Assembly (NCBI GenBank): GCA_016719755.1
Contig: JADJYM010000013.1
Span: forward strand, 84,325-148,324
Direction of reading: 5' to 3'
Length of the DNA: 64,000 nt
DNA from: Novosphingobium sp.
Lineage (GTDB): Bacteria > Pseudomonadota > Alphaproteobacteria > Sphingomonadales > Sphingomonadaceae
Shown here one piece after another: positions 1-64,000 of this stretch. The notes beneath the pieces were generated by a model. It had not been told where the DNA came from, did no database searches, and worked only from the letters and a program-made list of their open reading frames with translations. Position 1 is the first letter of the stretch, and each line of letters begins with the position of its first letter. The translations under genes and the position numbers were made by a program.

Positions 1-1628
1 GTCAGGACAAAGGCGGTGCCCTTGCCGGCGACGGATTCGATCGTGATCCGCCCGCCCAGGTCCTTCACGTTCTGGCGGACCACGTCCATGCCGACACCCC
101 GCCCGGAAATGTTGGAGACCTGCTGCGCGGTGGAAAAGCCGGGGGCAAAGATCAGCAGGTCGATCTCCTCGCCGGAAAGCTGCGCGTCGGGCGCGATCAG
201 GCCCTTTTCGACCGCCTTGGCAAATACCCGCGCGCGGTCGATCCCGGCGCCGTCGTCTTCTACCCGGATCAGGATCCGGCCCGAGCGCTGCTCCGCCGAC
301 AGGCGCAGCGTGCCTTCGGCGCTCTTGCCCGCGGCAAGGCGTCGGTCTGCGGGTTCAATCCCGTGGTCGACCGCGTTGCGGATCAGGTGGGTCAACGGTT
401 CGCCCAGGCGCTCGATCACGGTCTTGTCGAGTTCGGTTGCCTCGCCCGAAACCTCCAGGCGGACGTGCTTGCCGGTTGACTGGGTCAGTTCGCGCAGGAT
501 GCGCGGCACCCGGCTGAACACCGAACCGATCGGCTGGGCGCGGATCGCCATGGCACTTTCCTGGATATCGCGGGTCAGCGTTTCGATGAGGGCCAGCTCC
601 TCGGCCGCGCTGGCGCCATCGCTGCCAAGCCGCTGGGCCAGCATGGCCTGGGCAATCACCAGTTCGCCCACCGCGTCGATCAGCCGGTCGAGCTTGGGCA
701 GGTCGATGCGGATCGACTGTCCGGCAGGCGGGGCGGGCGGGGGCTGGGTCGCGGCGCAGGGGGCAGGGTTTGCGGCGCCGGGTGCGGCGGGAACGGCAGC
801 TGGGGCAGGGGGCGCGACGATCCGGGCCGGGGGGAAGGGGGCATCCCCGCCGAACGCCAGGCCGCAATCGTCGCCCGCGAATTCGAAGATTTCCGCAACC
901 GCCGCTTCGGTCATGTCGGCCGGCAGGCAGAGCGTCCAGCCGAGGTAGCCCTGGAACGGGTCGAGCGCGTCCAGTTCGGGCACCAGCGACCAGTCGCATT
1001 CGCTCACCCGCCCGCCCGCGCTGACCAGCTCGCGCAGCATCAGCAGCGGCTCTCCGCCATTGACCATGGCGCCCGCATGGGGCCGCAGCCGCAGGGTCCA
1101 TTCCGCTGCCGGAGCAGGCGCGGCAAGATCGTCGAGCAGGGCGTCGAGATCGAGATCGAAGCCCTGGTCCGCAGCGGCGGAAGCGGGGACAGGGGTAGGG
1201 GCAGGCACAGGGGCGGACGCTGGCGTTTCGAGCGCCGGGGCCGCGCCTGCATGGGCCGCCTGCGCCGCCGTCAGTTCGGCCAGCAGCGCCGCATCTGCGG
1301 GCGGTGCCGTGCCTTCCTGGGCGGCGCTGACATGGTCGCTCAGCGTATCGAGCGCACGCAGCATCAGCTCGGTCAGCGGCGGCGTGATTGCCACCGTGCC
1401 TTCGCGCACGTCGGACAGCAGGGTTTCATAGGTGTGGGTGAAGGCCTGAAGCGCGACATGGCCGAAGGCGCCCGCGCCGCCCTTGATCGAATGGACCGCG
1501 CGGAAGATCGCGTTGATCGTGTCGGCGTCCTCGGTGCCCGCTTTGCAGGCCGCCAGGCCCGCTTCGGCGGCGGCCAGCGATTCCTCGCATTCGGCAAAGA
1601 AGATCGCCTGGATTTCCTCGCTGGTCAT
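1..1628 (-). CDS. cheA: Chemotaxis histidine kinase CheA (partial, C-terminus outside window)
   Basis: Cytoplasmic histidine kinase that phosphorylates CheY/CheB in response to chemoreceptors. The frame is open from the ATG at 1628 to the window edge, about 542 residues. Domains in order: an N-terminal Hpt domain with the phospho-accepting histidine in VHSIKGGAGAFG (near residue 47); a Pro/Ala-rich linker; a dimerisation segment beginning around IRIDLPKLDRLIDAVGELV; and a HATPase domain with the N-box HLIRNAVDHGIEP. The residues at the window edge (RITIESVAGKGTAF) belong to the G2 region of the ATPase domain, so the CheW-like domain must lie beyond position 1. The start codon overlaps the stop of the STAS gene as ATGA, which indicates translational coupling in the same chemotaxis operon. 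Confidence 0.93.
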   Translation of the reverse strand, partial: MTSEEIQAIFFAECEESLAAAEAGLAACKAGTEDADTINAIFRAVHSIKGGAGAFGHVALQAFTHTYETLLSDVREGTVAITPPLTELMLRALDTLSDHVSAAQEGTAPPADAALLAELTAAQAAHAGAAPALETPASAPVPAPTPVPASAAADQGFDLDLDALLDDLAAPAPAAEWTLRLRPHAGAMVNGGEPLLMLRELVSAGGRVSECDWSLVPELDALDPFQGYLGWTLCLPADMTEAAVAEIFEFAGDDCGLAFGGDAPFPPARIVAPPAPAAVPAAPGAANPAPCAATQPPPAPPAGQSIRIDLPKLDRLIDAVGELVIAQAMLAQRLGSDGASAAEELALIETLTRDIQESAMAIRAQPIGSVFSRVPRILRELTQSTGKHVRLEVSGEATELDKTVIERLGEPLTHLIRNAVDHGIEPADRRLAAGKSAEGTLRLSAEQRSGRILIRVEDDGAGIDRARVFAKAVEKGLIAPDAQLSGEEIDLLIFAPGFSTAQQVSNISGRGVGMDVVRQNVKDLGGRITIESVAGKGTAFVL

Positions 1629-1885
1629 GCCTCGCCTCCTTCCAGCAGCGCGGCTTCAAGACCGGCCATCCGGGCCGTTTCGCGCAGCGCGCCCGACGCC
1701 GCGATCACTGCCCCCGCGCCGGTGCGGCGCGCGCTCAGCAACAGCTGGAGCAGTGCCTGCCCGGCCTGCTGGCAGGCGCTGCCGTCGATCCGCAGCGGTT
1801 CGTTGCCCTGCGCGGCCCGGAATTCGGGCAGCAGCGCGGCCACGGCGGCGCGGTCGCAGCGCGGAGGCAGCTGGATGGTTGCCAC
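1625..1885 (-). CDS. STAS-domain protein in chemotaxis operon
   Basis: An 86-residue protein that reads as a single STAS domain (anti-sigma-factor-antagonist fold): an early beta strand (MATIQLPPR), a DGSACQQAGQALLQLLLSA segment where the regulatory Ser/Thr helix of STAS domains lies, and a C-terminal helix with RETARMAGLEAALLEGG. It starts at GTG (1885), two bases after the chemoreceptor stop codon, and ends in an ATGA overlap with cheA. Small STAS proteins occur in some chemotaxis operons of the alphaproteobacteria; the partner is not evident from sequence. The fold call is good, the function unknown. Confidence 0.72.
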   Translation of the reverse strand: MATIQLPPRCDRAAVAALLPEFRAAQGNEPLRIDGSACQQAGQALLQLLLSARRTGAGAVIAASGALRETARMAGLEAALLEGGEA

Positions 1886-1887
1886 GA

Positions 1888-3720
1888 TCAGAACTCGGTC
1901 CAGTCTTCGTCGCTGCCCGTGCTCTTGAGCGCGAGGTTGCCGTGAGTGGCGGGCATGGGCGCCGCGCTCTTGCGGAACGAGGGCATACGGATCGCGGCGG
2001 GTTGCGCCTGGGCGGCTTCGGCGCCGGTGCGGAAGTGCGCGACCAGCCGGGTCAGTTCGGCGGCCTCGTCGGCCAGGCTGCGCGCGGCGGCGGTCGATTC
2101 CTCGACCATCGCGGCGTTCTGCTGGGTCATGCGGTCCATTTCGCCGACAGCGGTGTTGACCTGCTGGAGATTGCTGGCCTGGTTTTCGGCCGACTGGGCA
2201 ATCTCCTGCATCAGGCTGCTGACTTCGCCCACGCGGGTGACAATGCGTTCCAGCAGCGCGCCGGTTTCGCCCACCAGCGTTACCCCTTCGCCAACCTGGC
2301 CGGAACTGGTGGTGATCAGCTGCTTGATATCCTTGGCGGCATCGGCAGAGCGCTGGGCCAGCGCGCGCACCTCGTTGGCGACCACGGCAAAGCCCTTGCC
2401 CGCATCCCCGGCGCGCGCCGCTTCGACCCCGGCGTTGAGCGCCAGCAGGTTGGTCTGGAACGCGATTCCGTCGATCACGTTGATGATCTGGTTGATCTCC
2501 TGCGAGGAGCGCTCGATCGCGCCCATGGCGGAAATCGCGCGCTGGACCACGGCGCCGCCCTCGGTCGCCTCATGGTGGGCCTCGCCGATCGAGCGGCGGA
2601 CTTCGGCGGCGCTTCCGGCGCTTTCCCTGACGATGCCGGTCACCTGGTTCATCGCCGCCGCCGTTTCCTCAAGGCTTGCTGCCTGTTGCTCGTTGCGAAG
2701 CGCCAGATCGTCGGACGCGGCTCGGATTTCCGATGCGCCGGTGCTGACGCTGCGGGCCGATGCGGTGACCGACTGCATCACCCCGCCGAGCTGGTCGAGC
2801 GTGGCGTTGAAGCTGGCGCGCAGCGCCTCGTATTCATCGGCCAGCGGCTGGCTGATCCGGTAGCCAAGGTTGCCGCCCCCCAGTTCGGTGAGGCCGGTGC
2901 CGATCGCCTCGACCACCGCGCGCTGCTTTTCCTGCGCCGCGATGCGCTGCTGCGAGGCTTCGCGGAACACCTCGATCGCGCGGGTCATCTCGCCGATCTC
3001 GTCGTCGCGGTGGTTGATGGTGCGGCCGACTTCAAGATCGCCGGCGGCCATTCGACTCATCGTTTCGGCGGTCCGGGCCAGCGGATCAAGCGCCTGGCGG
3101 TTGGCATAGCGTAGCGCCCCCATCACCATCGCCACGATCGCCACGGCAAAGGCCAGCAGCAGCGCTGAGATGATGGTCAGCGCGCTCTGGCTGCTGGCGG
3201 CCACTTCCTGGCGGTGTTCGTTGACCTGCGCGACCAGGCTGTTCACCCCGGCATTGTGTTCCTCGTACAGATCCTCAAGGCGCTGGGCGCTGGCCAGCAT
3301 GGCCTCGCGGTCACCGCGTTCCACGGCGGGAATCGAGCGGTTGTTGATCTCGTTCCAGATCGCATCGGCACCGGCCTCGGCCTTGGTGCGCAGCGCATCC
3401 TTGAGATTGCTGTCGAGCGCGCTCTCCGCCCAGTAGGCGTTGCGCTGGCGATAGGCCTCTTCCATCGTCTTGAGCCGTGCCCGATGCGTGGTGAAGTCCG
3501 AAGGGTCGCGCAGCATCATGCTGGCCTCGGCGAAAGGTTCCACCGCGAACTGCGGCGGTGGCAGCACGTCGGCGACCAGATCGCTCAGCAGGCGGTCTTC
3601 GACATAGATCGAGCCACCGAACCGGATGTGGTTAACTCCAAAGGTGGCCACCAGCATGGTCGCGGCGATCGTGGAGACGATGACGATGCCGCCGATCCGG
3701 CTTTTGCGTTTGATGCTCAT
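1888..3720 (-). CDS. Methyl-accepting chemotaxis protein
   Basis: Transmembrane chemoreceptor of about 610 residues that would feed the CheA encoded downstream. The start at MSIKRKSRIGG (3720) is preferred over an upstream in-frame codon at 3786 because a GAGGGA ribosome-binding site precedes it and it begins directly at the first membrane helix. Layout: TM1 (about residues 10-30), a periplasmic helical sensor region of about 150 residues, TM2 (SALTIISALLLAFAVAIVAM), HAMP, then a long coiled-coil signalling domain containing the conserved hairpin tip (GFAVVANEVRALAQRSADAA). Alanine/glutamine-rich stretches in the signalling domain are candidate methylation helices. First gene of the operon receptor-STAS-cheA. 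Confidence 0.95.
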   Translation of the reverse strand: MSIKRKSRIGGIVIVSTIAATMLVATFGVNHIRFGGSIYVEDRLLSDLVADVLPPPQFAVEPFAEASMMLRDPSDFTTHRARLKTMEEAYRQRNAYWAESALDSNLKDALRTKAEAGADAIWNEINNRSIPAVERGDREAMLASAQRLEDLYEEHNAGVNSLVAQVNEHRQEVAASSQSALTIISALLLAFAVAIVAMVMGALRYANRQALDPLARTAETMSRMAAGDLEVGRTINHRDDEIGEMTRAIEVFREASQQRIAAQEKQRAVVEAIGTGLTELGGGNLGYRISQPLADEYEALRASFNATLDQLGGVMQSVTASARSVSTGASEIRAASDDLALRNEQQAASLEETAAAMNQVTGIVRESAGSAAEVRRSIGEAHHEATEGGAVVQRAISAMGAIERSSQEINQIINVIDGIAFQTNLLALNAGVEAARAGDAGKGFAVVANEVRALAQRSADAAKDIKQLITTSSGQVGEGVTLVGETGALLERIVTRVGEVSSLMQEIAQSAENQASNLQQVNTAVGEMDRMTQQNAAMVEESTAAARSLADEAAELTRLVAHFRTGAEAAQAQPAAIRMPSFRKSAAPMPATHGNLALKSTGSDEDWTEF

Positions 3721-3893
3721 GTATATCCCTCGGCCTGTGCGCGCCCTTCCCGGCGCAGTCGGGGCGGGATTAGAGGGTAAACGCAAAGGCCGGGCTGACC
3801 CGGGTATACGGGAACCTACGCAGCCAGCCGGGGCAAAGGCTTTGCCCGCCCGCGCTATCTGGCCGGAACCAGTCAGTTAAGGTTGCCCAAGCC

Positions 3894-4922
3894 ATGCATG
3901 AAGCCAGAGTCCTGGTTGTTGACGATTCCGCCGCGATGCGCGCGCTGTTCTCCGACCTGCTTGACCAGACGCGCAACGTCCGCGTGGTCGGCACCGCCGC
4001 CAGCGCCGCCGAGGCCCGTGACCAGATCGCCGCGCTGCGCCCCAATGTCCTGACGCTCGATGTCGAAATGCCGGGGATGAGCGGGATCGAGTTTCTGGCC
4101 GAAGTGATGGAAGAGGCGCCGATGCCGGTGGTGATGCTCTCCAGCCTTACCCAGAGCGGGACGGAAACCTCGCTCAAGGCGTATGAGCTGGGCGCGGTGG
4201 AGTGCTTTCCCAAGCCGCTTAGAGCCACGCCCGAACAGTTCGCCAAGACCGTGGGCAAGCTGGGCAAGATCGTGCTGGCCGCTGCCAACAGCAACGTGCG
4301 CGACCGCCGCCCCGTCCGCGAGCCGCGCGGCGCCCAGGCGCAGTTCACCTGGAACGGTCACTATGCCGCCTTCAGCGCCTCGATGGGCGGGATCGACGCA
4401 CTGGGCGCGGTGCTGGCGGAATGGCCCGCGCAGTGCCCGCCGACCGTGATCGTGCTCCAGACCGAACCGGAACTGGCCCATACCTTCATCGCCCGGCTCG
4501 ACAGCCAGCTCAGGTGCGCGGTTCGCGCGGCGAGCGATGGCGCGCCGATGACGCCGGGCCATGTCTACATTGCCTCCGATCCCGACCGCCACGTGGTGTT
4601 CGAGGCGGGCAGTCCGGCGCGGCTGCGGCTGGTGGAGCGCGAACCGGTGGACGGCGCGCGGCCATCGGCCACGCTGCTGTTCGGCACAATGGCCCGCGCC
4701 GGACTGCCCGCCGTGGGGGCTGTGCTGACCGGGATGGGCGAGGATGGCGCGCGCGGGCTGAAGCTGATGCGCGACGCGGGCTGCGATACCCTGGCCCAGG
4801 ATCCGGCCAGTGCGACCGTTGCCGAAGCCCCCGCCGCGGCGCTGGCCAGCGGCGGTGCGGCCCGCGCGGTGCCGCTGGACGAGCTTGACCGGGCGGTGCT
4901 TGATTGCTGCAACATCGCCTGA
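3894..4922 (+). CDS. cheB: CheB-like response regulator with degenerate methylesterase domain
   Basis: 342 residues. The N-terminal receiver domain carries the phospho-acceptor Asp56 (LTLDVEMPG) and Lys107 (FPKP). The C-terminal half aligns with CheB methylesterase: Ser163 in SASMGG and Asp284 in GMGEDGA match the catalytic Ser and Asp. The histidine of the canonical QHMP motif is replaced by Thr190 (LQTEP), and the usual RPSVD motif reads RPSAT. CheB removes methyl groups from, or deamidates, chemoreceptors; with the catalytic His absent, this copy may be inactive as an esterase and act as a phospho-sink or scaffold. It diverges from the receptor operon across a 173-bp promoter-bearing gap. 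Confidence 0.85.
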   Translation: MHEARVLVVDDSAAMRALFSDLLDQTRNVRVVGTAASAAEARDQIAALRPNVLTLDVEMPGMSGIEFLAEVMEEAPMPVVMLSSLTQSGTETSLKAYELGAVECFPKPLRATPEQFAKTVGKLGKIVLAAANSNVRDRRPVREPRGAQAQFTWNGHYAAFSASMGGIDALGAVLAEWPAQCPPTVIVLQTEPELAHTFIARLDSQLRCAVRAASDGAPMTPGHVYIASDPDRHVVFEAGSPARLRLVEREPVDGARPSATLLFGTMARAGLPAVGAVLTGMGEDGARGLKLMRDAGCDTLAQDPASATVAEAPAAALASGGAARAVPLDELDRAVLDCCNIA

Positions 4923-4975
4923 TGCCGTAACGTCACGTCCTTTCGGGAAAGGGGGCAAATAGGCGCTTGCGCTGT

Positions 4976-4991
4976 TTAACCGATCGGTTAA
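4976..4991. promoter_or_regulatory. Palindromic operator TTAACCGATCGGTTAA before acyl-CoA dehydrogenase
   Basis: A perfect 16-bp palindrome ending 10 bases before the start codon at 5002, so a bound protein would also cover the ribosome-binding region. The same half-sites (TTAACCG/CGGTTAA) recur at 6336-6351 before the thiolase. Size and symmetry fit a TetR-family repressor of fatty or branched acyl-CoA catabolism; no such regulator lies in the window. Confidence 0.65.
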
Positions 4992-5001
4992 GGCACCGCC
5001 C

Positions 5002-6159
5002 ATGACCGAGAGCGAAGAGATCACCGAAATCCGCCGCGCCGTGCAGGCGCTGTGTGCCGATTTTCCCGGCGAATACTGGCGCGAGAAGGACCGGGACCGG
5101 GCCTATCCCGGCGAATTTGTCGATGCGTTGACCCGCTCGGGCTTCCTTGCCGCACTGATCCCGGAAGAGTTCGGCGGATCGGGCCTCAGCCTCGATGCGG
5201 CGGCGGTGATCATGGAGGAAATCCAGGCCGCCGGCTGCAACGGCGCCTCTGCCCATGCGCAGATGTACATCATGAACACGCTGCTGCGCTATGGCAGCGC
5301 GGAGCAGAAAGCGAAGTACCTCCCCGGGATCGCCGACGGATCGCTGAGGCTTCAGGCCTTCGGCGTGTCGGAACCCACCAGCGGGACCGATACCCTGTCC
5401 TTGCGCACCGTCGCGGTGCGGGATGGCGATGAATACGTGGTCAACGGCCAGAAGATCTGGACCAGCCGCGCCGAATATTCCGACCTCATGCTGCTGCTCG
5501 CCCGCACCACCCCGCGCGACCAGGTGAAAAGCAAGACGGAAGGGCTTTCGATCTTCCTCGTCGACATGCGCGAAGTTGTCGGCAAGGGCATGACGATCAA
5601 GCCGATCCGCACCATGATGAACCACTCGACCACCGAGGTGTTCTTCGACGACATGCGGATCCCCGCCTCTGCCCTGATCGGCGAGGAAGGGAAGGGCTTC
5701 CGCTATATCCTATCAGGCATGAACGCGGAACGCATCCTGATCGCGGCGGAATGCGTCGGCGATGCCAAGTGGTTCATCAGCAAGGCCAGCGACTATGCCA
5801 AGGACCGCAGCGTCTTTGCGCGGCCGATCGGCCAGAACCAGGGCGTCCAGTTTCCGATCGCGCGCTGCTATGCCCAGATGCGTGCCGCCGAACTGATGGT
5901 CCACCACGCCGCGCAGGTCTATGATCAGGGCGGCAATCCGGGCGAGGAGGCCAACATGGCCAAGCTGCTCGCTTCCGAAGCCAGCTGGGCCGCCGCCGAC
6001 ATGTGCGTGCAGACCCACGGCGGCTTTGGCTTTGCCGAGGAATACGACGTGGAGCGCAAGTTCCGCGAGGCGAGGCTCTATACCGTGGCGCCGATCAGCA
6101 CCAACCTGATCCTCAGCTACCTGGCCGAACACGTGCTGGGCCTACCGCGCAGTTATTGA
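5002..6159 (+). CDS. Acyl-CoA dehydrogenase
   Basis: FAD-dependent acyl-CoA dehydrogenase of 385 residues, the normal family length, introducing the alpha-beta double bond into an acyl-CoA. Visible features: the N-terminal helical domain (PEEFGGSGLSLD), the central beta domain with SEPTSGTDT and NGQKIWTSRAEYSD, and the C-terminal helical domain with HGGFGFAEEYDVERKFREAR. The C-terminal Glu of SCAD/MCAD (usually within EGTSEIQR) is missing: the corresponding stretch reads LYTVAPISTNLI. Glu243 in MNAERILIAA sits where isovaleryl-CoA dehydrogenase carries its catalytic base. The 16-bp operator lies just upstream and the thiolase follows, so a shared beta-oxidation or branched-chain degradation role is inferred; the substrate is undetermined. 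Confidence 0.9.
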   Translation: MTESEEITEIRRAVQALCADFPGEYWREKDRDRAYPGEFVDALTRSGFLAALIPEEFGGSGLSLDAAAVIMEEIQAAGCNGASAHAQMYIMNTLLRYGSAEQKAKYLPGIADGSLRLQAFGVSEPTSGTDTLSLRTVAVRDGDEYVVNGQKIWTSRAEYSDLMLLLARTTPRDQVKSKTEGLSIFLVDMREVVGKGMTIKPIRTMMNHSTTEVFFDDMRIPASALIGEEGKGFRYILSGMNAERILIAAECVGDAKWFISKASDYAKDRSVFARPIGQNQGVQFPIARCYAQMRAAELMVHHAAQVYDQGGNPGEEANMAKLLASEASWAAADMCVQTHGGFGFAEEYDVERKFREARLYTVAPISTNLILSYLAEHVLGLPRSY

Positions 6160-6203
6160 GGGGTTTTGTCCGCCTGACGGCGGTGCGGGAAGCCCATCCG
6201 GCC

Positions 6204-6263
6204 GCCAGCCCGCTCCCCGGCCTGACCACCCTGCACCCTGGGGTCGGCGGGGAGCGGGCTGGC
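6204..6263 (+). terminator. Perfect 16-bp inverted repeat after acyl-CoA dehydrogenase
   Basis: The arms GCCAGCCCGCTCCCCG (6204-6219) and CGGGGAGCGGGCTGGC (6248-6263) are exactly complementary around a 28-base loop. It lies 44 bases after the dehydrogenase stop and 72 bases before the thiolase operator. There is no clear T-run, so it may be a transcript-stabilising or attenuating hairpin or a repeat element and not a classical terminator. Confidence 0.5.
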
Positions 6264-6335
6264 TTGGCTAAGCTTTCGACGGATGTCGGAAGCGCACCCT
6301 GCAAAGAAGACTCCCACTCCTCCCCTTGCGATTCT

Positions 6336-6351
6336 TAACCGTGCGGTTAAA
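6336..6351. promoter_or_regulatory. Palindromic operator TTAACCGTGCGGTTAA before thiolase
   Basis: Identical half-sites to the element at 4976-4991, with only the central two bases differing. It sits 59 bases upstream of the thiolase ATG, a normal promoter-operator position. Two copies ahead of two functionally linked genes argue for a common repressor. Confidence 0.65.
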
Positions 6352-6410
6352 CGGAGTCGCGAGGGACGCAGCCGCGCGACTGGCGCGTGGCGGCCCGAAG
6401 GAGAACAACC

Positions 6411-7664
6411 ATGGCTGACGCCTATATCATCGACGCCGTGCGCACCCCGCGCGGCATCGGCAAGCCCGGCAAGGGCGCGCTTTCGCACCTGCACCCGCAG
6501 CACCTCGCCGCTACCGTGCTCAAGGCTCTGAAAGAGCGCAACAACCTCGACACCAGCACTGTCGACGACGTGATCTGGTCGACCTCGACCCAGAAGGGCA
6601 AGCAGGGCGGCGATCTGGGCCGCATGGCCGCGCTGGCCGCAGGCTATGACGTCAGCGCCAGCGGCATGACGCTCGACCGCTTCTGCGGCGGCGGCATCAC
6701 CTCGGTCAACCTTGCCACGGCAGCCGTGATGTCGGGCATGGAAGACTGCGTGATTGCGGGCGGCACCGAAATGATGAGCTACACCGCGCAGATCGGCGCG
6801 GAAGAAGCCAATGCCGGGCTGAAGCCGCTGGGCATGGGCTCGGGCAACATGGCGCTCGACGCGCTGCACCCGCAGAGCCACCAGGGCGTGTGCGGCGACG
6901 CGATTGCCGCGATGGAAGGTATCCCGCGCGAAGCGCTCGACGCGCTGGCGCTGGTCAGCCAGGAACGCGCCGCCCGCGCCATTGCCGAAGGCCGCTTCGA
7001 CAAGTCGCTGGTCACCGTCTACAACGAGGACGGCACCGTCGCGCTTGACCGCGAGGAATTCCCCCGCCCGGAAACCACCGCCGAAGGGCTCGCCAGCCTG
7101 AAGGCCAGCTTCGATGCCATCGCCGATTTCGATCTGGGTGGCACCACCTTCCGCAAGCAGATTCAGCGCCGTTATCCGGACCTGAACTGGAAGGGCGTGC
7201 ACCACGCCGGCAACAGCTCGGGCGTGGTCGATGGCGCGGGCGCCGTGCTGATCACCAGCAAGGAATACGCCGACAAGCACGGTCTCAAGCCGCGCGGCCG
7301 GATCGTCGCCTATGTCAACTGCGGCGATGATCCCACGCTGATGCTCAACGCCCCGGTTCCGGCGGCGAAGAAGGTGCTGGAGAAGGCGGGCCTCAAGAAG
7401 GAAGACATCGACGTCTTCGAAATCAACGAGGCCTTCGCCGTGGTCGCCGAAAAGTTCATCCGCGACCTCGATCTGGATCGCACCAAGGTCAACCCCAACG
7501 GCGGCGCCATGGCGCTGGGTCACCCGATCGGCGCGACCGGTTCGATGCTGATCGGCACCGCGCTGGACGAACTGGAGCGGATCAAGGGCCGCTATGGCCT
7601 GATCACGATGTGCGCGGCGGGCGGCATGGCCCCGGCGATCATCATCGAACGGATCGACGGCTGA
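6411..7664 (+). CDS. Acetyl-CoA C-acyltransferase (thiolase)
   Basis: Thiolase of 417 residues catalysing thiolytic cleavage of 3-oxoacyl-CoA or the reverse condensation. The start at ATG 6411 is chosen because an AAGGAG site lies seven bases upstream. The acylated nucleophile Cys lies in LDRFCGGGITSVN (about residue 90), the NEAFA motif in EINEAFAVVAEKF, the GHP motif in GGAMALGHPIGATGS and the second catalytic Cys in TMCAAGGMAP. It shares an operator with the upstream acyl-CoA dehydrogenase and is followed by a strong terminator, so it is probably transcribed alone. The degradative (FadA-like) versus biosynthetic role cannot be decided from sequence alone, but the neighbours favour degradation. 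Confidence 0.93.
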   Translation: MADAYIIDAVRTPRGIGKPGKGALSHLHPQHLAATVLKALKERNNLDTSTVDDVIWSTSTQKGKQGGDLGRMAALAAGYDVSASGMTLDRFCGGGITSVNLATAAVMSGMEDCVIAGGTEMMSYTAQIGAEEANAGLKPLGMGSGNMALDALHPQSHQGVCGDAIAAMEGIPREALDALALVSQERAARAIAEGRFDKSLVTVYNEDGTVALDREEFPRPETTAEGLASLKASFDAIADFDLGGTTFRKQIQRRYPDLNWKGVHHAGNSSGVVDGAGAVLITSKEYADKHGLKPRGRIVAYVNCGDDPTLMLNAPVPAAKKVLEKAGLKKEDIDVFEINEAFAVVAEKFIRDLDLDRTKVNPNGGAMALGHPIGATGSMLIGTALDELERIKGRYGLITMCAAGGMAPAIIIERIDG

Positions 7665-7694
7665 TCGCTCAATCGATGGACGATTAGTCCTTTG

Positions 7695-7729
7695 CGCCCC
7701 GGCCGTAGCTGATACGGTCGGGGCGTTTT
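7695..7729 (+). terminator. Rho-independent terminator after thiolase
   Basis: The stem CGCCCCGGCCGTA (7695-7707) pairs with TACGGTCGGGGCG (7713-7725) around a five-base loop, with one mismatch-type pair, and is followed directly by TTTT. It lies 30 bases after the thiolase stop codon. Confidence 0.85.
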
Positions 7730-7747
7730 GATGTGGAGAGGACGGAA

Positions 7748-9133
7748 ATGAGCGACCTGCTGGGGCAAATCGGCGCAATCGTTGGGCCACAGGGGCTGAT
7801 TACCGGCGCGGATGTGGCCCTGCGCGCGGGCGACTGGCTGGGGCTATCGACCTGCCAGGCCAAGGCCGTGGTGCGTCCCGCAAGCACGCAGGAACTGAGC
7901 GCGGTGATGGCGCTGTGCCACGCGGCGGGGCAGAGCATCGTGCCGGCAGGCGGCCTCACGGGGCTGGTCCATGGGGCCGACTGCACGCCTGATGACATCC
8001 AGGTCTCGCTGGAGCGGATGCGCGCCGTGGAGGCGATCGATCCTGTCGGACGGACGATGATCGTCGAGGCTGGATGCCCGGTTCAGGCTGCGCAGGAAGC
8101 GGCCGAGGCGCAGGGGCTGAAGTTCGCGGTCGACTGGGGCGGGCGCGGCACGGCGACCATTGGCGGCGGCATTTCCACCAATGCGGGCGGCAATTCCGTG
8201 GTCCGCTATGGCATGATGCGCGACAACGTGCTGGGGCTGGAGGCGGTCATGGCCGATGGCACCATCATCAGCGCGATGAACACCCTGATCAAGAACAACG
8301 CCGCCTATGATCTGAAGCACCTGTTCATCGGCAGCGAGGGCACACTGGGGATCGTTACCCGCGCCGTATTGAAACTGCAAAGCGCGCCGCTTTCCACCCA
8401 GACCGCGCTGCTGGCGCTGGGCGGGTTCGATGCGGTGCAGCGGCTGTTCGTGCTGGCCGGCCAGCGCTTTGGCAGCGCGCTGACCTCGTTCGAGGTGATG
8501 TGGGCCAATTTCTACGAACCCATTGGCGTCGCCATGGGGCGCCACACCCCGCCGCTGCCCGGCGGGCATTCGCACTACGTTCTGATCGAGACCAGCGGCA
8601 ACGATCCCGAACGCGACGCCGCGCAGTTCGAAGCCGTATTGGGCGAGGCGCTGGAGCAGGGGCTGGTGATCGACGCGACCATCGCCGCAAGCAAGACGCA
8701 GGCGGCGGGCATCTGGAAAATCCGCGACGATATCGAAGGGCTCTACATCCACTCCATGCCGGCGGTGACCTTCGACGTCAGCCTGCCGATTGTGGCAATG
8801 GAAAGCTATGTGCGCGGTGTGGAAGCGGCGGCGCAGGCGGCCTTTGGCGACAGCGTGAAGTTCGTGGTGTTTGGCCATATCGGCGATGGCAACCTGCACA
8901 TCATCCTTGGTGCCCAACCGTTTACACCCGAAACCCGTCACCGGATCGAAGAAATCGTCTATACGCCCTTGAAAGCGCTGGGCGGTTCGATTTCTGCCGA
9001 ACACGGCATCGGCCTTGAAAAGCGCGACTGGCTGGCGCTGTGCCGCAGCGATGCGGAAATCGCGCTGATGCGCACCCTAAAGGCGGCGATGGACCCCAGG
9101 GGCATTCTCAATCCCGGCAAGGTGCTCGCCTGA
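7748..9133 (+). CDS. FAD-linked oxidase, GlcD / D-2-hydroxyacid dehydrogenase family
   Basis: 461-residue flavoprotein of the PCMH plus FAD-oxidase-C class, which oxidises D-2-hydroxyacids such as D-lactate, glycolate or D-2-hydroxyglutarate. The FAD-binding half shows AGGLTGLVHGADC and a long GGGISTNAGGNSVVRYGMMR-type loop. The C-terminal half has VFGHIGDGNLHI, whose histidines match the metal/substrate site, and SAEHGIGLEKRDW. The ATG at 7748 is preferred over the upstream GTG at 7733 because the sequence AGAGGA precedes it at proper spacing. It follows the thiolase terminator and precedes the enoyl-CoA hydratase by 38 bases, probably as a two-gene unit. The substrate is unknown. Confidence 0.9.
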   Translation: MSDLLGQIGAIVGPQGLITGADVALRAGDWLGLSTCQAKAVVRPASTQELSAVMALCHAAGQSIVPAGGLTGLVHGADCTPDDIQVSLERMRAVEAIDPVGRTMIVEAGCPVQAAQEAAEAQGLKFAVDWGGRGTATIGGGISTNAGGNSVVRYGMMRDNVLGLEAVMADGTIISAMNTLIKNNAAYDLKHLFIGSEGTLGIVTRAVLKLQSAPLSTQTALLALGGFDAVQRLFVLAGQRFGSALTSFEVMWANFYEPIGVAMGRHTPPLPGGHSHYVLIETSGNDPERDAAQFEAVLGEALEQGLVIDATIAASKTQAAGIWKIRDDIEGLYIHSMPAVTFDVSLPIVAMESYVRGVEAAAQAAFGDSVKFVVFGHIGDGNLHIILGAQPFTPETRHRIEEIVYTPLKALGGSISAEHGIGLEKRDWLALCRSDAEIALMRTLKAAMDPRGILNPGKVLA

Positions 9134-9171
9134 TTTCCCAACTGATACCTATAAATAACTGAGAGAGCTGC

Positions 9172-9960
9172 ATGTCTGCCCTGACTTACGAAACCTCTGA
9201 CCACGTCGCCACGATCACGCTCAACCGGCCGGAGCGGATGAACACCATCTCGCCCGCGATGCTGGACGAACTGTGCGACATGCTGAAGCGGGCCAACAAG
9301 GACGCCGAGGCGCGGGTGGTGGTGCTGACCGGGACGGGACGCGCGTTCTGCGCCGGGCTCGACCTGACCGAAGCTTCGCGCGGCGAGGGGATCGGCGGCG
9401 GCCAGCGCCAGGCGCCCGAAACGCTCGACCTCAGCCATACCCCGCCGACCGTGCTGTTCGACATGGACAAGCCGGTGATCTGCGCGCTCAACGGTTCGGC
9501 AGCAGGTTATGGGATGGACCTGGCACTGGGTTGCGACATCCGGATCATGGCCAATAATGCCAAGCTGGCCGCCGCGTTCGTCAAGCGCGGGGTCCTGCCG
9601 GAAAGCGGCGGCACCTGGTTCCTGCCCCGGATGCTCGGCTGGGCCAAGGCGGCGGAGATCATCTTCACCGGCCGGACGCTGGACGCCGCGCAGTGCCTTG
9701 CCGAAGGGCTGGTCAACGCGGTCGTCCCGGCGGATCAGGTCGCGGCCGAGGCGCGCAAACTGGCGCTCGAAATCGCCGCCAACGCCCCGCTTGCAGTGCG
9801 CGCCGCCAAGCGGATGATGCGGATGGGGCTGGACGAACCGTTCGGCACCCATGTCCAGCACGTCTACCTGCAACTGCTGCCGCTGTTCGCCAGCGAAGAC
9901 TTCAAGGAAGGCGTCGCCTCGTTCCTCGAGAAGCGCCCGGCGGCGTTCAAGGGGCGGTAG
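9172..9960 (+). CDS. Enoyl-CoA hydratase/isomerase family protein
   Basis: Crotonase-fold enzyme of 262 residues. The oxyanion-hole elements are present (GRAFCAGLDLTEASRG and ALNGSAAGYGMDLALGCDIR). Of the two catalytic glutamates of rat crotonase, the first position (PEI in the prototype) reads FVKRGV here, while a Glu is kept in AAEIIFTGRTL; PESGGTWFLPR provides another acidic side chain. This pattern is common in crotonase paralogues whose activity is not simple hydration, so the exact reaction is uncertain. It lies 38 bases downstream of the FAD-linked oxidase and is probably cotranscribed with it. No ribosome-binding site stronger than GAGAG is visible. Confidence 0.9.
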   Translation: MSALTYETSDHVATITLNRPERMNTISPAMLDELCDMLKRANKDAEARVVVLTGTGRAFCAGLDLTEASRGEGIGGGQRQAPETLDLSHTPPTVLFDMDKPVICALNGSAAGYGMDLALGCDIRIMANNAKLAAAFVKRGVLPESGGTWFLPRMLGWAKAAEIIFTGRTLDAAQCLAEGLVNAVVPADQVAAEARKLALEIAANAPLAVRAAKRMMRMGLDEPFGTHVQHVYLQLLPLFASEDFKEGVASFLEKRPAAFKGR

Positions 9961-9990
9961 GGTCAACGCTGCCACTGCATCGCAGAAGGA

Positions 9991-10056
9991 GCAGTCCCTC
10001 CCTGTTTCGCGAAGCGGAATGGAGAGGGGGACCGTCCCGCAGGGATGGTGGAGGGG
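9991..10056. repeat. GC-rich intergenic repeat element (copy 1)
   Basis: Short imperfect palindromic stretch with the pattern TCCCTCCCTG ... GGAGAGGGGG ... GTCCCGCAGGGATGG ... GAGGGGC downstream of the enoyl-CoA hydratase. A related stretch (CCACCTCCCC ... GACAGGGAGGG) lies at 10430-10490, so the two flank the DUF559 gene. Confidence 0.5.
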
Positions 10057-10066
10057 CTGCGGCCAT

Positions 10067-10423
10067 TCACTGCGGCTGTTGGCAAATTCCGATTATGGCC
10101 TGCGCCACATCGACTGGCGATTTCAGGACATCGGCGGCAAAAAACCTGACCACGCGGTAGCCCTGGCTTTCCAGCCAGCAGGTGCGCTGCGCATCTGTTG
10201 TCGGCCTGTCACCCATGTCGTGAGCGCCACCGTCGATTTCTATCACCAGTTTTGCGGCAGGGCAGTAGAAGTCGACAACATAAGGCCCCGCTGGATGCTC
10301 ACGCCGGAACTTGAGGCCGTTGACCTGCCTGAGTTCGCTCCACAGCAGGGCTTCTGGCAGGGGCGGTGCCTTGCGCAGGGCGCGGGCCTTTAGGACCGTG
10401 GCACGGGTGGTCTGGCGTGGCAT
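10067..10423 (-). CDS. DUF559 domain protein (putative endonuclease fold)
   Basis: 118 residues, matching the DUF559/Vsr-like family of small PD-(D/E)XK-fold proteins: an N-terminal basic segment ending in KFRREHPAGPYVVDFYCP, then the acidic core AAKLVIEIDGGAHD, then the C-terminal GYRVVRFFAADVLKSPVDVA. Asp/Glu residues in VVDFYC and VIEIDGG correspond to the predicted metal-binding residues. The start at ATG 10423 has GGAAGGG upstream. It stands alone between two similar GC-rich repeats and has no functional link to its metabolic neighbours. The cellular role of this family is not established. Confidence 0.82.
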   Translation of the reverse strand: MPRQTTRATVLKARALRKAPPLPEALLWSELRQVNGLKFRREHPAGPYVVDFYCPAAKLVIEIDGGAHDMGDRPTTDAQRTCWLESQGYRVVRFFAADVLKSPVDVAQAIIGICQQPQ

Positions 10424-10429
10424 TGGCCC

Positions 10430-10490
10430 TTCCGTCAGCCCTGCGGGCTGCCACCTCCCCATCGCCTGCGGCGACAGGGAGGGTCTTTTC
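10430..10490. repeat. GC-rich intergenic repeat element (copy 2)
   Basis: Imperfect palindromic GC-rich stretch between the DUF559 gene and the 2-hydroxyacid dehydrogenase, with CCACCTCCCCATCGC paired against GCGACAGGGAGGG around a short loop. It resembles the element at 9991-10056. Confidence 0.45.
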
Positions 10491-11655
10491 ACCCTTCCAG
10501 CAGGGCCGCGCGCCCGACATCGCGGGCGTTCGGAATGCCGGTCAGCCCCAGCGCGGTGCGCATGTCCTGTTTGTAGAGGCCGAGCATCCGGGTCAGCGCC
10601 GCTTCGCCGCCGGCGGCCAGCGCCATCACCCACGGGCGGCCGACCAGCGCGGCCCTGGCGCCCAGCGCCAGCGCCTTGACCAGATCCTGCCCGCAGCGGA
10701 TCCCGCCATCGACCAGCAGCGTGGTTTCGCTGCCCACCGCGTCCGCGATGCGCGGCAGCATGGAAGCGGTGGAGGCCGCGCCGTCGAGCTGGCGGCCACC
10801 GTGGTTGCTGACGATCATCCCGTCCGCGCCGACCGCCACGGCAGCGCGGGCGTCGGCCACGTCGAGCACGCCCTTCAGCACCAGATTGCCCTGCCACACC
10901 CCCCGCAGCCATTCGATGTCGGTCCAGGTGACCGAGCTGTCGAACTGGGTGCCGGTCCAGTGCAGGTAGTCGCGCGGGTTCTTTGACTGCTTCACGTACA
11001 TGGCGATGTTGCCGAAGCCATGCGGGGCGCCTTTCAGCCCCACGTCCCACGCCCAGCGCGGGTGCAGCGCATAGTCGAGTGCGCCCGACCGGAAGCGGCC
11101 CCACGGCCCCAGCCCGCCCGCCATGCCGTTGCGGATGTCGCGGTAACGGGTGCCAAGCACCGCAAGGTCGATGGTGAAGGCGAGGGTGCGCACCCCGTTG
11201 TCCCAGGCGCGGGCGAGGATTTCCTGCACGATCCCCCGGTCCTTCAGCATGTAGAGCTGGAACCAGGCGGGCCGGTCGGACACCGCGCCGACTTCCTCCA
11301 GCGTGCAGATACCCACGGTGGATAGGCAGAAAGGGATGCCCGCTGCGTCAGCCGCGCGCTTGGCCTGCACTTCGCCGCGCCGCGCGGTCATCCCGCCCAT
11401 GCCGACGGGGGCGAGGATCAGCGGCATGGCCAGCTTTTCGCCGAACAGATCGACCGAGCAGTCCATCTTCGAGGCGTCGACCAGCACTTTCTGGTTCAGG
11501 CTGACCTCTTCCCAGTCTGCGGTGTTGCGGCGCAGGGTCACTTCCGCGCCCGCGCCGCCATCGATGTAGTCGAACAGGAAGCGCGGCAGCCGCTTCTCCG
11601 CCTCGCGCCGGAAATCGGCGAACGAGGCGGGAAGGAGGTTGAGCGACTGCCCCAT
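10489..11655 (-). CDS. lldD: FMN-dependent alpha-hydroxyacid dehydrogenase (L-lactate/mandelate dehydrogenase family)
   Basis: 388 residues, full length for the family, oxidising L-2-hydroxyacids to 2-oxoacids with FMN. Visible motifs: LILAPVGMGGMTARRGE near the FMN phosphate site, CLSTVGICTLEEV, and the catalytic block IVSNHGGRQLDGAAST with its active-site His and Arg. LLVDGGIRCGQDLVKALALGA and GRPWVMALAAGG complete the barrel. The start codon overlaps the stop of the upstream ThDP enzyme (TGATG), so the two are translationally coupled. Whether the substrate is lactate, mandelate or another 2-hydroxyacid is not visible; the coupled partner suggests its 2-oxoacid product may be decarboxylated or ligated. 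Confidence 0.9.
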   Translation of the reverse strand: MGQSLNLLPASFADFRREAEKRLPRFLFDYIDGGAGAEVTLRRNTADWEEVSLNQKVLVDASKMDCSVDLFGEKLAMPLILAPVGMGGMTARRGEVQAKRAADAAGIPFCLSTVGICTLEEVGAVSDRPAWFQLYMLKDRGIVQEILARAWDNGVRTLAFTIDLAVLGTRYRDIRNGMAGGLGPWGRFRSGALDYALHPRWAWDVGLKGAPHGFGNIAMYVKQSKNPRDYLHWTGTQFDSSVTWTDIEWLRGVWQGNLVLKGVLDVADARAAVAVGADGMIVSNHGGRQLDGAASTASMLPRIADAVGSETTLLVDGGIRCGQDLVKALALGARAALVGRPWVMALAAGGEAALTRMLGLYKQDMRTALGLTGIPNARDVGRAALLEG

Positions 11656-13202
11656 CAGAGCATGGCTTCGATCAGGCGCGGCCCCTTGTGGGCGAGTGCC
11701 TCGACCAGTGCGGCGCGCAGTTCCTCTGCCGTTTCGACGCGGACGGCTGGCACGCCCATGCCTTCGGAAATTTGCGTCCAGTTCAGCCCCGGATTGCGCA
11801 AGTCGAGCATCGACAGCGCCTTTGGTCCGGGGTTCTGCACACCCACCCGCATCAGTTCGATGTTGAGGATCGCGTAGGAGCCGTTGTTGAGAATGATGGT
11901 GGTGACGTCGAGCTGCTCGCGCGCCATCGTCCACAGCGCCTGGTTGGTGTACATGCCCGAGCCATCGGCCTGGAGCGCGATCACCTTGCGGTCCGGGCAG
12001 GCGACTGCCGCGCCCACTGCCAGCGGCAGGCCCTGGCCGATGGCCCCGCCGGTCAGTTGCAGCCAGTCGTGCTTTGCCGCGCCCGCGCACATGCTGAAAG
12101 CCGCGCCGCCGGAGGTGGCGCTTTCATCCGAAACGATGGCGTTTTCGGGCAGCAGTTCGCTCAGGATCGCGCCGATGTTGGCCGAATTGAGCTTGCCCGG
12201 ATCGGCCTCGAAGCGGGTGGGTGCCTGGATCAGGGCTGGCTCGGCAGGGGCGTTCAGCGCTTTGGCAAGGCCAGCGAGCGCCGCCTGCGCATCCTCGCGC
12301 AGCGAGGCCAGCCGCACCAGCCGCGAATCCGGTGGCGAAAGGAAGCTGGGCTTGCCGGGATAGGCGAAGAACGAGACCGGCGGTTCGGTGCCGCAGAACA
12401 CGATGGCCTTGAAATCCGCGAGGTAGCTTTCCGCCATTTCGCCGAAATAGGGCAGCTTTTCCACCGCGACCCGGCCCGCGCCGCGCTGGTGACGGGTGAC
12501 AAAGGTTTCGGCGATCAGCCGCGCCCCGGTGGCCGCCGCGATCCGTCCGGCCTCCACCAGCGCCTCCTCGCGCAGCGCCCGCCCGCCCAGGAACAGCGCC
12601 TTGGGGCCTTCCACTTCGCTGAGCACGGCGGCGGCATCGAGGATCGCCTGGGCGGGCGCGCGCGGAGCCGGGGCTGCGGGCCGGGCGGCGGCGGGGGCGG
12701 ATCCTTCGGTCCAGGCGTGGTCGGCAGGGACGATCACCGTTGCCACCTTGCCCGGATAGGACTGGGCGACCGCAAAGGCCTCGGCCCCGGCCTGGGCAAG
12801 ATCGCGCTCGGAGTTGGAGACCCGCACCCAGTCCGACATCGGCCGGGCCACGCCCGCCGCGTCCGATGTCAGCGGTGCGTTGTAGTGCAGGTGATAGGTC
12901 GCATGGTCGCCGACCATGTTGATGACGGGCGAGCCTGCGCGGCGTGCATTGTGCAGGTTGGCAAGCCCGTTGCCCAGCCCCGGGCCAAGGTGAAGCAGGG
13001 TGACTGCGGGCTTGTCCGCCATGCGCCCGTAACCGTCAGCCGCGCCGGTCACCACGCCTTCGAACAGGCCCAGAATCGCGCGCATCCCGTGCTGGCGGTC
13101 AACCGCCGCGACCAGTTGCATTTCCGACGTGCCGGGGTTGGCGAAGCAGACCTCAACCCCGTGTGCGTAAAGCGTTTCGATAAAGGCTTCGGCCCCGTTC
13201 AT
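11655..13202 (-). CDS. ThDP-dependent enzyme, acetolactate synthase large subunit-like
   Basis: 515 residues with three-domain ThDP-enzyme architecture. The N-terminal domain has GVEVCFANPGTSEMQ and the activating Glu in LGLFEGVVTGAADGYGRM (about residue 49). The C-terminal ThDP/Mg site is QADGSGMYTNQALW through IILNNGSYAI (DG ... NN motif). Members of this subfamily are annotated as acetolactate synthase large subunits but lack a small regulatory subunit partner, and none is encoded here. Coupling to an FMN 2-hydroxyacid dehydrogenase resembles the mandelate-to-benzoylformate-to-aldehyde logic (dehydrogenase plus decarboxylase), so a 2-oxoacid decarboxylase is a reasonable alternative. Function unresolved. 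Confidence 0.8.
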   Translation of the reverse strand: MNGAEAFIETLYAHGVEVCFANPGTSEMQLVAAVDRQHGMRAILGLFEGVVTGAADGYGRMADKPAVTLLHLGPGLGNGLANLHNARRAGSPVINMVGDHATYHLHYNAPLTSDAAGVARPMSDWVRVSNSERDLAQAGAEAFAVAQSYPGKVATVIVPADHAWTEGSAPAAARPAAPAPRAPAQAILDAAAVLSEVEGPKALFLGGRALREEALVEAGRIAAATGARLIAETFVTRHQRGAGRVAVEKLPYFGEMAESYLADFKAIVFCGTEPPVSFFAYPGKPSFLSPPDSRLVRLASLREDAQAALAGLAKALNAPAEPALIQAPTRFEADPGKLNSANIGAILSELLPENAIVSDESATSGGAAFSMCAGAAKHDWLQLTGGAIGQGLPLAVGAAVACPDRKVIALQADGSGMYTNQALWTMAREQLDVTTIILNNGSYAILNIELMRVGVQNPGPKALSMLDLRNPGLNWTQISEGMGVPAVRVETAEELRAALVEALAHKGPRLIEAML

Positions 13203-13281
13203 CCGGCATATCCTCCCTGATTTCGGGGGAGGCTAGCGCCTGTGCGGGCTTAGTGAAAGACCAATCCTTGATTGCAACCGG

Positions 13282-13593
13282 TCAGCCGTGTTGCTCTGCG
13301 CAGATCAGGCACAGCGAATGGATGATCGCGCGCACCACCGGGTCCTTGAGGCTGTAATAGCGGGTCTGCGCTTCGCCGCGGATGGCGACCACGCCCTCGT
13401 CGCGCAGCATGGCCAGGTGCTGCGAGACGGCGGACTGGGACAGGCCGGTCAGCGTCACCAGTTCGCTGACCGAAACTTCGCCCTCGTCCATCCGGCAGAG
13501 CATCAGCAGACGCTCAGGGTGGCTCATGAACTTCAGCCGCGCCGCCATGGCGGCGGAATTGGTCTTCAGTTCGGAAAGGTCGGTTGGCTTCAT
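13282..13593 (-). CDS. ArsR-family regulator, BigR/SqrR-like (sulfide-responsive)
   Basis: 103-residue winged-helix repressor. The recognition helix region reads SVSELVTLTGLSQSAVSQHL, followed by the wing GVVAIRGEAQTRYYSL. A Cys in LMLCRMDEGE and Cys residues in the C-terminal helix (LCLICAEQHG) occupy the positions of the disulfide/tetrasulfide-forming pair in the persulfide sensors BigR and SqrR. It is divergently transcribed from a persulfide-dioxygenase-like hydrolase and a TauE exporter, which is the known BigR regulon layout. The AT-rich spacer between them is the likely operator. The sensor assignment rests on context plus the cysteine pattern. Confidence 0.82.
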   Translation of the reverse strand: MKPTDLSELKTNSAAMAARLKFMSHPERLLMLCRMDEGEVSVSELVTLTGLSQSAVSQHLAMLRDEGVVAIRGEAQTRYYSLKDPVVRAIIHSLCLICAEQHG

Positions 13594-13668
13594 AATCTTA
13601 GCCTAGCTAAGGGGTGGCGCGCAGATGTGCAATGGCCGTTTCAATTTGCTACCTGATGGGCGCTGCGG

Positions 13669-13735
13669 GGCGCATTATTCGCTTGCTATAATTGCGCATT
13701 ATTGCATATAAGGCAAGTGTAATATATCTTCGTGC
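13669..13735. promoter_or_regulatory. AT-rich divergent promoter/operator of the sulfide module
   Basis: Unusually AT-rich stretch in the 154-bp gap between the ArsR regulator and the metallo-hydrolase. It contains the direct repeat GCGCATTATT (13670-13679 and 13694-13703) and an imperfect inverted repeat CTTGCTATA ... TATAAGGCAAG (13682-13716), followed by TAATATATC. Operators of BigR-type repressors are AT-rich imperfect palindromes overlapping the promoter, which fits. Confidence 0.55.
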
Positions 13736-13747
13736 AAAGGATCGCAC

Positions 13748-14671
13748 ATGACCGATACCGCTCTTGCCACTGCCGTGGCCCAGATCGACCAGGCCCGAGC
13801 CAGCGGGCGGGTGCCGCGGGTGAAGACCTTCTTCGATCCCGCGACCTTCACCGCGACCCATGTTGTCTGGGACGCCGCCACCGGCAAGGCGGCGGTGATC
13901 GATTCGGTGCTGGATTTCGACCAGCCCTCGGGCCGGACCTCCACCGCCAGCGCGGACGCGGTGATCGCCTTCGTGCGCGAGCAGGGACTGGAAGCCGAAT
14001 GGTTGCTGGAAACCCACGCCCACGCCGATCACCTGTCTGCCGCGCCCTACCTCAAGGAGCAGCTTGGCGGCAAAATCGCCATCGGCGCGGAAATCCGCAC
14101 CGTGCAGGGCGTTTTTGCCGGGGTGTTCAACGAGCCGGACAGTTTTGCGACCGACGGTTCGCAGTTTGACCGGCTATTGGCCGATGGCGAGCAGGTGGTG
14201 CTGGGCGAACTGGCGCTGATCGCGCTGCACGTGCCGGGGCACACGCCCGCCTGCATGGCCTATGTCATCGGTGATGCGGTGTTCGTGGGCGATACCCTGT
14301 TCATGCCGGACTATGGCACGGCGCGCTGCGATTTCCCGGGCGGTGATGCCCGGGCTCTCTATCGCTCGGTGCGCCGCCTGCTGGCCCTGCCTGCGGAGAC
14401 GCGTGTGTTCCTGTGCCATGACTACCTGGCACCGGGCCGCAGCGATTACGTGTGGGAAACAACGGTCGCGGCGCAGCGAGCGGGGAACGTCCAGATCCAT
14501 GACGGGATCGCGGAGGATGAATTCGCCGCCATGCGCGAGGCGCGCGATGCCACGCTTGGCATGCCGCGCCTGATTCTCCCGTCCGTGCAGGTCAACATCC
14601 GCGCCGGGCACTTCCCCGAACCGGAGGCTAACGGGGTCAGCTACCTCAAGCTGCCGCTGAACCTGCTATGA
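13748..14671 (+). CDS. blh: MBL-fold hydrolase, Blh/ETHE1-like persulfide dioxygenase
   Basis: 307 residues with a metallo-beta-lactamase fold. The metal motif HAHADH is seen in LLETHAHADHLSAAPYL, further metal ligands are in LHVPGHTPACMAY and VFVGDTLFMPDYGTARCDFPGG, and FLCHDY near residue 222 provides the last His. ETHE1/Blh enzymes bind a single Fe(II) and oxidise glutathione persulfide to sulfite and glutathione. It is the first gene after the ArsR operator and overlaps the sulfite-exporter gene by four bases, which supports a sulfide-detoxification role: persulfide oxidised to sulfite, then sulfite exported. Confidence 0.87.
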   Translation: MTDTALATAVAQIDQARASGRVPRVKTFFDPATFTATHVVWDAATGKAAVIDSVLDFDQPSGRTSTASADAVIAFVREQGLEAEWLLETHAHADHLSAAPYLKEQLGGKIAIGAEIRTVQGVFAGVFNEPDSFATDGSQFDRLLADGEQVVLGELALIALHVPGHTPACMAYVIGDAVFVGDTLFMPDYGTARCDFPGGDARALYRSVRRLLALPAETRVFLCHDYLAPGRSDYVWETTVAAQRAGNVQIHDGIAEDEFAAMREARDATLGMPRLILPSVQVNIRAGHFPEPEANGVSYLKLPLNLL

Positions 14672-15453
14672 TGGCCGATGTCACCTATCTGCTCTCGGCG
14701 CTCAGCGGCGTTGCGGTGGGTTTCACCCTGGGTCTGGTCGGCGGGGGTGGATCGATCCTGGCGGTGCCGCTGATGGTCTATGTGGTGGGAGTAAAGAACC
14801 CGCACATCGCCATCGGCACAGCCGCGCTTGCGGTTGCCGTCAATGCGCTGGCGGGGCTGGCGAGCCATGCCCGCGCCCATAACGTCAACTGGCGCTGCGG
14901 CGGCGCTTATGCGCTGGCCGGGGTGGCGGGGGCCTTCGCCGGGTCGAGCGCGGGCAAGGCAGTGGACGGGCAACACCTGCTGCTGCTGTTCGCCCTGCTG
15001 ATGCTGGTGATCGCCGGGCTGATGTTCCGCAATCGCGGGCAGGAAGGCATCGAGGGCGTGGTCTGCAACCGCGACAACTTCCCCAAGGTTACTGCCTTCG
15101 GCTTTGGCACCGGGGTGCTGTCCGGTTTCTTCGGGATTGGCGGCGGGTTCCTGATCGTGCCGGGGCTGGTCGCCTCTACCGCGATGCCGGTTGGCCGGGC
15201 AGTGGGCACTTCGCTGGTTGCGGTTACCGCCTTCGGCCTCACCACGGCCTTCAACTATGCGCTGTCCGGATTGGTCGACTGGCCGCTGGCGGGCACCTTC
15301 ATCGTCGGCGGGGTGCTGGGCAGCGTGGCGGGAACCGCGCTGTCGCGGCGGATGGCGGCGGACAAGGGCCGGCTGAGTACGGTCTTCGCTGGGCTGGTGG
15401 TGGTCGTTGCGCTCTACATGATCTGGCAGGGGATTGGCCGCCTCGGTCTTTGA
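14668..15453 (+). CDS. TauE/SafE family sulfite/organosulfonate exporter
   Basis: 261-residue inner-membrane protein with about eight hydrophobic segments in two repeats, each with the glycine-rich TauE signature: [19 protein letters not shown] near the N-terminus and [20 protein letters not shown] near residue 150. The start ATG overlaps the hydrolase stop (ATGA), so the two are translationally coupled. Export of the sulfite made by the upstream dioxygenase is the simplest reading. The family also transports other sulfur compounds, so the substrate is inferred. Confidence 0.88.
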
Positions 15454-15532
15454 TGCGGCGCAATGCCTTGTGTCGCCGGTTCCGCTCGTTAAGGAGCGGT
15501 GCAAACCGGGACTGGATGCGGGAGCGAAACCC

Positions 15533-16762
15533 ATGAACTACGATGTGCTGATTGTCGGGGCGGGGCAGGGCGGGGCCTATGCCGCGATCACGCTGCGCCA
15601 GCAGGGCTTTGAAGGCACGATCGGCATGGTCGGCCGCGAAAGCGAACCGCCGTACGAGCGTCCGCCGCTGTCCAAGGAATACATGCTGGGCGACAAGACC
15701 TGGGATCGTCTGCTGATCCGCCCGGCCGATTTCTGGCAGGGCAAGAATATCGATCTGCTGCTGGACACGGAGGTCACCGCGGTCGATCCCGCCGGGCAAC
15801 AGGTGACGACCGCTGACGGGCGCAGCATCGGCTATGGCGAACTGATCTGGGCTACGGGCGGCGATCCGCGCCGCCTGTCCTGCGCCGGGGCTGACCTGGC
15901 CGGCGTCCACGGGGTGCGCAACCGTGCCGATGCAGATGCGATCCTTGCCGAACTGGGCGGCGTGTCCCGCGTGGTTGTGATCGGCGGCGGCTACATCGGG
16001 CTGGAAGCGGCCGCCGTGCTGCGCAAGCTGGGCAAGGAAGTGACCCTGCTGGAAGTCCTCCCCCGCGTCCTGGCGCGCGTTGCTGGGCCGCAATTGTCCG
16101 AATTCTACGAGGCCGAACACCGCGCCCACGGCGTCGACCTGCGCACCGGCGTGGGGGTCGACAGCATCGTGGGCGAGCGCCGCGTGACCGGCGTGAAGCT
16201 GGCCGATGGCAGCGTGATCGATTGCCAGATGGTGATCGTGGGCATCGGCATCGTCCCCGCCGTCGGCCCGCTGCTTGCCGCAGGCGCTGCGGGCGGCAAC
16301 GGGGTGGACGTGGACGAATACTGTCGCACCAGCCTGCCGCACGTCTGGGCGATCGGCGATTGCGCCGCCCACGCCAACCGCTTTGCCGAAGGGGCGATTC
16401 TGCGGCTGGAAAGCGTGCAGAACGCCAACGACCAGGCAAGCTGCGTGGCCAGGGCGATCCTCGGCGATCCGCAGCCCTATGGCGCGACGCCGTGGTTCTG
16501 GTCGAACCAGTATGATCTCAAGCTCCAGACGGTCGGCCTGTCCGCCGGGCACGATGCCACCGTGCTGCGGGGCGATCCGGCCACCCGCAGCTTTTCGGTG
16601 ATTTACCTCAAGGGCGGCAAGCTGATTGCCATCGACGCGGTCAACGCGATCAAGGACTATGTCCAGGCCCGCAAGCTGGTGGAAGAAGGCGCGGCGATCG
16701 AGGCGGTGGACCTGGCCGACACCTCGCGCCCGCTCAAGGAGCTGCCCCGCGCGGCCAGCTGA
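15533..16762 (+). CDS. FAD-dependent NAD(P)H-ferredoxin/rubredoxin reductase family protein
   Basis: 409 residues with two Rossmann domains: FAD-binding [18 protein letters not shown] at the N-terminus and NAD(P)-binding [20 protein letters not shown] near residue 145, then the FAD-contacting [21 protein letters not shown]-terminal reductase domain contains [16 protein letters not shown]. It resembles the rhodocoxin/putidaredoxin reductases that pass electrons to a ferredoxin. ATG 15533 is chosen because a GGGAG site precedes it and it begins directly at the FAD strand. It lies 79 bases after the TauE gene, probably in the same transcript, but no ferredoxin or oxygenase partner is nearby, so a link with sulfur metabolism is only positional. 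Confidence 0.85.
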
Positions 16763-16786
16763 GCGGCTGGTGATCCCGGCGCGGCC

Positions 16787-16927
16787 GTGTCTCGACTTCG
16801 CCTGACACGAACGAAGGGGGGCGCTTGCCATCTTTCGTCGTTGCGAGGCCGCAGGCCGAAGCAATCCAGGAGCGGCGTTGAACTGCCTTCTGGATTGCCG
16901 CGTCGGGCGTCGCCTCCTCGCAATGAC
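16787..16927. repeat. Two intergenic repeat fragments (palindrome arm plus CATTGCGAG-type REP)
   Basis: 16787-16817 is a single, slightly altered arm of the palindrome found complete at 45091-45158 (GTGTCTCGACTTCGCCTGAC ... ACGAACG). 16836-16927 is a REP-like palindrome running from CGTTGCGAGG ... GAAGCAATCCAG to TGGATTGCCG ... CCTCGCAATGAC, the same family as 22691-22778 and 37515-37602. They fill the gap between convergent genes. Confidence 0.7.
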
Positions 16928-16938
16928 TATGCTGTGTA

Positions 16939-17568
16939 TCAGCCCCGGTCGCGCTTGTAGGCGGGCAGGGCCAGCCCCTTGTGGATCGCCACTCCGCGCA
17001 GCGCGAACCCGGCCAGTGCGGCAAAAGGCCAGGCAATTTCGCGCGGCAGGCCGGCCAGCGATCCCGCCGCGCACAGCGCCGCGGCCAGCGCGGCGGCGGT
17101 AACGTAAAGTTCCGGCCGCATCAGGATCGAGGGGCGCCCCGCCAGCACATCGCGGATGATTCCGCCGACGCAGCCGGTGACGATCCCCATCACCACGGCC
17201 GGCAACGGCGCCACGCCAAAGGCCAGCGCCTTGGCGGTGCCGAGCACGGCATAGGCGCCCAGCCCCGCCGCGTCGGCCCATTCCAGCATCTGACCTTCCC
17301 ACCAGCGGCGCGGGGTGAACCAGGCGATCAGCGCTACGCAGAGTATCACGGGGGCGACCCACGGATCGCGGACCCAGAACACCGGCGCGCCGATCAGCAG
17401 ATCGCGCACCGATCCGCCGCCCACGCCCGTCACCAGCGCGAAGAAGCCCATCGTCACGAAAGTCTGCTTCAGCCGCGCGGCGAGCAGCGCGCCGGTCAGC
17501 GCGAAGACTGCCGTGCCTGCAAGGTCGAGCAGCGGCGGCAGCGAGGGAAGGGCGGCGGCGTCGGCCAT
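16939..17568 (-). CDS. Trimeric intracellular cation channel (TRIC) family membrane protein (YicG-like)
   Basis: 209 residues with about seven transmembrane helices in two repeated modules, each carrying the glycine-rich signature: FALVTGVGGGSVRDLLIG early on and GIVTGCVGGIIRDVLAGRPS in the second half. This duplicated G-G-G-x-x-R-D motif is diagnostic of the bacterial TRIC/UPF0126 family, which forms K+-permeable trimeric channels. The start MADAAALPSLPPL at 17568 lies 13 bases after the amidohydrolase stop, so the two may be cotranscribed. Physiological role in bacteria is poorly known. Confidence 0.87.
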   Translation of the reverse strand: MADAAALPSLPPLLDLAGTAVFALTGALLAARLKQTFVTMGFFALVTGVGGGSVRDLLIGAPVFWVRDPWVAPVILCVALIAWFTPRRWWEGQMLEWADAAGLGAYAVLGTAKALAFGVAPLPAVVMGIVTGCVGGIIRDVLAGRPSILMRPELYVTAAALAAALCAAGSLAGLPREIAWPFAALAGFALRGVAIHKGLALPAYKRDRG

Positions 17569-17581
17569 CGGGACCTGTCCC

Positions 17582-18901
17582 TCAGGGCTTTGGCGCGGGC
17601 CGGACCCCGCCGACAATCGACAGGACAATGGCCTGCGTCGCGGTGCGGATCGCCCCTTCGGCGTCAGGGGCGAACAGCGGCGAATGGTTGACCGGCACAG
17701 GCTTGCCCACCGCCTTCAGCCCGGCGATCACCTTGGGGTCATAGCCGCCGATCCCGAGATAGAGCGAGGGCACCCCGGCGTTGACTACTTCGGACCAGTC
17801 CTCGCTGCCCGACATCGGGGGCACGCTGGCGGGAATGAAGACCACGCCCGGCCCCAGCAGGGGTTTCAGCAGCGCGCTGGTGGAGCGGGCGAGGGCGGCT
17901 TCGTTGATCACCGCGCCGGTGCCGCCCATGTAGGCGATGGTCGGTTCGCCCGCGCGCGACATGGCCGCAACCGCCTTTGCCGTGCGAGTCATGCCATCCT
18001 TCAGCAGGTTACGGGTCGACTCGTCGTTGGAGCGCAGGTTGACCTTAACCAGCGCCTCGTCGGGGATGATGTTGGGCACGGTCCCGGCCTGGAACGCGCC
18101 GACAGTGAGGACGCCGAAGGTTCCGGCTTCGCGCTCGCGGCTGATCACGGTCTGCACGTCGGTAACGAAGCGCGCGCCCATCACCACCGGGTCGATCGAT
18201 TCGCTGGGCATCGAACCATGCGCGCCGCGCCCGTGGAAGGTTATGGCGTAGCTGTCCGAGGCTGAAGAGGACGCCCCCTCCTTGATGAAGACCGAGCCGG
18301 TCGGCAGGTTGGAAACGTGCGCGGCGAGGCCATAGTCGGGGCGGGGGAAGCGGGTCAGCAGGCCATCGTCGAGCATCGCTTTCGCGCCGCCCAGTGCTTC
18401 TTCGGCAGGCTGGCCCATCAGCACGACCGTGCCCTGCCACTGGTCCTTCAGCGTGACGAGGCCCTGCGCCACGGCGATCAGCCATGTGACGTGGACGTCA
18501 TGCCCGCAGGCGTGCATCGCGTTCGGCGCCTTGCTGGAAAAGGGCAGGCCGGTCTTCTCGGCCATCGGCAACGCGTCCATGTCGGCGCGGACCAGCACGG
18601 TCGGCCCATCGCCATTGCGCAGCACGGCGACCACGCCCGTGCCGCCGACCTTCTCGGTAACGGTATAGCCCAGCTTCTTCAGCCGCGCGGCAAGGATGGC
18701 GGCGGTGCGGACTTCCTGCATCGCCAGTTCCGGATGGGCATGGAGATCCTGATAGGTGGCGATCAGCCCCGGCATCTCCTTGTCCAGCATGGCATCGAGC
18801 CGGGCCTTGGCGGCGGCGGGATCGGTGGTCTGGGCATGAAGCGGCGCGCTTGCGGCTGCGAGGGCCAACAGGCCGAGTCCGGCCGCCAGAAATGTGCGCA
18901 T
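17582..18901 (-). CDS. Secreted M20-family amidohydrolase/peptidase
   Basis: 439 residues, beginning with a clear Sec signal peptide (MRTFLAAGLGLLALAAA ... LHA, cleavage before QTTD). The M20 catalytic domain follows: HAHPELAMQE (HPE motif), LVRADMDALPMAEKTG (metal-binding D), MHACGHDVHV (metal ligands), GQPAEEALGGAKAML (catalytic Glu pair) and a dimerisation domain with FHGRGAHGSMP. Members hydrolyse amide bonds of N-acylated amino acids or hippurate-like compounds. The signal peptide places this one in the periplasm, which is typical for a subgroup in the Sphingomonadales. Substrate unknown. Confidence 0.9.
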   Translation of the reverse strand: MRTFLAAGLGLLALAAASAPLHAQTTDPAAAKARLDAMLDKEMPGLIATYQDLHAHPELAMQEVRTAAILAARLKKLGYTVTEKVGGTGVVAVLRNGDGPTVLVRADMDALPMAEKTGLPFSSKAPNAMHACGHDVHVTWLIAVAQGLVTLKDQWQGTVVLMGQPAEEALGGAKAMLDDGLLTRFPRPDYGLAAHVSNLPTGSVFIKEGASSSASDSYAITFHGRGAHGSMPSESIDPVVMGARFVTDVQTVISREREAGTFGVLTVGAFQAGTVPNIIPDEALVKVNLRSNDESTRNLLKDGMTRTAKAVAAMSRAGEPTIAYMGGTGAVINEAALARSTSALLKPLLGPGVVFIPASVPPMSGSEDWSEVVNAGVPSLYLGIGGYDPKVIAGLKAVGKPVPVNHSPLFAPDAEGAIRTATQAIVLSIVGGVRPAPKP

Positions 18902-18957
18902 GTGTTCCCGTTCCCTCGTTCCTGTGTCGGCATCCCTACCGCGCGGCGGGCGGTGCG

Positions 18958-19647
18958 TCACCTCTTCAGGGCGCGGCGGCGGCGGAAAAGCAGCACGGTG
19001 CCGAGCAGGCTCGATCCGAGCGCCAGCACCGAAAACACCCACAGCAGCGGGTGCGACGTATCCTCGCGCTCCGCCGGGTCCAGGATATGCAGTCCCCAGA
19101 AGAAATCGTAGAGCCGCCACCAGCGGGTGCGCACGGCCTCGATCTCGCCGCTGTCCCGGCCCACGTAGACATGGGTGCCGTCCGCCAGCGTGACCTGCCA
19201 GACGGCGGTCTTGCGGCGGAAATCGGCAGGCGGGTACGCGGCATCGAACAGGCGGGCAGAGAGCGCAGACCTGCCGCCCGCGATCCCTTCGGCCACCGCG
19301 CGGCGGGCTTCGGCCTCGTCGGCTGGCGGCAGCGGACGGCTACCTTCTGCGGCAAGCTCGATGCGGCCGATGCTGCCATCCATGTAAGTGGCAATCAGCA
19401 CTGAACGGCCACGCTGGTTGAGGATGCGCCCCTCGCGGATCATCGTCCCCTGATTGGCGCCGTTGAGCGCGACGGTCACCGCGCGCGGCGGGCTTTCGAT
19501 CCTCAGCGTGGTGCCGCGCACTTCCTCGATCGGTCGCAGGGTCATCACCAGCCCGCTCAGCGTCCAGACCAGCAGCGGCAAGGCGGCGGCCCAGCCGAGC
19601 CAGATATGCCAGCGCGCGAAACGCTGCATGGCGCGGCGGCGGATCAT
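18958..19647 (-). CDS. PepSY-domain membrane protein
   Basis: 229 residues with an N-terminal membrane helix (WHIWLGWAAALPLLVWTLSGLVM), a periplasmic PepSY-like region ending in VWQVTLADGTHVYVGRDSGEIEAVRT, the PepSY-TM signature WRLYDFFWGLHILD, and a C-terminal helix LLWVFSVLALGSSLLGTVLLF followed by a basic tail. This matches the shorter PepSY-associated TM proteins often linked to iron/siderophore reductases or secreted-peptidase regulation. It lies nine bases downstream of the 67-residue gene and 56 bases upstream of the amidohydrolase start, so a small operon is possible. Confidence 0.8.
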   Translation of the reverse strand: MIRRRAMQRFARWHIWLGWAAALPLLVWTLSGLVMTLRPIEEVRGTTLRIESPPRAVTVALNGANQGTMIREGRILNQRGRSVLIATYMDGSIGRIELAAEGSRPLPPADEAEARRAVAEGIAGGRSALSARLFDAAYPPADFRRKTAVWQVTLADGTHVYVGRDSGEIEAVRTRWWRLYDFFWGLHILDPAEREDTSHPLLWVFSVLALGSSLLGTVLLFRRRRALKR

Positions 19648-19656
19648 GCCGCGCCG

Positions 19657-19860
19657 TCAGTCTTCGACCAGGTCCTGCAACTTGGCCTTCAGCGCCTGAA
19701 TGCGGGTTGCTGCCTCGGTAAAGGTCGCCACGTCATCGCGGCGGTTGTTGCCGCGCGCTTCCTTGGCGGCTTCGACATAGCCGTCGAGATCGACTTCCAA
19801 AGCATCGACCAGCATTTCGATTTCGTCGGTGGTCAGCTTGACGGGAATGGCTTTGGACAC
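19657..19860 (-). CDS. Small conserved hypothetical protein, 67 residues
   Basis: Starts at GTG 19860, the only sensible start, because AGGAGCC precedes it at correct spacing; the protein begins VSKAIPVKLTTDEIEML (initiator read as Met). It is an all-helical, acidic, coiled-coil-like protein (VDALEVDLDGYVEAAKEARG ... TRIQALKAKLQDLVED) with no membrane segment or recognisable catalytic motif. It is followed nine bases later by the PepSY gene. No function can be assigned. Confidence 0.65.
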   Translation of the reverse strand: MSKAIPVKLTTDEIEMLVDALEVDLDGYVEAAKEARGNNRRDDVATFTEAATRIQALKAKLQDLVED

Positions 19861-19893
19861 GGGAAGGCTCCTGGGGGGTGACGGGGCAAGGAA

Positions 19894-19922
19894 GGGGCCG
19901 CCCGGACGCGCCGGACGGCCCC
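19894..19922 (-). terminator. Terminator-like hairpin after lpd
   Basis: Read on the minus strand, GGGGCCGTCCGG and CCGGGCGGCCCC pair around a five-base loop (one G-T pair), about 45 bases after the lpd stop codon. The following bases TTCCTT are only mildly T-rich. It separates the TCA-cycle cluster from the small downstream genes. Confidence 0.6.
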
Positions 19923-19967
19923 GATGATAGAATGCTGCGATCGCTTGTCGACCGGATTTGGATCGGC

Positions 19968-21371
19968 CTAGATGTGGATGGGTTTGCCCTGCACGGCCAT
20001 GGCCGCTTCCTTCAGCGCCTCGCTGTGGGTCGGGTGGGCGTGGCAGGTATAGGCGATGTCCTCGCTCGTCGCGCCGAATTCCATGGCCTGCGCGACCTGC
20101 GCAACCATGGTCCCCGCGACCGAGGCGATCATCCACGCGCCAAGCACGCGGTCAGTCCTTGCGTCCGCGATCACCTTTACCCAGCCGTCCGGCTCGTGGT
20201 TGGTCTTGGCGCGGCTGTTGGCCATCATCGGGAACTTGCCGATCTTGACCTCAAGCCCCGCATCCTTCGCCGCTTCCTCGGTCAGGCCGACGCCGGCGAA
20301 TTCGGGCATGGTGTAGACCACGCCCGGGATCACCGCGTGATTGACGATGCCGGTGCCGGTGGCGATGTATTCGGCCACGGCAATGCCTTCGTCCTCGGCC
20401 TTGTGGGCCAGCATCGGCCCCGGGATCACATCGCCAATGGCGCGCACGCCGTCGACGCTGGTGCGGAAGTCATGGCCGGTATCGATCTGCCCGCGCGCGT
20501 TGAGCGAAAGGCCGATCCTGTCGATCCCCAGCCCTTCGACGTTCGGGCGGCGGCCGATGGCGACCAGCACGCAATCCGCTTCCAGCGTCTGCGCCTCGCC
20601 ACCCTTGGCGGGTTCAAGGGTGAGGGTGGCCTTCTTGCCCTTGACGGCGGCCCCGGTCACCTTGGTGCCCAGCTTGATGTCCATGCCCTGCTTCTTGAAG
20701 ATCTTGGCGGCTTCCTTGCGGATGTCGCCGTCCATGCCGGGCAGCAGCTGGTCGAGGAACTCGACCACGGTGACCTTGGCGCCGAGCCGGCTCCACACCG
20801 AGCCAAGCTCCAGCCCGATCACGCCGCCGCCGATCACCACCATGTGTTCCGGCACCCGGTCCAGCGCCAGCGCGCCGGTTGAATCGACGATGATCCCCTT
20901 GTCGTTATCGACCTCCACGCCGGGCAGCGGGGTGACGCTGGAACCGGTAGCGATCACCACTTCCTTCGCGGTGACGGTCTTGCCCGCAACCTCGACCGTG
21001 TGGGCATCGACAAAGCTGGCGCGGCCCTTGAGCCATTCGACCTTGTTCTTCTTGAACAGGTATTCGATCCCGCCCGTCAGGCCCTTGACCGCATCGGCCT
21101 TGTCAGCCTGAAGCGCGGCGAGATCGAGCTCGACCTTGCCCAGCTTCACGCCATAGCGGGCCAGCGCGCCGCCCGCCGCCTCGGCGAACTTCTCCGATCC
21201 GTGGAGCAGCGCCTTCGAGGGGATGCAGCCGACGTTGAGGCAGGTCCCGCCCAGCGTCTCGCGGCTTTCCGCGCAGGCCGTTTTCAGCCCCAGCTGCGCC
21301 GCGCGGATCGCGCCGACATAGCCGCCGGGACCGGCACCGATGAACAGGACGTCGTAATCGTAATCAGCCAT
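19968..21371 (-). CDS. lpd: Dihydrolipoyl dehydrogenase (E3)
   Basis: 467 residues; reoxidises dihydrolipoyl groups of 2-oxoacid dehydrogenase complexes with NAD+. N-terminal FAD motif VLFIGAGPGGYVGAIRAAQLG, redox-active disulfide GGTCLNVGCIPSKALLH, second Rossmann motif VVIGGGVIGLELGSVW, FAD motif VRAIGDVIPGPMLAHKAEDEG, and the interface His-Glu pair in CHAHPTHSEALKEA near the C-terminus are all present. The start at 21371 (MADYDYDVLF) is chosen for the GGAG upstream. It is the last gene of the sucA-sucB-lpd cluster, which makes it the E3 for 2-oxoglutarate dehydrogenase, though it may serve other complexes. Confidence 0.97.
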   Translation of the reverse strand: MADYDYDVLFIGAGPGGYVGAIRAAQLGLKTACAESRETLGGTCLNVGCIPSKALLHGSEKFAEAAGGALARYGVKLGKVELDLAALQADKADAVKGLTGGIEYLFKKNKVEWLKGRASFVDAHTVEVAGKTVTAKEVVIATGSSVTPLPGVEVDNDKGIIVDSTGALALDRVPEHMVVIGGGVIGLELGSVWSRLGAKVTVVEFLDQLLPGMDGDIRKEAAKIFKKQGMDIKLGTKVTGAAVKGKKATLTLEPAKGGEAQTLEADCVLVAIGRRPNVEGLGIDRIGLSLNARGQIDTGHDFRTSVDGVRAIGDVIPGPMLAHKAEDEGIAVAEYIATGTGIVNHAVIPGVVYTMPEFAGVGLTEEAAKDAGLEVKIGKFPMMANSRAKTNHEPDGWVKVIADARTDRVLGAWMIASVAGTMVAQVAQAMEFGATSEDIAYTCHAHPTHSEALKEAAMAVQGKPIHI

Positions 21372-21379
21372 TTTCATCT

Positions 21380-21463
21380 CCGTCATCCCGGGCCTGCCCC
21401 GGGATCGCTGGCGGCGTGGCGCCGAGTGGCCACCGGTCCCGGATCAGGTCCGGGACGACGCTA
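21380..21463. repeat. Palindromic repeat between sucB and lpd
   Basis: The pair GTCATCCCGGGCCTGCCCCGGGATC and the mirrored GGTCCCGGATCAGG ... TCCGGGACGAC fill the whole sucB-lpd gap, ending within the lpd ribosome-binding region. Such GTCATCCCGG ... CCGGGACGAC palindromes are common intergenic repeats in the Sphingomonadales. It may form a transcript hairpin that sets the sucB:lpd ratio. Confidence 0.6.
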
Positions 21464-22663
21464 TCACAGGTCGATCAGCAGGCGGGTGGGATCCTCGATC
21501 GCTTCCTTGATGGTCTTGAGCGCGGTCACCGCCTCGCGCCCGTCGATCAGGCGGTGGTCATAGGACAGCGCGAGGTACATCATCGGCCGGATCACGATCT
21601 GGCCATCACGCACGACCGGGCGATCCTCGATCCGGTGGAGGCCGAGCACGGCCGACTGCGGAGGGTTGATGATCGGCGTGGACATCAGCCCGCCAAAGAT
21701 CCCGCCGTTGGAGATCGTGAAGGTGCCGCCCTTCATGTCTTCCATGGTCAGGGTGCCGTCCTTGGCGCGCTTGCCCAGGTCGGCAATCGCCTTTTCAATG
21801 TCGGCAAAGCCCAGCTTGTCGACATCGCGCACCACCGGCACGACCAGCCCGTTGGGGGCGGACACGGCGACCGACAGGTCGACATAGGGGTGATAGACGA
21901 TCTCGTCGCCCTCGATCCGGGCGTTGACCGCCGGGATGTCCTTGAGCGCGAGGCAGGCAGCCTTGGCGAAGAACGACATGAAGCCCAGCTTCACCCCGTG
22001 CTTCTTCTCGAACACGCCCTTGAACTTCTCGCGCGCCTCGATCACTGCCGACATGTCGCAGTCGTTGAAAGTGGTGAGCAGGGCAGCAGTGTCTTGCGCT
22101 TCCTTGAGGCGGCGGGCGACGGTCTGGCGCAGGCGGGTCATCTTGACCCGTTCCTCGCCGCGCGAACCGGCGGCAGCGGCAGGGGCCGCGGCGGGGGCGC
22201 TGACGGCGGGGGCCGGGGCCGCGCTCTTGGCGGCGGCAGCGGCCAGCACGTCTTCCTTGGTGATGCGCCCGTCCTTGCCGGTGCCCTTGATGCTGGCCGG
22301 ATCGATCCCGTGTTCCAGCACCGCGCGGCGCACGGCGGGAGAGAGAACCGCGGCATCGCTTTCATCAGCGGCCGGGGCAGGGGCCGCGGCGACCGGAGCC
22401 GCTGCGGAGGCGGCAGCCGCGCCGGAACCGGCCTCGATCGTGCCGATCACCGCGCCAACGGCAACATTGTCGCCGGCCTTGGCGATGTGCTGGCCCATGA
22501 CACCGGCGACTGGCGCGGTCACTTCGACCGCGACCTTGTCGGTTTCCAGGCTGGCGATCGGTTCGTCGGCGGCAACCGCCTGACCGGGCTGCTTGAGCCA
22601 TTCGCCAATCGTGGCTTCGGACACGGATTCACCCAGAGTGGGGACTTTGATTTCGGTGGACAT
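21464..22663 (-). CDS. sucB: Dihydrolipoyllysine-residue succinyltransferase (E2 of 2-oxoglutarate dehydrogenase)
   Basis: 399 residues. The N-terminal lipoyl domain has the lipoylated Lys in [13 protein letters not shown] (about residue 42). An Ala/Pro-rich linker leads to the E3-binding domain ([20 protein letters not shown]), a second Ala/Pro linker, and the catalytic acyltransferase domain ending in [18 protein letters not shown] with the HxxxDG active-site motif. A single lipoyl domain is normal for succinyltransferases. The start at 22663 ([11 protein letters not shown]) has GGAAGAG upstream. It sits between sucA and lpd on the same strand. Confidence 0.96.
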
Positions 22664-22690
22664 GGTTCTCTTCCAGTCGGCTAACAGCGG

Positions 22691-22778
22691 GTCGTCTTTG
22701 CGAGCGAAGCGAAGCAATCCAGCGCGGTTTGCGCGGCCCTGGATCGCTTCGGGGCTGTGCCCCTCGCAAGGACGAAGG
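22691..22778. repeat. CATTGCGAG-type REP palindrome between sucA and sucB
   Basis: Runs from GTCGTCTTTGCGAGCGAAGC through GAAGCAATCCAG ... CTGGATCGCTTC to CCCCTCGCAAGGACGA. Its central TGGTTTGCGCGGCCCTGGAT-like core is nearly identical to the element at 37515-37602, showing recent common origin. It is an imperfect palindrome able to form a long hairpin in the sucA-sucB transcript. Confidence 0.75.
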
Positions 22779-22793
22779 AGTAGGGGCGGCGCA

Positions 22794-25619
22794 TCAGGAC
22801 TTTTTCCTGCGGCGGATTTCGGAGCGGACCGAGAGGCCCAGGGCGTGGCTGATCAGCGCGCCCTGTTCGGCCTCATGGCGCTTGGCGAGGCCCGTGGCGG
22901 GCGAGGCGCTGGCGACGCGGCCGGCATAGCGCGGGCGGGTGACCTTGCGCTCGGCGGCGATCAGGGCTTCCTCGATCAGGCTTTCGACGAAGAACCAGCC
23001 GCCGTTGTTGCGCGGTTCTTCCTGGCACCAGACCACGTCTTCCAGGTTCGGCATCCGCGAGAAGCGCAGCGCGAGCGGCTCGCCCGGGAAGGGGTAGAGC
23101 TGCTCCAGCCGGATGATCTGGGTATCGTCCATCCCCGCCGCGTCGCGCGCTTCCATCAGGTCGTAGGCGACCTTGCCGGAACACAGGATCACGCGCCGCG
23201 TTGCCTCGTCCGCCGCGCCATTGCGATCGGAGAGGATGCGCTTGAAGTGCGCCGCGCCGATGAACTCGCTCGCCTCGCTTTTCGCCATTGGATGGCGCAG
23301 CAGCGACTTGGGAGTCATGATGATCAGGGGCTTCCGGAACGGGCGGTGCATCTGCCGGCGCAGCACGTGGAAGTAGTTGGCCGGGCTGGTGATGTTGCAC
23401 ACCTGGATGTTGTCCTGCGCGCACAGCTGGAGGTAGCGTTCCAGCCGGGCGGAGGAATGCTCCGGCCCCTGGCCTTCGTAGCCGTGGGGCAGCAGCATGA
23501 CGAGACCGTTGGCGCGCAGCCACTTCGATTCCGAAGCCGCGATGTACTGGTCGATCATGATCTGCGCACCGTTGGCGAAATCGCCAAACTGCGCTTCCCA
23601 CAGCACCAGGGTCTTGGGATCGGCGCTGGCATAGCCGTATTCGAAGCCCAGCACACCGTATTCCGATAGCGGGCTGTCATGCACTTCGAACTTGCCGTGG
23701 GGCACGGTGGTCAGCGGAATGTACTTGTGCTCGTCGGTCTGGTCGACCCACACCGCGTGGCGCTGGCTGAACGTGCCGCGCCCCGAATCCTGGCCCGACA
23801 GGCGGACCGAGAAGCCTTCGGACAGCAGCGAGCCATAGGCCAGCGCTTCGGCGGTGGCCCAGTCGAACCCGCTGCCGCTGGCGAACATCTCGCGCTTGGC
23901 ATCGAGCACGCGGGCCAGCGTCTTGTGGATCTGGATCGAATCCGGGACAGTCGTCAGCGTCCGGCCCAGACTGTCGAACAGCTTCTGCTCGATCCCGGTA
24001 TGGACGTTGCGGCGCGCGGTTTCGGGATCGGCCGGGGCGTGCAGGCCGGTCCAGCGCCCGCCGAACCAGTCAGCCTGGTTGGACTTGTAGCTTTTCGCGG
24101 CGTCGAATTCCTGTTCCAGCGCGGCGATGAAGTGGGTTTCCACCTCGCCGCCGTAGTTGGCGTCGATCACGCCTTCCCTCACCAGACGCTCGGCATAGAG
24201 CTTGCTGACCGCCGGATGCTGGCGGATGCGCTGGTACATCAGCGGCTGGGTAAAGCCCGGCTCGTCGCCTTCATTATGGCCGAAGCGGCGATAGCACCAC
24301 ATGTCGACCACGATGTCGCGCCCGAAGGTCTGGCGATAGTCGATGGCGAGCTTGCAGGCGAAGGTCACGGCTTCCGGATCGTCGCCGTTGACGTGCAGGA
24401 TCGGCGCCTGGACGCCCTTGGCGACGTCCGAGGGATAGGGCGATCCGCGGCTGAACTGCGGGCTGGTGGTGAACCCGATCTGGTTGTTGATGACAAAGTG
24501 GATGCAGCCACCGGTGTTGTAGCCCTTGACGCCGGAAAAGCCGAAGCATTCCCAGACAATGCCCTGGCCCGCGAAGGCCGCGTCGCCGTGGATCAGCACC
24601 GGCAGGACCTGCTTGTGCTTGCCCGGACCGATGTCGTCGCGGAACACCTGGTTGGCGCGGACCTTGCCCAGCACCACCGGGTCAACCGTTTCGAGGTGGC
24701 TGGGATTGGGCAGCAGGCTCATGTGCACCTTGACCCCGTCGAACTCGCGGTCGGCGCTGGTGCCCAGGTGATATTTCACGTCGCCCGAACCGCCGACGTC
24801 TTCCGGATTGGCGGTTCCGCCAGAGAATTCGTGGAAGATCACGCGGTAGGGCTTGGCCATCACGTTGGCCAGCACGTTGAGGCGGCCGCGATGGGCCATG
24901 CCGTAAACGATCTCGCGGACGCCCATCTGGCTGCCGTACTTGATCACCGCTTCGAGCGCGGGGATCATCGATTCGCCGCCATCCAGACCGAAGCGCTTGG
25001 TGCCGACGTACTTCTTGCCAAGGAACTTTTCGTACTGTTCGCCCCGGATCACGGCGGCAAGGATCGCCTTCTTGCCCTCGGGCGTGAAGTCGATGTGCTT
25101 GTCCGAACCCTCGATCCGTTCCTGGATGAAGCGGCGCTCCTCCACGTCGGCGATATGCATGTATTCGAAGCCGACCTTGCCGCAGTAGTTCTGCTTCAGG
25201 GTCTCCACGATTTCGCGCACGGTGTACCAGCCCATGCCCCGGGCATCGCCGACGAACACCTTGCGGTCCTGCGCGGCGCCGACGAAGCCGTGGTATTCAG
25301 GCGTCAGGTCTGCGGGCAGGTCGCGCTTGGCAAGGCCCAGCGGATCAAGATCGGCAGCCAGGTGCCCGCGCACCCGGTAGGTGCGGATCAGCATCATCGC
25401 GCGAACGGAATCGGCTGCGGCTTCTTCCACCGCGCGCTGGTCCATGGCCATGCCCGCCTTGCCGGCCGCCGCCTTGATCGCGACCTGCATCGCGGTCGGA
25501 TCGAGCGCCTGGGTCAGGTCGTCCTCGTCCGTGCCGCCAAAGCGCGGCCAGTCGCGCCGCGCCCAGCTGGGGCCGGGTTGCGGATCATCGGGGAGGAATT
25601 CGTGGCTTTCGCTGCCCAT
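22794..25619 (-). CDS. sucA: 2-oxoglutarate dehydrogenase E1 component
   Basis: 941 residues, full length for OdhA/SucA. It decarboxylates 2-oxoglutarate using ThDP and transfers the succinyl group to lipoyl-SucB. Visible features: the N-terminal E2-binding segment, [17 protein letters not shown], the [16 protein letters not shown] block, the ThDP site [15 protein letters not shown] ... [15 protein letters not shown], the [19 protein letters not shown] region, and the C-terminal transketolase-like domain with [21 protein letters not shown]. The gene lies between sucD and sucB on the same strand. The gaps on either side hold palindromic hairpins, so subunit stoichiometry may be tuned at RNA level. 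Confidence 0.97.
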
Positions 25620-25694
25620 TGCAACCGGCCTTTCGCTTCAAATCTGTCGGGGCCTGCGCTCCCGGGGAGGAAACACGCATGGCATAATCATGGT

Positions 25695-25719
25695 TGCCCG
25701 GGGCCGAAGCCCCGGGCAG
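25695..25719 (-). terminator. GC-rich hairpin between sucD and sucA
   Basis: TGCCCGGGGC and GCCCCGGGCA are exact complements around a four-base CGAA loop, ten bases past the sucD stop. There is no T-run on the minus strand, so it is more likely an intergenic mRNA-stabilising or partially terminating hairpin than a full stop to transcription into sucA. Confidence 0.5.
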
Positions 25720-25728
25720 GGGATCTAC

Positions 25729-26619
25729 TCAGACGCGCTCCTTGAGCACTTCGGCCAGCGTCTCGCCCAGCAGCGAGGGGCTGGAAGAGACGCGGATGCC
25801 GGCCTCCTCCATCGCCGCGATCTTGTCCTCGGCGCCGCCCTGGCCGCCCGAGACGATCGCGCCGGCATGGCCCATGCGGCGTCCCGGAGGAGCCGTGCGC
25901 CCGGCGATGAAGCCGGCCATCGGCTTCTTGCGGCCGCGCTTGGCCTCGTCCTTGAGGAACTGCGCGGCTTCTTCTTCCGCGCTGCCGCCGATTTCGCCGA
26001 TCATGATGATCGACTTGGTCTCGTCATCGGCCAGGAACAGTTCCAGCACGTCGATGAAGTTGGTGCCATTGACCGGATCGCCGCCGATGCCGACCGCGGT
26101 GGTCTGACCCAGGCCGATCTGGGTGGTCTGGAACACGGCCTCATAAGTGAGGGTGCCCGAACGGCTGACGACGCCGACGCTGCCCTTCTTGAAGATCGAT
26201 CCGGGCATGATGCCGATCTTGCATTCGTTGGGGGTCAGCACGCCGGGGCAGTTCGGCCCGATCAGGCGGCTCTTGCTGCCGGAAAGCGCGCGCTTGACGC
26301 GGACCATGTCGAGCACCGGAATGCCTTCGGTGATGCAGACGATCAGTTCCATCTCTGCATCGATCGCTTCAAGGATCGCGTCGGCTGCGCCCGGAGGCGG
26401 CACGTAGATGCACGAGGCGGTCGCGCCGGTCGCGGCCTTGGCTTCGGCCACGGTGTCGAACTGCGGCAGGCCGATGTGCTCGGTCCCGCCCTTGCCGGGG
26501 GTCACGCCAGCGACCATCTGGGTGCCGTAATCCAGCGCCGCCTGGGTGTGGAACGAACCGGTCGCGCCGGTCATGCCCTGGGTGATGACCTTGGTGTTCT
26601 TGTTGATCAGAATGGACAT
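25729..26619 (-). CDS. sucD: Succinyl-CoA synthetase alpha subunit
   Basis: 296 residues. The CoA-binding Rossmann domain has [20 protein letters not shown]. The phosphorylated active-site His lies in [20 protein letters not shown] (about residue 252), with GKVG-type loop equivalents [12 protein letters not shown] earlier. It forms an alpha-beta enzyme with SucC, which makes ATP or GTP from succinyl-CoA. The start at 26619 has GGAGG upstream. The sucC gene, normally directly upstream, is absent: the preceding gene is a secreted protein of unknown function, so SucC must be encoded elsewhere. Confidence 0.96.
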
Positions 26620-26621
26620 CT

Positions 26622-27206
26622 TCAGAATCCTCCAATGGCTTGCGCCGTAAGTATCTGGCCTTTCAGGCCGAATTTCCGCACCAGCGGATCTTCCTGATCC
26701 GCAATGAAACTCACTTCCACCCCGTGACCGGGCTTCCAGCCAGGTTCCCAGAGATATTTCGTCTGCCCGCCCGGGAGCGGCTGGGTGCCGGTGCCGGGGC
26801 GGCCCATCAGGGCCTCGAGCGCGGCGGCGGCAATCGGCTCCGCCGCGTCGAAATCGTAGAGCCGGCAGCCGTTGCTCCAGGCGCCATCGGCATCCTGATA
26901 GCGCGACAGCGCCAGCCACACCTGCCGCTGACCGACCTTGCGGCTGAACTGCGCGCCCCGCAGGCGGGCGCCCGGCTCACGCGCAAGCACTTCTTCGCGC
27001 CCGCCATTGACCAGCCGGTCAAGGCTGGGGTGGGCTTGCGGCGCAACCGCCTGCCATCCCCCGCGCCGTGCCGCGCTGGCCATCGCCGGAAGACTGCGCA
27101 CCTTGGCGCAGACCCCCTTGAACGCGGCGAACAGCGCCTGCTCGTCAGCCGTAGGGGCGGCCTGGGCGGCCCCGGCCAGGGCCAGCAGCGCGGAAGCCAG
27201 CGCCAT
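26622..27206 (-). CDS. Secreted hypothetical protein in the TCA-cycle operon (194 residues)
   Basis: Begins with a signal peptide ([16 protein letters not shown], cleavage before APTADEQ). The mature part is about 178 residues with a Cys pair (VCAKVRSLP ... SNGCRLYDF), a central [21 protein letters not shown] segment and [17 protein letters not shown] near the end. It starts two bases after the stop of another secreted protein and ends just before sucD, so all are probably cotranscribed with mdh and sucD. No domain recognised. The second half of the preceding protein is not similar, so this is not a simple duplication. Confidence 0.75.
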
Positions 27207-27208
27207 GC

Positions 27209-27723
27209 TCAGCGCCCTTCCGTGAACTTGACCGCAATGCGAATGCCGCGGGCCTTTTCGGTGCCCATTGGTTCCAGCACCACGGTCTGCGTTGCGGTTT
27301 TCCAGGCCTGCTTGAGCCCGTCGGCGGAGACCAGCGGCTTGCCAAGCAGCGTGGCAAGCCGGGTGCGGACCGCCTGGTCCCCGGCCAGATCGACCACTGG
27401 TGACATGATCATGCAGCGCCCCGCGTTCGGCCCCTGCTGGAACACCACCAGCATCGTCATGTCGCTGGGCTTGCTGAACAGCGCGGCGGGCTGGGGCTTG
27501 CCATCGGGCGTGGTGATGCTGCCCTGCTGCCAGCCGCGCTGCGCCAGAACGGCGAAGCTGGGCGAGGGCGTTCCGCTCGCCGCCATGCAATCGCGCACGT
27601 GACCGACAATCGCGTCGGCGCTGGGCACGCCCGGCGGCAGGGCCGGTGCAGCCGCCTTCTTGCCGGCCGCATGAAGCGGCGCGGCAAGCGCGGCGATTGC
27701 CATGGAGAGGAGCAGGCGGCGCA

Positions 27724-27724
<1 letters not shown>
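27209..27724 (-). CDS. Secreted hypothetical protein coupled to mdh (171 residues)
   Basis: N-terminal signal peptide MRRLLLSMAIAALAAPLHA, then a mature protein of about 150 residues with two cysteines (HVRDCMAASG and GRCMIMSPV) that could form a disulfide, and repeated Ser/Pro-rich loops. Its ATG overlaps the mdh stop codon (TGATG), so translation is coupled to malate dehydrogenase. No family recognised. A periplasmic protein locked into a central-metabolism operon is unusual; its job cannot be read from sequence. Confidence 0.75.
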
Positions 27725-29018
<1,294 letters not shown>

Positions 29019-30944
29019 TCAGCCCACCGCGCGCTTCGGCGCGGCGTCCTTCTCGCGCTCCTGCGCAAGGAGCATTGAGGCGAGGTAATCCGGAACGGCG
29101 CGGCTGAAGTAGTAGCCCTGGCCCAGCGTACAGCCCGCGGCTCGCACGGCGTTGACCTGCTCGACCGTTTCCAGCCCCTCGGCGACGATCTGCATCCCCA
29201 GCGTGGAGGCCATTTCCGAGACCGCGCGGATGATCGCGTCGCTCTTCTTGCCGACGTTGACGCCCGACACGAAGCTGCGGTCGACCTTGATCTTCCCGAA
29301 CGGATACTTGTTGATGTAGCCGAGCGAGGAATAGCCGGTGCCGAAATCGTCGAGCGCAAAGCGCACCCCGGCCGCGCTGAGTTCGGCCATGAAGTCCTCG
29401 GTCTGCTTCGAATGGTCGAGCAGCACGGTTTCGGTGATTTCCAGCTCCAGCCGGTGCGGCGGCAGCCTGGCTTCGCGCAGCGCGCTGAGGATACCCAGGG
29501 CCGCGCCCGGTGCCTTGAGCTGGAGCGGCGAGAGGTTGACCGCCACGGTCACGTCGTCCGGCCACTGCGCGGCGGCCTTGGCGGCCTGCGCGGTGATCCA
29601 GTTGCCCAGCGTGATGATGACGCCGGTTTCCTCGGCCACCGGGATGAATTCGTCGGGGCGCAGTTCGCCCTTTTCGGGGTGGAACCAGCGCACCAGCGAT
29701 TCGAAGGCGCGGATCCGCCCGGTCTTGAGGTCGACGATCGGCTGGAAGAACACCGACAGTTCGTCGCGCTGGATGGCAAGGCGCAGCTCGCTCTCGATCT
29801 CGCGGCGGCGCACCAGGTCGCGGCTCATCGACGGATCGAAGAAGCTCACCTGGTTCCGGCCGTTGACCTTGGCGTGATACAACGCCAGGTCCGCACCCTG
29901 CATCAGGGATTCAAGGTCCGGCCCGTCGTCCGGCAGGATCGCCGCGCCGATCGAGCAGCTGATTTCCAGGCGGTCGTCGTCGATCCGGATCGGGCGGGTC
30001 ATCTCGGCCAGCACGGCCATGGCGATGGTTTCCACCTCGCGGCGGTCCTTGACGTCGCAGGCCATGATGAATTCGTCGCCGCCGAAGCGGCCGATCACAG
30101 CTTCGGCCTTGCCCAGCGCGCGCAGGCGCTGCGCAACCTCGCACAGCACCCGGTCGCCGACCTGGTGACCCAGCGCGTCGTTGACTTCCTTGAACTTGTC
30201 GAGGTCCATCCAGAACATGGCGAGCCGCGGCGCCGTGCGCCGGCGCGAGAGGTGTTCGACGAGGAAATGGTTGAGCCCCGCCCGGTTGGCGAGGCCGGTG
30301 ACGACGTCGGTCCGCGCGAGGTGCTGCATCTTTTCGGCCAGCCGCGCGCTGGTTTCCACCGAAGCGATCGAATCGCGCAGGGTGCGGAACACGTGCATCG
30401 TGATCGACATCATGCCCAGCCACAGCAGCACGATGGCCACCGCCAGGCCCTTGCGGCCAATGTCGCCGTCCTGCCACAGGGCCAGGATGATCGGGAAGAA
30501 CGTCAGGACCATCTGGCCGATCGAGATCATCGGCCGCCCCGCGTTGCGGGCAGCAATCCCCGCGCCATAGCCGATGGCATAGCCGACGATCAGCAGTTGG
30601 GCAGAGGCTTCCACCCTGAACCACACCGCCAGCGCGGCCAGCAGGCCCAGCTGGGCGGAGAAAGTGAAGGCGCCCACTTCGTACAGCAGTTCCAGCCGCC
30701 GCGAATCCCGGTTGACCATGCGCGGCAGGACCAGCGCCAGCACCACGCGCGCCACCGCCACCACGCTGAGCGCGATGGCGACGTGCCAGATGGCGGGGAT
30801 ATCGGCAATCGAGGCGGTCAGCAGGCTGGCCATGACGCCGGTGGCAGCGCCAACGGCGAGGTTCGCGGGCTGGGTATAGAGCGTCTCGACCAGGGTCTTC
30901 CTGACCCGGTCGTCGATGGCATTGGTGCGAAACAGCACCCGCAT
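29019..30944 (-). CDS. Membrane-bound GGDEF-EAL cyclic-di-GMP protein
   Basis: 641 residues. About six hydrophobic segments occupy residues 30-185 (a MASE-like sensor). A diguanylate cyclase domain follows, with RTDVVTGLANRAG and the intact active site RFGGDEF (residues 288-292). An EAL phosphodiesterase domain starts near residue 375 with AFESLVRW (ESL in place of EAL, a common functional variant), then ITETVLLD, DDFGTGYSSLGYI, KVDRSFV and EGLET. Both domains keep their catalytic motifs, so synthesis and hydrolysis of c-di-GMP are both possible. The start at ATG 30944 is preferred over TTG 30947. Confidence 0.93.
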   Translation of the reverse strand: MRVLFRTNAIDDRVRKTLVETLYTQPANLAVGAATGVMASLLTASIADIPAIWHVAIALSVVAVARVVLALVLPRMVNRDSRRLELLYEVGAFTFSAQLGLLAALAVWFRVEASAQLLIVGYAIGYGAGIAARNAGRPMISIGQMVLTFFPIILALWQDGDIGRKGLAVAIVLLWLGMMSITMHVFRTLRDSIASVETSARLAEKMQHLARTDVVTGLANRAGLNHFLVEHLSRRRTAPRLAMFWMDLDKFKEVNDALGHQVGDRVLCEVAQRLRALGKAEAVIGRFGGDEFIMACDVKDRREVETIAMAVLAEMTRPIRIDDDRLEISCSIGAAILPDDGPDLESLMQGADLALYHAKVNGRNQVSFFDPSMSRDLVRRREIESELRLAIQRDELSVFFQPIVDLKTGRIRAFESLVRWFHPEKGELRPDEFIPVAEETGVIITLGNWITAQAAKAAAQWPDDVTVAVNLSPLQLKAPGAALGILSALREARLPPHRLELEITETVLLDHSKQTEDFMAELSAAGVRFALDDFGTGYSSLGYINKYPFGKIKVDRSFVSGVNVGKKSDAIIRAVSEMASTLGMQIVAEGLETVEQVNAVRAAGCTLGQGYYFSRAVPDYLASMLLAQEREKDAAPKRAVG

Positions 30945-31056
30945 CAAGGTTCGCCAGCGTCGGATAGTCGTCGCCCTCTCGTTAAGGATTGCCCTAAAGC
31001 AGCGATGTCACCGATTGGTTAACGCAGGCCTTCCAGCGCTCGGGGCTGCTCGCTGG

Positions 31057-31374
31057 TCAGCGCGGCGGACTGTCGACCCGGGCGGCGAGAGCGCCGGCCA
31101 TGCGCCGGTCGAGCGTGCGGCAGATACCCAGCCAGTAGTCGTAGCCCTGCCGGTCGCCGGCAAAGAAGGCGCGCTCGGCGGTCTGCCGGGCGGTCTCCGC
31201 CGCACCCAGGCCGTGGGCCGCGAAATGCCGCAGCGCGTCGCGCAGCAGCGGATCGTGGGCTGTGCCCGGCACCATGCGGTTGTCGTTGGCGGCGCGGCGG
31301 ATCAGCCGGGCACGCAGGCGCGGGGCAAGCGACAGCTGCAGGGCGGGTCGGGCGGCGGCGAAACGGATCGGCAT
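31057..31374 (-). CDS. Small conserved hypothetical protein, 105 residues
   Basis: A basic, Ala/Arg-rich protein with an alphaproteobacterial-looking core: RAANDNRMVPG, then an amphipathic helix (DALRHFAAHGLGAAETARQT) and AERAFFAGDRQGYDYWLGIC ending in RTLDRRMAGAL. There is no signal peptide or membrane helix. The FFAGDRxGYxxWxxICRTLDRR block looks like a conserved domain of Sphingomonadales hypothetical proteins. Function unknown. It stands between the GGDEF-EAL gene and the cell-wall hydrolase, all on the minus strand. Confidence 0.7.
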   Translation of the reverse strand: MPIRFAAARPALQLSLAPRLRARLIRRAANDNRMVPGTAHDPLLRDALRHFAAHGLGAAETARQTAERAFFAGDRQGYDYWLGICRTLDRRMAGALAARVDSPPR

Positions 31375-31500
31375 CCTGGGCCTTCTTGCAAAAGCTGGCC
31401 GGACATGGCCTTGGCGGGGAGCCGCTGCTTAGGCCGGGGATGGCTAAGGCTTGGTGAGAGGCTATGGTTTCCGCCGGTTAACCTTGTTGGTGGAGGCCGG

Positions 31501-32667
31501 TCAGGCGCCGGGCTGGGCGATCCAGCGGCCACTGTCGCGGTATTCGGGGCGCACGTCCTGCGGCGCCGTGGGCAGGGCATCGCCCCGGTAGAGCGCTTCG
31601 CCGCCGCGGTTCTGGACATCCTGCGAATAACGCGGCGCGGGCAGGGCGCGTGCTGTGCCCAGCGGAGCGCCGACGTCGCCCGGCTGGACCAGCCCGCCCG
31701 CCTGCGCGCGCTTGAGGCCCTCGTCATAGGCGCGCTGGATCGCCAGCGGATCGAGCGCCGCATCGGGCTCGCGGTCGGCGGCCGGATTGCGGGCGTGCGG
31801 CGCGGCCAGCGGCTCGCCCCCCAGATAGGCAAAGCGGAACGCGCCCGATCGCCCCGCCGCGCCCATGAAGCTGTAGAACCGGTGCGCGCCGATCGTGGTG
31901 AGATAGCGCAGGCTGGGTGCCCAGTAGGGGTGGATCGCGATGGTGTGGTAATGCGTGGCCAGCCCCACGCTCGGCTCGACATATCCGGCCAGCGCCGCCA
32001 GGGCCACGCCCTGCGCGCGTTGCCAGAACATCGGATTGGGGATCTTGGCCATCGATCCGTCGCAGGTGAAGCTGAACTGGCAGCCGGTGCGCCGCTCGGA
32101 CCCCTGAAATACCACCCCGCAGACCGTATTGGGATAGCTGGGATGGGCAACCCGGTTGAGCACCACCTGCGCCACGGCGCGCTGGCCCTGGTCGGGCTCG
32201 CTGCGCGCTTCGTAGTAGATCGCTGCGGTCAGGCACTGAATCGCGCGGGTGCGGTCGATGCCGGAATTGTCGACCCGGATCGCTCGGGCAACCGCCCCGG
32301 CAATGTCCGCCTCGCCCGGCGCGTTGTCGGCGTCGCTCTGGATGCCGGGCACCAGCGGGGTATCGTCGGTGGCAAGGTAGTAGAAGGCCGATCCCGGAAA
32401 GCTGTCGCCTGTCCGCTCGAACGGCATCGGCTCAAGCTCAAGCTGCGCGGCCCCGGCATTGCCGATGTCGAAGGCATCCCACTCGCCGCGCCAGTCGCCG
32501 GGCGCGGCAAGCGCGGGCACGGCCATCGCCGCCAGCAGCACCAGCACCCGCCGCCCCATGTGGCGGCGCTCCATCCGCTGACCCAGCCGGCGCGGGGCGC
32601 GCCGCTTCAGCCGCGCGGAGAAATCGCGCGGACGGGGTTCATAGGGAAAGGTCAGCCTGTGCTGCAT
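31501..32667 (-). CDS. Cell-wall hydrolase, SleB/CwlJ family
   Basis: 388 residues. A basic N-terminus precedes a hydrophobic segment (MGRRVLVLLAAMAVPALAAP), which may be a signal anchor with cleavage. The SleB (Hydrolase_2) domain spans about residues 150-270: CLTAAIYYEARSEPDQGQRA with the catalytic Glu, VVLNRVAHPSYPNTVCGVVF, CQFSFTCDGSMAKIPNP, and the ATHYHTIAIHPYWAP block. The family cleaves glycan bonds in peptidoglycan. The C-terminal 100 residues are Pro/Ala-rich and unstructured-looking. The role may be cell-wall turnover in the periplasm. Confidence 0.88.
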   Translation of the reverse strand: MQHRLTFPYEPRPRDFSARLKRRAPRRLGQRMERRHMGRRVLVLLAAMAVPALAAPGDWRGEWDAFDIGNAGAAQLELEPMPFERTGDSFPGSAFYYLATDDTPLVPGIQSDADNAPGEADIAGAVARAIRVDNSGIDRTRAIQCLTAAIYYEARSEPDQGQRAVAQVVLNRVAHPSYPNTVCGVVFQGSERRTGCQFSFTCDGSMAKIPNPMFWQRAQGVALAALAGYVEPSVGLATHYHTIAIHPYWAPSLRYLTTIGAHRFYSFMGAAGRSGAFRFAYLGGEPLAAPHARNPAADREPDAALDPLAIQRAYDEGLKRAQAGGLVQPGDVGAPLGTARALPAPRYSQDVQNRGGEALYRGDALPTAPQDVRPEYRDSGRWIAQPGA

Positions 32668-32834
32668 CGCTTCTCTGTGTGGCTACGCGCCCTTGCGCGT
32701 AGGCCGGGAAACCGGGACGGCGCCAGCGGGCTTTTCGCGCCGTGCCGAACCGGGACGTGTGCCGGGCATAGGGGCAAGCGGTTAAGAAATGGCGCAATTC
32801 ACGCGCCCGCTTGCAAGGGGCACCGGCCAGGCCT

Positions 32835-33025
32835 ATGCGCGGCCCCACGTCATGGGTTGCCTGTGCAAGCAGGCCTAAGAGGGAAGCGGGTCCTATTCCC
32901 GCGCTGCCCCCGCAACTGTGACCGGGGAGCGCCGCTCCACTATGCCACTGGCTTCATTCCTTCGGGAAGGGCCGGGAAGGCGGGGCAGGCGCGCTGATCC
33001 GGGAGCCAGGAGACCTGCCGATGAC
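32835..33025 (+). ncRNA. Cobalamin (AdoCbl) riboswitch
   Basis: Diagnostic blocks occur in order: GGTTGCCTGTGCAAGCAGGC start helix, AAGAGGGAAGCGGGTCC, the CCCGCAACTGTGACCGGGGA core, CCACTGG, GGGAAGGC, and the B12 box GAGCCAGGAGACCTGCC (33003-33019). It lies about 105 bases upstream of btuB and should repress the B12-uptake operon when cobalamin is plentiful. The exact 5' end is approximate. Confidence 0.96.
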
Positions 33026-33130
33026 GGTCGTTCCGCGCCGGGCGGGGTGTACCGGATTGCAGCGTGGACCCGCGTTTGGCGCGGGGCCTCTCGCCATGAA
33101 CGGCATTCGTTCATTGCTGGAGGATTGCGC

Positions 33131-34990
33131 GTGAAATATCTGTTTTTACTGGGTTGTTGTTGTCTGTCCTCCGCCCCGGCGCTGGCGCGGGATGCCGCTG
33201 TCGATGATGAGCCGGGGGAGCAGGTCATCCTGCACCACCCGCCCCGCGACACCTATATCACTGTGGTCGCAACCGGGCAGGAAGAACCGCTGGTCCGCTC
33301 TGGCCAGTCAATCAGCGTGGTCGCCCGGGACGAGATCGAGGCGGTGCAGGGGCCGGACCTGACCCGCGTGCTGGAACGCCTGCCCGGCGTCACTACCGCG
33401 CGCAGCGGCGGTCTTGGCAGCCAGACCAGCCTGTTCGTGCGCGGCGCCAATTCGCAGCAATTGCTGGTGACGGTCGACGGCGTGAGGATGGCGGACGTGG
33501 CCGCGCCCAGCGGCGGGTTCGATCTTGGCACCCTGCTGACCGGCAGCATCGGCAAGCTGGAACTGCTGCGCGGATCGAACAGCGTCGCCTGGGGCAGCGA
33601 TGCCATGGGCGGGGTGCTGGCGGTGACCACCAGGGTGCCCGGCGGCCTGACCGGATCGCTGGAATACGGCGCGCACGACAGCCTGACCGCGGCGGCCAGT
33701 GCCGGAACCGGGGGCGATGGCTACAGCCTGGCAGTCAGCGGCGGCTATACCCGAACCGACGGGATTTCCGCTTACGCCGCCGGAACCGAACCGGACGGCT
33801 TCCGCCAGTGGCATGGCACTGTGCAGGGCGGGGCAGAGCTGACCTCTGGCCTGTGGTTGCGCGCGGTTGGCCGCTATGCCGACAGCACGGTCGATTTCGA
33901 TGGCTATCCCGCGCCCAGCTACAGCTTTGCCGACACGTCCGAATACCAGACCACCCGGCAGGGGTCGGGCCGGATCGGGCTGGAATACACCGGCAAGGGG
34001 CTGAAGCTGGCGGGCGGGATCGCGCTGTCCGATACGCGCCGCGCCTATTTCGACCCGACTTACGCCGCCACGCCGAATTTTGAAACGGCCGGGCGCAGCT
34101 GGCGCGCGGACCTTAAGGGCCGCGCCGACCTTAGCGACGAATTCGTGCTGGATTTCGGCGCGGACAGCGAATGGACGCGCTTTTCGACCACCTATGACGC
34201 GCGACAGGACGCGCGGCTGAGCAGCGGCCATGTGCTGTTGGGCTATCACGGCGACGGGGTTCACCTGACCGGCGGGGTGCGGCTGGATGACCATGACCGG
34301 TTCGGATCGCATTGGACCTTCGGCGCCAACGGCGCAGTCGAACTGGCCGAGGGCTTGCGGCTGCGCGCCAGCTTTGGCGAGGGGTTCAAGGCGCCGACGC
34401 TCTACCAGCTCTATGGCTATGGCGGGAACGTGGCGCTGCGGCCGGAAACCTCCACCGCGTTCGATGCCGGGATCGAACTGGGCGACCGGGGCGGGTATCG
34501 CCACTTCGCCGTCACCCTCTTCCGCCGCGACAGTCGCAACCTGATCGATTACGTTTCGCCCGGCGGTTACTTCAACACCGCCCGCGCCCGCGCCGAAGGG
34601 GTTGAAGCGGAACTGACCGGCGAACTGACCGAAGGGCTGCGCGGCTATGCCAGTTACAGCTACACCAGGTCCGTCAACCGCCAAACCGGCAAGGATCTGG
34701 CCCGCCGCCCGCGCCATGCCTTCAGCACCGGCGTGGACTGGACCACTCCGTTGGCCGACCTGAAACTGGGCGCGGATCTGCGGGTGCTGTCCGGCAGCTT
34801 CGACGATGCCGGAAACTTCACCCGGCTGGACGGCTTCGCGCTGGTAACGGTGCGCGCCAGCCTGCCGGTGACCGAGCAGGTGGAACTGTTCGGGCGGATC
34901 GAAAACCTGGGCAACAAGCAATACCAGACGGTCGCGGGCTATGGCACTTATGGCCGCTCCGCCTATGCGGGGCTGCGCGCGCGGTGGTAA
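33131..34990 (+). CDS. btuB: TonB-dependent vitamin B12 receptor BtuB
   Basis: 619-residue outer-membrane receptor. It starts at GTG 33131, preceded by GGAGGA, and begins with a signal peptide (VKYLFLLGCCCLSSAPALA). A TonB-box-like ITVVATG follows, then the plug domain (VLERLPGVTTARSGGLGSQ and LRGSNSVAWGSDAMGGVLAV), then a 22-strand barrel rich in alternating aromatic residues and ending in the terminal aromatic-type GRSAYAGLRARW. B12 specificity rests on the upstream cobalamin riboswitch and the downstream btuFCD genes. Its stop overlaps the btuF start. Confidence 0.95.
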   Translation: MKYLFLLGCCCLSSAPALARDAAVDDEPGEQVILHHPPRDTYITVVATGQEEPLVRSGQSISVVARDEIEAVQGPDLTRVLERLPGVTTARSGGLGSQTSLFVRGANSQQLLVTVDGVRMADVAAPSGGFDLGTLLTGSIGKLELLRGSNSVAWGSDAMGGVLAVTTRVPGGLTGSLEYGAHDSLTAAASAGTGGDGYSLAVSGGYTRTDGISAYAAGTEPDGFRQWHGTVQGGAELTSGLWLRAVGRYADSTVDFDGYPAPSYSFADTSEYQTTRQGSGRIGLEYTGKGLKLAGGIALSDTRRAYFDPTYAATPNFETAGRSWRADLKGRADLSDEFVLDFGADSEWTRFSTTYDARQDARLSSGHVLLGYHGDGVHLTGGVRLDDHDRFGSHWTFGANGAVELAEGLRLRASFGEGFKAPTLYQLYGYGGNVALRPETSTAFDAGIELGDRGGYRHFAVTLFRRDSRNLIDYVSPGGYFNTARARAEGVEAELTGELTEGLRGYASYSYTRSVNRQTGKDLARRPRHAFSTGVDWTTPLADLKLGADLRVLSGSFDDAGNFTRLDGFALVTVRASLPVTEQVELFGRIENLGNKQYQTVAGYGTYGRSAYAGLRARW

Positions 34991-35811
34991 GGCGGCTCGC
35001 CTGTCTCGCCGCGCTGGCGCTGGCGGCCTGCTCTGCCGCGCCCGCGCGCGAGGCGGCGAGTGCGCTGCCCCGGCTGGTGAGCCTTAATCCCTGCACCGAC
35101 GCGATCCTGGCCGAAGTGGCCGATCCCGAACAGTTGCTGGCGGTCTCCGCTTACAGCCACGATCCCGCCTCCAGCTCGATGGATCTGGCGAAAGCCCGGC
35201 AATTCCGCGCCACCGGGGGCAGCGTCGAGGAGATCCTTGCGCTGCGTCCCGATGTGGTGGTGGGAGCCAGCTTCATGCCCCCCGCCACTGCGCAGGCGCT
35301 GGAGCAGCTGGGGTTCCGGCTGGAGCGGTTCGGGATTGCCCCCACGGTGGAGGAGAGCAAGGCGCAGGTGAGGCAGCTTGCGGCGCTGGCCGGGCATCCT
35401 GAACGGGGTGAGGCGCTGGTCGCGCGGATCGATGTCGCGCTGGCGCGCGCCGCGCCGCCGCCCGGCGCGCCGGTTGCGGCGGTGGTCTGGCAATCGGGCG
35501 GGATTGTGGGCGGGGCGGACACGCTGGTTTCCGATGTGCTGGTGCGCACCGGCTTTGCCAACATGGCGGCGCAGGAGGGGCTGCGGCAGGCCGACCACCT
35601 GCCGCTCGAAGCCATGATCGCCCGCCCGCCGCGCGTGATTTTCGCCGCTGGCGCCCATGAGGCGAACGAGGACCGGATGCTGGCCCATCCCGCGCTCAGC
35701 CGGATCAGGGACACGCGGCGCGAACCGCTCGATCCCGCGCTGCTGTGGTGCGGCGGGCCGACCATTGTGCGCCTGGCCGAGCGGCTGGCAGAGGCCCGGC
35801 GGACGCGATGA
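34984..35811 (+). CDS. btuF: Cobalamin ABC transporter substrate-binding protein BtuF
   Basis: 275 residues. It starts at GTG 34984 inside the end of btuB. The N-terminus is a lipoprotein-type signal with lipobox LAAC (LAALALAACSAAP). The mature part has the helical-backbone class III binding-protein fold: PRLVSLNPCTDAILAEVADP, the ATGGSVEEILALRPDVVV segment, a central helix, and GIVGGADTLVSDVLVRTG in the second lobe. It delivers cobalamin from BtuB to BtuCD. The ATGA overlap with btuC shows tight coupling. Confidence 0.92.
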   Translation: MVRRLACLAALALAACSAAPAREAASALPRLVSLNPCTDAILAEVADPEQLLAVSAYSHDPASSSMDLAKARQFRATGGSVEEILALRPDVVVGASFMPPATAQALEQLGFRLERFGIAPTVEESKAQVRQLAALAGHPERGEALVARIDVALARAAPPPGAPVAAVVWQSGGIVGGADTLVSDVLVRTGFANMAAQEGLRQADHLPLEAMIARPPRVIFAAGAHEANEDRMLAHPALSRIRDTRREPLDPALLWCGGPTIVRLAERLAEARRTR

Positions 35812-36770
35812 CCCGTCCGGTTCCCCTGCTGCTCATCGGACTGACGCTGGCCGTGCCGCTTTCCTTGCTGGCGGGGCGGGTGTGGCTCGATCCATTCGCC
35901 AATCTGCCCGATAATGCGCTGATAATCCTTCTGGAACTGCGCCTGCCGCGCGCCCTGCTGGCGCTGTTGATCGGGGCGGGTCTGGGGGCTTCGGGCGCGG
36001 CGATGCAGGGCTATCTGCGCAATCCGCTGGCCGATCCCGGGCTGTTCGGGATCGCGCCCGGCGCGGCGCTGGGGGCGGTACTGAGCTTCTGGACCGGCTG
36101 GGCGGCGCAGCCCTATGCGCTGCCCGCCTTTGCCCTGGCGGGCGCGGCGGGAGCGATGGCGCTGCTGGCGCTGATTGCCGGGCGCAGCGGCTCGGTCACG
36201 CTGTTCACGCTGGCGGGAATGATGATCGCCAGCCTGGCGGGCGCCTTGATGAGCCTCGCCATCAGCCTCTCGCCCACGCCCTTCGCGATGAGCGAGATCG
36301 TTACCTGGCTGATGGGTGCGGTCAGCGACCGGTCGTGGCGCGACGTGGGGCTTGCGCTGGTGCCGACGCTGGCCGGGATCGCCCTGCTGCGCATGGCCGG
36401 ACCGGCGCTCGACGCGCTGACGCTGGGCGCGGCGTCGGCGCGCTCGCTGGGGGTGGAGCCGCGCCGCCTTCAGGCGCTGATGGTCGCGGGCGTGGGGCTG
36501 TGCGTCGGTTCGGGCGTGGCGGTGGCCGGGATCATCGGCTTCGTCGGCCTGATCGTGCCGCATCTGATGCGCCGCTTTACCGATCGCCGCCCCTCGCAGC
36601 TGATCGTGCCGAGCGCGCTGGCGGGCGCGCTGGTGCTGCTGGCGGCGGATGTGCTGTGCCGGGTATTGCCGCTTGCGGGCGGCGAACTGCGGCTGGGTAT
36701 CGCGCTCTCGCTGCTGGGGGCGCCGTTCTTCCTGATGCTGCTGCTGAAGATGCGGAGGGAACTGGCGTGA
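35808..36770 (+). CDS. btuC: Cobalamin ABC transporter permease BtuC
   Basis: 320-residue FecCD/BtuC-type permease with about ten membrane helices. Diagnostic motifs are LRLPRALLALLIGAGLGASG, MQGYLRNPLADPGLFGIAPG, the EIVTWLMGAVSDRSW loop and GFVGLIVPHLMRR (coupling helix). The start at ATG 35808 overlaps the btuF stop, and its own stop overlaps the btuD start. Inner-membrane pore of the B12 importer. Confidence 0.94.
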   Translation: MTRPVPLLLIGLTLAVPLSLLAGRVWLDPFANLPDNALIILLELRLPRALLALLIGAGLGASGAAMQGYLRNPLADPGLFGIAPGAALGAVLSFWTGWAAQPYALPAFALAGAAGAMALLALIAGRSGSVTLFTLAGMMIASLAGALMSLAISLSPTPFAMSEIVTWLMGAVSDRSWRDVGLALVPTLAGIALLRMAGPALDALTLGAASARSLGVEPRRLQALMVAGVGLCVGSGVAVAGIIGFVGLIVPHLMRRFTDRRPSQLIVPSALAGALVLLAADVLCRVLPLAGGELRLGIALSLLGAPFFLMLLLKMRRELA

Positions 36771-37504
36771 TGGGTGGTGACCTGCACGCGGACAAGGTGG
36801 CGCTTGCTGGCCGCCTGCTGGACATCTCCGCCACTCTGCGCCCCGGCGAAGTCACCGCGATCTGCGGGCCTAACGGGGCGGGCAAGTCCAGCCTGCTTTC
36901 GTGCCTTGCCGGATTGCTGGCCCCGGATGGCGGCCAGGTGGCGCTGGGTGGCACGCTGCTCACCGCCCTGCCACCGCGCGAGCGGGCGCGGGCGATCGGC
37001 TATCTGCCGCAGACCGCGGAGGCCGCCTGGGACATTTCGGTCGAAACACTGGCCGGGCTGGGCCGCATCCCGTGGGGCGATGCGGCTGCCGGGCCGGTCG
37101 AAGCCGCGCTGGAGGCGCTCCAGCTTCGGGATCTGCGCGCCCGGCCATTGTCGCGCCTGTCCGGCGGGGAGCGCGCGCGGGCGCTGCTGGCGCGGGTTCT
37201 GGCCGGTCAGCCGCGCTGGCTGCTGGCCGACGAGCCGCTCGCCAATCTTGATCTTGCCCACGGCGCGGCGCTGGTCGCGCGGCTGCGGGGGCTGGCGGCG
37301 CAGGGCATGGGGGTGGTGCTGGTGCTCCACGACCTGGCCCAGGCCATGAACCACGCCGACCGGGTGCTGGTGCTGAGCGGCGGGCGCCTGATTGCCGACG
37401 GCCCGCCGGACGAGGCACTGCACCAGGATGTGATCGCGGGCGTCTGGGGGATCAAGGCGCGCTGGCTGGGCGATGCCGGCCACCGCGCCCTGGCGCTGGG
37501 GTAA
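36770..37504 (+). CDS. btuD: Cobalamin ABC transporter ATPase BtuD
   Basis: 244 residues. Walker A GPNGAGKSSLLS, Q-loop YLPQTAEA, signature LSGGERARALLAR, Walker B WLLADEPLANLDLAH and H-loop VLVLHDLAQAMNHAD are all intact, so it should hydrolyse ATP. The ATG at 36770 overlaps the btuC stop. It ends the riboswitch-controlled operon btuBFCD; a REP palindrome follows directly. Confidence 0.94.
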   Translation: MGGDLHADKVALAGRLLDISATLRPGEVTAICGPNGAGKSSLLSCLAGLLAPDGGQVALGGTLLTALPPRERARAIGYLPQTAEAAWDISVETLAGLGRIPWGDAAAGPVEAALEALQLRDLRARPLSRLSGGERARALLARVLAGQPRWLLADEPLANLDLAHGAALVARLRGLAAQGMGVVLVLHDLAQAMNHADRVLVLSGGRLIADGPPDEALHQDVIAGVWGIKARWLGDAGHRALALG

Positions 37505-37514
37505 ACCAGCCGGA

Positions 37515-37602
37515 CGTTCGTCATTGCGAGGACGAAGCCCGAAGCAATCCAGAGTGGTTTGCGCGGCCCTGGATTGCTTCGCTGCGCTCGCAATGACGAG
37601 CG
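37515..37602. repeat. CATTGCGAG-type REP palindrome
   Basis: Starts CGTTCGTCATTGCGAGGACG and ends CGCTGCGCTCGCAATGACGA, with GAAGCAATCCAG and CTGGATTGCTTC as inner arms. The core GTGGTTTGCGCGGCCCTGGAT is shared with the element at 22691-22778. It lies between convergent btuD and the M3 peptidase and may serve as a bidirectional terminator. Confidence 0.8.
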
Positions 37603-37622
37603 GTTGATGGAAGGCGGCGCTT

Positions 37623-39794
37623 CTACTTCAGTCCGCGCGCCTTCAGCATCGGCTCGACCCCCGGATCGCGGCCCGCGAAGGCGCGGTACATTTCCGCATA
37701 GTCGCGGCTGTTGCCCTGGCTGAGCACCATGTCGCGGAATCGCTGACCGTTGGCGCGGGTCATGCCGCCGTTGTCCACGAACCACTGGTAGGCATCATGA
37801 TCGAGCATCTCGGTCCACAGGTAGGCGTAATAGCCCGCCGCATAGCCGCCGCCCCAGATGTGGCGGAAATAGCTGGTGCGATAGCGCGGAGGGATGCGCG
37901 CGATGTCGAGCCCGGTCGCGGCGAGCGCCTGCCTTTCAAACGCATCGGGATCCTGCTGCCCGGCGCTGGCAGGGAGCGCATGCCACTTCTGATCGAGCAG
38001 CGCGGCGGAAACCAGTTCGCCCAGCGCATACCCCTGGTTGAACCGCTGTGCCTTCTGCACCCGCTCGACCAGAGCCTTTGGCATGGGTTCGCCAGTCTTG
38101 TAGTGCTTGGCGAAGTTGGCGAACACGCGCGGCTCCATCATCCAGTTCTCGTTGAACTGGCTGGGGAACTCCACGAAATCGCGCGCGGTGTTGGCCCCGG
38201 CGATCGAGGGGTAGCGCTGGTTCGAGAGGATGCCGTGCAGGGCATGGCCGAATTCGTGGAACATGGTGTTCGCATCGTCGAAGCTGATCAGCTGCGGCTG
38301 GCCGGGTGCGGGCTTGGGCGAGTTCTGGACGTTGAACACCACCGGCCTGGTCCCGAACAGGTGCGACTGTTCGACGAAGTTCGACATCCACGCGCCGCCC
38401 TGCTTGTTGTCGCGCGTCCACGGGTCGAAATAGAACAGCGCAAGTTCGCTGCCGTCGGCATCGTAGACGGTGTAGACGGTTACGTCCGGGTGATAGACCG
38501 GCAGGTCGGTGCGCTTCCTGAAGGTCAGCCCGTAAAGCTGGCCCGCAGCAAAGAACACGCCGTTTTCCAGCACGTTGGTGATCTCGAAATAGGGCTTCAC
38601 CTGGCTTTCGTCGATGTCGTACTTCGCCTTGCGGACCTTCTCGGCATAGAAATCCCAGTCCCATGGCTGGACGGTGAGCCGGCCGCCGGTCTTGCGGATC
38701 ATCGCGTTGATCTCGGCAACCTCGCGGCCCTGCTGCCGGGCCAGCGCGGGCACCAGCCCTTCCATGAAGCGGATCGCGGTGGCGGGGTTCTTCGCCATCT
38801 GGTCGCTCATGGTGAAACTGGCAAAGTCGCCATAGCCAAGCAGCCGGGCCTTTTCGGCGCGCAGCCGGGCGAGTTCGGCGATCAGTGCGCGGGTATCGTT
38901 GGCATCGCCGCGCAGGGCGCGGGTCGAGGCGGCCTCGAACAGGGCGCGGCGGGTATCGCGGCTGGTCAGGTTCACCAGCAGCGGCTGCTGCGTGGTGTTC
39001 TGCAGCGCAAGCACGTACTTGCCCTTCAGCCCCCGGTCCTCGGCGGCCTTGGCGGCGGCGGCGATGTCGGCGGGGGAAAGGCCCGCCAGCTTGGCCTTGC
39101 TGTCCACCACCAGCGCGGCATCCCGGGTCGCGGCGGTCAGTTTCTGGCCAAAGTCGGTCTGGAGCGTCGAGATCCGGCCGTTGAGCGCTTTCAGCTGCTC
39201 CTTCTGGGCGGAATCGAGCAGCGCGCCGTTCTGGACGAAGCGTTCGTGCGTCAGGGTCAGCAGGCGCAGCTGGTCGGGCGCCAGGTTCAGGCTGGCGCGC
39301 TGGTCGTAGAGCGTCTTGACCCGGGCAAACAGCTTGTCGTTGAGGTAGATCGCATCGCGCAGCGCGGCCAGCTTGGGCGCGATTTCGCTGTCGATCCTGT
39401 CGAGCGTCGGATTGGTGTTGGCAGCGGTCAGCGCGCTGAACACCGCATTGGCGCGGTCCAGCATCTGGCCCGAACGCTCCATCGCCTCCAGCGTGTTGGC
39501 AAAGGTCGGAGCCTCGGGGTTATTGGCGATTGCCTCGATCTCGGCGCGCTTGATGGCGATGCCCTGTTCGATCGCGGGCTGGAAATCGCTGTCCTTGATC
39601 CTGGAGAAGTCGGGTGCCTGGAATGGCAGGCTGGACGGCTGGGCGAACACGCCGGTGCCCTCGGGAATGACCGGCGCATAAGGCGCGGGGGCAGGGCTGG
39701 CAGCGGCAACGGGGGGAGGGGTCACAAGGGCCTCCTTGGGAGCGCAGGCGGCAAGGGCCAGCGCGGTGAGCGGAAAAAGGGCAAGACTACGCAT
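37623..39794 (-). CDS. M3-family metallopeptidase, Dcp-like, lipoprotein
   Basis: 723 residues. A lipoprotein signal (LALAACAPKEA) is followed by a Pro/Ala-rich tether, then the large helical thimet-oligopeptidase fold. The zinc motif HEFGHALHGILS lies near residue 508, with the third-ligand Glu expected about 25 residues on; GGYAAGYYAYLWTEMLDHDAY is the substrate-binding hairpin of M3 enzymes. It probably acts in the periplasm as a dipeptidyl carboxypeptidase or oligopeptidase. The start at ATG 39794 has GGAGGA upstream. Confidence 0.92.
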   Translation of the reverse strand: MRSLALFPLTALALAACAPKEALVTPPPVAAASPAPAPYAPVIPEGTGVFAQPSSLPFQAPDFSRIKDSDFQPAIEQGIAIKRAEIEAIANNPEAPTFANTLEAMERSGQMLDRANAVFSALTAANTNPTLDRIDSEIAPKLAALRDAIYLNDKLFARVKTLYDQRASLNLAPDQLRLLTLTHERFVQNGALLDSAQKEQLKALNGRISTLQTDFGQKLTAATRDAALVVDSKAKLAGLSPADIAAAAKAAEDRGLKGKYVLALQNTTQQPLLVNLTSRDTRRALFEAASTRALRGDANDTRALIAELARLRAEKARLLGYGDFASFTMSDQMAKNPATAIRFMEGLVPALARQQGREVAEINAMIRKTGGRLTVQPWDWDFYAEKVRKAKYDIDESQVKPYFEITNVLENGVFFAAGQLYGLTFRKRTDLPVYHPDVTVYTVYDADGSELALFYFDPWTRDNKQGGAWMSNFVEQSHLFGTRPVVFNVQNSPKPAPGQPQLISFDDANTMFHEFGHALHGILSNQRYPSIAGANTARDFVEFPSQFNENWMMEPRVFANFAKHYKTGEPMPKALVERVQKAQRFNQGYALGELVSAALLDQKWHALPASAGQQDPDAFERQALAATGLDIARIPPRYRTSYFRHIWGGGYAAGYYAYLWTEMLDHDAYQWFVDNGGMTRANGQRFRDMVLSQGNSRDYAEMYRAFAGRDPGVEPMLKARGLK

Positions 39795-39864
39795 CGTTGG
39801 GTCCTCCAACGGACGAGGGCCGACGCGCGGCGCCGCCCTCAAACCGGAAATCAGGGGCGGGTGA

Positions 39865-41919
39865 TCACCAGATCTTCGCGCGCTTTTCGGGCGCGATGTA
39901 CAGCTTGTCGCCCTGCTTGACGCCGAACGCATCGTACCAGGCGTCAATGTTGCGGACCGGGCCGAACAGGCGGAACCGGTCCGGGCTGTGCGGATCGGTC
40001 GCGACCTGCTGGCGCAGCGAATCCTCGCGGGTCTTGGACCGCCAGGCCTGCGCCCAGCCCCAGAACAGGCGCTGCTTGCCGGTCAGCCCGTCGAGCACCG
40101 GCGGCTCGGCCCCGTTCAGCGACATCAGATAGGCGTCATAGGCAATTTGCAGACCCGCGTGGTCGGCGATGTTCTCGCCCATGGTGAGGTCCGGATTGAT
40201 GAAGGCGCCGGGGACGGCCTCATACCTGGCGTACTGTTCGCCCAGAACCCTGGCGCGTTCCTCGAACCTTTTGCCGTCGCCTTCGGCCCACCAGTCACGC
40301 ACCGCGCCGGTGGCGTCGATCTTGCGGCCCTGGTCGTCGAAGCCATGGGTGATCTCGTGGCCGATGATCGCGCCGATCGCGCCATAGTTGACCGCATCGT
40401 CGGCATTGGGATCGAACAGCGGGGCCTGGAGGATGCCCGCCGGGAACACGATCTTGTTTTCCAGCCCGCCGTTGTAGGCGTTCACCGTCTGCGGGTTCAT
40501 GCCCCACTTCTTGCGGTCGACCTTCTTGCCAAGGTCGCTCATCGCGTAGTCCGCGTTGAACTTTCCGGCGCGCTGGACATTGCCGTAAAGGTCGCCCGCA
40601 TCGATGACGAGCGCATCATAGCTGCGGAACGTGTCGGGATAGCCAACCATCACGTCCATCCGCGACAGCTTGAGCAGCGCGGCTTCCTTGGTGGCGGGGC
40701 TCATCCAGTCGTTGGACCTGATCCGCCCGGCCATGGCGACCTTCAGGTTGGCGACCAGCGCATCCATCTTGGCCTTGGACGAGGCGGGGAAGTGGCGGGC
40801 GACATAGTCCTGACCCACCAGATCGCCCAGCGAGGTATCGACCAGGCTCACCGCGCGCTTCCAGCGCGGCCGGATCTGGCCCACGCCCGACAGCGACCGG
40901 GTATATTCAAAGCGGCTGTCGACCATCGCCCTGGTGAGATAGGGCGAGGCCTGGCTGGCGATGTGGAACTGCTGCCACAGCTTGAGCGTGGCAAGCGGGG
41001 TTTCGGCGTAGAGCGCGGCAAGATCGCGCACCGCGGTGTTCTCGCCCACCAGGATGCGCGTCTGCGGGGCGATGCCCGCGCCCGCGAAATAGGCCGTCCA
41101 GTCGATGCCGGGGGCATAGCTGGCCAGTTCGGCGGTGGAATAGATGTTGTTGATCTTGGTGATGTCGCGGCGGTCGGCGATCTTCCAGCTCTTTTCCGCG
41201 ACCCTGCTTTCGAAAGCGAAGATCGCCTCGGCCGCCGCCTTGGGGTTGGGGTTGCCGATCGCCTTCATCGTCCGCTCAAGGTAGGCGCGGTAGGCGTCAC
41301 GCTGCTTGGCGAACTGCGGCGCGGTGTAATATTCGCGCTCGGGCAGACCGAGGCCGCTCTGCCCCAGGCCCAGGATGTTCATTTCCGGATTGGCGGTATC
41401 GGGCAGCACGCCCATGTCGACCAGGGTGATTCCGAACTTGCCGTTGGTGCCGCCCATGAACCGCGCGAAATCGGCCTTGGTCCTGAGTTTGGCGACGGCG
41501 GCGAGATCCTTCTTCAGCGGGGCAAGGCCCAGCTTCTCGATCTTCGCCTCGTCCATGAAGCTGGCATAGAGCGCGCCGTACTTGCTGCTGGCCGGGGCCT
41601 TGGTGATCAGTTCGCGCAGCTGGCTAGAGGTCCGCTCGCTCAGGTCATAGAAGGTGCCGACGCTGGGGCGGTCGGCCGGAATTTCGGTGGCATCGTCCCA
41701 CTTGCCCGAAGTGTGGCGGAAGAAGTCGTCGCCTGCGCGTGCGCTGGTATCGCCGCCAGCCAGATCGACGCCCCAGGCGCCGATCGCGGCCTTCGCCGGG
41801 GCGTGGCCAGCGTGGGCTGCATGATCATGGGCGGCGGGGGTGGCGGCGGTCTGGGCAGTCAGCGGCGCGGCGGCCAGTGCGCAAAGCGCTGCGGTAGCCA
41901 GAAGGTGGCGCGATTTCAT
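39865..41919 (-). CDS. pepO: M13-family metallopeptidase, PepO/neprilysin-like, secreted
   Basis: 684 residues. A signal peptide (MKSRHLLATAALCALAAAPLTAQ) is followed by a His-rich stretch (AHDHAAHAGHAP) before the M13 N-terminal domain (DDFFRHTSGKWDDATEIPAD). The catalytic zinc site is IGHEITHGFDDQGRKID, with MGENIADHAGLQIAYDAY supplying the third ligand and SPDRFRLFGPVRNIDAWYDAF near the C-terminus. A periplasmic oligopeptidase. The His-rich linker could bind metal. It lies 70 bases upstream of the M3 peptidase on the same strand; cotranscription is possible. Confidence 0.94.
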   Translation of the reverse strand: MKSRHLLATAALCALAAAPLTAQTAATPAAHDHAAHAGHAPAKAAIGAWGVDLAGGDTSARAGDDFFRHTSGKWDDATEIPADRPSVGTFYDLSERTSSQLRELITKAPASSKYGALYASFMDEAKIEKLGLAPLKKDLAAVAKLRTKADFARFMGGTNGKFGITLVDMGVLPDTANPEMNILGLGQSGLGLPEREYYTAPQFAKQRDAYRAYLERTMKAIGNPNPKAAAEAIFAFESRVAEKSWKIADRRDITKINNIYSTAELASYAPGIDWTAYFAGAGIAPQTRILVGENTAVRDLAALYAETPLATLKLWQQFHIASQASPYLTRAMVDSRFEYTRSLSGVGQIRPRWKRAVSLVDTSLGDLVGQDYVARHFPASSKAKMDALVANLKVAMAGRIRSNDWMSPATKEAALLKLSRMDVMVGYPDTFRSYDALVIDAGDLYGNVQRAGKFNADYAMSDLGKKVDRKKWGMNPQTVNAYNGGLENKIVFPAGILQAPLFDPNADDAVNYGAIGAIIGHEITHGFDDQGRKIDATGAVRDWWAEGDGKRFEERARVLGEQYARYEAVPGAFINPDLTMGENIADHAGLQIAYDAYLMSLNGAEPPVLDGLTGKQRLFWGWAQAWRSKTREDSLRQQVATDPHSPDRFRLFGPVRNIDAWYDAFGVKQGDKLYIAPEKRAKIW

Positions 41920-42084
41920 GGTGTTGCGAACTCCGGTTTTTATGGGCGCAGTCGGCTGATTGGCCGGACGCCGGTCTGCCGCCTGCCTCGCGCGCGGCCC
42001 CAGATGTGTCAATGTCGTTCGCAGAACGCCATGTGCGGTTGGTCGGGCGGTGGTGAAAGCCGGGTGCCGGGCCTTGCGGGAATC

Positions 42085-42099
42085 GAACAGATGTGGAAC
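42085..42099. promoter_or_regulatory. LexA (SOS) box before uvrA
   Basis: GAACAGATGTGGAAC fits the alphaproteobacterial LexA consensus GAAC-N7-GAAC exactly and ends 10 bases before the uvrA ATG at 42110. uvrA is a classical SOS gene. LexA bound here would block transcription start or early elongation. Confidence 0.85.
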
Positions 42100-42109
42100 A
42101 GCGCATTCC

Positions 42110-45067
42110 ATGTCGCTCAGCAAAATCGTCGTCCGGGGTGCCCGGGAACACAACCTCAAGGGCTTTGATGTCGAGCTGCCGCGCGACAGCCTGATCGTGA
42201 TTACCGGCCTGTCGGGTTCGGGCAAGTCAAGCCTCGCGTTCGATACGATCTATGCCGAAGGGCAGCGGCGCTATGTCGAGAGCCTTTCGGCCTATGCGCG
42301 CCAGTTTCTGGAAATGATGCAGAAGCCGGACGTGGAGCATATCGACGGCCTGTCCCCGGCAATCTCGATCGAGCAGAAGACCACCAGCCGCAACCCGCGC
42401 TCGACGGTCGCCACGGTGACCGAGATCTACGATTACATGCGCCTGCTGTGGGCGCGGGTGGGGGTGCCCTACAGTCCGGCCACCGGCCTGCCGATCGCGG
42501 CGCAGACCGTCAGCCAGATGGTCGACCGGGTGATGGCCCTGCCAGAGGGCACACGCGGCTATCTGCTTGCCCCCGTGGTGCGGGCGCGCAAGGGCGAATA
42601 CCGCCGCGAACTCGCCGAATGGCAGAAGGCGGGCTACACCCGCGTGCGGATCGACGGCGAGCTTTACGCGATCGAGGACGCCCCCGCGCTCGACAAGAAG
42701 TACAAGCACGACATCGAAGTGGTGGTTGACCGCGTTGCCGTGCGCGAAGGGATCGAGACGCGCCTCGCCGACAGTTTCGAACAAGCCCTGAAACTGGCCG
42801 AGGGGCTGGTCTATTTCGACCTTGCGGACACGACTGTTGCCGAAGTCACCAAGGCTCCGTTCGCATCGAGCGCGGTCGAGACACCTGCGCGCGACGTCTC
42901 GACTGCGCTCGATGCGAACGGGCCGGGGGGTAAGATGAAGGGGGCGGGCCTGCCGCCCAACCGCATCGTCTTTTCCGAGAAGTTCGCCTGTCCCGTCTCC
43001 GGCTTCACCATCGAAAGCGTGGAGCCGCGCCTGTTCAGCTTCAACGCGCCGCAGGGCGCGTGTCCCGCCTGCGATGGGCTGGGCGAAAAGCTGCTGTTCG
43101 ATCCGCAGCTGGTCGTGCCGAACGAGATGCTCAGCCTCAAGCAGGGTGCGGTGGTGCCCTGGGCCAAGTCCAACCCGCCTTCGCCCTATTACATGCAGGT
43201 GCTCTCCAGCCTGGCGGCCGAATTCGGCTTCAGCCTGGAGACGCCATGGCAGGACCTGCCGGTGGAAGTGCGCATCGTGATCCTGCACGGAACGGCAGGC
43301 CGTCCGGTGCCGCTGACCTTCACTGACGGCAAGAAGAGCTACACGGTCAACAAGGCTTTCGAAGGGGTGATCGGCAACCTCAACCGCCGGATGCTCCAGA
43401 CCGAAAGCGCCTGGATGCGCGAGGAGCTGGGCAAGTTCCAGACCGCCCAGCCGTGCGAGACCTGCGAGGGCAAGCGCCTCAAGCCCGAGGCGCTGGCGGT
43501 GAAGGTGGGGGGCGATGACATTTCCAGCGTCACCCGCCTGTCGGTGGCGGCGGCGGTGGAATGGTTCGGCGGCCTGAACGAGCGGCTGACCAGCCAGCAG
43601 CAGCAGATCGCCCGGGCGATCCTCAAGGAGATCAACGAGCGGCTGGGGTTCCTCAACAACGTCGGCCTCGATTACCTCAATCTCGACCGCACTTCGGGCA
43701 CGCTGTCGGGCGGGGAAAGCCAGCGCATCCGGCTGGCCAGCCAGATCGGATCGGGCCTGTCGGGCGTGCTTTACGTGCTGGATGAACCCAGCATCGGCCT
43801 GCACCAGCGCGACAACGACCGGCTGCTGGAAACGCTGCGGCGGCTGCGCGATCTTGGCAACACGGTGATCGTGGTCGAACATGACGAGGACGCGATCCGC
43901 ACGGCTGACCATATTGTCGATCTTGGCCCCGGCGCAGGCGTCCACGGCGGGGAGATCGTCGCGCAGGGGACGCTGAAGGACATCCTCAAAAACAAGGACA
44001 GCCTGACCGGCCAGTACCTTTCGGGCGCGCGGCGGATCGAGGTTCCCAAGCAGCGGCGCAAGGGCAACGGCCATTTCATCACGGTCCACAATGCGCGGGC
44101 CAACAACCTGCGGAACGTCACCGCCAGCATCCCGCTGGGCACTTTTACCTGCGTGACCGGCGTTTCGGGATCGGGCAAATCGAGCTTTACCATCGACACG
44201 CTCCACGCCGGAGCGGCGCGGGCGCTCAATGGCGCACGGGTGATTGCCGGGGCGCACGACAAGATCACCGGCCTCGAAATGTGCGACAAGGTGATCGAGA
44301 TCGACCAGTCACCCATCGGTCGCACTCCGCGCAGCAATCCGGCGACCTATACCGGCGCCTTCACCCAGATCCGCGACTGGTTCGCCGGCCTGCCCGAAAG
44401 CGCGGCGCGCGGGTACAAGGCCGGGCGGTTCAGCTTCAACGTCAAGGGCGGGCGCTGCGAGGCGTGCCAGGGCGACGGACTGATCAAGATCGAGATGCAC
44501 TTCCTGCCCGACGTTTACGTCACCTGCGAGGAGTGCCACGGCAAGCGTTACAACCGCGAAACGCTGGAAGTGAAGTTCAAGGGGCTGTCGATTGCCGACG
44601 TGCTCGACATGACGATCGAGGACGCGGAAGAGTTCTTCAAGGCGGTCCCGCCGATCCGCGACAAGATGCACATGCTGAACGAGGTTGGCCTGGGCTATGT
44701 CAAGGTCGGCCAGCAGGCGACCACCCTGTCGGGCGGCGAGGCGCAGCGGGTCAAGCTGGCCAAGGAACTGTCGCGCCGCTCCACGGGCCAGACGCTGTAT
44801 ATCCTCGACGAGCCGACCACGGGCCTCCACTTCGAGGACGTGCGCAAGCTGCTGGAAGTGCTGCACCGGCTGGTCGACCAGGGCAATTCGGTAGTGGTGA
44901 TCGAACACAACCTCGATGTCATCAAGACCGCCGACTGGCTGCTCGACCTCGGTCCCGAAGGCGGGGTGCGCGGCGGGGAGATCGTGGCAGAAGGCACGCC
45001 GGAGGCGGTTGCCGCCAATCCGCGCAGCTTCACCGGGCATTACCTGAAGCCGCTGCTGGAGCGCTGA
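42110..45067 (+). CDS. uvrA: Excinuclease ABC subunit A
   Basis: 985 residues; damage-recognition ATPase of nucleotide excision repair. The first nucleotide-binding domain has [20 protein letters not shown] near residue 30. Zinc-finger cysteines occur in CPVSGF ... [10 protein letters not shown] (the first module usually reads CPVCG, so Cys to Ser in one position), [14 protein letters not shown], and [16 protein letters not shown] ... [14 protein letters not shown]. Signature motifs are [16 protein letters not shown] and [16 protein letters not shown], and the second Walker A is [13 protein letters not shown] near residue 684. A LexA box precedes it. Residues 250-270 are encoded by an inserted palindromic repeat. 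Confidence 0.96.
42858..42920. repeat. Palindromic repeat element inserted in frame inside uvrA
   Basis: The arms (42858-42882 and 42896-42920, 25 bases each, 24 complementary) match the arms of the intergenic palindrome at 45091-45158 with minor changes. The element encodes about 21 residues ([19 protein letters not shown] core) without breaking the frame, just ahead of the first zinc-binding module. Confidence 0.9.
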
Positions 45068-45090
45068 CCGCTCCGTCAGGCCCGATTTAG

Positions 45091-45158
45091 CCGTTCGTGT
45101 CGAGCGCAGTCGAGACACGTTAGCGCCCCCGTGTCTCGACTGCGCTCGACACGAACGG
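45091..45158. repeat. Intact intergenic palindromic repeat downstream of uvrA
   Basis: Two perfectly complementary 28-base arms (45091-45118 and 45131-45158), containing TCGAGCGCAGTCGAGACAC, separated by a 12-base loop. It is the intact form of the element inside uvrA; a single arm lies at 16787-16817. It sits between uvrA and the SDR and may double as a terminator hairpin. Confidence 0.92.
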
Positions 45159-45200
45159 AGCTTTGGGTGAGACTTGCCTGAGACAAATCAGGAGAGGACG

Positions 45201-45977
45201 ATGAGCGAACATATGGCCTTGCGCACCATGCGCGGACGCGCGGTGCTGGTGACCGGGGCGGGCAGCGGGATGGGCCGGGCGACGGCAGAGGTCTTTGCCG
45301 CCGACGGCGCCCACGTTGCCCTGACCGACCTGCCCGAAAGCCCGATTGACGAGATCGCGGCGCAGCTGCGCGCCAAGGGGCACAGCGCCGAGGCCTGGGC
45401 GCTCGACGTGACCGACCACGACGCCATCCGGCGGGTGACAAACGAGGTGGCGACGCGGTTCGGGCGGCTGGATGCGCTGGTCAACAACGCCGGGATCAGC
45501 GCCTTCTGCCCGATCGATGACGAAGCCTATGACATGATCTGGGACCGCGCGGTGGCCGTGCTGCTGACCGCGCACCAACGGTTGGTGCGCGCCGCTCTGC
45601 CACACCTGCGCCGCTCGGACGCGGGGCGGATCGTCAACATCGCCAGCACCGAGGCACTGGGCGCAACCAACCGCGACAGCCCCTATTGCGCCGCCAAGGC
45701 CGGCGTCACCGGCCTGACCCGCGCGCTGGCGGTGGAACTGGGCAAGGAAGGTATCACGGTCAACTGCATCTGCCCCGGCCCGATCCTGACCGGGATGACC
45801 GCCAAGGTGCCGGATGCCGACAAGGACATCTTCGCCCAGCGCCGCACCGCGCTGCGCCGCTATGGCCGGGCGGAGGAAGTGGCGCACATGACGCTGAGCC
45901 TGTGCCTGCCGGCCTCCAGCTATCTCACCGGCACGGTGATCCCGGTCGATGGCGGGCTGATGGCAAGGAATGCCTGA
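45201..45977 (+). CDS. Short-chain dehydrogenase/reductase (SDR)
   Basis: 258-residue classical SDR. NAD(P)-binding VLVTGAGSGMGRATAEVF with Asp following strand 2 (LTDLPES) suggests NAD(H) preference. VNNAGISAF, the catalytic Ser in NIASTEALGAT, YCAAKAG with Tyr and Lys, and ICPGPILTGMT complete the motif set. The start at ATG 45201 has AGGAGAGG upstream. The substrate is unknown. It is convergent with the acyl-CoA dehydrogenase pair, so any role in the same pathway is only suggested by proximity. Confidence 0.9.
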   Translation: MSEHMALRTMRGRAVLVTGAGSGMGRATAEVFAADGAHVALTDLPESPIDEIAAQLRAKGHSAEAWALDVTDHDAIRRVTNEVATRFGRLDALVNNAGISAFCPIDDEAYDMIWDRAVAVLLTAHQRLVRAALPHLRRSDAGRIVNIASTEALGATNRDSPYCAAKAGVTGLTRALAVELGKEGITVNCICPGPILTGMTAKVPDADKDIFAQRRTALRRYGRAEEVAHMTLSLCLPASSYLTGTVIPVDGGLMARNA

Positions 45978-45996
45978 ATTTGTCACGCGACGAAAA

Positions 45997-46121
45997 ACCC
46001 TCCCCCTTGAGGGGGAGGGTTGGGAGGGGGTGTGCGGCGCTGGCGTGGAACCCCCACCCCAACCCCTCCCCCGAGGGGAGGGGCTATTCAGGTCACCCCC
46101 TCCCCTGAGGGGAGGGGCTGT
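45997..46121. repeat. Cluster of C/G-rich palindromic repeats between convergent genes
   Basis: Contains CCCTCCCCCTTGAGGGGGAG, CCCCTCCCCCGAGGGGAGGG and CCCCTCCCCTGAGGGGAGGG in tandem, each a perfect or near-perfect hairpin. The SDR stop and the acyl-CoA dehydrogenase stop lie on either side, so the cluster can end both transcripts. Degenerate relatives occur at 54646-54672 and 56661-56764. Confidence 0.8.
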
Positions 46122-46141
46122 TCAGGCTTCAGCGCTGCGAC

Positions 46142-47272
46142 TTACGCCGGCAGGGTCAGCGCTTCGTAACGCTCAAGGTGATGATCGGCATTGCCGAACT
46201 GGCCCTCGATCATCGAGGCGCGCTTGAAGTAGTGGCCAATGGCCAGTTCCATGGTGATGCCGATGCCGCCATGAGTCTGGATCGCGTGCTGGCCGGTGAT
46301 CCTCAGGCTGCGGGCAACCTTGGCCTTGGCGAGGCTAACGGCCGCCTTGCGCTGGTCGGCCGGGAGATCGAGCTTCAGCGTACCCATCAGCGCCATCGAG
46401 GCGATCTGTTCCGCTTCGCAGAACATGTCGGACATGCGGTGCTGAAGGACCTGGAACTTGCCGATCGGCTGGCCGAACTGCTTGCGCTGCTTGGTATATT
46501 CGACCGTATGGGCCACCATGGTGCGGGCGATGCCGGTGCCTTCGGCGCAGATCGCGACATTGGCCTCGTCGACCACGCGCTCGATCAGGTCGATCCCGCC
46601 GGACAGCAGCGCCTCGCCCGGAATGGCGACGTTTTCGAAGTAGACTTCCGAGGCGCGGAAGCCGTCGACGGTGGGATAGTCGCGGCGGGTGATGCCGGGG
46701 CTCTTCGCGTCGATCAGGAACAGTTCGACGCCCGCGCGCTCGCGCTGGCTGCCGCCGGTGCGGGCGGTGACGAGCAGGTGGGTGGCCCAGGGCGCGGCAT
46801 AGACCGAGGCCTTGTGGCCGTTCAGCACATAGCCCGATCCGTCAGCCTTGGCGGTGGTGGTCAGGTCCGCCAGATTGTAGCGCCCGGTGGGTTCGGCATA
46901 GGCGAAGGCGATGATCGCATCGCCGGCGATGATCGCCGGGATGGTCGCGTCGGCCAGCGCACCGCCCGCGGCCTTGAGCGCGCCGCCGCCGATCACGACC
47001 GTCTGGAGCCAGGGTTCGATCGCGATGACCTTGCCCAGTTCCTCCATCATGATCATGTTTTCGATGGCGCCGCCGCCCATCCCGCCGTGTTCTTCGGCGA
47101 AGGGGGCGCTGGTCAGGCCCAGTTCGGCCGAAAGCGCGCGCCAGATGCCGGGATCGCGCCCTTCGGGGCTGGCCAGCATCTTCTTGCGGGTTTCGAAATC
47201 ATAGGTGTCGGCCAGGAATTTCGCGAGAGTATCGCGCAGCATGTCCTGCGTTTCGGTGTAGCTCAGGTCCAT
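46142..47272 (-). CDS. Acyl-CoA dehydrogenase, small-subunit type (PimD-like)
   Basis: 376 residues. The N-terminal segment MDLSYTETQDMLRDTLAKFL matches the family annotated as pimeloyl-CoA dehydrogenase small subunit. FAD-domain motifs are weak compared with the partner: FAYAEPTGRYNLADLTTTA and VLNGHKASVYAAPWATHLL. The C-terminal helix GGIGITMELAIGHYFKRAS lacks the EIQR-type motif holding the catalytic Glu of many family members. Next to the large-subunit gene on the same strand, it probably forms a heterotetramer in which catalytic roles are divided. The substrate could be a dicarboxylyl-, steroid- or aromatic-side-chain CoA. Confidence 0.85.
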   Translation of the reverse strand: MDLSYTETQDMLRDTLAKFLADTYDFETRKKMLASPEGRDPGIWRALSAELGLTSAPFAEEHGGMGGGAIENMIMMEELGKVIAIEPWLQTVVIGGGALKAAGGALADATIPAIIAGDAIIAFAYAEPTGRYNLADLTTTAKADGSGYVLNGHKASVYAAPWATHLLVTARTGGSQRERAGVELFLIDAKSPGITRRDYPTVDGFRASEVYFENVAIPGEALLSGGIDLIERVVDEANVAICAEGTGIARTMVAHTVEYTKQRKQFGQPIGKFQVLQHRMSDMFCEAEQIASMALMGTLKLDLPADQRKAAVSLAKAKVARSLRITGQHAIQTHGGIGITMELAIGHYFKRASMIEGQFGNADHHLERYEALTLPA

Positions 47273-47307
47273 TCCACCGCCCCTCCCCCTCTCGGGGCGG
47301 GGGGCCC

Positions 47308-47408
<101 letters not shown>

Positions 47409-47411
47409 GGC

Positions 47412-48605
47412 TCAGAGCCCCAGCACCATCTTGGCGATGATGCCGCGCTGGATTTCGTTCGAACCGCCGTAGATCGTGGTCTTGCGGGTGTTGAAATAGA
47501 CGGGCGCGGCGCGGTTGGCCCAGGCCGGGCCGATGCCGTGCTCGTTGTCGCCTTCGCCGAAGCCGCGGAAATAGGGCGCGCCGTAGTGGCCCGCCATTTC
47601 CAGCGTCAGTTCGGTCAGCCGCTGCTGGATTTCGCTGCCCTTGATCTTGAGCAGCGAGCTTTCCGGCCCCGGACCCTTGCCGGCGGCTTCGCCCGCCAGC
47701 ACGCGCAGTTCGGTAAATTCCAGCGCAGTCAGGTCCATTTCCAGTTCGGCCACCTTGCGGCGGAAGAACGGGTTGGCGAGCAGCGACTTTTCGCCGTCCA
47801 GTTCGGTCTGGGCGATCTCCTTGATCCGCTCCACCCCGCGCTTGGACGAGGCGACCCCGGCGATGCCGACGCGTTCGTGGGCAAGCAGGAACTTGGCGCA
47901 GGTCCAGCCCTTGTTCTCTTCGAACACGCGGTTTTCCACCGGCACGCGCACGTCTTCGAGGAACACCTCGTTGACTTCGTGCTCGCCGCCCAGGGTGATG
48001 ATCGGGCGCACTTCGATGCCCGGCGTCTTCATGTCGACCAGGATGAAGCTGATCCCTTCCTGCGCCTTGGCATCGGGATCGGTGCGGCACAGGAAGAAGC
48101 CCCAGTCGGCGTGCTGGGCCATGGTGGTCCAGGTCTTCTGGCCGTTGATGACATAGTGATCGCCGTCACGCACCGCGCGGGTGCGCAGGTTGGCAAGGTC
48201 GGACCCGGCGCCGGGTTCCGAATAGCCCTGGCACCACCAGTCCTCGCCCGACAGGATGCGGGGCAGGAACTTCGCCTTCTGTTCGGGCGTGCCGAAAGTG
48301 TAGATGACGGGGCCGACCATGGTCAGGCCGAACGGCATCAGGCGGATGCAATCGGCGCGGGCGGTTTCCTCGGAAAAGATGAAGCGCTGGGTGACCGACC
48401 ACCCGGTGCCGCCGTATTCCACCGGCCAGGCCGGGGCGACCCAGCCCTTCTTGTGAAGGACGCGGTGCCACGAGAGGAAATCCTCCTTGGTCAGCTCGTC
48501 ACCCTCATCCTGCTTGCCGCGCAGCTGGGCGGGGTAATTTTCGGCGATGAAGGTGCGCACTTCGTCACGGAAGGCGATCTCTTCGGGGCTGAATTCGAGG
48601 TCCAC
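47412..48605 (-). CDS. Acyl-CoA dehydrogenase, large-subunit type (PimC-like)
   Basis: 397 residues; starts at GTG 48605 (VDLEFSPEEIAFRDEVRTFI) with GGGAGACAGGA upstream. The beta-domain motifs are complete: QGYSEPGAGSDLANLRTRA and NGQKTWTTMAQHADWGFF. The C-terminus has YGGSNEIQRGIIAKMVLGL, keeping the Glu that is catalytic in many family members, so this is the likely active subunit of the pair with the downstream PimD-like gene. The pair occurs in dicarboxylate, terpenoid and steroid side-chain degradation. The substrate is unresolved. Confidence 0.88.
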   Translation of the reverse strand: MDLEFSPEEIAFRDEVRTFIAENYPAQLRGKQDEGDELTKEDFLSWHRVLHKKGWVAPAWPVEYGGTGWSVTQRFIFSEETARADCIRLMPFGLTMVGPVIYTFGTPEQKAKFLPRILSGEDWWCQGYSEPGAGSDLANLRTRAVRDGDHYVINGQKTWTTMAQHADWGFFLCRTDPDAKAQEGISFILVDMKTPGIEVRPIITLGGEHEVNEVFLEDVRVPVENRVFEENKGWTCAKFLLAHERVGIAGVASSKRGVERIKEIAQTELDGEKSLLANPFFRRKVAELEMDLTALEFTELRVLAGEAAGKGPGPESSLLKIKGSEIQQRLTELTLEMAGHYGAPYFRGFGEGDNEHGIGPAWANRAAPVYFNTRKTTIYGGSNEIQRGIIAKMVLGL

Positions 48606-48926
48606 GTCCTGTCTCCCGGTTGCGGTGTGGCGGCGGTTCTGGCGCAGCTTTCGGGCCGCTGCAAGCCATCCGTTGCATGGCGCGATCGTGCTGCATTGCG
48701 GCGATTCGCGGCAAGGCGCGCCTGCCGTTACGTCAAGCTGCCTGACGGACCGGGACAACGCGCGCGACCTGTCCGCGAAGACAGGTGCCGCAGGGGCGGA
48801 ATCGCGGTGGCCGAGGGGCGCCTTGGGCCAGGGCGAATCGCGCCTTGCGATTCGTTTTCCGCCCCATTGGCAGCGCGGCGGGGCGCTGTTAGCCTGCGGT
48901 CTTCCGCCCTCATGGAGCCACCGCCA
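48606..48926. other. 321-bp intergenic region without gene
   Basis: Upstream region of two divergent genes (acyl-CoA dehydrogenase leftward, DUF3617 lipoprotein rightward). No ORF with a ribosome-binding site is seen. One hairpin, CGAATCGC ... GCGATTCG followed by TTTT (48834-48858), has terminator form on the plus strand although no plus-strand gene precedes it. No TTAACCG operator as in the first acyl-CoA locus is present. Confidence 0.5.
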
Positions 48927-49451
48927 ATGCGCCGCCGCGCAGTCCTGTCCGCTTCGCTTGCCGCGCTTGCGCTGCTGGCCGGCTGTGGCAGCGGGGATGG
49001 CGAGCAGGCGGCGCCGGACCGGCAGGCGCAAGCGACCGGTCCTTCCGACGCGCCGCTGCCCGGCCGCTACCGCACCACGGTGCGGGTTACCGGCGTTGCC
49101 ATACCCGGAATGGACGCAAAGCAGGCCGCCGCGATGTTCGGGCCGCAGGGCCATGCCAGCGAAAGCTGCCTTGCCGCCGATGGCGCGGCAAACGGAATGC
49201 GGCGCTTTGCCGCCCAGGCCGAGCGCGGCCAGTGCCGTTACGAAAAGTTCACGGCCAGCGCGGGCAAGGTGGAGGGCGTGATGGTCTGCGCGGTTGCGCA
49301 AGGGGTCATTGCGCGTTCACAGGTCAGCGGCACCTATTCGCCCAGCGGGTCGCTGCTGAAGATCACCGCCGAAGCGGGCGCATCGGGCCAGCCGGACAGC
49401 GCGATGCGGATGGACAGCGAGATCGCCAGCGAGCGGATCGGCGACTGCTGA
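48927..49451 (+). CDS. DUF3617-type lipoprotein
   Basis: 174 residues with an N-terminal lipoprotein signal (MRRRAVLSASLAALALLAGC, lipobox LAGC). The mature domain resembles DUF3617: PGRYRTTVRVTGVAIPGMDA ahead of a Cys-containing ASESCLAADG, GQCRYEKFTASAGKVEGVM and VQC-like VMVCAVAQG. Start at 48927 with GGAG nine bases before it. Function of the family is unknown. It lies directly upstream of the CPBP protease but is separated from it by the hairpin at 49467-49510. Confidence 0.75.
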   Translation: MRRRAVLSASLAALALLAGCGSGDGEQAAPDRQAQATGPSDAPLPGRYRTTVRVTGVAIPGMDAKQAAAMFGPQGHASESCLAADGAANGMRRFAAQAERGQCRYEKFTASAGKVEGVMVCAVAQGVIARSQVSGTYSPSGSLLKITAEAGASGQPDSAMRMDSEIASERIGDC

Positions 49452-49466
49452 GGGCAGTGCTTGCGC

Positions 49467-49510
49467 GGCCCCTCCTACTGTATTATGCGTGCAATACAGC
49501 AGGAGGGGCC
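49467..49510 (+). promoter_or_regulatory. Inverted repeat burying the ribosome-binding site of the CPBP gene
   Basis: The arms GGCCCCTCCTACTGTATT (49467-49484) and AATACAGCAGGAGGGGCC (49493-49510) pair at 17 of 18 positions around an eight-base loop. The right arm contains the AGGAGG ribosome-binding site for the ATG at 49515. The core CTGTATT-N8-AATACAG also has the form of a GntR/YtrA-family operator. Either translation control by hairpin, or DNA-level repression, or both, is possible. Confidence 0.6.
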
Positions 49511-49514
49511 GACC

Positions 49515-50436
49515 ATGCAACTGGCGCAATCGTTGGATTCGATCGGCAAGCGGGCTCTGGCCGGCTATCTCGCGCTGTGGGGTGCAAGCACGGCCTATCT
49601 TGCCCTGCGCGGCGCCGACTGGACCTTTCCGGTCGTCTCGCTGCTGCTGTTCGCCTGCACCTTTGGCGCCCTTGGCTGGTTCCTGACCCGCAAAAGCGAT
49701 GCGCCGCCGGTGGCGGTTACCGCGCCGCGGTTTCAGGTTGCCGTGCTGCTGGCATATCTGGCGATTTATGCCTTCGTGCTGGTCGGCTGGGGGCTGGGCG
49801 CGATCAAGGAGCTGGTGCCGCCCGGCGCGATGCGGGAATGGCTGGTGCTGGCCTACAAGCTGCTGATCCACGTCGCCTTGCCCGCCGCGCTGATTGCCTG
49901 GGCGGGCGGCGCGCTGGCCGATACGTTCGATCCGGGCCTGCGCCGCAAGGGCGTGGTTCCGGCCTTGCTGATCCTGTCGGGCCTGATGTTCGGCCTGCTT
50001 GCCGTGGTCTCGCCATCGCTGGCCGAACTGGCGGAACTGGGCGTGACCGGCGGTGCGATCCTGCCCCTGGGTGCTTGCCTCGTGGCTGTGGATGGCGATC
50101 GAGGCGGGGCTTTGCGAGGAATACCTGTTCCGGGCCGGCCTGCAATCGAGTCTGGCTGCCTGGCTTCGGTCACCGCTGGCCGCGATCCTGATCGCCAGTG
50201 TGATCTTCGCGCTGATGCACTGGCCGGGACTGTACCTGCGCGGCGGACCCGGGACCGACGGCTGGTCGACCGATCCGCTGGAGGTTGCGGCATTCTGCAT
50301 CGCTTCGCTCTCTCCCATCGCGGTGCTGTTCGGCGTGCTGTGGGCACGCACGCGCAGTCTGCTGCTGCTGATCATGGTGCACGGTGCGGTCGATGCCCTG
50401 CCGAATGCCGCCGGGATGATTCGCGCTTTCACCTGA
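49515..50436 (+). CDS. CPBP-family intramembrane metalloprotease (one frameshift)
   Basis: Polytopic membrane protein of about 306 residues once one frameshift near 50070-50085 is corrected. The N-terminal part (MQLAQSLDSIGKRALAGYLA) has several membrane helices; the C-terminal part, in another frame, carries the CPBP/Abi signatures EAGLCEEYLFRAGL (EExxxR) and ALMHWPGLY, with a final VHGAVDALPNA. CPBP proteases process membrane-bound peptides or act in immunity to bacteriocins. The break is the first of many downstream and is probably a base-calling error. Confidence 0.8.
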
Positions 50437-50551
50437 TCCCGGCGCTTCGCTGGCGGCGGTCTTTGCGAAGCAATCTTCGCAGTTGCAGCATTAGGTGCTT
50501 GACTCTCTCCCGTCATGTTGCAGTCATGGCGCGGAAAGGGGGTCCGCTTTC

Positions 50552-51978
50552 ATGACGCATTCGCCCTCGTCGTTTGACGAGATGCTTGAGCCCGATGGTT
50601 CGGTCCGGCCTGCCTATGCCGGCTATCGCGAATGGTATGACGCGCAGGACCCAGCCGCGCTGCGCCGCAAAGGGAGCGAGGCGGAAGGGTTCTTCCGCAA
50701 GACCGGCATCACCTTCAACGTCTATGGCGACGATGCCGGGGAAGAGCGGCTGATCCCGTTTGACATGGTCCCCCCGGATCGTCACGGCGCGCGAATGGCG
50801 CCGCCTGTCGCGCGGGATCGAGCAGCGGGTGCGGGCGCTCAACGCCTTTTGCATGACATCTACCACCGTCAGGAGATCGTGCGCGCAGGCCGCGTGCCGC
50901 AGCGCCTGATCGCGGAGAACGCGGCCTTCCTGCCGGAAATGGTCGGCATGGTCCGCCCGGCGGGGTCTTTACCCACATCGTCGGGATCGACCTGGTCCGC
51001 ACCGGGCCGGACGAATTCATGGTGCTGGAAGACAACGCGCGCACGCCGTCGGGCGTTTCCTACATGCTGGAAAACCGCGAAACCATGATGGCGATGTTCC
51101 CGGAGCTGTTCACCCGGGTGAACGTGCGCCCGGTGCAGGACTATCCGCGCCGCCTGGCCAAAAGCCTGGCCGCCTGCGCCCCGGCCATGGCCGGGGAACG
51201 CCCGGTGGTCGCGGTGCTGACGCCCGGCATCTACAATTCGGCCTATTTCGAGCATGCCTTCCTGGCCGACCAGATGGGCGCGGAACTGGTCGAGGGATCG
51301 GACCTGCGGGTAGTCGACGGGCGCGTCGCGATGCGCACCACGCGCGGGTACGAGGCGATCGACGTGCTGTACCGTCGGGTCGATGACGAATTTCTCGATC
51401 CGCTGACCTTCAACCCCGCGAGCGTCCTGGGCGTGCCCGGGATCATGGACGTCTACCGCGCGGGCGGCATCACCATTGCCAATGCGCCCGGCACCGGGAT
51501 CGCCGATGACAAAGCGATCTATTCGTTCATGCCCGAGATCGTCGAGTTCTACACCGGCGAAAAGCCGATCCTCTCCAACGTGCCGACCTGGCGCTGTTCG
51601 GAAGCGGACAGCCTGGGCTTCGTGCTCGACAACCTGGCCGATCTGGTGGTCAAGGAAGTCCACGGATCGGGCGGTTATGGCATGCTGATCGGCCCGACCT
51701 CGTCGAAAAAGGAAATCGCCGCCTTTGCCGCCAAGCTGCGCGCCCGGCCGGAAAACTACATCGCCCAGCCGACCCTGGCGCTGTCCACCGTGCCGATCCT
51801 GACCAAGGCGGGGCTTGCCCCGCGCCACGTCGATCTGCGGCCGTTTGTGCTGGTCAGCCCCAACGGCATCGACATCACGCCGGGCGGGCTGACCCGCGTC
51901 GCGCTCAAGCAGGGGTCGCTGGTGGTCAATTCCTCGCAGGGCGGGGGCACCAAGGATTCGTGGGTGCTGGAGGATTGA
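50552..51978 (+). CDS. Circularly permuted ATP-grasp protein of the Anbu locus (frameshifts)
   Basis: About 475 residues after correction of about three frameshifts (near 50780, 50860 and 50970). The N-terminus (SSFDEMLEPDGSVRPAYAGY) and the NVYGDD segment are typical of the DUF404/DUF407 family, followed by RRLSRGIEQRVRALNAFLHD and VLEDNARTPSGVSYMLENRE. The second half is intact and shows VVDGRVAMRTTRGYEAIDVL, LVVKEVHGSGGYGMLIGP (ATP-grasp nucleotide site) and TPGGLTRVALKQGSLVVNSS. Predicted to ligate a carboxylate to an amine or to build a peptide. It overlaps closely with the alpha-E gene, 16 bases downstream. Confidence 0.85.
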
Positions 51979-51994
51979 TGCCCGGAGATCGCAC

Positions 51995-52938
51995 ATGCTA
52001 GGCCGCACCGCCAACGGCGTCTTCTGGATGGCCCGCTATCTCGAACGGGCGGAAAACACCGCGCGCCTGCTGGATGCGGGCTTCCGCATGGCCATGACCC
52101 GCGACTATCTGACCAGCGAGGCCGAATGGCGCTCGCTGATCGAAACGGTCGGCATGACCCATGCCTATGAGGCGGCGCATTCCAGCTATACCGGGGTGCA
52201 GGTGTGGAACTTCATGCTGCGCGACAAGGCCAACCCCGGCAATGTCCTGGCCATGATCGAGGCGGCGCGGACCAACGCCCGCGCGGTGCGCACCGCGCTG
52301 ACCCGCGAGGTGTGGGAGGCGGTCAACGAAAGCTGGATGCTGCTGAAGGAGGCGATGGCCCGCCCCGTGCGCGAGGCTTCGCTGGGCGAGGTGCTGTCCA
52401 CCGTGCGCCGCCAGATGACGCTGGTGCGCGGGGCGATGGAAGGATCGATGCTGCGCAACGAGATCCACAACTTCACCCGCCTGGGCACCTTCATCGAACG
52501 CGGCGACAGCACCGCGCGAATCCTTGACGTGAAGTATTACGTGCTGCTGCCCTCGCTCGCCTGGGTCGGCTCCAGCCTGGACAACGTACAGTGGGAATCG
52601 GTGCTGCGCTCGGTCGCGGGGGAACGTTCCTATCGCTGGCTCAACGCCGGTTCGATGGACGCGCGCGGAATCGCGGATTTCCTGCTGCTCGACCAGCGTT
52701 TCCCGCGCAGCCTGGCCTTCTGTATCGACAAGCTGCGATCAAACCTGCGGGGCCTGGCGCACGAATACGGGCACGAGACTTCGGCCCATGAAAGCTGCGC
52801 GCGCTGGGCACGCGGTTCCACGAGGCAACCATCGAATCCGTGTTCGAGGGCGGCCTGCACGAATTCATCCAGGAGTACATCGCCCGCACCGCCGGGTGGC
52901 ATTGGCGATCGAACAGGATTACCGGTTTTACGCCTGAT
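51995..52938 (+). CDS. Alpha-E (DUF403) protein of the Anbu locus (frameshifts)
   Basis: About 314 residues. The N-terminal MLGRTANGVFWMARYLERAE and RLLDAGFRM, together with NFMLRDKANPGNVLAMIEAA and VRRQMTLVRGAMEGSMLRNE, define the helical alpha-E domain, rich in Glu/Arg pairs. It is intact until about 52795; frame changes near 52800 and 52898 break the last 45 residues, whose correct reading ends in FEGGLHEFIQEYIARTAG ... DYRFYA. The corrected stop overlaps the transglutaminase start (TGATG). Partner of the ATP-grasp protein; biochemical activity unknown. Confidence 0.83.
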
Positions 52939-53753
52939 GCGCCTGAAAATCGAACATACCCCGCTTTACGACTTTTCGCAGCCGGTCGCGCACGGGCTGC
53001 AGCGGCTGCGCCTGACGCCCAAGTCGACCCACGGCCAGCACGTGCTCGACTGGCGGATGGACCTTTCCGGCGCGCGGCCCGAAACCGAATACGACGATCA
53101 CAACCACAACCGCACCACGCTGGTTTCCGGTCGATGCCGGGGTCAGCCGGGTGGAAGTGCGCTGCACTGGCACGGTCGCCACGGCGGACAACCACGGTGT
53201 GCTGGGGCCGCATACCGGGCTGATGCCGATGTGGGCGTTCCTTGCCCAGTCACCGCTGACCCGGCCGGGGCCGCGCGTGCGCGCGATCGCGGCGCGGCTG
53301 ACCGAGGGCCGGGACAGTCCGCTGGCCATGCTGCACCAGCTTTCGGCGCTGGTGCTTGAGCAGGTCGCCTATGCGCCGGGCGAGACGCAGGTCCACACCT
53401 CGGGCGAGGAAGCGGCGGCGCTGGGGCCAGGGGTCTGTCAGGACCATGCCCATATCTTCATCGGCGCGGCCCGCTCGCTGGGGGTGCCCGCGCGCTATGT
53501 CTCGGGCTACCTGATGATGGACGACCGGATCGAGCAGGAGGCCGGCCACGCCTGGGCCGAGGCCTGGCCCAAGGATCTTGGCTGGGTGGGCTTCGATATT
53601 TCCAACGGGATCAGCCCGGACGAACGCTATGTCCGCGTCGCCACGGGGCGTGACTACCGCGAGGCCGCGCCGGTCACCGGGATCAGCTGGGGGGCGGGGG
53701 ATTCGGTGCTGCAAGTGCGGCTGGCGGTTGAACAGCAGGCGGCAGAGCAGTAG
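52937..53753 (+). CDS. Transglutaminase-like cysteine peptidase of the Anbu locus (one frameshift)
   Basis: About 272 residues. An N-terminal beta domain (MRLKIEHTPLYDFSQPVAHG and RLRLTPKSTHGQHVLDW) precedes the transglutaminase core with the catalytic triad: Cys in GPGVCQDHAHIFIGAARSLG, His in EAGHAWAEAWPKD and Asp in GWVGFDISNG. One frame change near 53133 separates the N-terminal 65 residues from the rest. Proteins of this type next to ATP-grasp and alpha-E genes are thought to cut or form isopeptide-like bonds. Confidence 0.87.
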
Positions 53754-53799
53754 CTGCGCGCTTGCTTCGCATCCCGCGCCTCGTCATGGCGGCGCGCGG

Positions 53800-53865
53800 C
53801 AGTAATCGAAGGTGTGACAAGATCGATTGCCACGGGGCTGCGCCCTCGCAATGACGAAGGACGGG
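53800..53865. repeat. Degenerate CATTGCGAG-type repeat
   Basis: Remnant of the REP family (GATCGATTGCCACGGGGCTG ... CCCTCGCAATGACGAAG) between the transglutaminase and Anbu genes. Only the right arm is clear; errors in this part of the assembly make the rest uncertain. Confidence 0.45.
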
Positions 53866-53877
53866 GCTGAAACACAG

Positions 53878-54632
53878 TGACCTATTGCGTAGGGATGATG
53901 CTGGACCGGGGCTGGTGTTGATGAGCGACACCCGCACCAATTCGGGCGTCGACAATATTTCCACCTTCCGAAAGATGCACCACTGGTCGGTGCCGGGCGA
54001 GCGGTTGATCACCTTTGATGACGGCGGGCAACCTGGCCACCACCCAGGCCGTGATCAGCCAGCTGGAAGAGCGCAACAAGGCCCCTTCCGAGCGGCACAA
54101 TTCGCTGCTCGAAGCGCCCTCGATGTTCAGGTCGCCTCGCTGGTGGGCAAGCTGCTGCGTGATACGATTGCCGCGTCCGGACGCATCGAACGGCGAAGTG
54201 GCGGGGACGGGCACGTTCACCGCCTCGATCATCGTTGCCGGACAGATCGCGGGAATGCAGCCGCGGATGTTCCTGATCTATCCCGAAGGCAATTTCATCG
54301 AGGCAAGCTTCGACACGCCGTTCTTCCAGATCGGCGAGACCAAGTATGGCCGCCCGATCCTGCTGCGCGGCTATTCGCGCGACATGAGCTTCGAGGACGC
54401 GGTCAAGCTGCTGATGGTCAGCTTCGATTCGACCATCAAGGCGAACCTGTCGGTCGGGATGCCGCTCGACCTGCTGGTGGCCGAGCGTGATACTTTCGAA
54501 CCGGTTCACGCCCGCCGGATCGGGCCGGACAATCCCTATTTCCATGCGATTTCGGTAGGCTGGAGCGAGGCGCTGAAGCTCGCCTTCGAAAGCCTGCCGG
54601 ATTACGGTTTCTACCTGCCGAAGGATTCCTAG
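53878..54632 (+). CDS. Proteasome-type peptidase Anbu (frameshifts)
   Basis: About 250 residues after correction of about four frame changes (near 53905, 54025, 54130 and 54185). It begins at GTG with TYCVGMMLDRG, giving the N-terminal Thr nucleophile after Met removal, and continues SDTRTNSGVDNISTFRKMHH, which is diagnostic of Anbu, the ancestral proteasome-like Ntn hydrolase. The second half (AGMQPRMFLIYPEGNFIEAS, FFQIGETKYGRPILLRGYSR and DLLVAERDTFEPVHARRIGP) is intact. It forms ring-like or helical assemblies in studied species; substrates are unknown. It is the fourth gene of the ATP-grasp/alpha-E/transglutaminase locus. Confidence 0.87.
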
Positions 54633-54704
54633 CGCCCGACAGGCCCTCCCCTTGAGGGGAGTGGGGGGGGGCGTTGCAACCCCGGGGCCGATGCAACGGA
54701 AGTG

Positions 54705-55371
54705 CTATCGGCAGAACGCGCTGCCGCTCAGTTCCAGGTGCAGGTGATCGCGGTGCGCGGCGTTGTAGGCCGGGCCCAGCACGGTGCCAAAGCGCTTGCA
54801 GGCGCTGGCGTGGATCGTGGTCAGGAACCGCCGTTCCGCCGCGCTCGCGCCGGACCAACCATTCAGGACGCTGATCCGCCGTCCGTCGGCGGCGAGGATG
54901 GCGGATACGTCCACCGCATTGGCGGTGGCGGTGGGCGCTGCGCCGAAGTTCCCGCGACATTGCGGCAGGAATAGCCGCCCATGGTTTCGATCCGCACCAG
55001 CGGGCTGCCCAGGATCTGCCGCGCCGCGCGGTCCACTCCGAAGCGGGCCCAGCCGGCCAGCGTCTGGGCCAGCGGGCAGGCGACCGGGCCAAGGTTCGCC
55101 AGGGCGAGTCGCGCCTGGTCGCCTTGCAGGCTGGCGAAAGCTGCACCGTGTTCCACGCGCGAACAGCCCGCGCCGTGGTTCTGATCGGGCAGCGGCGTAA
55201 AGGGCGGCGCGGTCGCCCTAGGCTGGCAAGGCACTGACGCGCTTCGGGGCGGGGGGTGAAGGTCTGGGTCGATCGCGCCACGGTGCTTTTCTGGGGGGCG
55301 CGGGCCTGCGGCACGGCGCTGCAACCGCCCAGAAGCGCCAGTGAAGCGAGAAAGATCGCCCGGTAACGCAT
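54705..55371 (-). CDS. Extensin-like lipoprotein (frameshifts)
   Basis: About 220 residues after correction of two frame changes (near 55215 and 54920-54945). The N-terminus has a lipoprotein signal (MRYRAIFLASLALLGGC). The extensin-like C-terminal domain is recognised by VACPLAQTLAGWARF, YSCRNVAG, VDVSAILAADGRRISVLNG and AYNAAHRDHLHLELSGSAFC, whose His residues resemble a metal-dependent peptidase site of the MepA/LAS type. The role in the envelope is unknown. It is transcribed away from serC. Confidence 0.78.
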
Positions 55372-55436
55372 GGGCGCAAGGCTCGCAGCAAATGGTTAAC
55401 GCGGCGCTAAGGATTGCAATCTTGCACAGCATTCGC

Positions 55437-55520
55437 TTGACAAGCCGGCGCGCGGCTCTACCTGCGGCCCCGGGCCACGCGGTCCCAACGCCGCGCGTGC
55501 TCTCTGCAAGGAGAGACTAC
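55437..55520 (+). ncRNA. Candidate serC RNA motif with ribosome-binding site in a hairpin
   Basis: Upstream of serC are three consecutive hairpins: GGCCCCGGGCC (about 55466-55476); CGCGG ... CCGCG (55478-55494); and CTCTC ... GAGAG (55500-55515), whose right arm contains the AAGGAG site of serC at 55521. A TTGACA box (55437-55442) may be the -35 element. This arrangement fits the serC leader motif described in alphaproteobacteria. Identity is tentative; the ligand, if any, is unknown. Confidence 0.5.
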
Positions 55521-56656
55521 ATGACTGCACCTACCCCGGCTCGCAAGCCTGCGCGCCCGTTCTTCTCTTCCGGTCCCTGCGCCAAGCCGCCCGGGATACT
55601 CCCCAGCTCGCCACCGAATGCCTTGGCCGCTCGCATCGCGCGAAGATCGGCAAGGAACGGCTCGCCTACTGCATCGATTTGATGCGCGAGGTGCTGCAGC
55701 TGCCCGAGACCCATCGCATCGGCATCGTGCCCGGTTCCGATACCGGCGCCTTCGAAATGGCGATGTGGACGATGCTCGGCGCTCGCGGCGTCACGGCGCT
55801 TGCGTGGGAAAGCTTCGGTGAAGGGCTGGGTGACTGACGCCGTCAAGCAGCTCAGGCTCGAACCCAAGGTCCACCGCGCCGACTACGGCCAGCTGCCCGA
55901 TCTGTCGAAGGTCGATTTCGCCGATGACGTGCTGTTCACCTGGAACGGCACCACCAGCGGCGTGCGCGTGCCGGACGGCGAATGGATCCCTGACGACCGC
56001 GAGGGCCTGACCTTCGCCGACGCCACCAGCGCGGTCTTCGCCTACGACATTCCGTGGGACAAGATCGATGTCGCCACGTTCAGCTGGCAGAAGGTGCTGG
56101 GCGGCGAGGGCGCACATGGCGTGCTGATCCTTAGCCCCGCGCGGTCGAGCGGCTGGAACACTTCACCCCTGACTGGCCGCTCCCAAGGTGTTCCGTCTGG
56201 TCTCCAAGGGCAAGCTAGCCGAGGAGGGCGTGTTCAGGGGGAGACGATCAACACCCCTTCGATGCTCGCGGTCGAGGACGCGATCTTCGCGCTCGAATGG
56301 GCGAAGTCCGTCGGCGGGCTCGAAGGACTGAAGGCGCGCTGCAACGCCAATGCGGCAGCGCTCGGCAAGATCGTGTCCGGAGCGGACTGGTTGAGCCACC
56401 TGGCCGAGCGACCCCGCCACCCGCTCCAAGACTTCGGTCTGCCTGTCGGTTGCGGGTGCCGACGAGGATTTCATCAAGGGATTCCCGGCGCGCTCGAAAA
56501 AGCAGGGCGCGGCCTACGACATCGCGGGCTACTCGTGACGCGCCCCGGGGCTTCGCATCTGGTGCGGCGCAACCGGTCGACACCGCTGATATCGAGGCGC
56601 TCGGGCCGTGGCTCGACTGGGCCTACGCCGAGCCCCATGCCGCCTCTAATGTCTTT
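55521..56656 (+). CDS. serC: Phosphoserine aminotransferase (frameshifts)
   Basis: About 375 residues once at least five frame changes (near 55590, 55820, 56145-56220, 56420 and 56540) are corrected. It converts 3-phosphohydroxypyruvate to phosphoserine with PLP. Recognised pieces: [91 protein letters not shown] (PLP Lys), [19 protein letters not shown] and [19 protein letters not shown]. The start at ATG 55521 has AAGGAGAG upstream. serA follows, so serine biosynthesis is clustered. The breaks look like sequencing indels. Confidence 0.88.
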
Positions 56657-56660
56657 CATC

Positions 56661-56764
56661 GCCCTCGCTCCCCCGAAAGCGGGTTGGGAGAGGGAAGCAC
56701 CCCCCAAAGCTATGGGGGCAGGACCCTCTCCCGGCTCCGCTCCTTGCAGGGGACGAGGGAAAGG
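56661..56764. repeat. C/G-rich repeat between serC and serA
   Basis: CGCTCCCCCGAAAGCGGG, CACCCCCCAAAGCTATGGGGGC and ACCCTCTCCCGGCTCC form imperfect hairpins in the 115-bp serC-serA gap, resembling the C/G-rich repeat cluster at 45997-46121. Confidence 0.5.
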
Positions 56765-56771
56765 AATAATC

Positions 56772-58350
56772 ATGACCAAGCCCCAGGTACTCATCAGCGA
56801 CAAGATGGATCCCAAAGCCGACGCGATCTTCAGGAACGCGGCAGCGACGTCGATGTGATCTACCGCCACACACCAGGAACAGCTGATCGCGATGATCGGC
56901 GCCTATGACGGCCTCGCCATCCGCTCGGCCACCAAGGTCACCGCCGACGTGCTGGCCGCCGCGACGAACTTGAAGGTCGTCGGCCGCGCCGGGATCGGCG
57001 TCGACAATGTCGACATTCCCGAGGCGTCGAAGAAGGGTGTCATCGTGATGAACACCCCCTTCGGCAACAGCATCACGACCGCCGAACATGCGATCGCGAT
57101 GATGTTTGCTCTCGCCTCAGCAGATCCCCGAAGCCAACCGCCAGACCAGGCGGGCAAATGGCCGAAGAACGTTCATGGGGTCGAGGTGACCGGCAAGACG
57201 CTCGGCCTGATCGGTGCCGGCAATATCGGCAGCATCGTCGCCGCGCGCGCTGGGCTTGCCGAAGAAGGTCGTCGCTTTCGACCGTTCCCGACTCCCGGAC
57301 GCGCGGTCGAACTGGGAGTTGAGAAGGCCGATCTGGACACCTTGCTCGCCCAGGCCGATTTCATCACGCTGCACACCCCCTGACCGACCAGACGCGCAAC
57401 ATCCTTGCCGGCAGAGAACATCGCCAAGACGAAGAAGGGCGTGCGGATCATCAACTGCGCACGCGGCGGCTGATCTGACGAGGCGGCGCTCAAGGAGGTG
57501 CGCTCGGATCCGGCCCAGGTGGCGGGCGCCGCGCTCGGCGTGTTTGCGCAGGACCGCCCCGGCCAGGGATCAGCCGCTGTTCAGCTCCCGAACTTCATCT
57601 GCACACCGCATCTGGGGCCTCGACCGACCAGGCTGCAGGTCAATGTCGCGACGCAGGTGGCCGAGCAGATGGGCGATTATCTGGTACGCGGCGGCGTCGC
57701 TAATGCGCTTAAGTGCCCAGGCTGTCGGCCGAGAGCCGAAGCTGCGCCCCTACCATCGGCCCTGGCAGAAGCTCCGGCCTCGATGGTCGGGCAGCTGATC
57801 GCCTTGCACGACAATGCGTTCGGTCCAGGGTGACAGAGGTGCAGCCGGACTCAACCTCAAGCCGATCACCGCCGCGGTGGTCACCGGCCTGATGCGCCGT
57901 TTTCAGACAGCGTGAACATGGTCACGCTCCGCACCTTGCGCGCAGACGCGGCTCGACGTGCGCGAAGTCGCCATGACCGCGAAGGTGGCGACTATCACCA
58001 CGCTCGTCCGCGCCAACTGCAACCGACCCCATATGGCGACGTTGGGTTGCCGACACGCTCTTCAGCACGCCACGGGAGCCGCGCCTCGCGATGTCCCAGG
58101 GATCCAAGGTCAGGCCGACACTGGCGGCGACACCTGTATATCCTCAGACGAGGACGCTCCGGATTCATTGGCCGCATCGGCACCGCGCTCGGCGACGCCG
58201 GGATCAATTTCGGCACCTTCACGCCTCAGCCGCCGTGCAGCTGGTGGTGAGGCGGTGTTGCCTGCTGTCGCTCGATTCGCGCAATGCCCGGCCGCTTGCT
58301 GTGCCAGCTGTAGCATCCCGGTGTCAAGCGAAGATGGTGGGCTGCGGTCC
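56772..58350 (+). CDS. serA: D-3-phosphoglycerate dehydrogenase (many frameshifts)
   Basis: NAD-dependent first enzyme of serine biosynthesis, long form of about 525 residues. Pieces in order: TKPQVLISDKMDPKADAIF, YDGLAIRSATKVTADVL, LKVVGRAGIGVDNVDIPEAS, VTGKTLGLIGAGNIGSIVAA (Rossmann motif), VELGVEKADLDTLLAQADFI, RIINCARGG, TPHLG-type FICTPHLGPRP, and a C-terminal ACT domain recognised by GFIGRIGTALGDAGINFGTF. The end near 58350 is approximate. At least eight frame changes occur. The start at ATG 56772 lies after a purine-rich GAAAGGAA. Follows serC. Confidence 0.85.
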
Positions 58351-58513
58351 TTCGCGCTGTATTGTTGTCGTGGCGGGCGACGTCAGGTTACATCTACCGT
58401 GAGAGGACGCAGGACGACATCTCGGCCTCGTGAAAGAGTGACCAAGGCCTTCTTCGGGTTGTTGCATCCCGTTTTCGGACCCGCCTGGAAAGCCACTTGC
58501 AGGGCCGAAGGCC

Positions 58514-59640
58514 CTGAACACCACGGACCTGCTGCCCGAAGGGCTTGACGATCGCTCCCCGCCAGGCGGAAGCCGCTTCGCGCGTCACGCGCGCGCTCGT
58601 CGATGCGATGGCGCACGGCTATGCCCGGGTGTCGCCGCCGCTCGCCGAGTTCGCGAAACGCTGGCTTTCAGCGGCAATGACGGATCCGCACCGCCGCGAT
58701 CTGCTGCGCTTTACTGACCCGGTGTCGCAGCGCACCCTCGCCCTGCGCCCCGACACGTCCCCCGGCAGGTCGGCCGCATTGCCTCGACCTGCCACCGGGC
58801 GCGCCGCGGCCGCTGCGTCTTTGTTACGCCGGACAGGTGGTGAGAGCAGCGCGACCAGCCGGATCCGCCGCGCGAGATGCTGCAGGTCGGCGCCGAAGTT
58901 GATCGGCAGCGACAGCGTGGCAGCGGCGCGCGAATCGTCGGCGTCGCGATTGACGGGCTCGAAGCTGCGAGGATCGGTCCTGTCACGATCGATTTCACCC
59001 TGCCGGACCCTGGTCGATCTGCTGGCAAATGGCCCGCTGCCCGTCGAGGACGGCAGACGTTCAGCAGCCGTGCGCGGCGAGCTCGACGCGAAGGAGCCGC
59101 GCGCTGACCCGGATGCGGCGCCGCGGCTTATCTGCCGCTGCTGCGCGCCACCGGGCCGTTCGATCGCCACGGATGCGCGCCTTGCCGCGCACGACAGGCG
59201 GCGGTTCTCGGCGCGCATCGACGCGCTCGAAGCGATCGCCGCGCCCGTGCGCGACCGCGTCACGTTGACGCTCGACCCGACCGAGCGCCACGGTTTTGCC
59301 TATCAAAGCTGGTTCGGTTTCCAGATTTTCGTTCCGGGGCAAGGCGACGCGGTCGGCCGCGGCGGCGGCTATGCGATCCCGGTCGGCGAGCAGGAAGAAG
59401 CCGCGGTCGGCTTCTCGCTCTATCCCGATCGCCCTGATCGACGCCGGGCTTGCGCCCAGGACGACACCCCGCCGTATTCCTGCCCGCCCCGCGTCTGGCT
59501 CTGGCCGGCGAGCCCACTGCGCGCCGTGATTGGCAGACGGTGGCTGGCCCTCTCGGATGCCGGCGATGCGCGGACGCTGGAGCTGTGGGTGGCGGCTTGG
59601 GCCGATGGGCCGGACGCGCTGAAGGAAGGCCGACCTGGGT
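58514..59640 (+). CDS. hisZ: ATP phosphoribosyltransferase regulatory subunit HisZ (many frameshifts)
   Basis: HisRS-like regulatory partner of short-form HisG in histidine biosynthesis. The start appears as CTG at 58514 (NTTDLLPEGLDDR); ATG would be expected, so a miscalled base is possible. Pieces: AEAASRVTRALVDAMAHGYA, ARVSPPLAEF, FTDPVSQRTLALRPDTS, LCYAGQVVRAA-like segment, EMLQVGAEVDRQ, RVTLTLDPTERHGFAYQSWF, GFQIFVPGQGDAVGRGGGYA, PVGEQEEAAVGFSLYPD. The HisZ fold retains the synthetase-like motif 2/3 region but not tRNA binding. Continuous frame only from 59215 to 59425. Boundaries approximate. Confidence 0.8.
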
Positions 59641-60233
59641 CGCTGCTGCGAGCGAAGATCAGGGCAGCGGCGGGCGTCACGCAGCCGGGCATCGCGACTT
59701 CGCCCGATGCCGACCGGGACGGTTGACCAACCGCCGTGCCGAAATCAAAAAAATCGGCTTTATCCCGGAAAGCGCAGCAAGCCTGTTGATCCCGGCGGAT
59801 CAGCAGCGTGATGTCGAGCTCGACCGGCGCCTGTCCGTGCACCCCCAGGCTCGTAGGTCAGCCAGGTCGTCATCGGAGGAGAACGAGGCGCGCGCAGGCC
59901 GGGCCGCAATCGGGCGACGACAGCGGCGTGCGGTGCGCCAGGAAATGCCAGCTTCATTTGGGCGATCCGGTTGCGGCCCGGCAACGCCTCGGTCATCGGC
60001 CCGACGAACAGGATCGTTCGGGCCATCCCGCCAAATCTTGCGCGCGCCGCCAGCGGCAGGTCGCCTCACTGGGTCGTATAGATCTGGGCGTGATCAGGGC
60101 AGTCTGGGTCTGTCATGGTGACCGTGGACAGTCTTTCTTCATCATGCCGACCAGCGGGACCAGCGCCGACGCCGTCGCTGGACCCCGATCAAGACAAGGG
60201 GAGGGGATTATCCCTGTCGCTGCCCGTCTGCTA
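59641..60233. other. Unresolved segment between hisZ and the alpha/beta hydrolase
   Basis: 593 bases in which no protein family can be recognised with confidence. On the minus strand, short open stretches such as MARTILFVGPMTEALPGRNR and DDDLADLRAWGCT (about 59800-60070) look coding but are broken repeatedly. Indel density here is high enough to hide a real gene of about 150 residues. Confidence 0.4.
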
Positions 60234-61250
60234 GGTTGGCAGGCATCTGAGTGCCCGGGTTAGCCAAGCATCGACCGTCGCCGTCGCGGCATAGGTCGGA
60301 TCACCCAGGCTACGGTTGATTTCGGCATGCCTTCGGCCCTTCGCCGGGGAAGCTGCAATCTCGACGCGGCTGCCGCCCGCGATCGGTGCACGTTCAACGC
60401 CTCGCCTGCCGAACGCCATCCGGCCGCTGGACATAGACGAACAGCAGAAGTCGGCGCGTTGGGCGCCGCGGCATGCGCGGTCGGGAGACAACGGCCTTTG
60501 CCGCGCCGGATCGAGTACCGAACGCCTGCGTAGGTCTGCTGCCGGGCGGGCCATCCTTCGTCTGCGGGTCTGGCGCGTCGGCGCGCCGTCGATGGGGATC
60601 ACCCCGGCGATGTCGGCGAACGGCAGCCGGCGCTGTTCAGATAACGCTCGTCGGTCGCCAGCGCCACCAGATGCGCGCCGCGCGCCCCCCACGGCCACGA
60701 TCCGCCGCCGATCGATCCCCAGTGCGGTCGGCACGATCGACCAGGGTCTTTACCGCGCCCGCGACATCGGCCGCCTGCTGCTCGACCGTCGCGGCGGGGA
60801 CCGGGCGATAGTCGAGCAAGGCAGGCAGCTCTCGCGCCGGATAATGGTCAGGCTTGAAGCGCCGGTGGCATTGTCCTTGCTGCCGCGTTTCCACCCGCCG
60901 CCATGGACTAGCGCATTGGCGCCGCTCGGCTCGCGCACCCTTGGCGGGCCGATATCAGCTGCAACGGATCCGCTTCCCATAGGCTATCGTTTCGTGCGCG
61001 GGATCTTTGCTCCTTCGGCGGCGCCCATTCGTTCGGCCACTCGCTCGCGCAGGCGGTCGCCAGTTTTCCGCGCGCATCGCTCCTTCCGGCATGCCGCGCT
61101 GGCCGCACGGCGGTCCCGCCAACAGGCCGATCAGTTTCGCTTGCGCATGTCCATACCTCCATCGCCCCCGGCGCCGGCCCTTTGTCCAGCGCAAATGTCC
61201 CAAATTCATCCCAGCGCGCTTGCCTCAGCGCCGACACGGCTAGCCGCGCC
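60234..61250 (-). CDS. Alpha/beta hydrolase, esterase-like (many frameshifts)
   Basis: Fragments in several frames line up as one alpha/beta hydrolase of about 300 residues on the minus strand: ETIAYGK with [22 protein letters not shown] (oxyanion-hole HGGG motif), [32 protein letters not shown] (nucleophile elbow, damaged), [13 protein letters not shown], and the C-terminal catalytic His in [19 protein letters not shown] followed by [10 protein letters not shown]. The HGGG motif suggests the BD-FAE/carboxylesterase group. Substrate unknown. Boundaries approximate. It is antisense to the neighbouring amino-acid and purine genes. Confidence 0.65.
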
Positions 61251-61282
61251 GGCGCAATGGCCTCGTTCAGCAGGACAGCATC

Positions 61283-62444
<1,162 letters not shown>

Positions 62445-62448
62445 TCCG

Positions 62449-62971
62449 GTGCGGCGGCGGCGCTTCCTGGCACTGGGCGTGGCGGGACTGGCGCTGTCGA
62501 CCGCCCTGCTGCTTAAGCCGCTTACGAACCAGGCCGTGCCGCCGTTCGGGCCGATCGACCGAATTGTCGGAAGAAGGCCGAACGGCGGATGGAACTGTGG
62601 TCCGCCGGGCGTATGGTCCACGCGATGGAAGTGTGGCGCTGGGCGATGCGCCTATCGGCCACAAGCAGTTCGAAGGCGATGAAAAGACGCCCGAAGGCCG
62701 CTATGTGATCGACTATCGCAATCCTGAAAGCTCCTACCACCCTCTCTCGCTGCGTATCTCCCATCCGACCAGGCCGCGATCACCCCTTGCCGCGTCGCAG
62801 GGCCGCAGCCCCGGCGGCGAGATCTTACATCCACGGCCAGCCCTACGAGCGCCCGCGGCCGCTGCCTGCCCGGTGACTGGACCGACGGCTGCATCGCCGT
62901 GTCGGACGAGGAGATCCGGGCGTTGTGTAAAAGTGGTCGCGGCTGGCACGCCGGTGGAAATCTATCCCTGA
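62449..62971 (+). CDS. L,D-transpeptidase family protein (frameshifts)
   Basis: About 175 residues. It starts at GTG 62449, four bases after the purA stop, with a signal-like N-terminus ([20 protein letters not shown]). The YkuD/ErfK catalytic domain is seen in pieces: [55 protein letters not shown]-like segment and the active-site block [16 protein letters not shown] with catalytic Cys. It cross-links peptidoglycan or attaches proteins to it in the periplasm. Frame changes near 62570, 62790-62830 and 62920 are probable errors. The stop is at 62971. Confidence 0.85.
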
Positions 62972-62992
62972 TCTTGACATGATGCTGCTTTT

Positions 62993-63008
62993 GTTCCCAC
63001 TTTTGTTC
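62993..63008. promoter_or_regulatory. Candidate LexA-like box (spacing off by one)
   Basis: GTTCCCACTTTTGTTC has the two GTTC half-sites of the alphaproteobacterial SOS box but with eight rather than seven bases between them. Given the indel rate here, one extra base could be an error. It lies 23 bases upstream of the MarR-like gene start at 63031. Confidence 0.3.
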
Positions 63009-63030
63009 ACAAGAACGGGAGTCGAACGCC

Positions 63031-64000
63031 ATGGCCCAGACCAATTTCGCCAATTAATCTGACCTATGCTGCCCCGGCCAACGATGGTGCCCCCAGCCGC
63101 TGGCGCTGTCGACCGCCGACCGGGCGCACCTGCGCGCTCAGCTGCGCTGGACGATGCCGAAGCGGCGGGGTTCCGTGTGGCGGAGACCGGCGGGATCGAG
63201 GCGCTGATCGAGGGCGAGGTGCCCGCTGGGCGATGCGTCGTGCCGCCTGATTGTCCGCAGATCCGGCCTGAAGTGCCGGCTGCGCTCGCCCGGCTGGACA
63301 TGCGCGGCCCATGCGGGCGCGCAGCTGGTGGTTTCCCGACCACGGTTGAGGCGCTGGATGACGTGTTCGGCTGCCTTGACCAGCGTCGGGCCCGCAGATC
63401 CTGGTCGATCCGGGCCGGGCGGAGCGGGTCGTGGCGCTGGGCCGGGCGCTGGCCCGCGCGCCGCACCTGCGCGTGCGCGGGACCTGTCCGAGGAGTGGAC
63501 CGGCTGACCCTGCTGCGCCTGAGCGAGCAGGTCGCTTTGAGATCGCCCAAAGCGGCTCGAGCGGCTTGGTGCTCCCGCGCCCTGTGCGTTACGCCGGACG
63601 AGGCTTGGTTCCGTTTCGAGAGCCCCACCCAGGCCTTTGCGGCTCCTTCAGACGAGGGCGACCGGTTGGTGCGTGGCGCGCCCGCCGCTGCCCGATCCGC
63701 GTCTGGTGCGCCGGATCATCCGCCAGCGCCAGCTGCGCGCGCGCTTCTTCGATGGCGATCTGCGCCCGCCGATCCTGCCTGGGATATGCTGCTTGATCTC
63801 ACCGCCGGTGCGGGCCGAGCACACCCGCGTTTCGGGTGACCAGCCTGTGCATTGCCAGCGGCGTGCCGCTCCACCACCGCGCTGCGCTGATCAGCAGATG
63901 ACCGATTCCGGCCCCTCGCTGATGCGGGTCGAGGACGAAACTGACCGCCGCCGCGCCTTCATTACCCTGACCGTGGACAGGCGGCCGACGCCATGGCCCG
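63031..64000 (+). CDS. MarR-like winged-helix regulator (frameshifts, 3' end cut by window)
   Basis: Fragments of one protein from ATG 63031 to the window edge: an N-terminal region with DDAEAAGFRVAETGGIEALI, VEALDDVFGCLDQ and ALARAPHLRVR, then DRLTLLRLSEQV, an AWFRFESPTQAFAAP linker, and a C-terminal winged-helix domain beginning PADPAWDMLLDLTA followed by a TSLCIASGVP helix-turn-helix segment and MRVEDETDRRRAFITLT wing. The architecture (receiver-like N-terminal half plus MarR-type C-terminal half) is what I associate with a Sphingomonadales family of unknown target. The end is outside the window. Confidence 0.65.

Follow-up and report, generated by a model that had tools for sequence, protein, structure and literature searches.

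Judged by sequence comparison, what is new concerns the operon family: its transglutaminase-like (TG) protein usually carries a conserved C-terminal glutamine, a Pup-like trait that provides a concrete candidate substrate for the operon. The openly licensed literature searched, including passages of PMC6376114, contained no earlier report of this conserved tail. The locus itself is almost certainly the known Anbu-1 operon in a Novosphingobium-like form, which works in the species and has damaged frames only in the assembled copy described here.

The locus matches a published four-gene operon

In the window, the 64,000-nucleotide stretch of Novosphingobium sp. DNA that was analysed, genes for an ATP-grasp ligase, an alpha-E protein, a TG-like protein and Anbu follow one another in this order on the + strand at positions 50552-54632 (table 1). 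The gene set is observed directly: Pfam searches with the open pieces of the window returned PF14403 (5e-128), PF04168 (4e-79), PF08379 (9e-14), PF01841 (2e-23) and PF00227 (5e-6), with no match for the Anbu piece 53885-54490 or the upstream piece 49515-50435. The PF14403 match, 5.3e-128 over profile positions 83-374, identifies the ligase as a circularly permuted ATP-grasp of type 2. Coordinates and Pfam matches thus bear out the initial annotation of four partners, in order and on one strand. Its description of the junctions as overlapping or short does not hold for TG and Anbu, which are separated by 123 bases with an interspersed repeat inside. This repeat has 19 matches in its own genome, namely the window copy, its counterparts on contigs C14 and C15, and 16 other partial ones.

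Table 1. Features of the Anbu locus, in positions of the window.
Feature	Position	Strand	Remarks
ATP-grasp (circularly permuted type 2 ligase)	ATG 50552, stop 51978	+	PF14403 on open pieces
Alpha-E protein	ATG 51995, stop 52938	+	PF04168, E 4.4e-79
TG-like protein	ATG 52937, stop 53753	+	PF08379 and PF01841
Gln-rich TG tail	53727..53750	+	last residue Gln, ..LAVEQQAAEQ
Interspersed repeat	53756..53876		fills the TG-Anbu gap
Anbu, proteasome-like Ntn hydrolase, Anbu-1 type	GTG 53877, stop 54632	+	profile match in two frames
End of contig C13	45406..64000		collinear with C14:1-18366; redundant, error-bearing contig end

All four genes occur in the same order in 16/17 loci of the same genus and in 87/100 loci of a wider set, the latter being the best 80 of a scan plus 20 chosen ones, some cut by contig ends. 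The four-gene locus is therefore far beyond chance. Its initial identification as an Anbu locus was correct, and it matches the published four-gene operon of the Anbu-1 type. It is not an undescribed system, for which it had been named the best candidate: the operon and a possible role in peptide synthesis or tagging have already been published, and so has the question of what it acts on (PMC5666114, PMC6376114); both papers credit Iyer 2009. Passages of PMC8665760, PMC3710099 and PMC13207237 contain nothing on operon function.

Two catalytic features noted at the outset can both be read in the window. The TG triad is encoded by Cys 53436-53438, His 53547-53549 and Asp 53595-53597, and Anbu starts with GTG ACC (Met-Thr). 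Across an Anbu alignment, T2 and D18 are invariant in 11/11 sequences and K33 is present in the seven Anbu-1 rows. The S1 pocket of the Anbu encoded on C14 consists of T21, F31, T49, L53 and T56 (Met counted), which is the Anbu-1 pattern, published in mature numbering as T20-F30-T48-L52-S/T55 (PMC5666114), with T55 in PMC6376114. By sequence, this Anbu also matches the solved relatives 5loy, 5nyj, 5nyf, 5nyw and 5lox; Anbu-1 proteins are characterized by an open-ring dodecamer. The C14 ATP-grasp matches the solved relative 3N6X (E 2.9e-190), named a putative glutathionylspermidine synthase, and the Yb ATP-grasp frees phosphate from ATP (PMC6376114). The AlphaFold2 model of the C14 alpha-E protein reached a pLDDT of 92.1 and a pTM of 0.91.

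Frame breaks in the window copy

Every one of the four genes in the window is split over at least two frames. The ATP-grasp matches profile positions 2-138 and 135-475 in two overlapping ORFs, alpha-E matches 1-270 and 269-300 in two frames with its C-terminal part out of frame, and TG matches 1-64 and 64-271 in two frames. Anbu is split over several frames, two of which hold profile positions 12-103 and 47-245. The same locus is assembled three times in this genome: at the end of C13 (the copy in the window), on C14 and at the start of C15.

Breaks in all four genes, 11 single-base indel differences from C14 within genes and three copies in the assembly could point to a decayed duplicate or pseudogene. 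However, C14 encodes an unbroken TG of 271 aa and an unbroken Anbu of 251 aa, so that the initial concern about true frameshifts could be partly tested within the assembly on this overlapping contig. The C14 ATP-grasp has one late break, at which the window copy is in frame. Homopolymers hold 6/11 of the indels, and a 3 kb piece from the interior of C13 has no second full copy in the genome. Of 36 coding mismatches between the window and C14, 29 fall at third codon positions, which argues for errors and not decay, and would also fit a sample that contains a further strain or allele. Operon differences in the C15 copy, best read as sequencing errors, are spread near-evenly across codon positions (46/59/64, 17/16/16 and 12/20/12). 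The frame breaks are most likely assembly errors, as far as sequence comparison can tell, and the window locus is very probably not decayed. Decay was rejected on the intact C14 genes, third-position mismatches, homopolymer indels and single-copy C13 interior, and we consider it extremely improbable. The end of C13, C14 and the start of C15 are best read as redundant contig ends.

Anbu is nested within carriers of the other three genes

Among 299 genomes surveyed, alpha-E was present in 101/102 Anbu-bearing genomes, while 55/156 alpha-E genomes gave no match to the Anbu-1 profile, a search that may undercount carriers of Anbu-2. Direct observation thus places Anbu within carriers of an ATP-grasp/alpha-E/TG core. 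We fetched loci from 20 of the 55 Anbu-less genomes and long stretches from 59 of the 101 alpha-E genomes with Anbu; the ATP-grasp adjoined alpha-E in 20/20 Anbu-less loci fetched.

It has been argued that Anbu lies close to the evolutionary root of the proteasome (PMC5666114). Anbu might degrade damaged or tagged proteins processively in nitrogen limitation, with the ligase marking substrates and the other proteins assisting, much as in pupylation. Epoxomicin and MG132 bind at Thr1 of Anbu, which forms an open ring, and Fuchs et al. preferred degradation over peptide synthesis (PMC5666114). Raised expression in P. putida in nitrogen limitation or on nitrate (PMC3325844, PMC8050072) would also fit. 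On the other hand, no tested peptide was cleaved by Anbu and standard substrates gave no peptidase activity (PMC5666114, PMC6376114). No additional ORF family of at least 80 aa, unfoldases included, was found in more than 7 of 66 compared loci, and core operons without Anbu are common. We regard a degradative role as unlikely.

The TG-like protein usually ends in a glutamine-rich tail

In an alignment of 66 TG sequences, H204 and D220 are invariant and C167 is kept in at least 90%. The enzyme could equally be a protease or amidase and not a transamidase. In the AlphaFold2 model of the C14 TG (pLDDT 96.1), the last strand stops at residue 266 and the final residues stand beyond it.

Conservation of the tail is seen directly. 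Gln is the last TG residue in 34/42 non-redundant four-gene operons and absent from that position in 8/42, counted at <60% identity because the 188 TG rows (153 four-gene) include some genomes fetched twice. At <75% identity, 52/64 TGs have a C-terminal Gln, and the last 15 residues hold 4.03 Gln, where the composition of the protein body would predict 0.61. The other operon proteins end in Gln far less often (ATP-grasp 0/13, alpha-E 2/56, Anbu 3/41), as do background ORFs (48/664), which were taken from six frames and may include non-coding ones. Among disjoint closest TG pairs with unequal tail lengths, 47/70 were Gln-ended on both sides. At the termini of 36 TGs, either Gln codon occurs and so does each of the three stop codons, a tally made with an earlier, cruder context class.

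The trait has limits. Across all core units, a tail with at least 4 Gln in 20 residues was absent from 25/50; Gln-rich tails also occur on alpha-E in 6/50 units and on the ATP-grasp in 1/50. Terminal Gln was found on 0/9 TGs that follow a fused ATP-grasp-alpha-E, a class from which L008 was excluded by hand, its fusion being a frame break, and on 0/6 of the large TGs. Beyond Pseudomonadota, one of four three-gene loci (Hymenobacter) has a Gln-ended TG, in contrast to the loci of Deinococcus, Tsukamurella and Paenibacillus. In S. meliloti 2011, where the operon lies on pSymB and the stretch examined holds no Anbu, TG has a Gln-rich tail with Asn as its last residue.

A further possibility is that the tail serves docking or regulation, comparable to the HslU tail for HslV, binding a partner and never being modified. 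The conserved position is the very last residue, as expected if a free C-terminus is read, and an HslU-like groove in Anbu is noted in PMC6376114. Yet of 14 core operons with no Anbu next to them, seven have TGs ending in Gln; three of the 14 come from Anbu-bearing genomes, and the remaining 11, from genomes without an Anbu match, give 6/11. Anbu therefore cannot be the sole dock. The low-complexity Gln and Ser-Gln repeats of the tail are likewise unlike a docking motif. We find a purely docking or regulatory role improbable.

No complex was found among the operon proteins, and the published pull-down used Anbu as bait and a TG with a C-terminal FLAG tag (PMC6376114). Because such a tag would mask the free terminal Gln, this pull-down may have missed an interaction.

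Nitrogen control in part of the carriers

In P. putida, whose strain KT2440 carries the four-gene operon as PP_2685-2688, PP_2685 and PP_2688 are up by log2 4.44 and 3.99 on nitrate versus ammonium (PMC8050072), and PP2685, PP2686 and PP2687 are listed at 11.1, 6.6 and 7.1 under nitrogen limitation (PMC3325844). The B. cenocepacia genes I35_5080-83 depend on sigma54 and NtrC (PMC5491218). We scanned upstream of the ATP-grasp gene with a sigma-54 consensus and our own weights. At a threshold of 12.7, a near-perfect site was observed in 24/80 non-sphingomonad loci, a set that includes Anbu-less and five plasmid loci, and in 0/80 on the reverse strand. These predicted sites are in line with the published nitrogen control. 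The same threshold gave no site in the other 56/80 loci, and a site in 0/79 sphingomonad-type loci; on C14 the best score was 6.7 of 14.7, and no -24/-12 promoter was recognized upstream of the ATP-grasp. The nitrogen link is therefore not transferable to Novosphingobium here.

The tail as a possible acceptor

We tentatively propose that the operon may supply its own acceptor, the TG tail, on which ligation or amide exchange takes place, and that Anbu may cleave the product. The ATP-grasp, alpha-E and TG would form the core, with Anbu as an add-on hydrolase. The flexible Gln-rich C-terminus of TG would act as the acceptor, and its glutamines would be deamidated or transamidated by the Cys-His-Asp enzyme, TG itself. 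The ATP-grasp would turn a carboxylate, either the tail C-terminus or a Gln-derived Glu, into an acyl phosphate and couple an amine to it, with alpha-E as a putative helical scaffold. The N-terminal Thr of Anbu would then hydrolyse the amide or isopeptide product. Since the genes are nitrogen-controlled in P. putida and B. cenocepacia, its purpose may be the storage or recovery of amide nitrogen. We infer each of these chemical steps, as well as the role of the tail as a substrate. Counting against the proposal are the TGs without terminal Gln, the peptides left uncleaved by Anbu and the lack of a complex in published work (PMC6376114), and the missing sigma-54 signal in sphingomonad-type loci; a Gln-rich tail could also be no more than a disordered tail for docking or solubility.

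We regard a fuller version as unlikely. In it, the TG tail, or in some lineages that of alpha-E or the ATP-grasp, would serve as an inbuilt tag, primer or carrier, and the ATP-grasp and TG would assemble or swap an amide-linked product there. Anbu would first have cleaved that product and not whole proteins, and the system would be tied to nitrogen limitation in many carriers. Alternatively, the ATP-grasp could make a free small peptide or amide metabolite that the TG-like protein and Anbu edit or degrade, an idea credited to Iyer 2009. ATP-grasp chemistry and the naming of the solved relative would suit such a product, but the conserved protein tail of TG would be left unexplained, and we think this rather unlikely.

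Comparison with known systems

The Pup system uses a PafA/Dop-type ligase of glutamine-synthetase fold and a small tag protein with a C-terminal GGQ or GGE. The Anbu locus shares with it a C-terminal Gln as a possible ligation point, a ligase and a hydrolase of proteasome fold. In contrast, its ligase is an ATP-grasp and not of the PafA/Dop, glutamine-synthetase-like type, no separate tag gene recurs among ORFs of at least 80 aa, and published Anbu forms an open ring, with no recurring AAA partner at these loci. The analogy to pupylation drawn at the outset is unproven: it gains from the C-terminal Gln on TG and loses from the ATP-grasp ligase and from the result that no further ORF family of at least 80 aa recurs in more than 7 of the 66 loci.

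The LysW-LysX carrier-protein system and the RimK and TTL tailing enzymes employ ATP-grasp enzymes that work on a protein C-terminus. The Anbu operon shares the enzyme class and, putatively, C-terminal action, but its tail is part of an operon enzyme and its ATP-grasp is circularly permuted. The fused ATP-grasp-alpha-E with a large transglutaminase (as in L200, L204 and L257) has the same domains as the Anbu operon, and some loci hold both forms, some of these with Anbu; the fused form differs in its TGs without terminal Gln. Compared with the published Anbu-1 operon, the sigma-54 promoter was not found in the sphingomonad lineage and the window copy is frame-broken, while the four genes, their order and strand, the S1-pocket residues and the solved Anbu and ATP-grasp relatives are the same, and gene content is identical.

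The Anbu operon and its copies on three contigs

As the initial annotation had read it, an ATP-grasp protein, an alpha-E protein, a transglutaminase-like protein (TG) and the proteasome-like Ntn hydrolase Anbu are encoded in order on one strand of the window. Its description of the junctions as overlapping or short holds for ATP-grasp to alpha-E (16 bases) and alpha-E to TG (an overlap) but not for TG to Anbu, which lie 123 bases apart; this gap is taken up by an interspersed repeat to which 16 other places in the genome give partial matches. All four genes are broken over different frames, with profile positions falling in separate ORFs: 2–138 and 135–475 for ATP-grasp, 1–270 and 269–300 for alpha-E, 1–64 and 64–271 for TG, and 12–103 and 47–245 for Anbu. 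The Anbu is assigned from its sequence to the Anbu-1 type, because the S1 pocket and the Ntn residues fit.

Positions of the features discussed, in the window unless another locus is named
Feature	Position	Strand
Operon of circularly permuted type 2 ATP-grasp, alpha-E, TG and Anbu	50552-54632	+
Repeat in the TG–Anbu gap	53756-53876	
Stretch with two long G runs	47303-47407	
Downstream genes SerC, SerA, HisZ	55500-62500	
Locus without TG (L063, genome G010, same genus)	9199-12630	

The window lies at the end of its contig, C13, and two other contigs hold the same locus again: C14 (23 kb) and C15, the latter at its start. C14 encodes a complete TG (271 aa) and a complete Anbu (251 aa); a single open frame spans its ATP-grasp and alpha-E because of a break at the extreme end of ATP-grasp, a point at which the window copy keeps its frame. 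Divergence between window and C14, taken per 250-base bin, is 0 to 2.4% for 49.5–54.5 kb; it is 7 to 18% for 48.5–49.5 kb and 6 to 26% for 55.5–62.5 kb. Third codon positions account for 29 of the 36 mismatches in operon coding sequence (ATP-grasp plus alpha-E 11/12, TG 5/10, Anbu 13/14), and 6 of the 11 single-base indel differences within genes fall in homopolymers. Mismatches in the C15 operon are spread near-evenly over codon positions and become fewer farther from the contig start. For a 3 kb piece from the interior of C13 a second full copy was not found. Taken together, the divergence pattern, codon positions, indels and single-copy interior indicate that the three copies are most likely redundant contig ends, possibly stemming from two closely related strains.

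Two flanking stretches behave differently. Upstream, two long runs of G enclose a short stretch rich in A and C; the bin concerned mismatches C14 at about 30%, and the arrangement has the look of an artefact of assembly or of the reads. Across the SerC–SerA–HisZ stretch, divergence from C14 is far above the operon's own and the codon-position bias is mixed (window set against L008/L011); true divergence and contig-end errors perhaps alternate here as a mosaic.

Conservation of the operon and nesting of Anbu

Judged by its relatives, the species has a functional operon: within the genus, 37 of 37 genomes (this one counted) gave an Anbu match, partial in two, and in other genera of the order 3 of 24 did. 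All four genes stand in order at 16 of 17 same-genus loci, the 17th being without TG, and SerC and SerA follow downstream at 11 of the 17. At L063, where ATP-grasp, alpha-E and Anbu are present, no TG was found between them, perhaps a natural loss. Two loci of the same order (L060 and L061, genomes G054 and G059) carry an Anbu-2 gene; no core gene was found within the 18 kb retrieved. Three records titled Sulfopaludibacter, Acidimicrobiales and Gammaproteobacteria (L127, L132, L143) encode Anbu with 63 to 67% identity to the query, which is alphaproteobacterial; the titles fit this poorly and possibly reflect binning errors.

Among 299 evenly drawn Pseudomonadota genomes, 102 matched the Anbu-1 profile by which Anbu was called and 156 matched alpha-E: both were found in 101, Anbu alone in 1, alpha-E alone in 55 and neither in 142. 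Twenty loci were fetched from the 55 Anbu-less genomes. ATP-grasp adjoins alpha-E in all 20, and a TG-like ORF lies within the stretch in 16, directly after alpha-E in 11. No ORF family besides the core was common to more than 7 of the 66 loci compared. Since Anbu is nested among core carriers and the core is kept where Anbu is missing, Anbu appears to be an accessory joined to a core made up of ligase, alpha-E and TG rather than the centre of that core.

A glutamine tail on TG

TG has a glutamine-rich C-terminus. Of 64 proteins (<75% identity), 52 have Gln as the final residue, and the last 15 residues hold a mean of 4.03 Gln versus 0.61 expected from the protein body. Elsewhere, a terminal Gln was found in 0/13 ATP-grasp, 2/56 alpha-E, 3/41 Anbu and 48/664 background ORFs. 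TGs of four-gene operons end in Gln in 121/153 rows (34/42 at <60% identity, 13/17 at <50%), those of core operons without an adjoining Anbu in 7/14; 11 of these 14 rows come from genomes without an Anbu match (6/11). The feature is missing from TGs that follow a fused ATP-grasp–alpha-E protein (0/9) and from the large transglutaminase (0/6).

Gln-ending tails (<60% set) come in 13 different lengths, 14 to 61 residues beyond the same core point. Of 70 disjoint closest pairs whose tails are unequal in length, 47 have a terminal Gln in both members, 12 in one and 11 in neither, many of these 11 nonetheless having Gln repeats. In 36 TGs tallied, the codon preceding the stop is CAA or CAG, and because both codons and all three kinds of stop occur, selection seems, from these sequences, to act on the protein. 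In the TG model (pLDDT 96.1) the final strand stops at residue 266 of 271, with a drop in confidence at the end.

Beyond the discovery set, four plasmid loci and six further ones were read. TG ends in QQQ in the four-gene operons of Aeromonas and Limimaricola; in S. meliloti 2011 the tail is Gln-rich with Asn last, and the Acidithiobacillus locus has no standard TG beside alpha-E. Among three-gene loci outside Pseudomonadota, a terminal Gln was found in one of four (Hymenobacter, QQQQ), the last residue not being Gln in Deinococcus, Tsukamurella and Paenibacillus. The Granulicella locus is of the fused type, without a tail. Other proteins can carry the feature: in Azospirillum, whose locus has no TG, alpha-E ends in SQSQ; Gln-rich stretches lie near the alpha-E C-terminus at four loci (L198, L199, L200, L207) and near that of ATP-grasp in Tsukamurella (L254). 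Under a 4-in-20 rule, 25 of 50 core units pass versus 7.2 by chance, the bearer being TG in 18, alpha-E in 6, ATP-grasp in 1 and none in 25.

In six loci (L186, L240, L242, L244, L248, L252) Anbu sits in a large, divergent cluster where TG is long or cut and a fused ATP-grasp–alpha-E occurs together with a separate ATP-grasp or alpha-E; the complete TG proteins of these loci have no Gln tail. Alpha-E often bears a [DEQN][YF][RKQ][FY] motif a few residues before its C-terminus (118/169 Anbu-type, 3/20 Anbu-less and 0/9 fused loci). The alpha-E model is a confident one (pLDDT 92.1), and a search with it found no convincing solved relatives.

The chemistry of these families is established, and PMC6376114 gives part of it: ATP-grasp enzymes make amides from carboxylates that they activate, Cys enzymes of the transglutaminase fold have amides as their targets, and Ntn hydrolases with an N-terminal Thr cleave amides. 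The conserved terminal Gln could offer ATP-grasp, TG and Anbu a substrate on the operon's own protein. With such a possible substrate for all three, we tentatively hold that the TG tail may be the acceptor and Anbu the hydrolase of the product. Of the rival readings, protein degradation comes next in our estimate and is somewhat less probable, followed by a free metabolite and then by a tail serving for docking.

Regulation and comparison with published operons

Near-perfect sigma-54 sites lie 5' of ATP-grasp at 24 of 80 non-sphingomonad loci (reverse strand, 0) and at 0 of 79 sphingomonad-type loci (reverse strand, 1). With the non-sphingomonad group, published nitrogen data agree: P. putida PP_2685-2688 for nitrate versus ammonium (PMC8050072) and nitrogen limitation (PMC3325844), and B. 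cenocepacia I35_5080-83, whose cluster also has a large transglutaminase (PMC5491218). For the window organism, no promoter supports a nitrogen link.

The locus had been put forward as a candidate undescribed system, a proposal that falls because the operon is already in print, with its function left open (PMC5666114, PMC6376114). According to these papers, inhibitors bind Anbu at Thr1 and no peptidase activity appeared on the substrates tried. They also report that the ATP-grasp protein releases phosphate. Specific interaction among the operon proteins was not found, with Anbu as the pull-down bait and a C-terminal FLAG tag on TG (PMC6376114). Overall, the window locus is nothing unusual within its genus and is of a kind already known; the part worth following is the TG tail.
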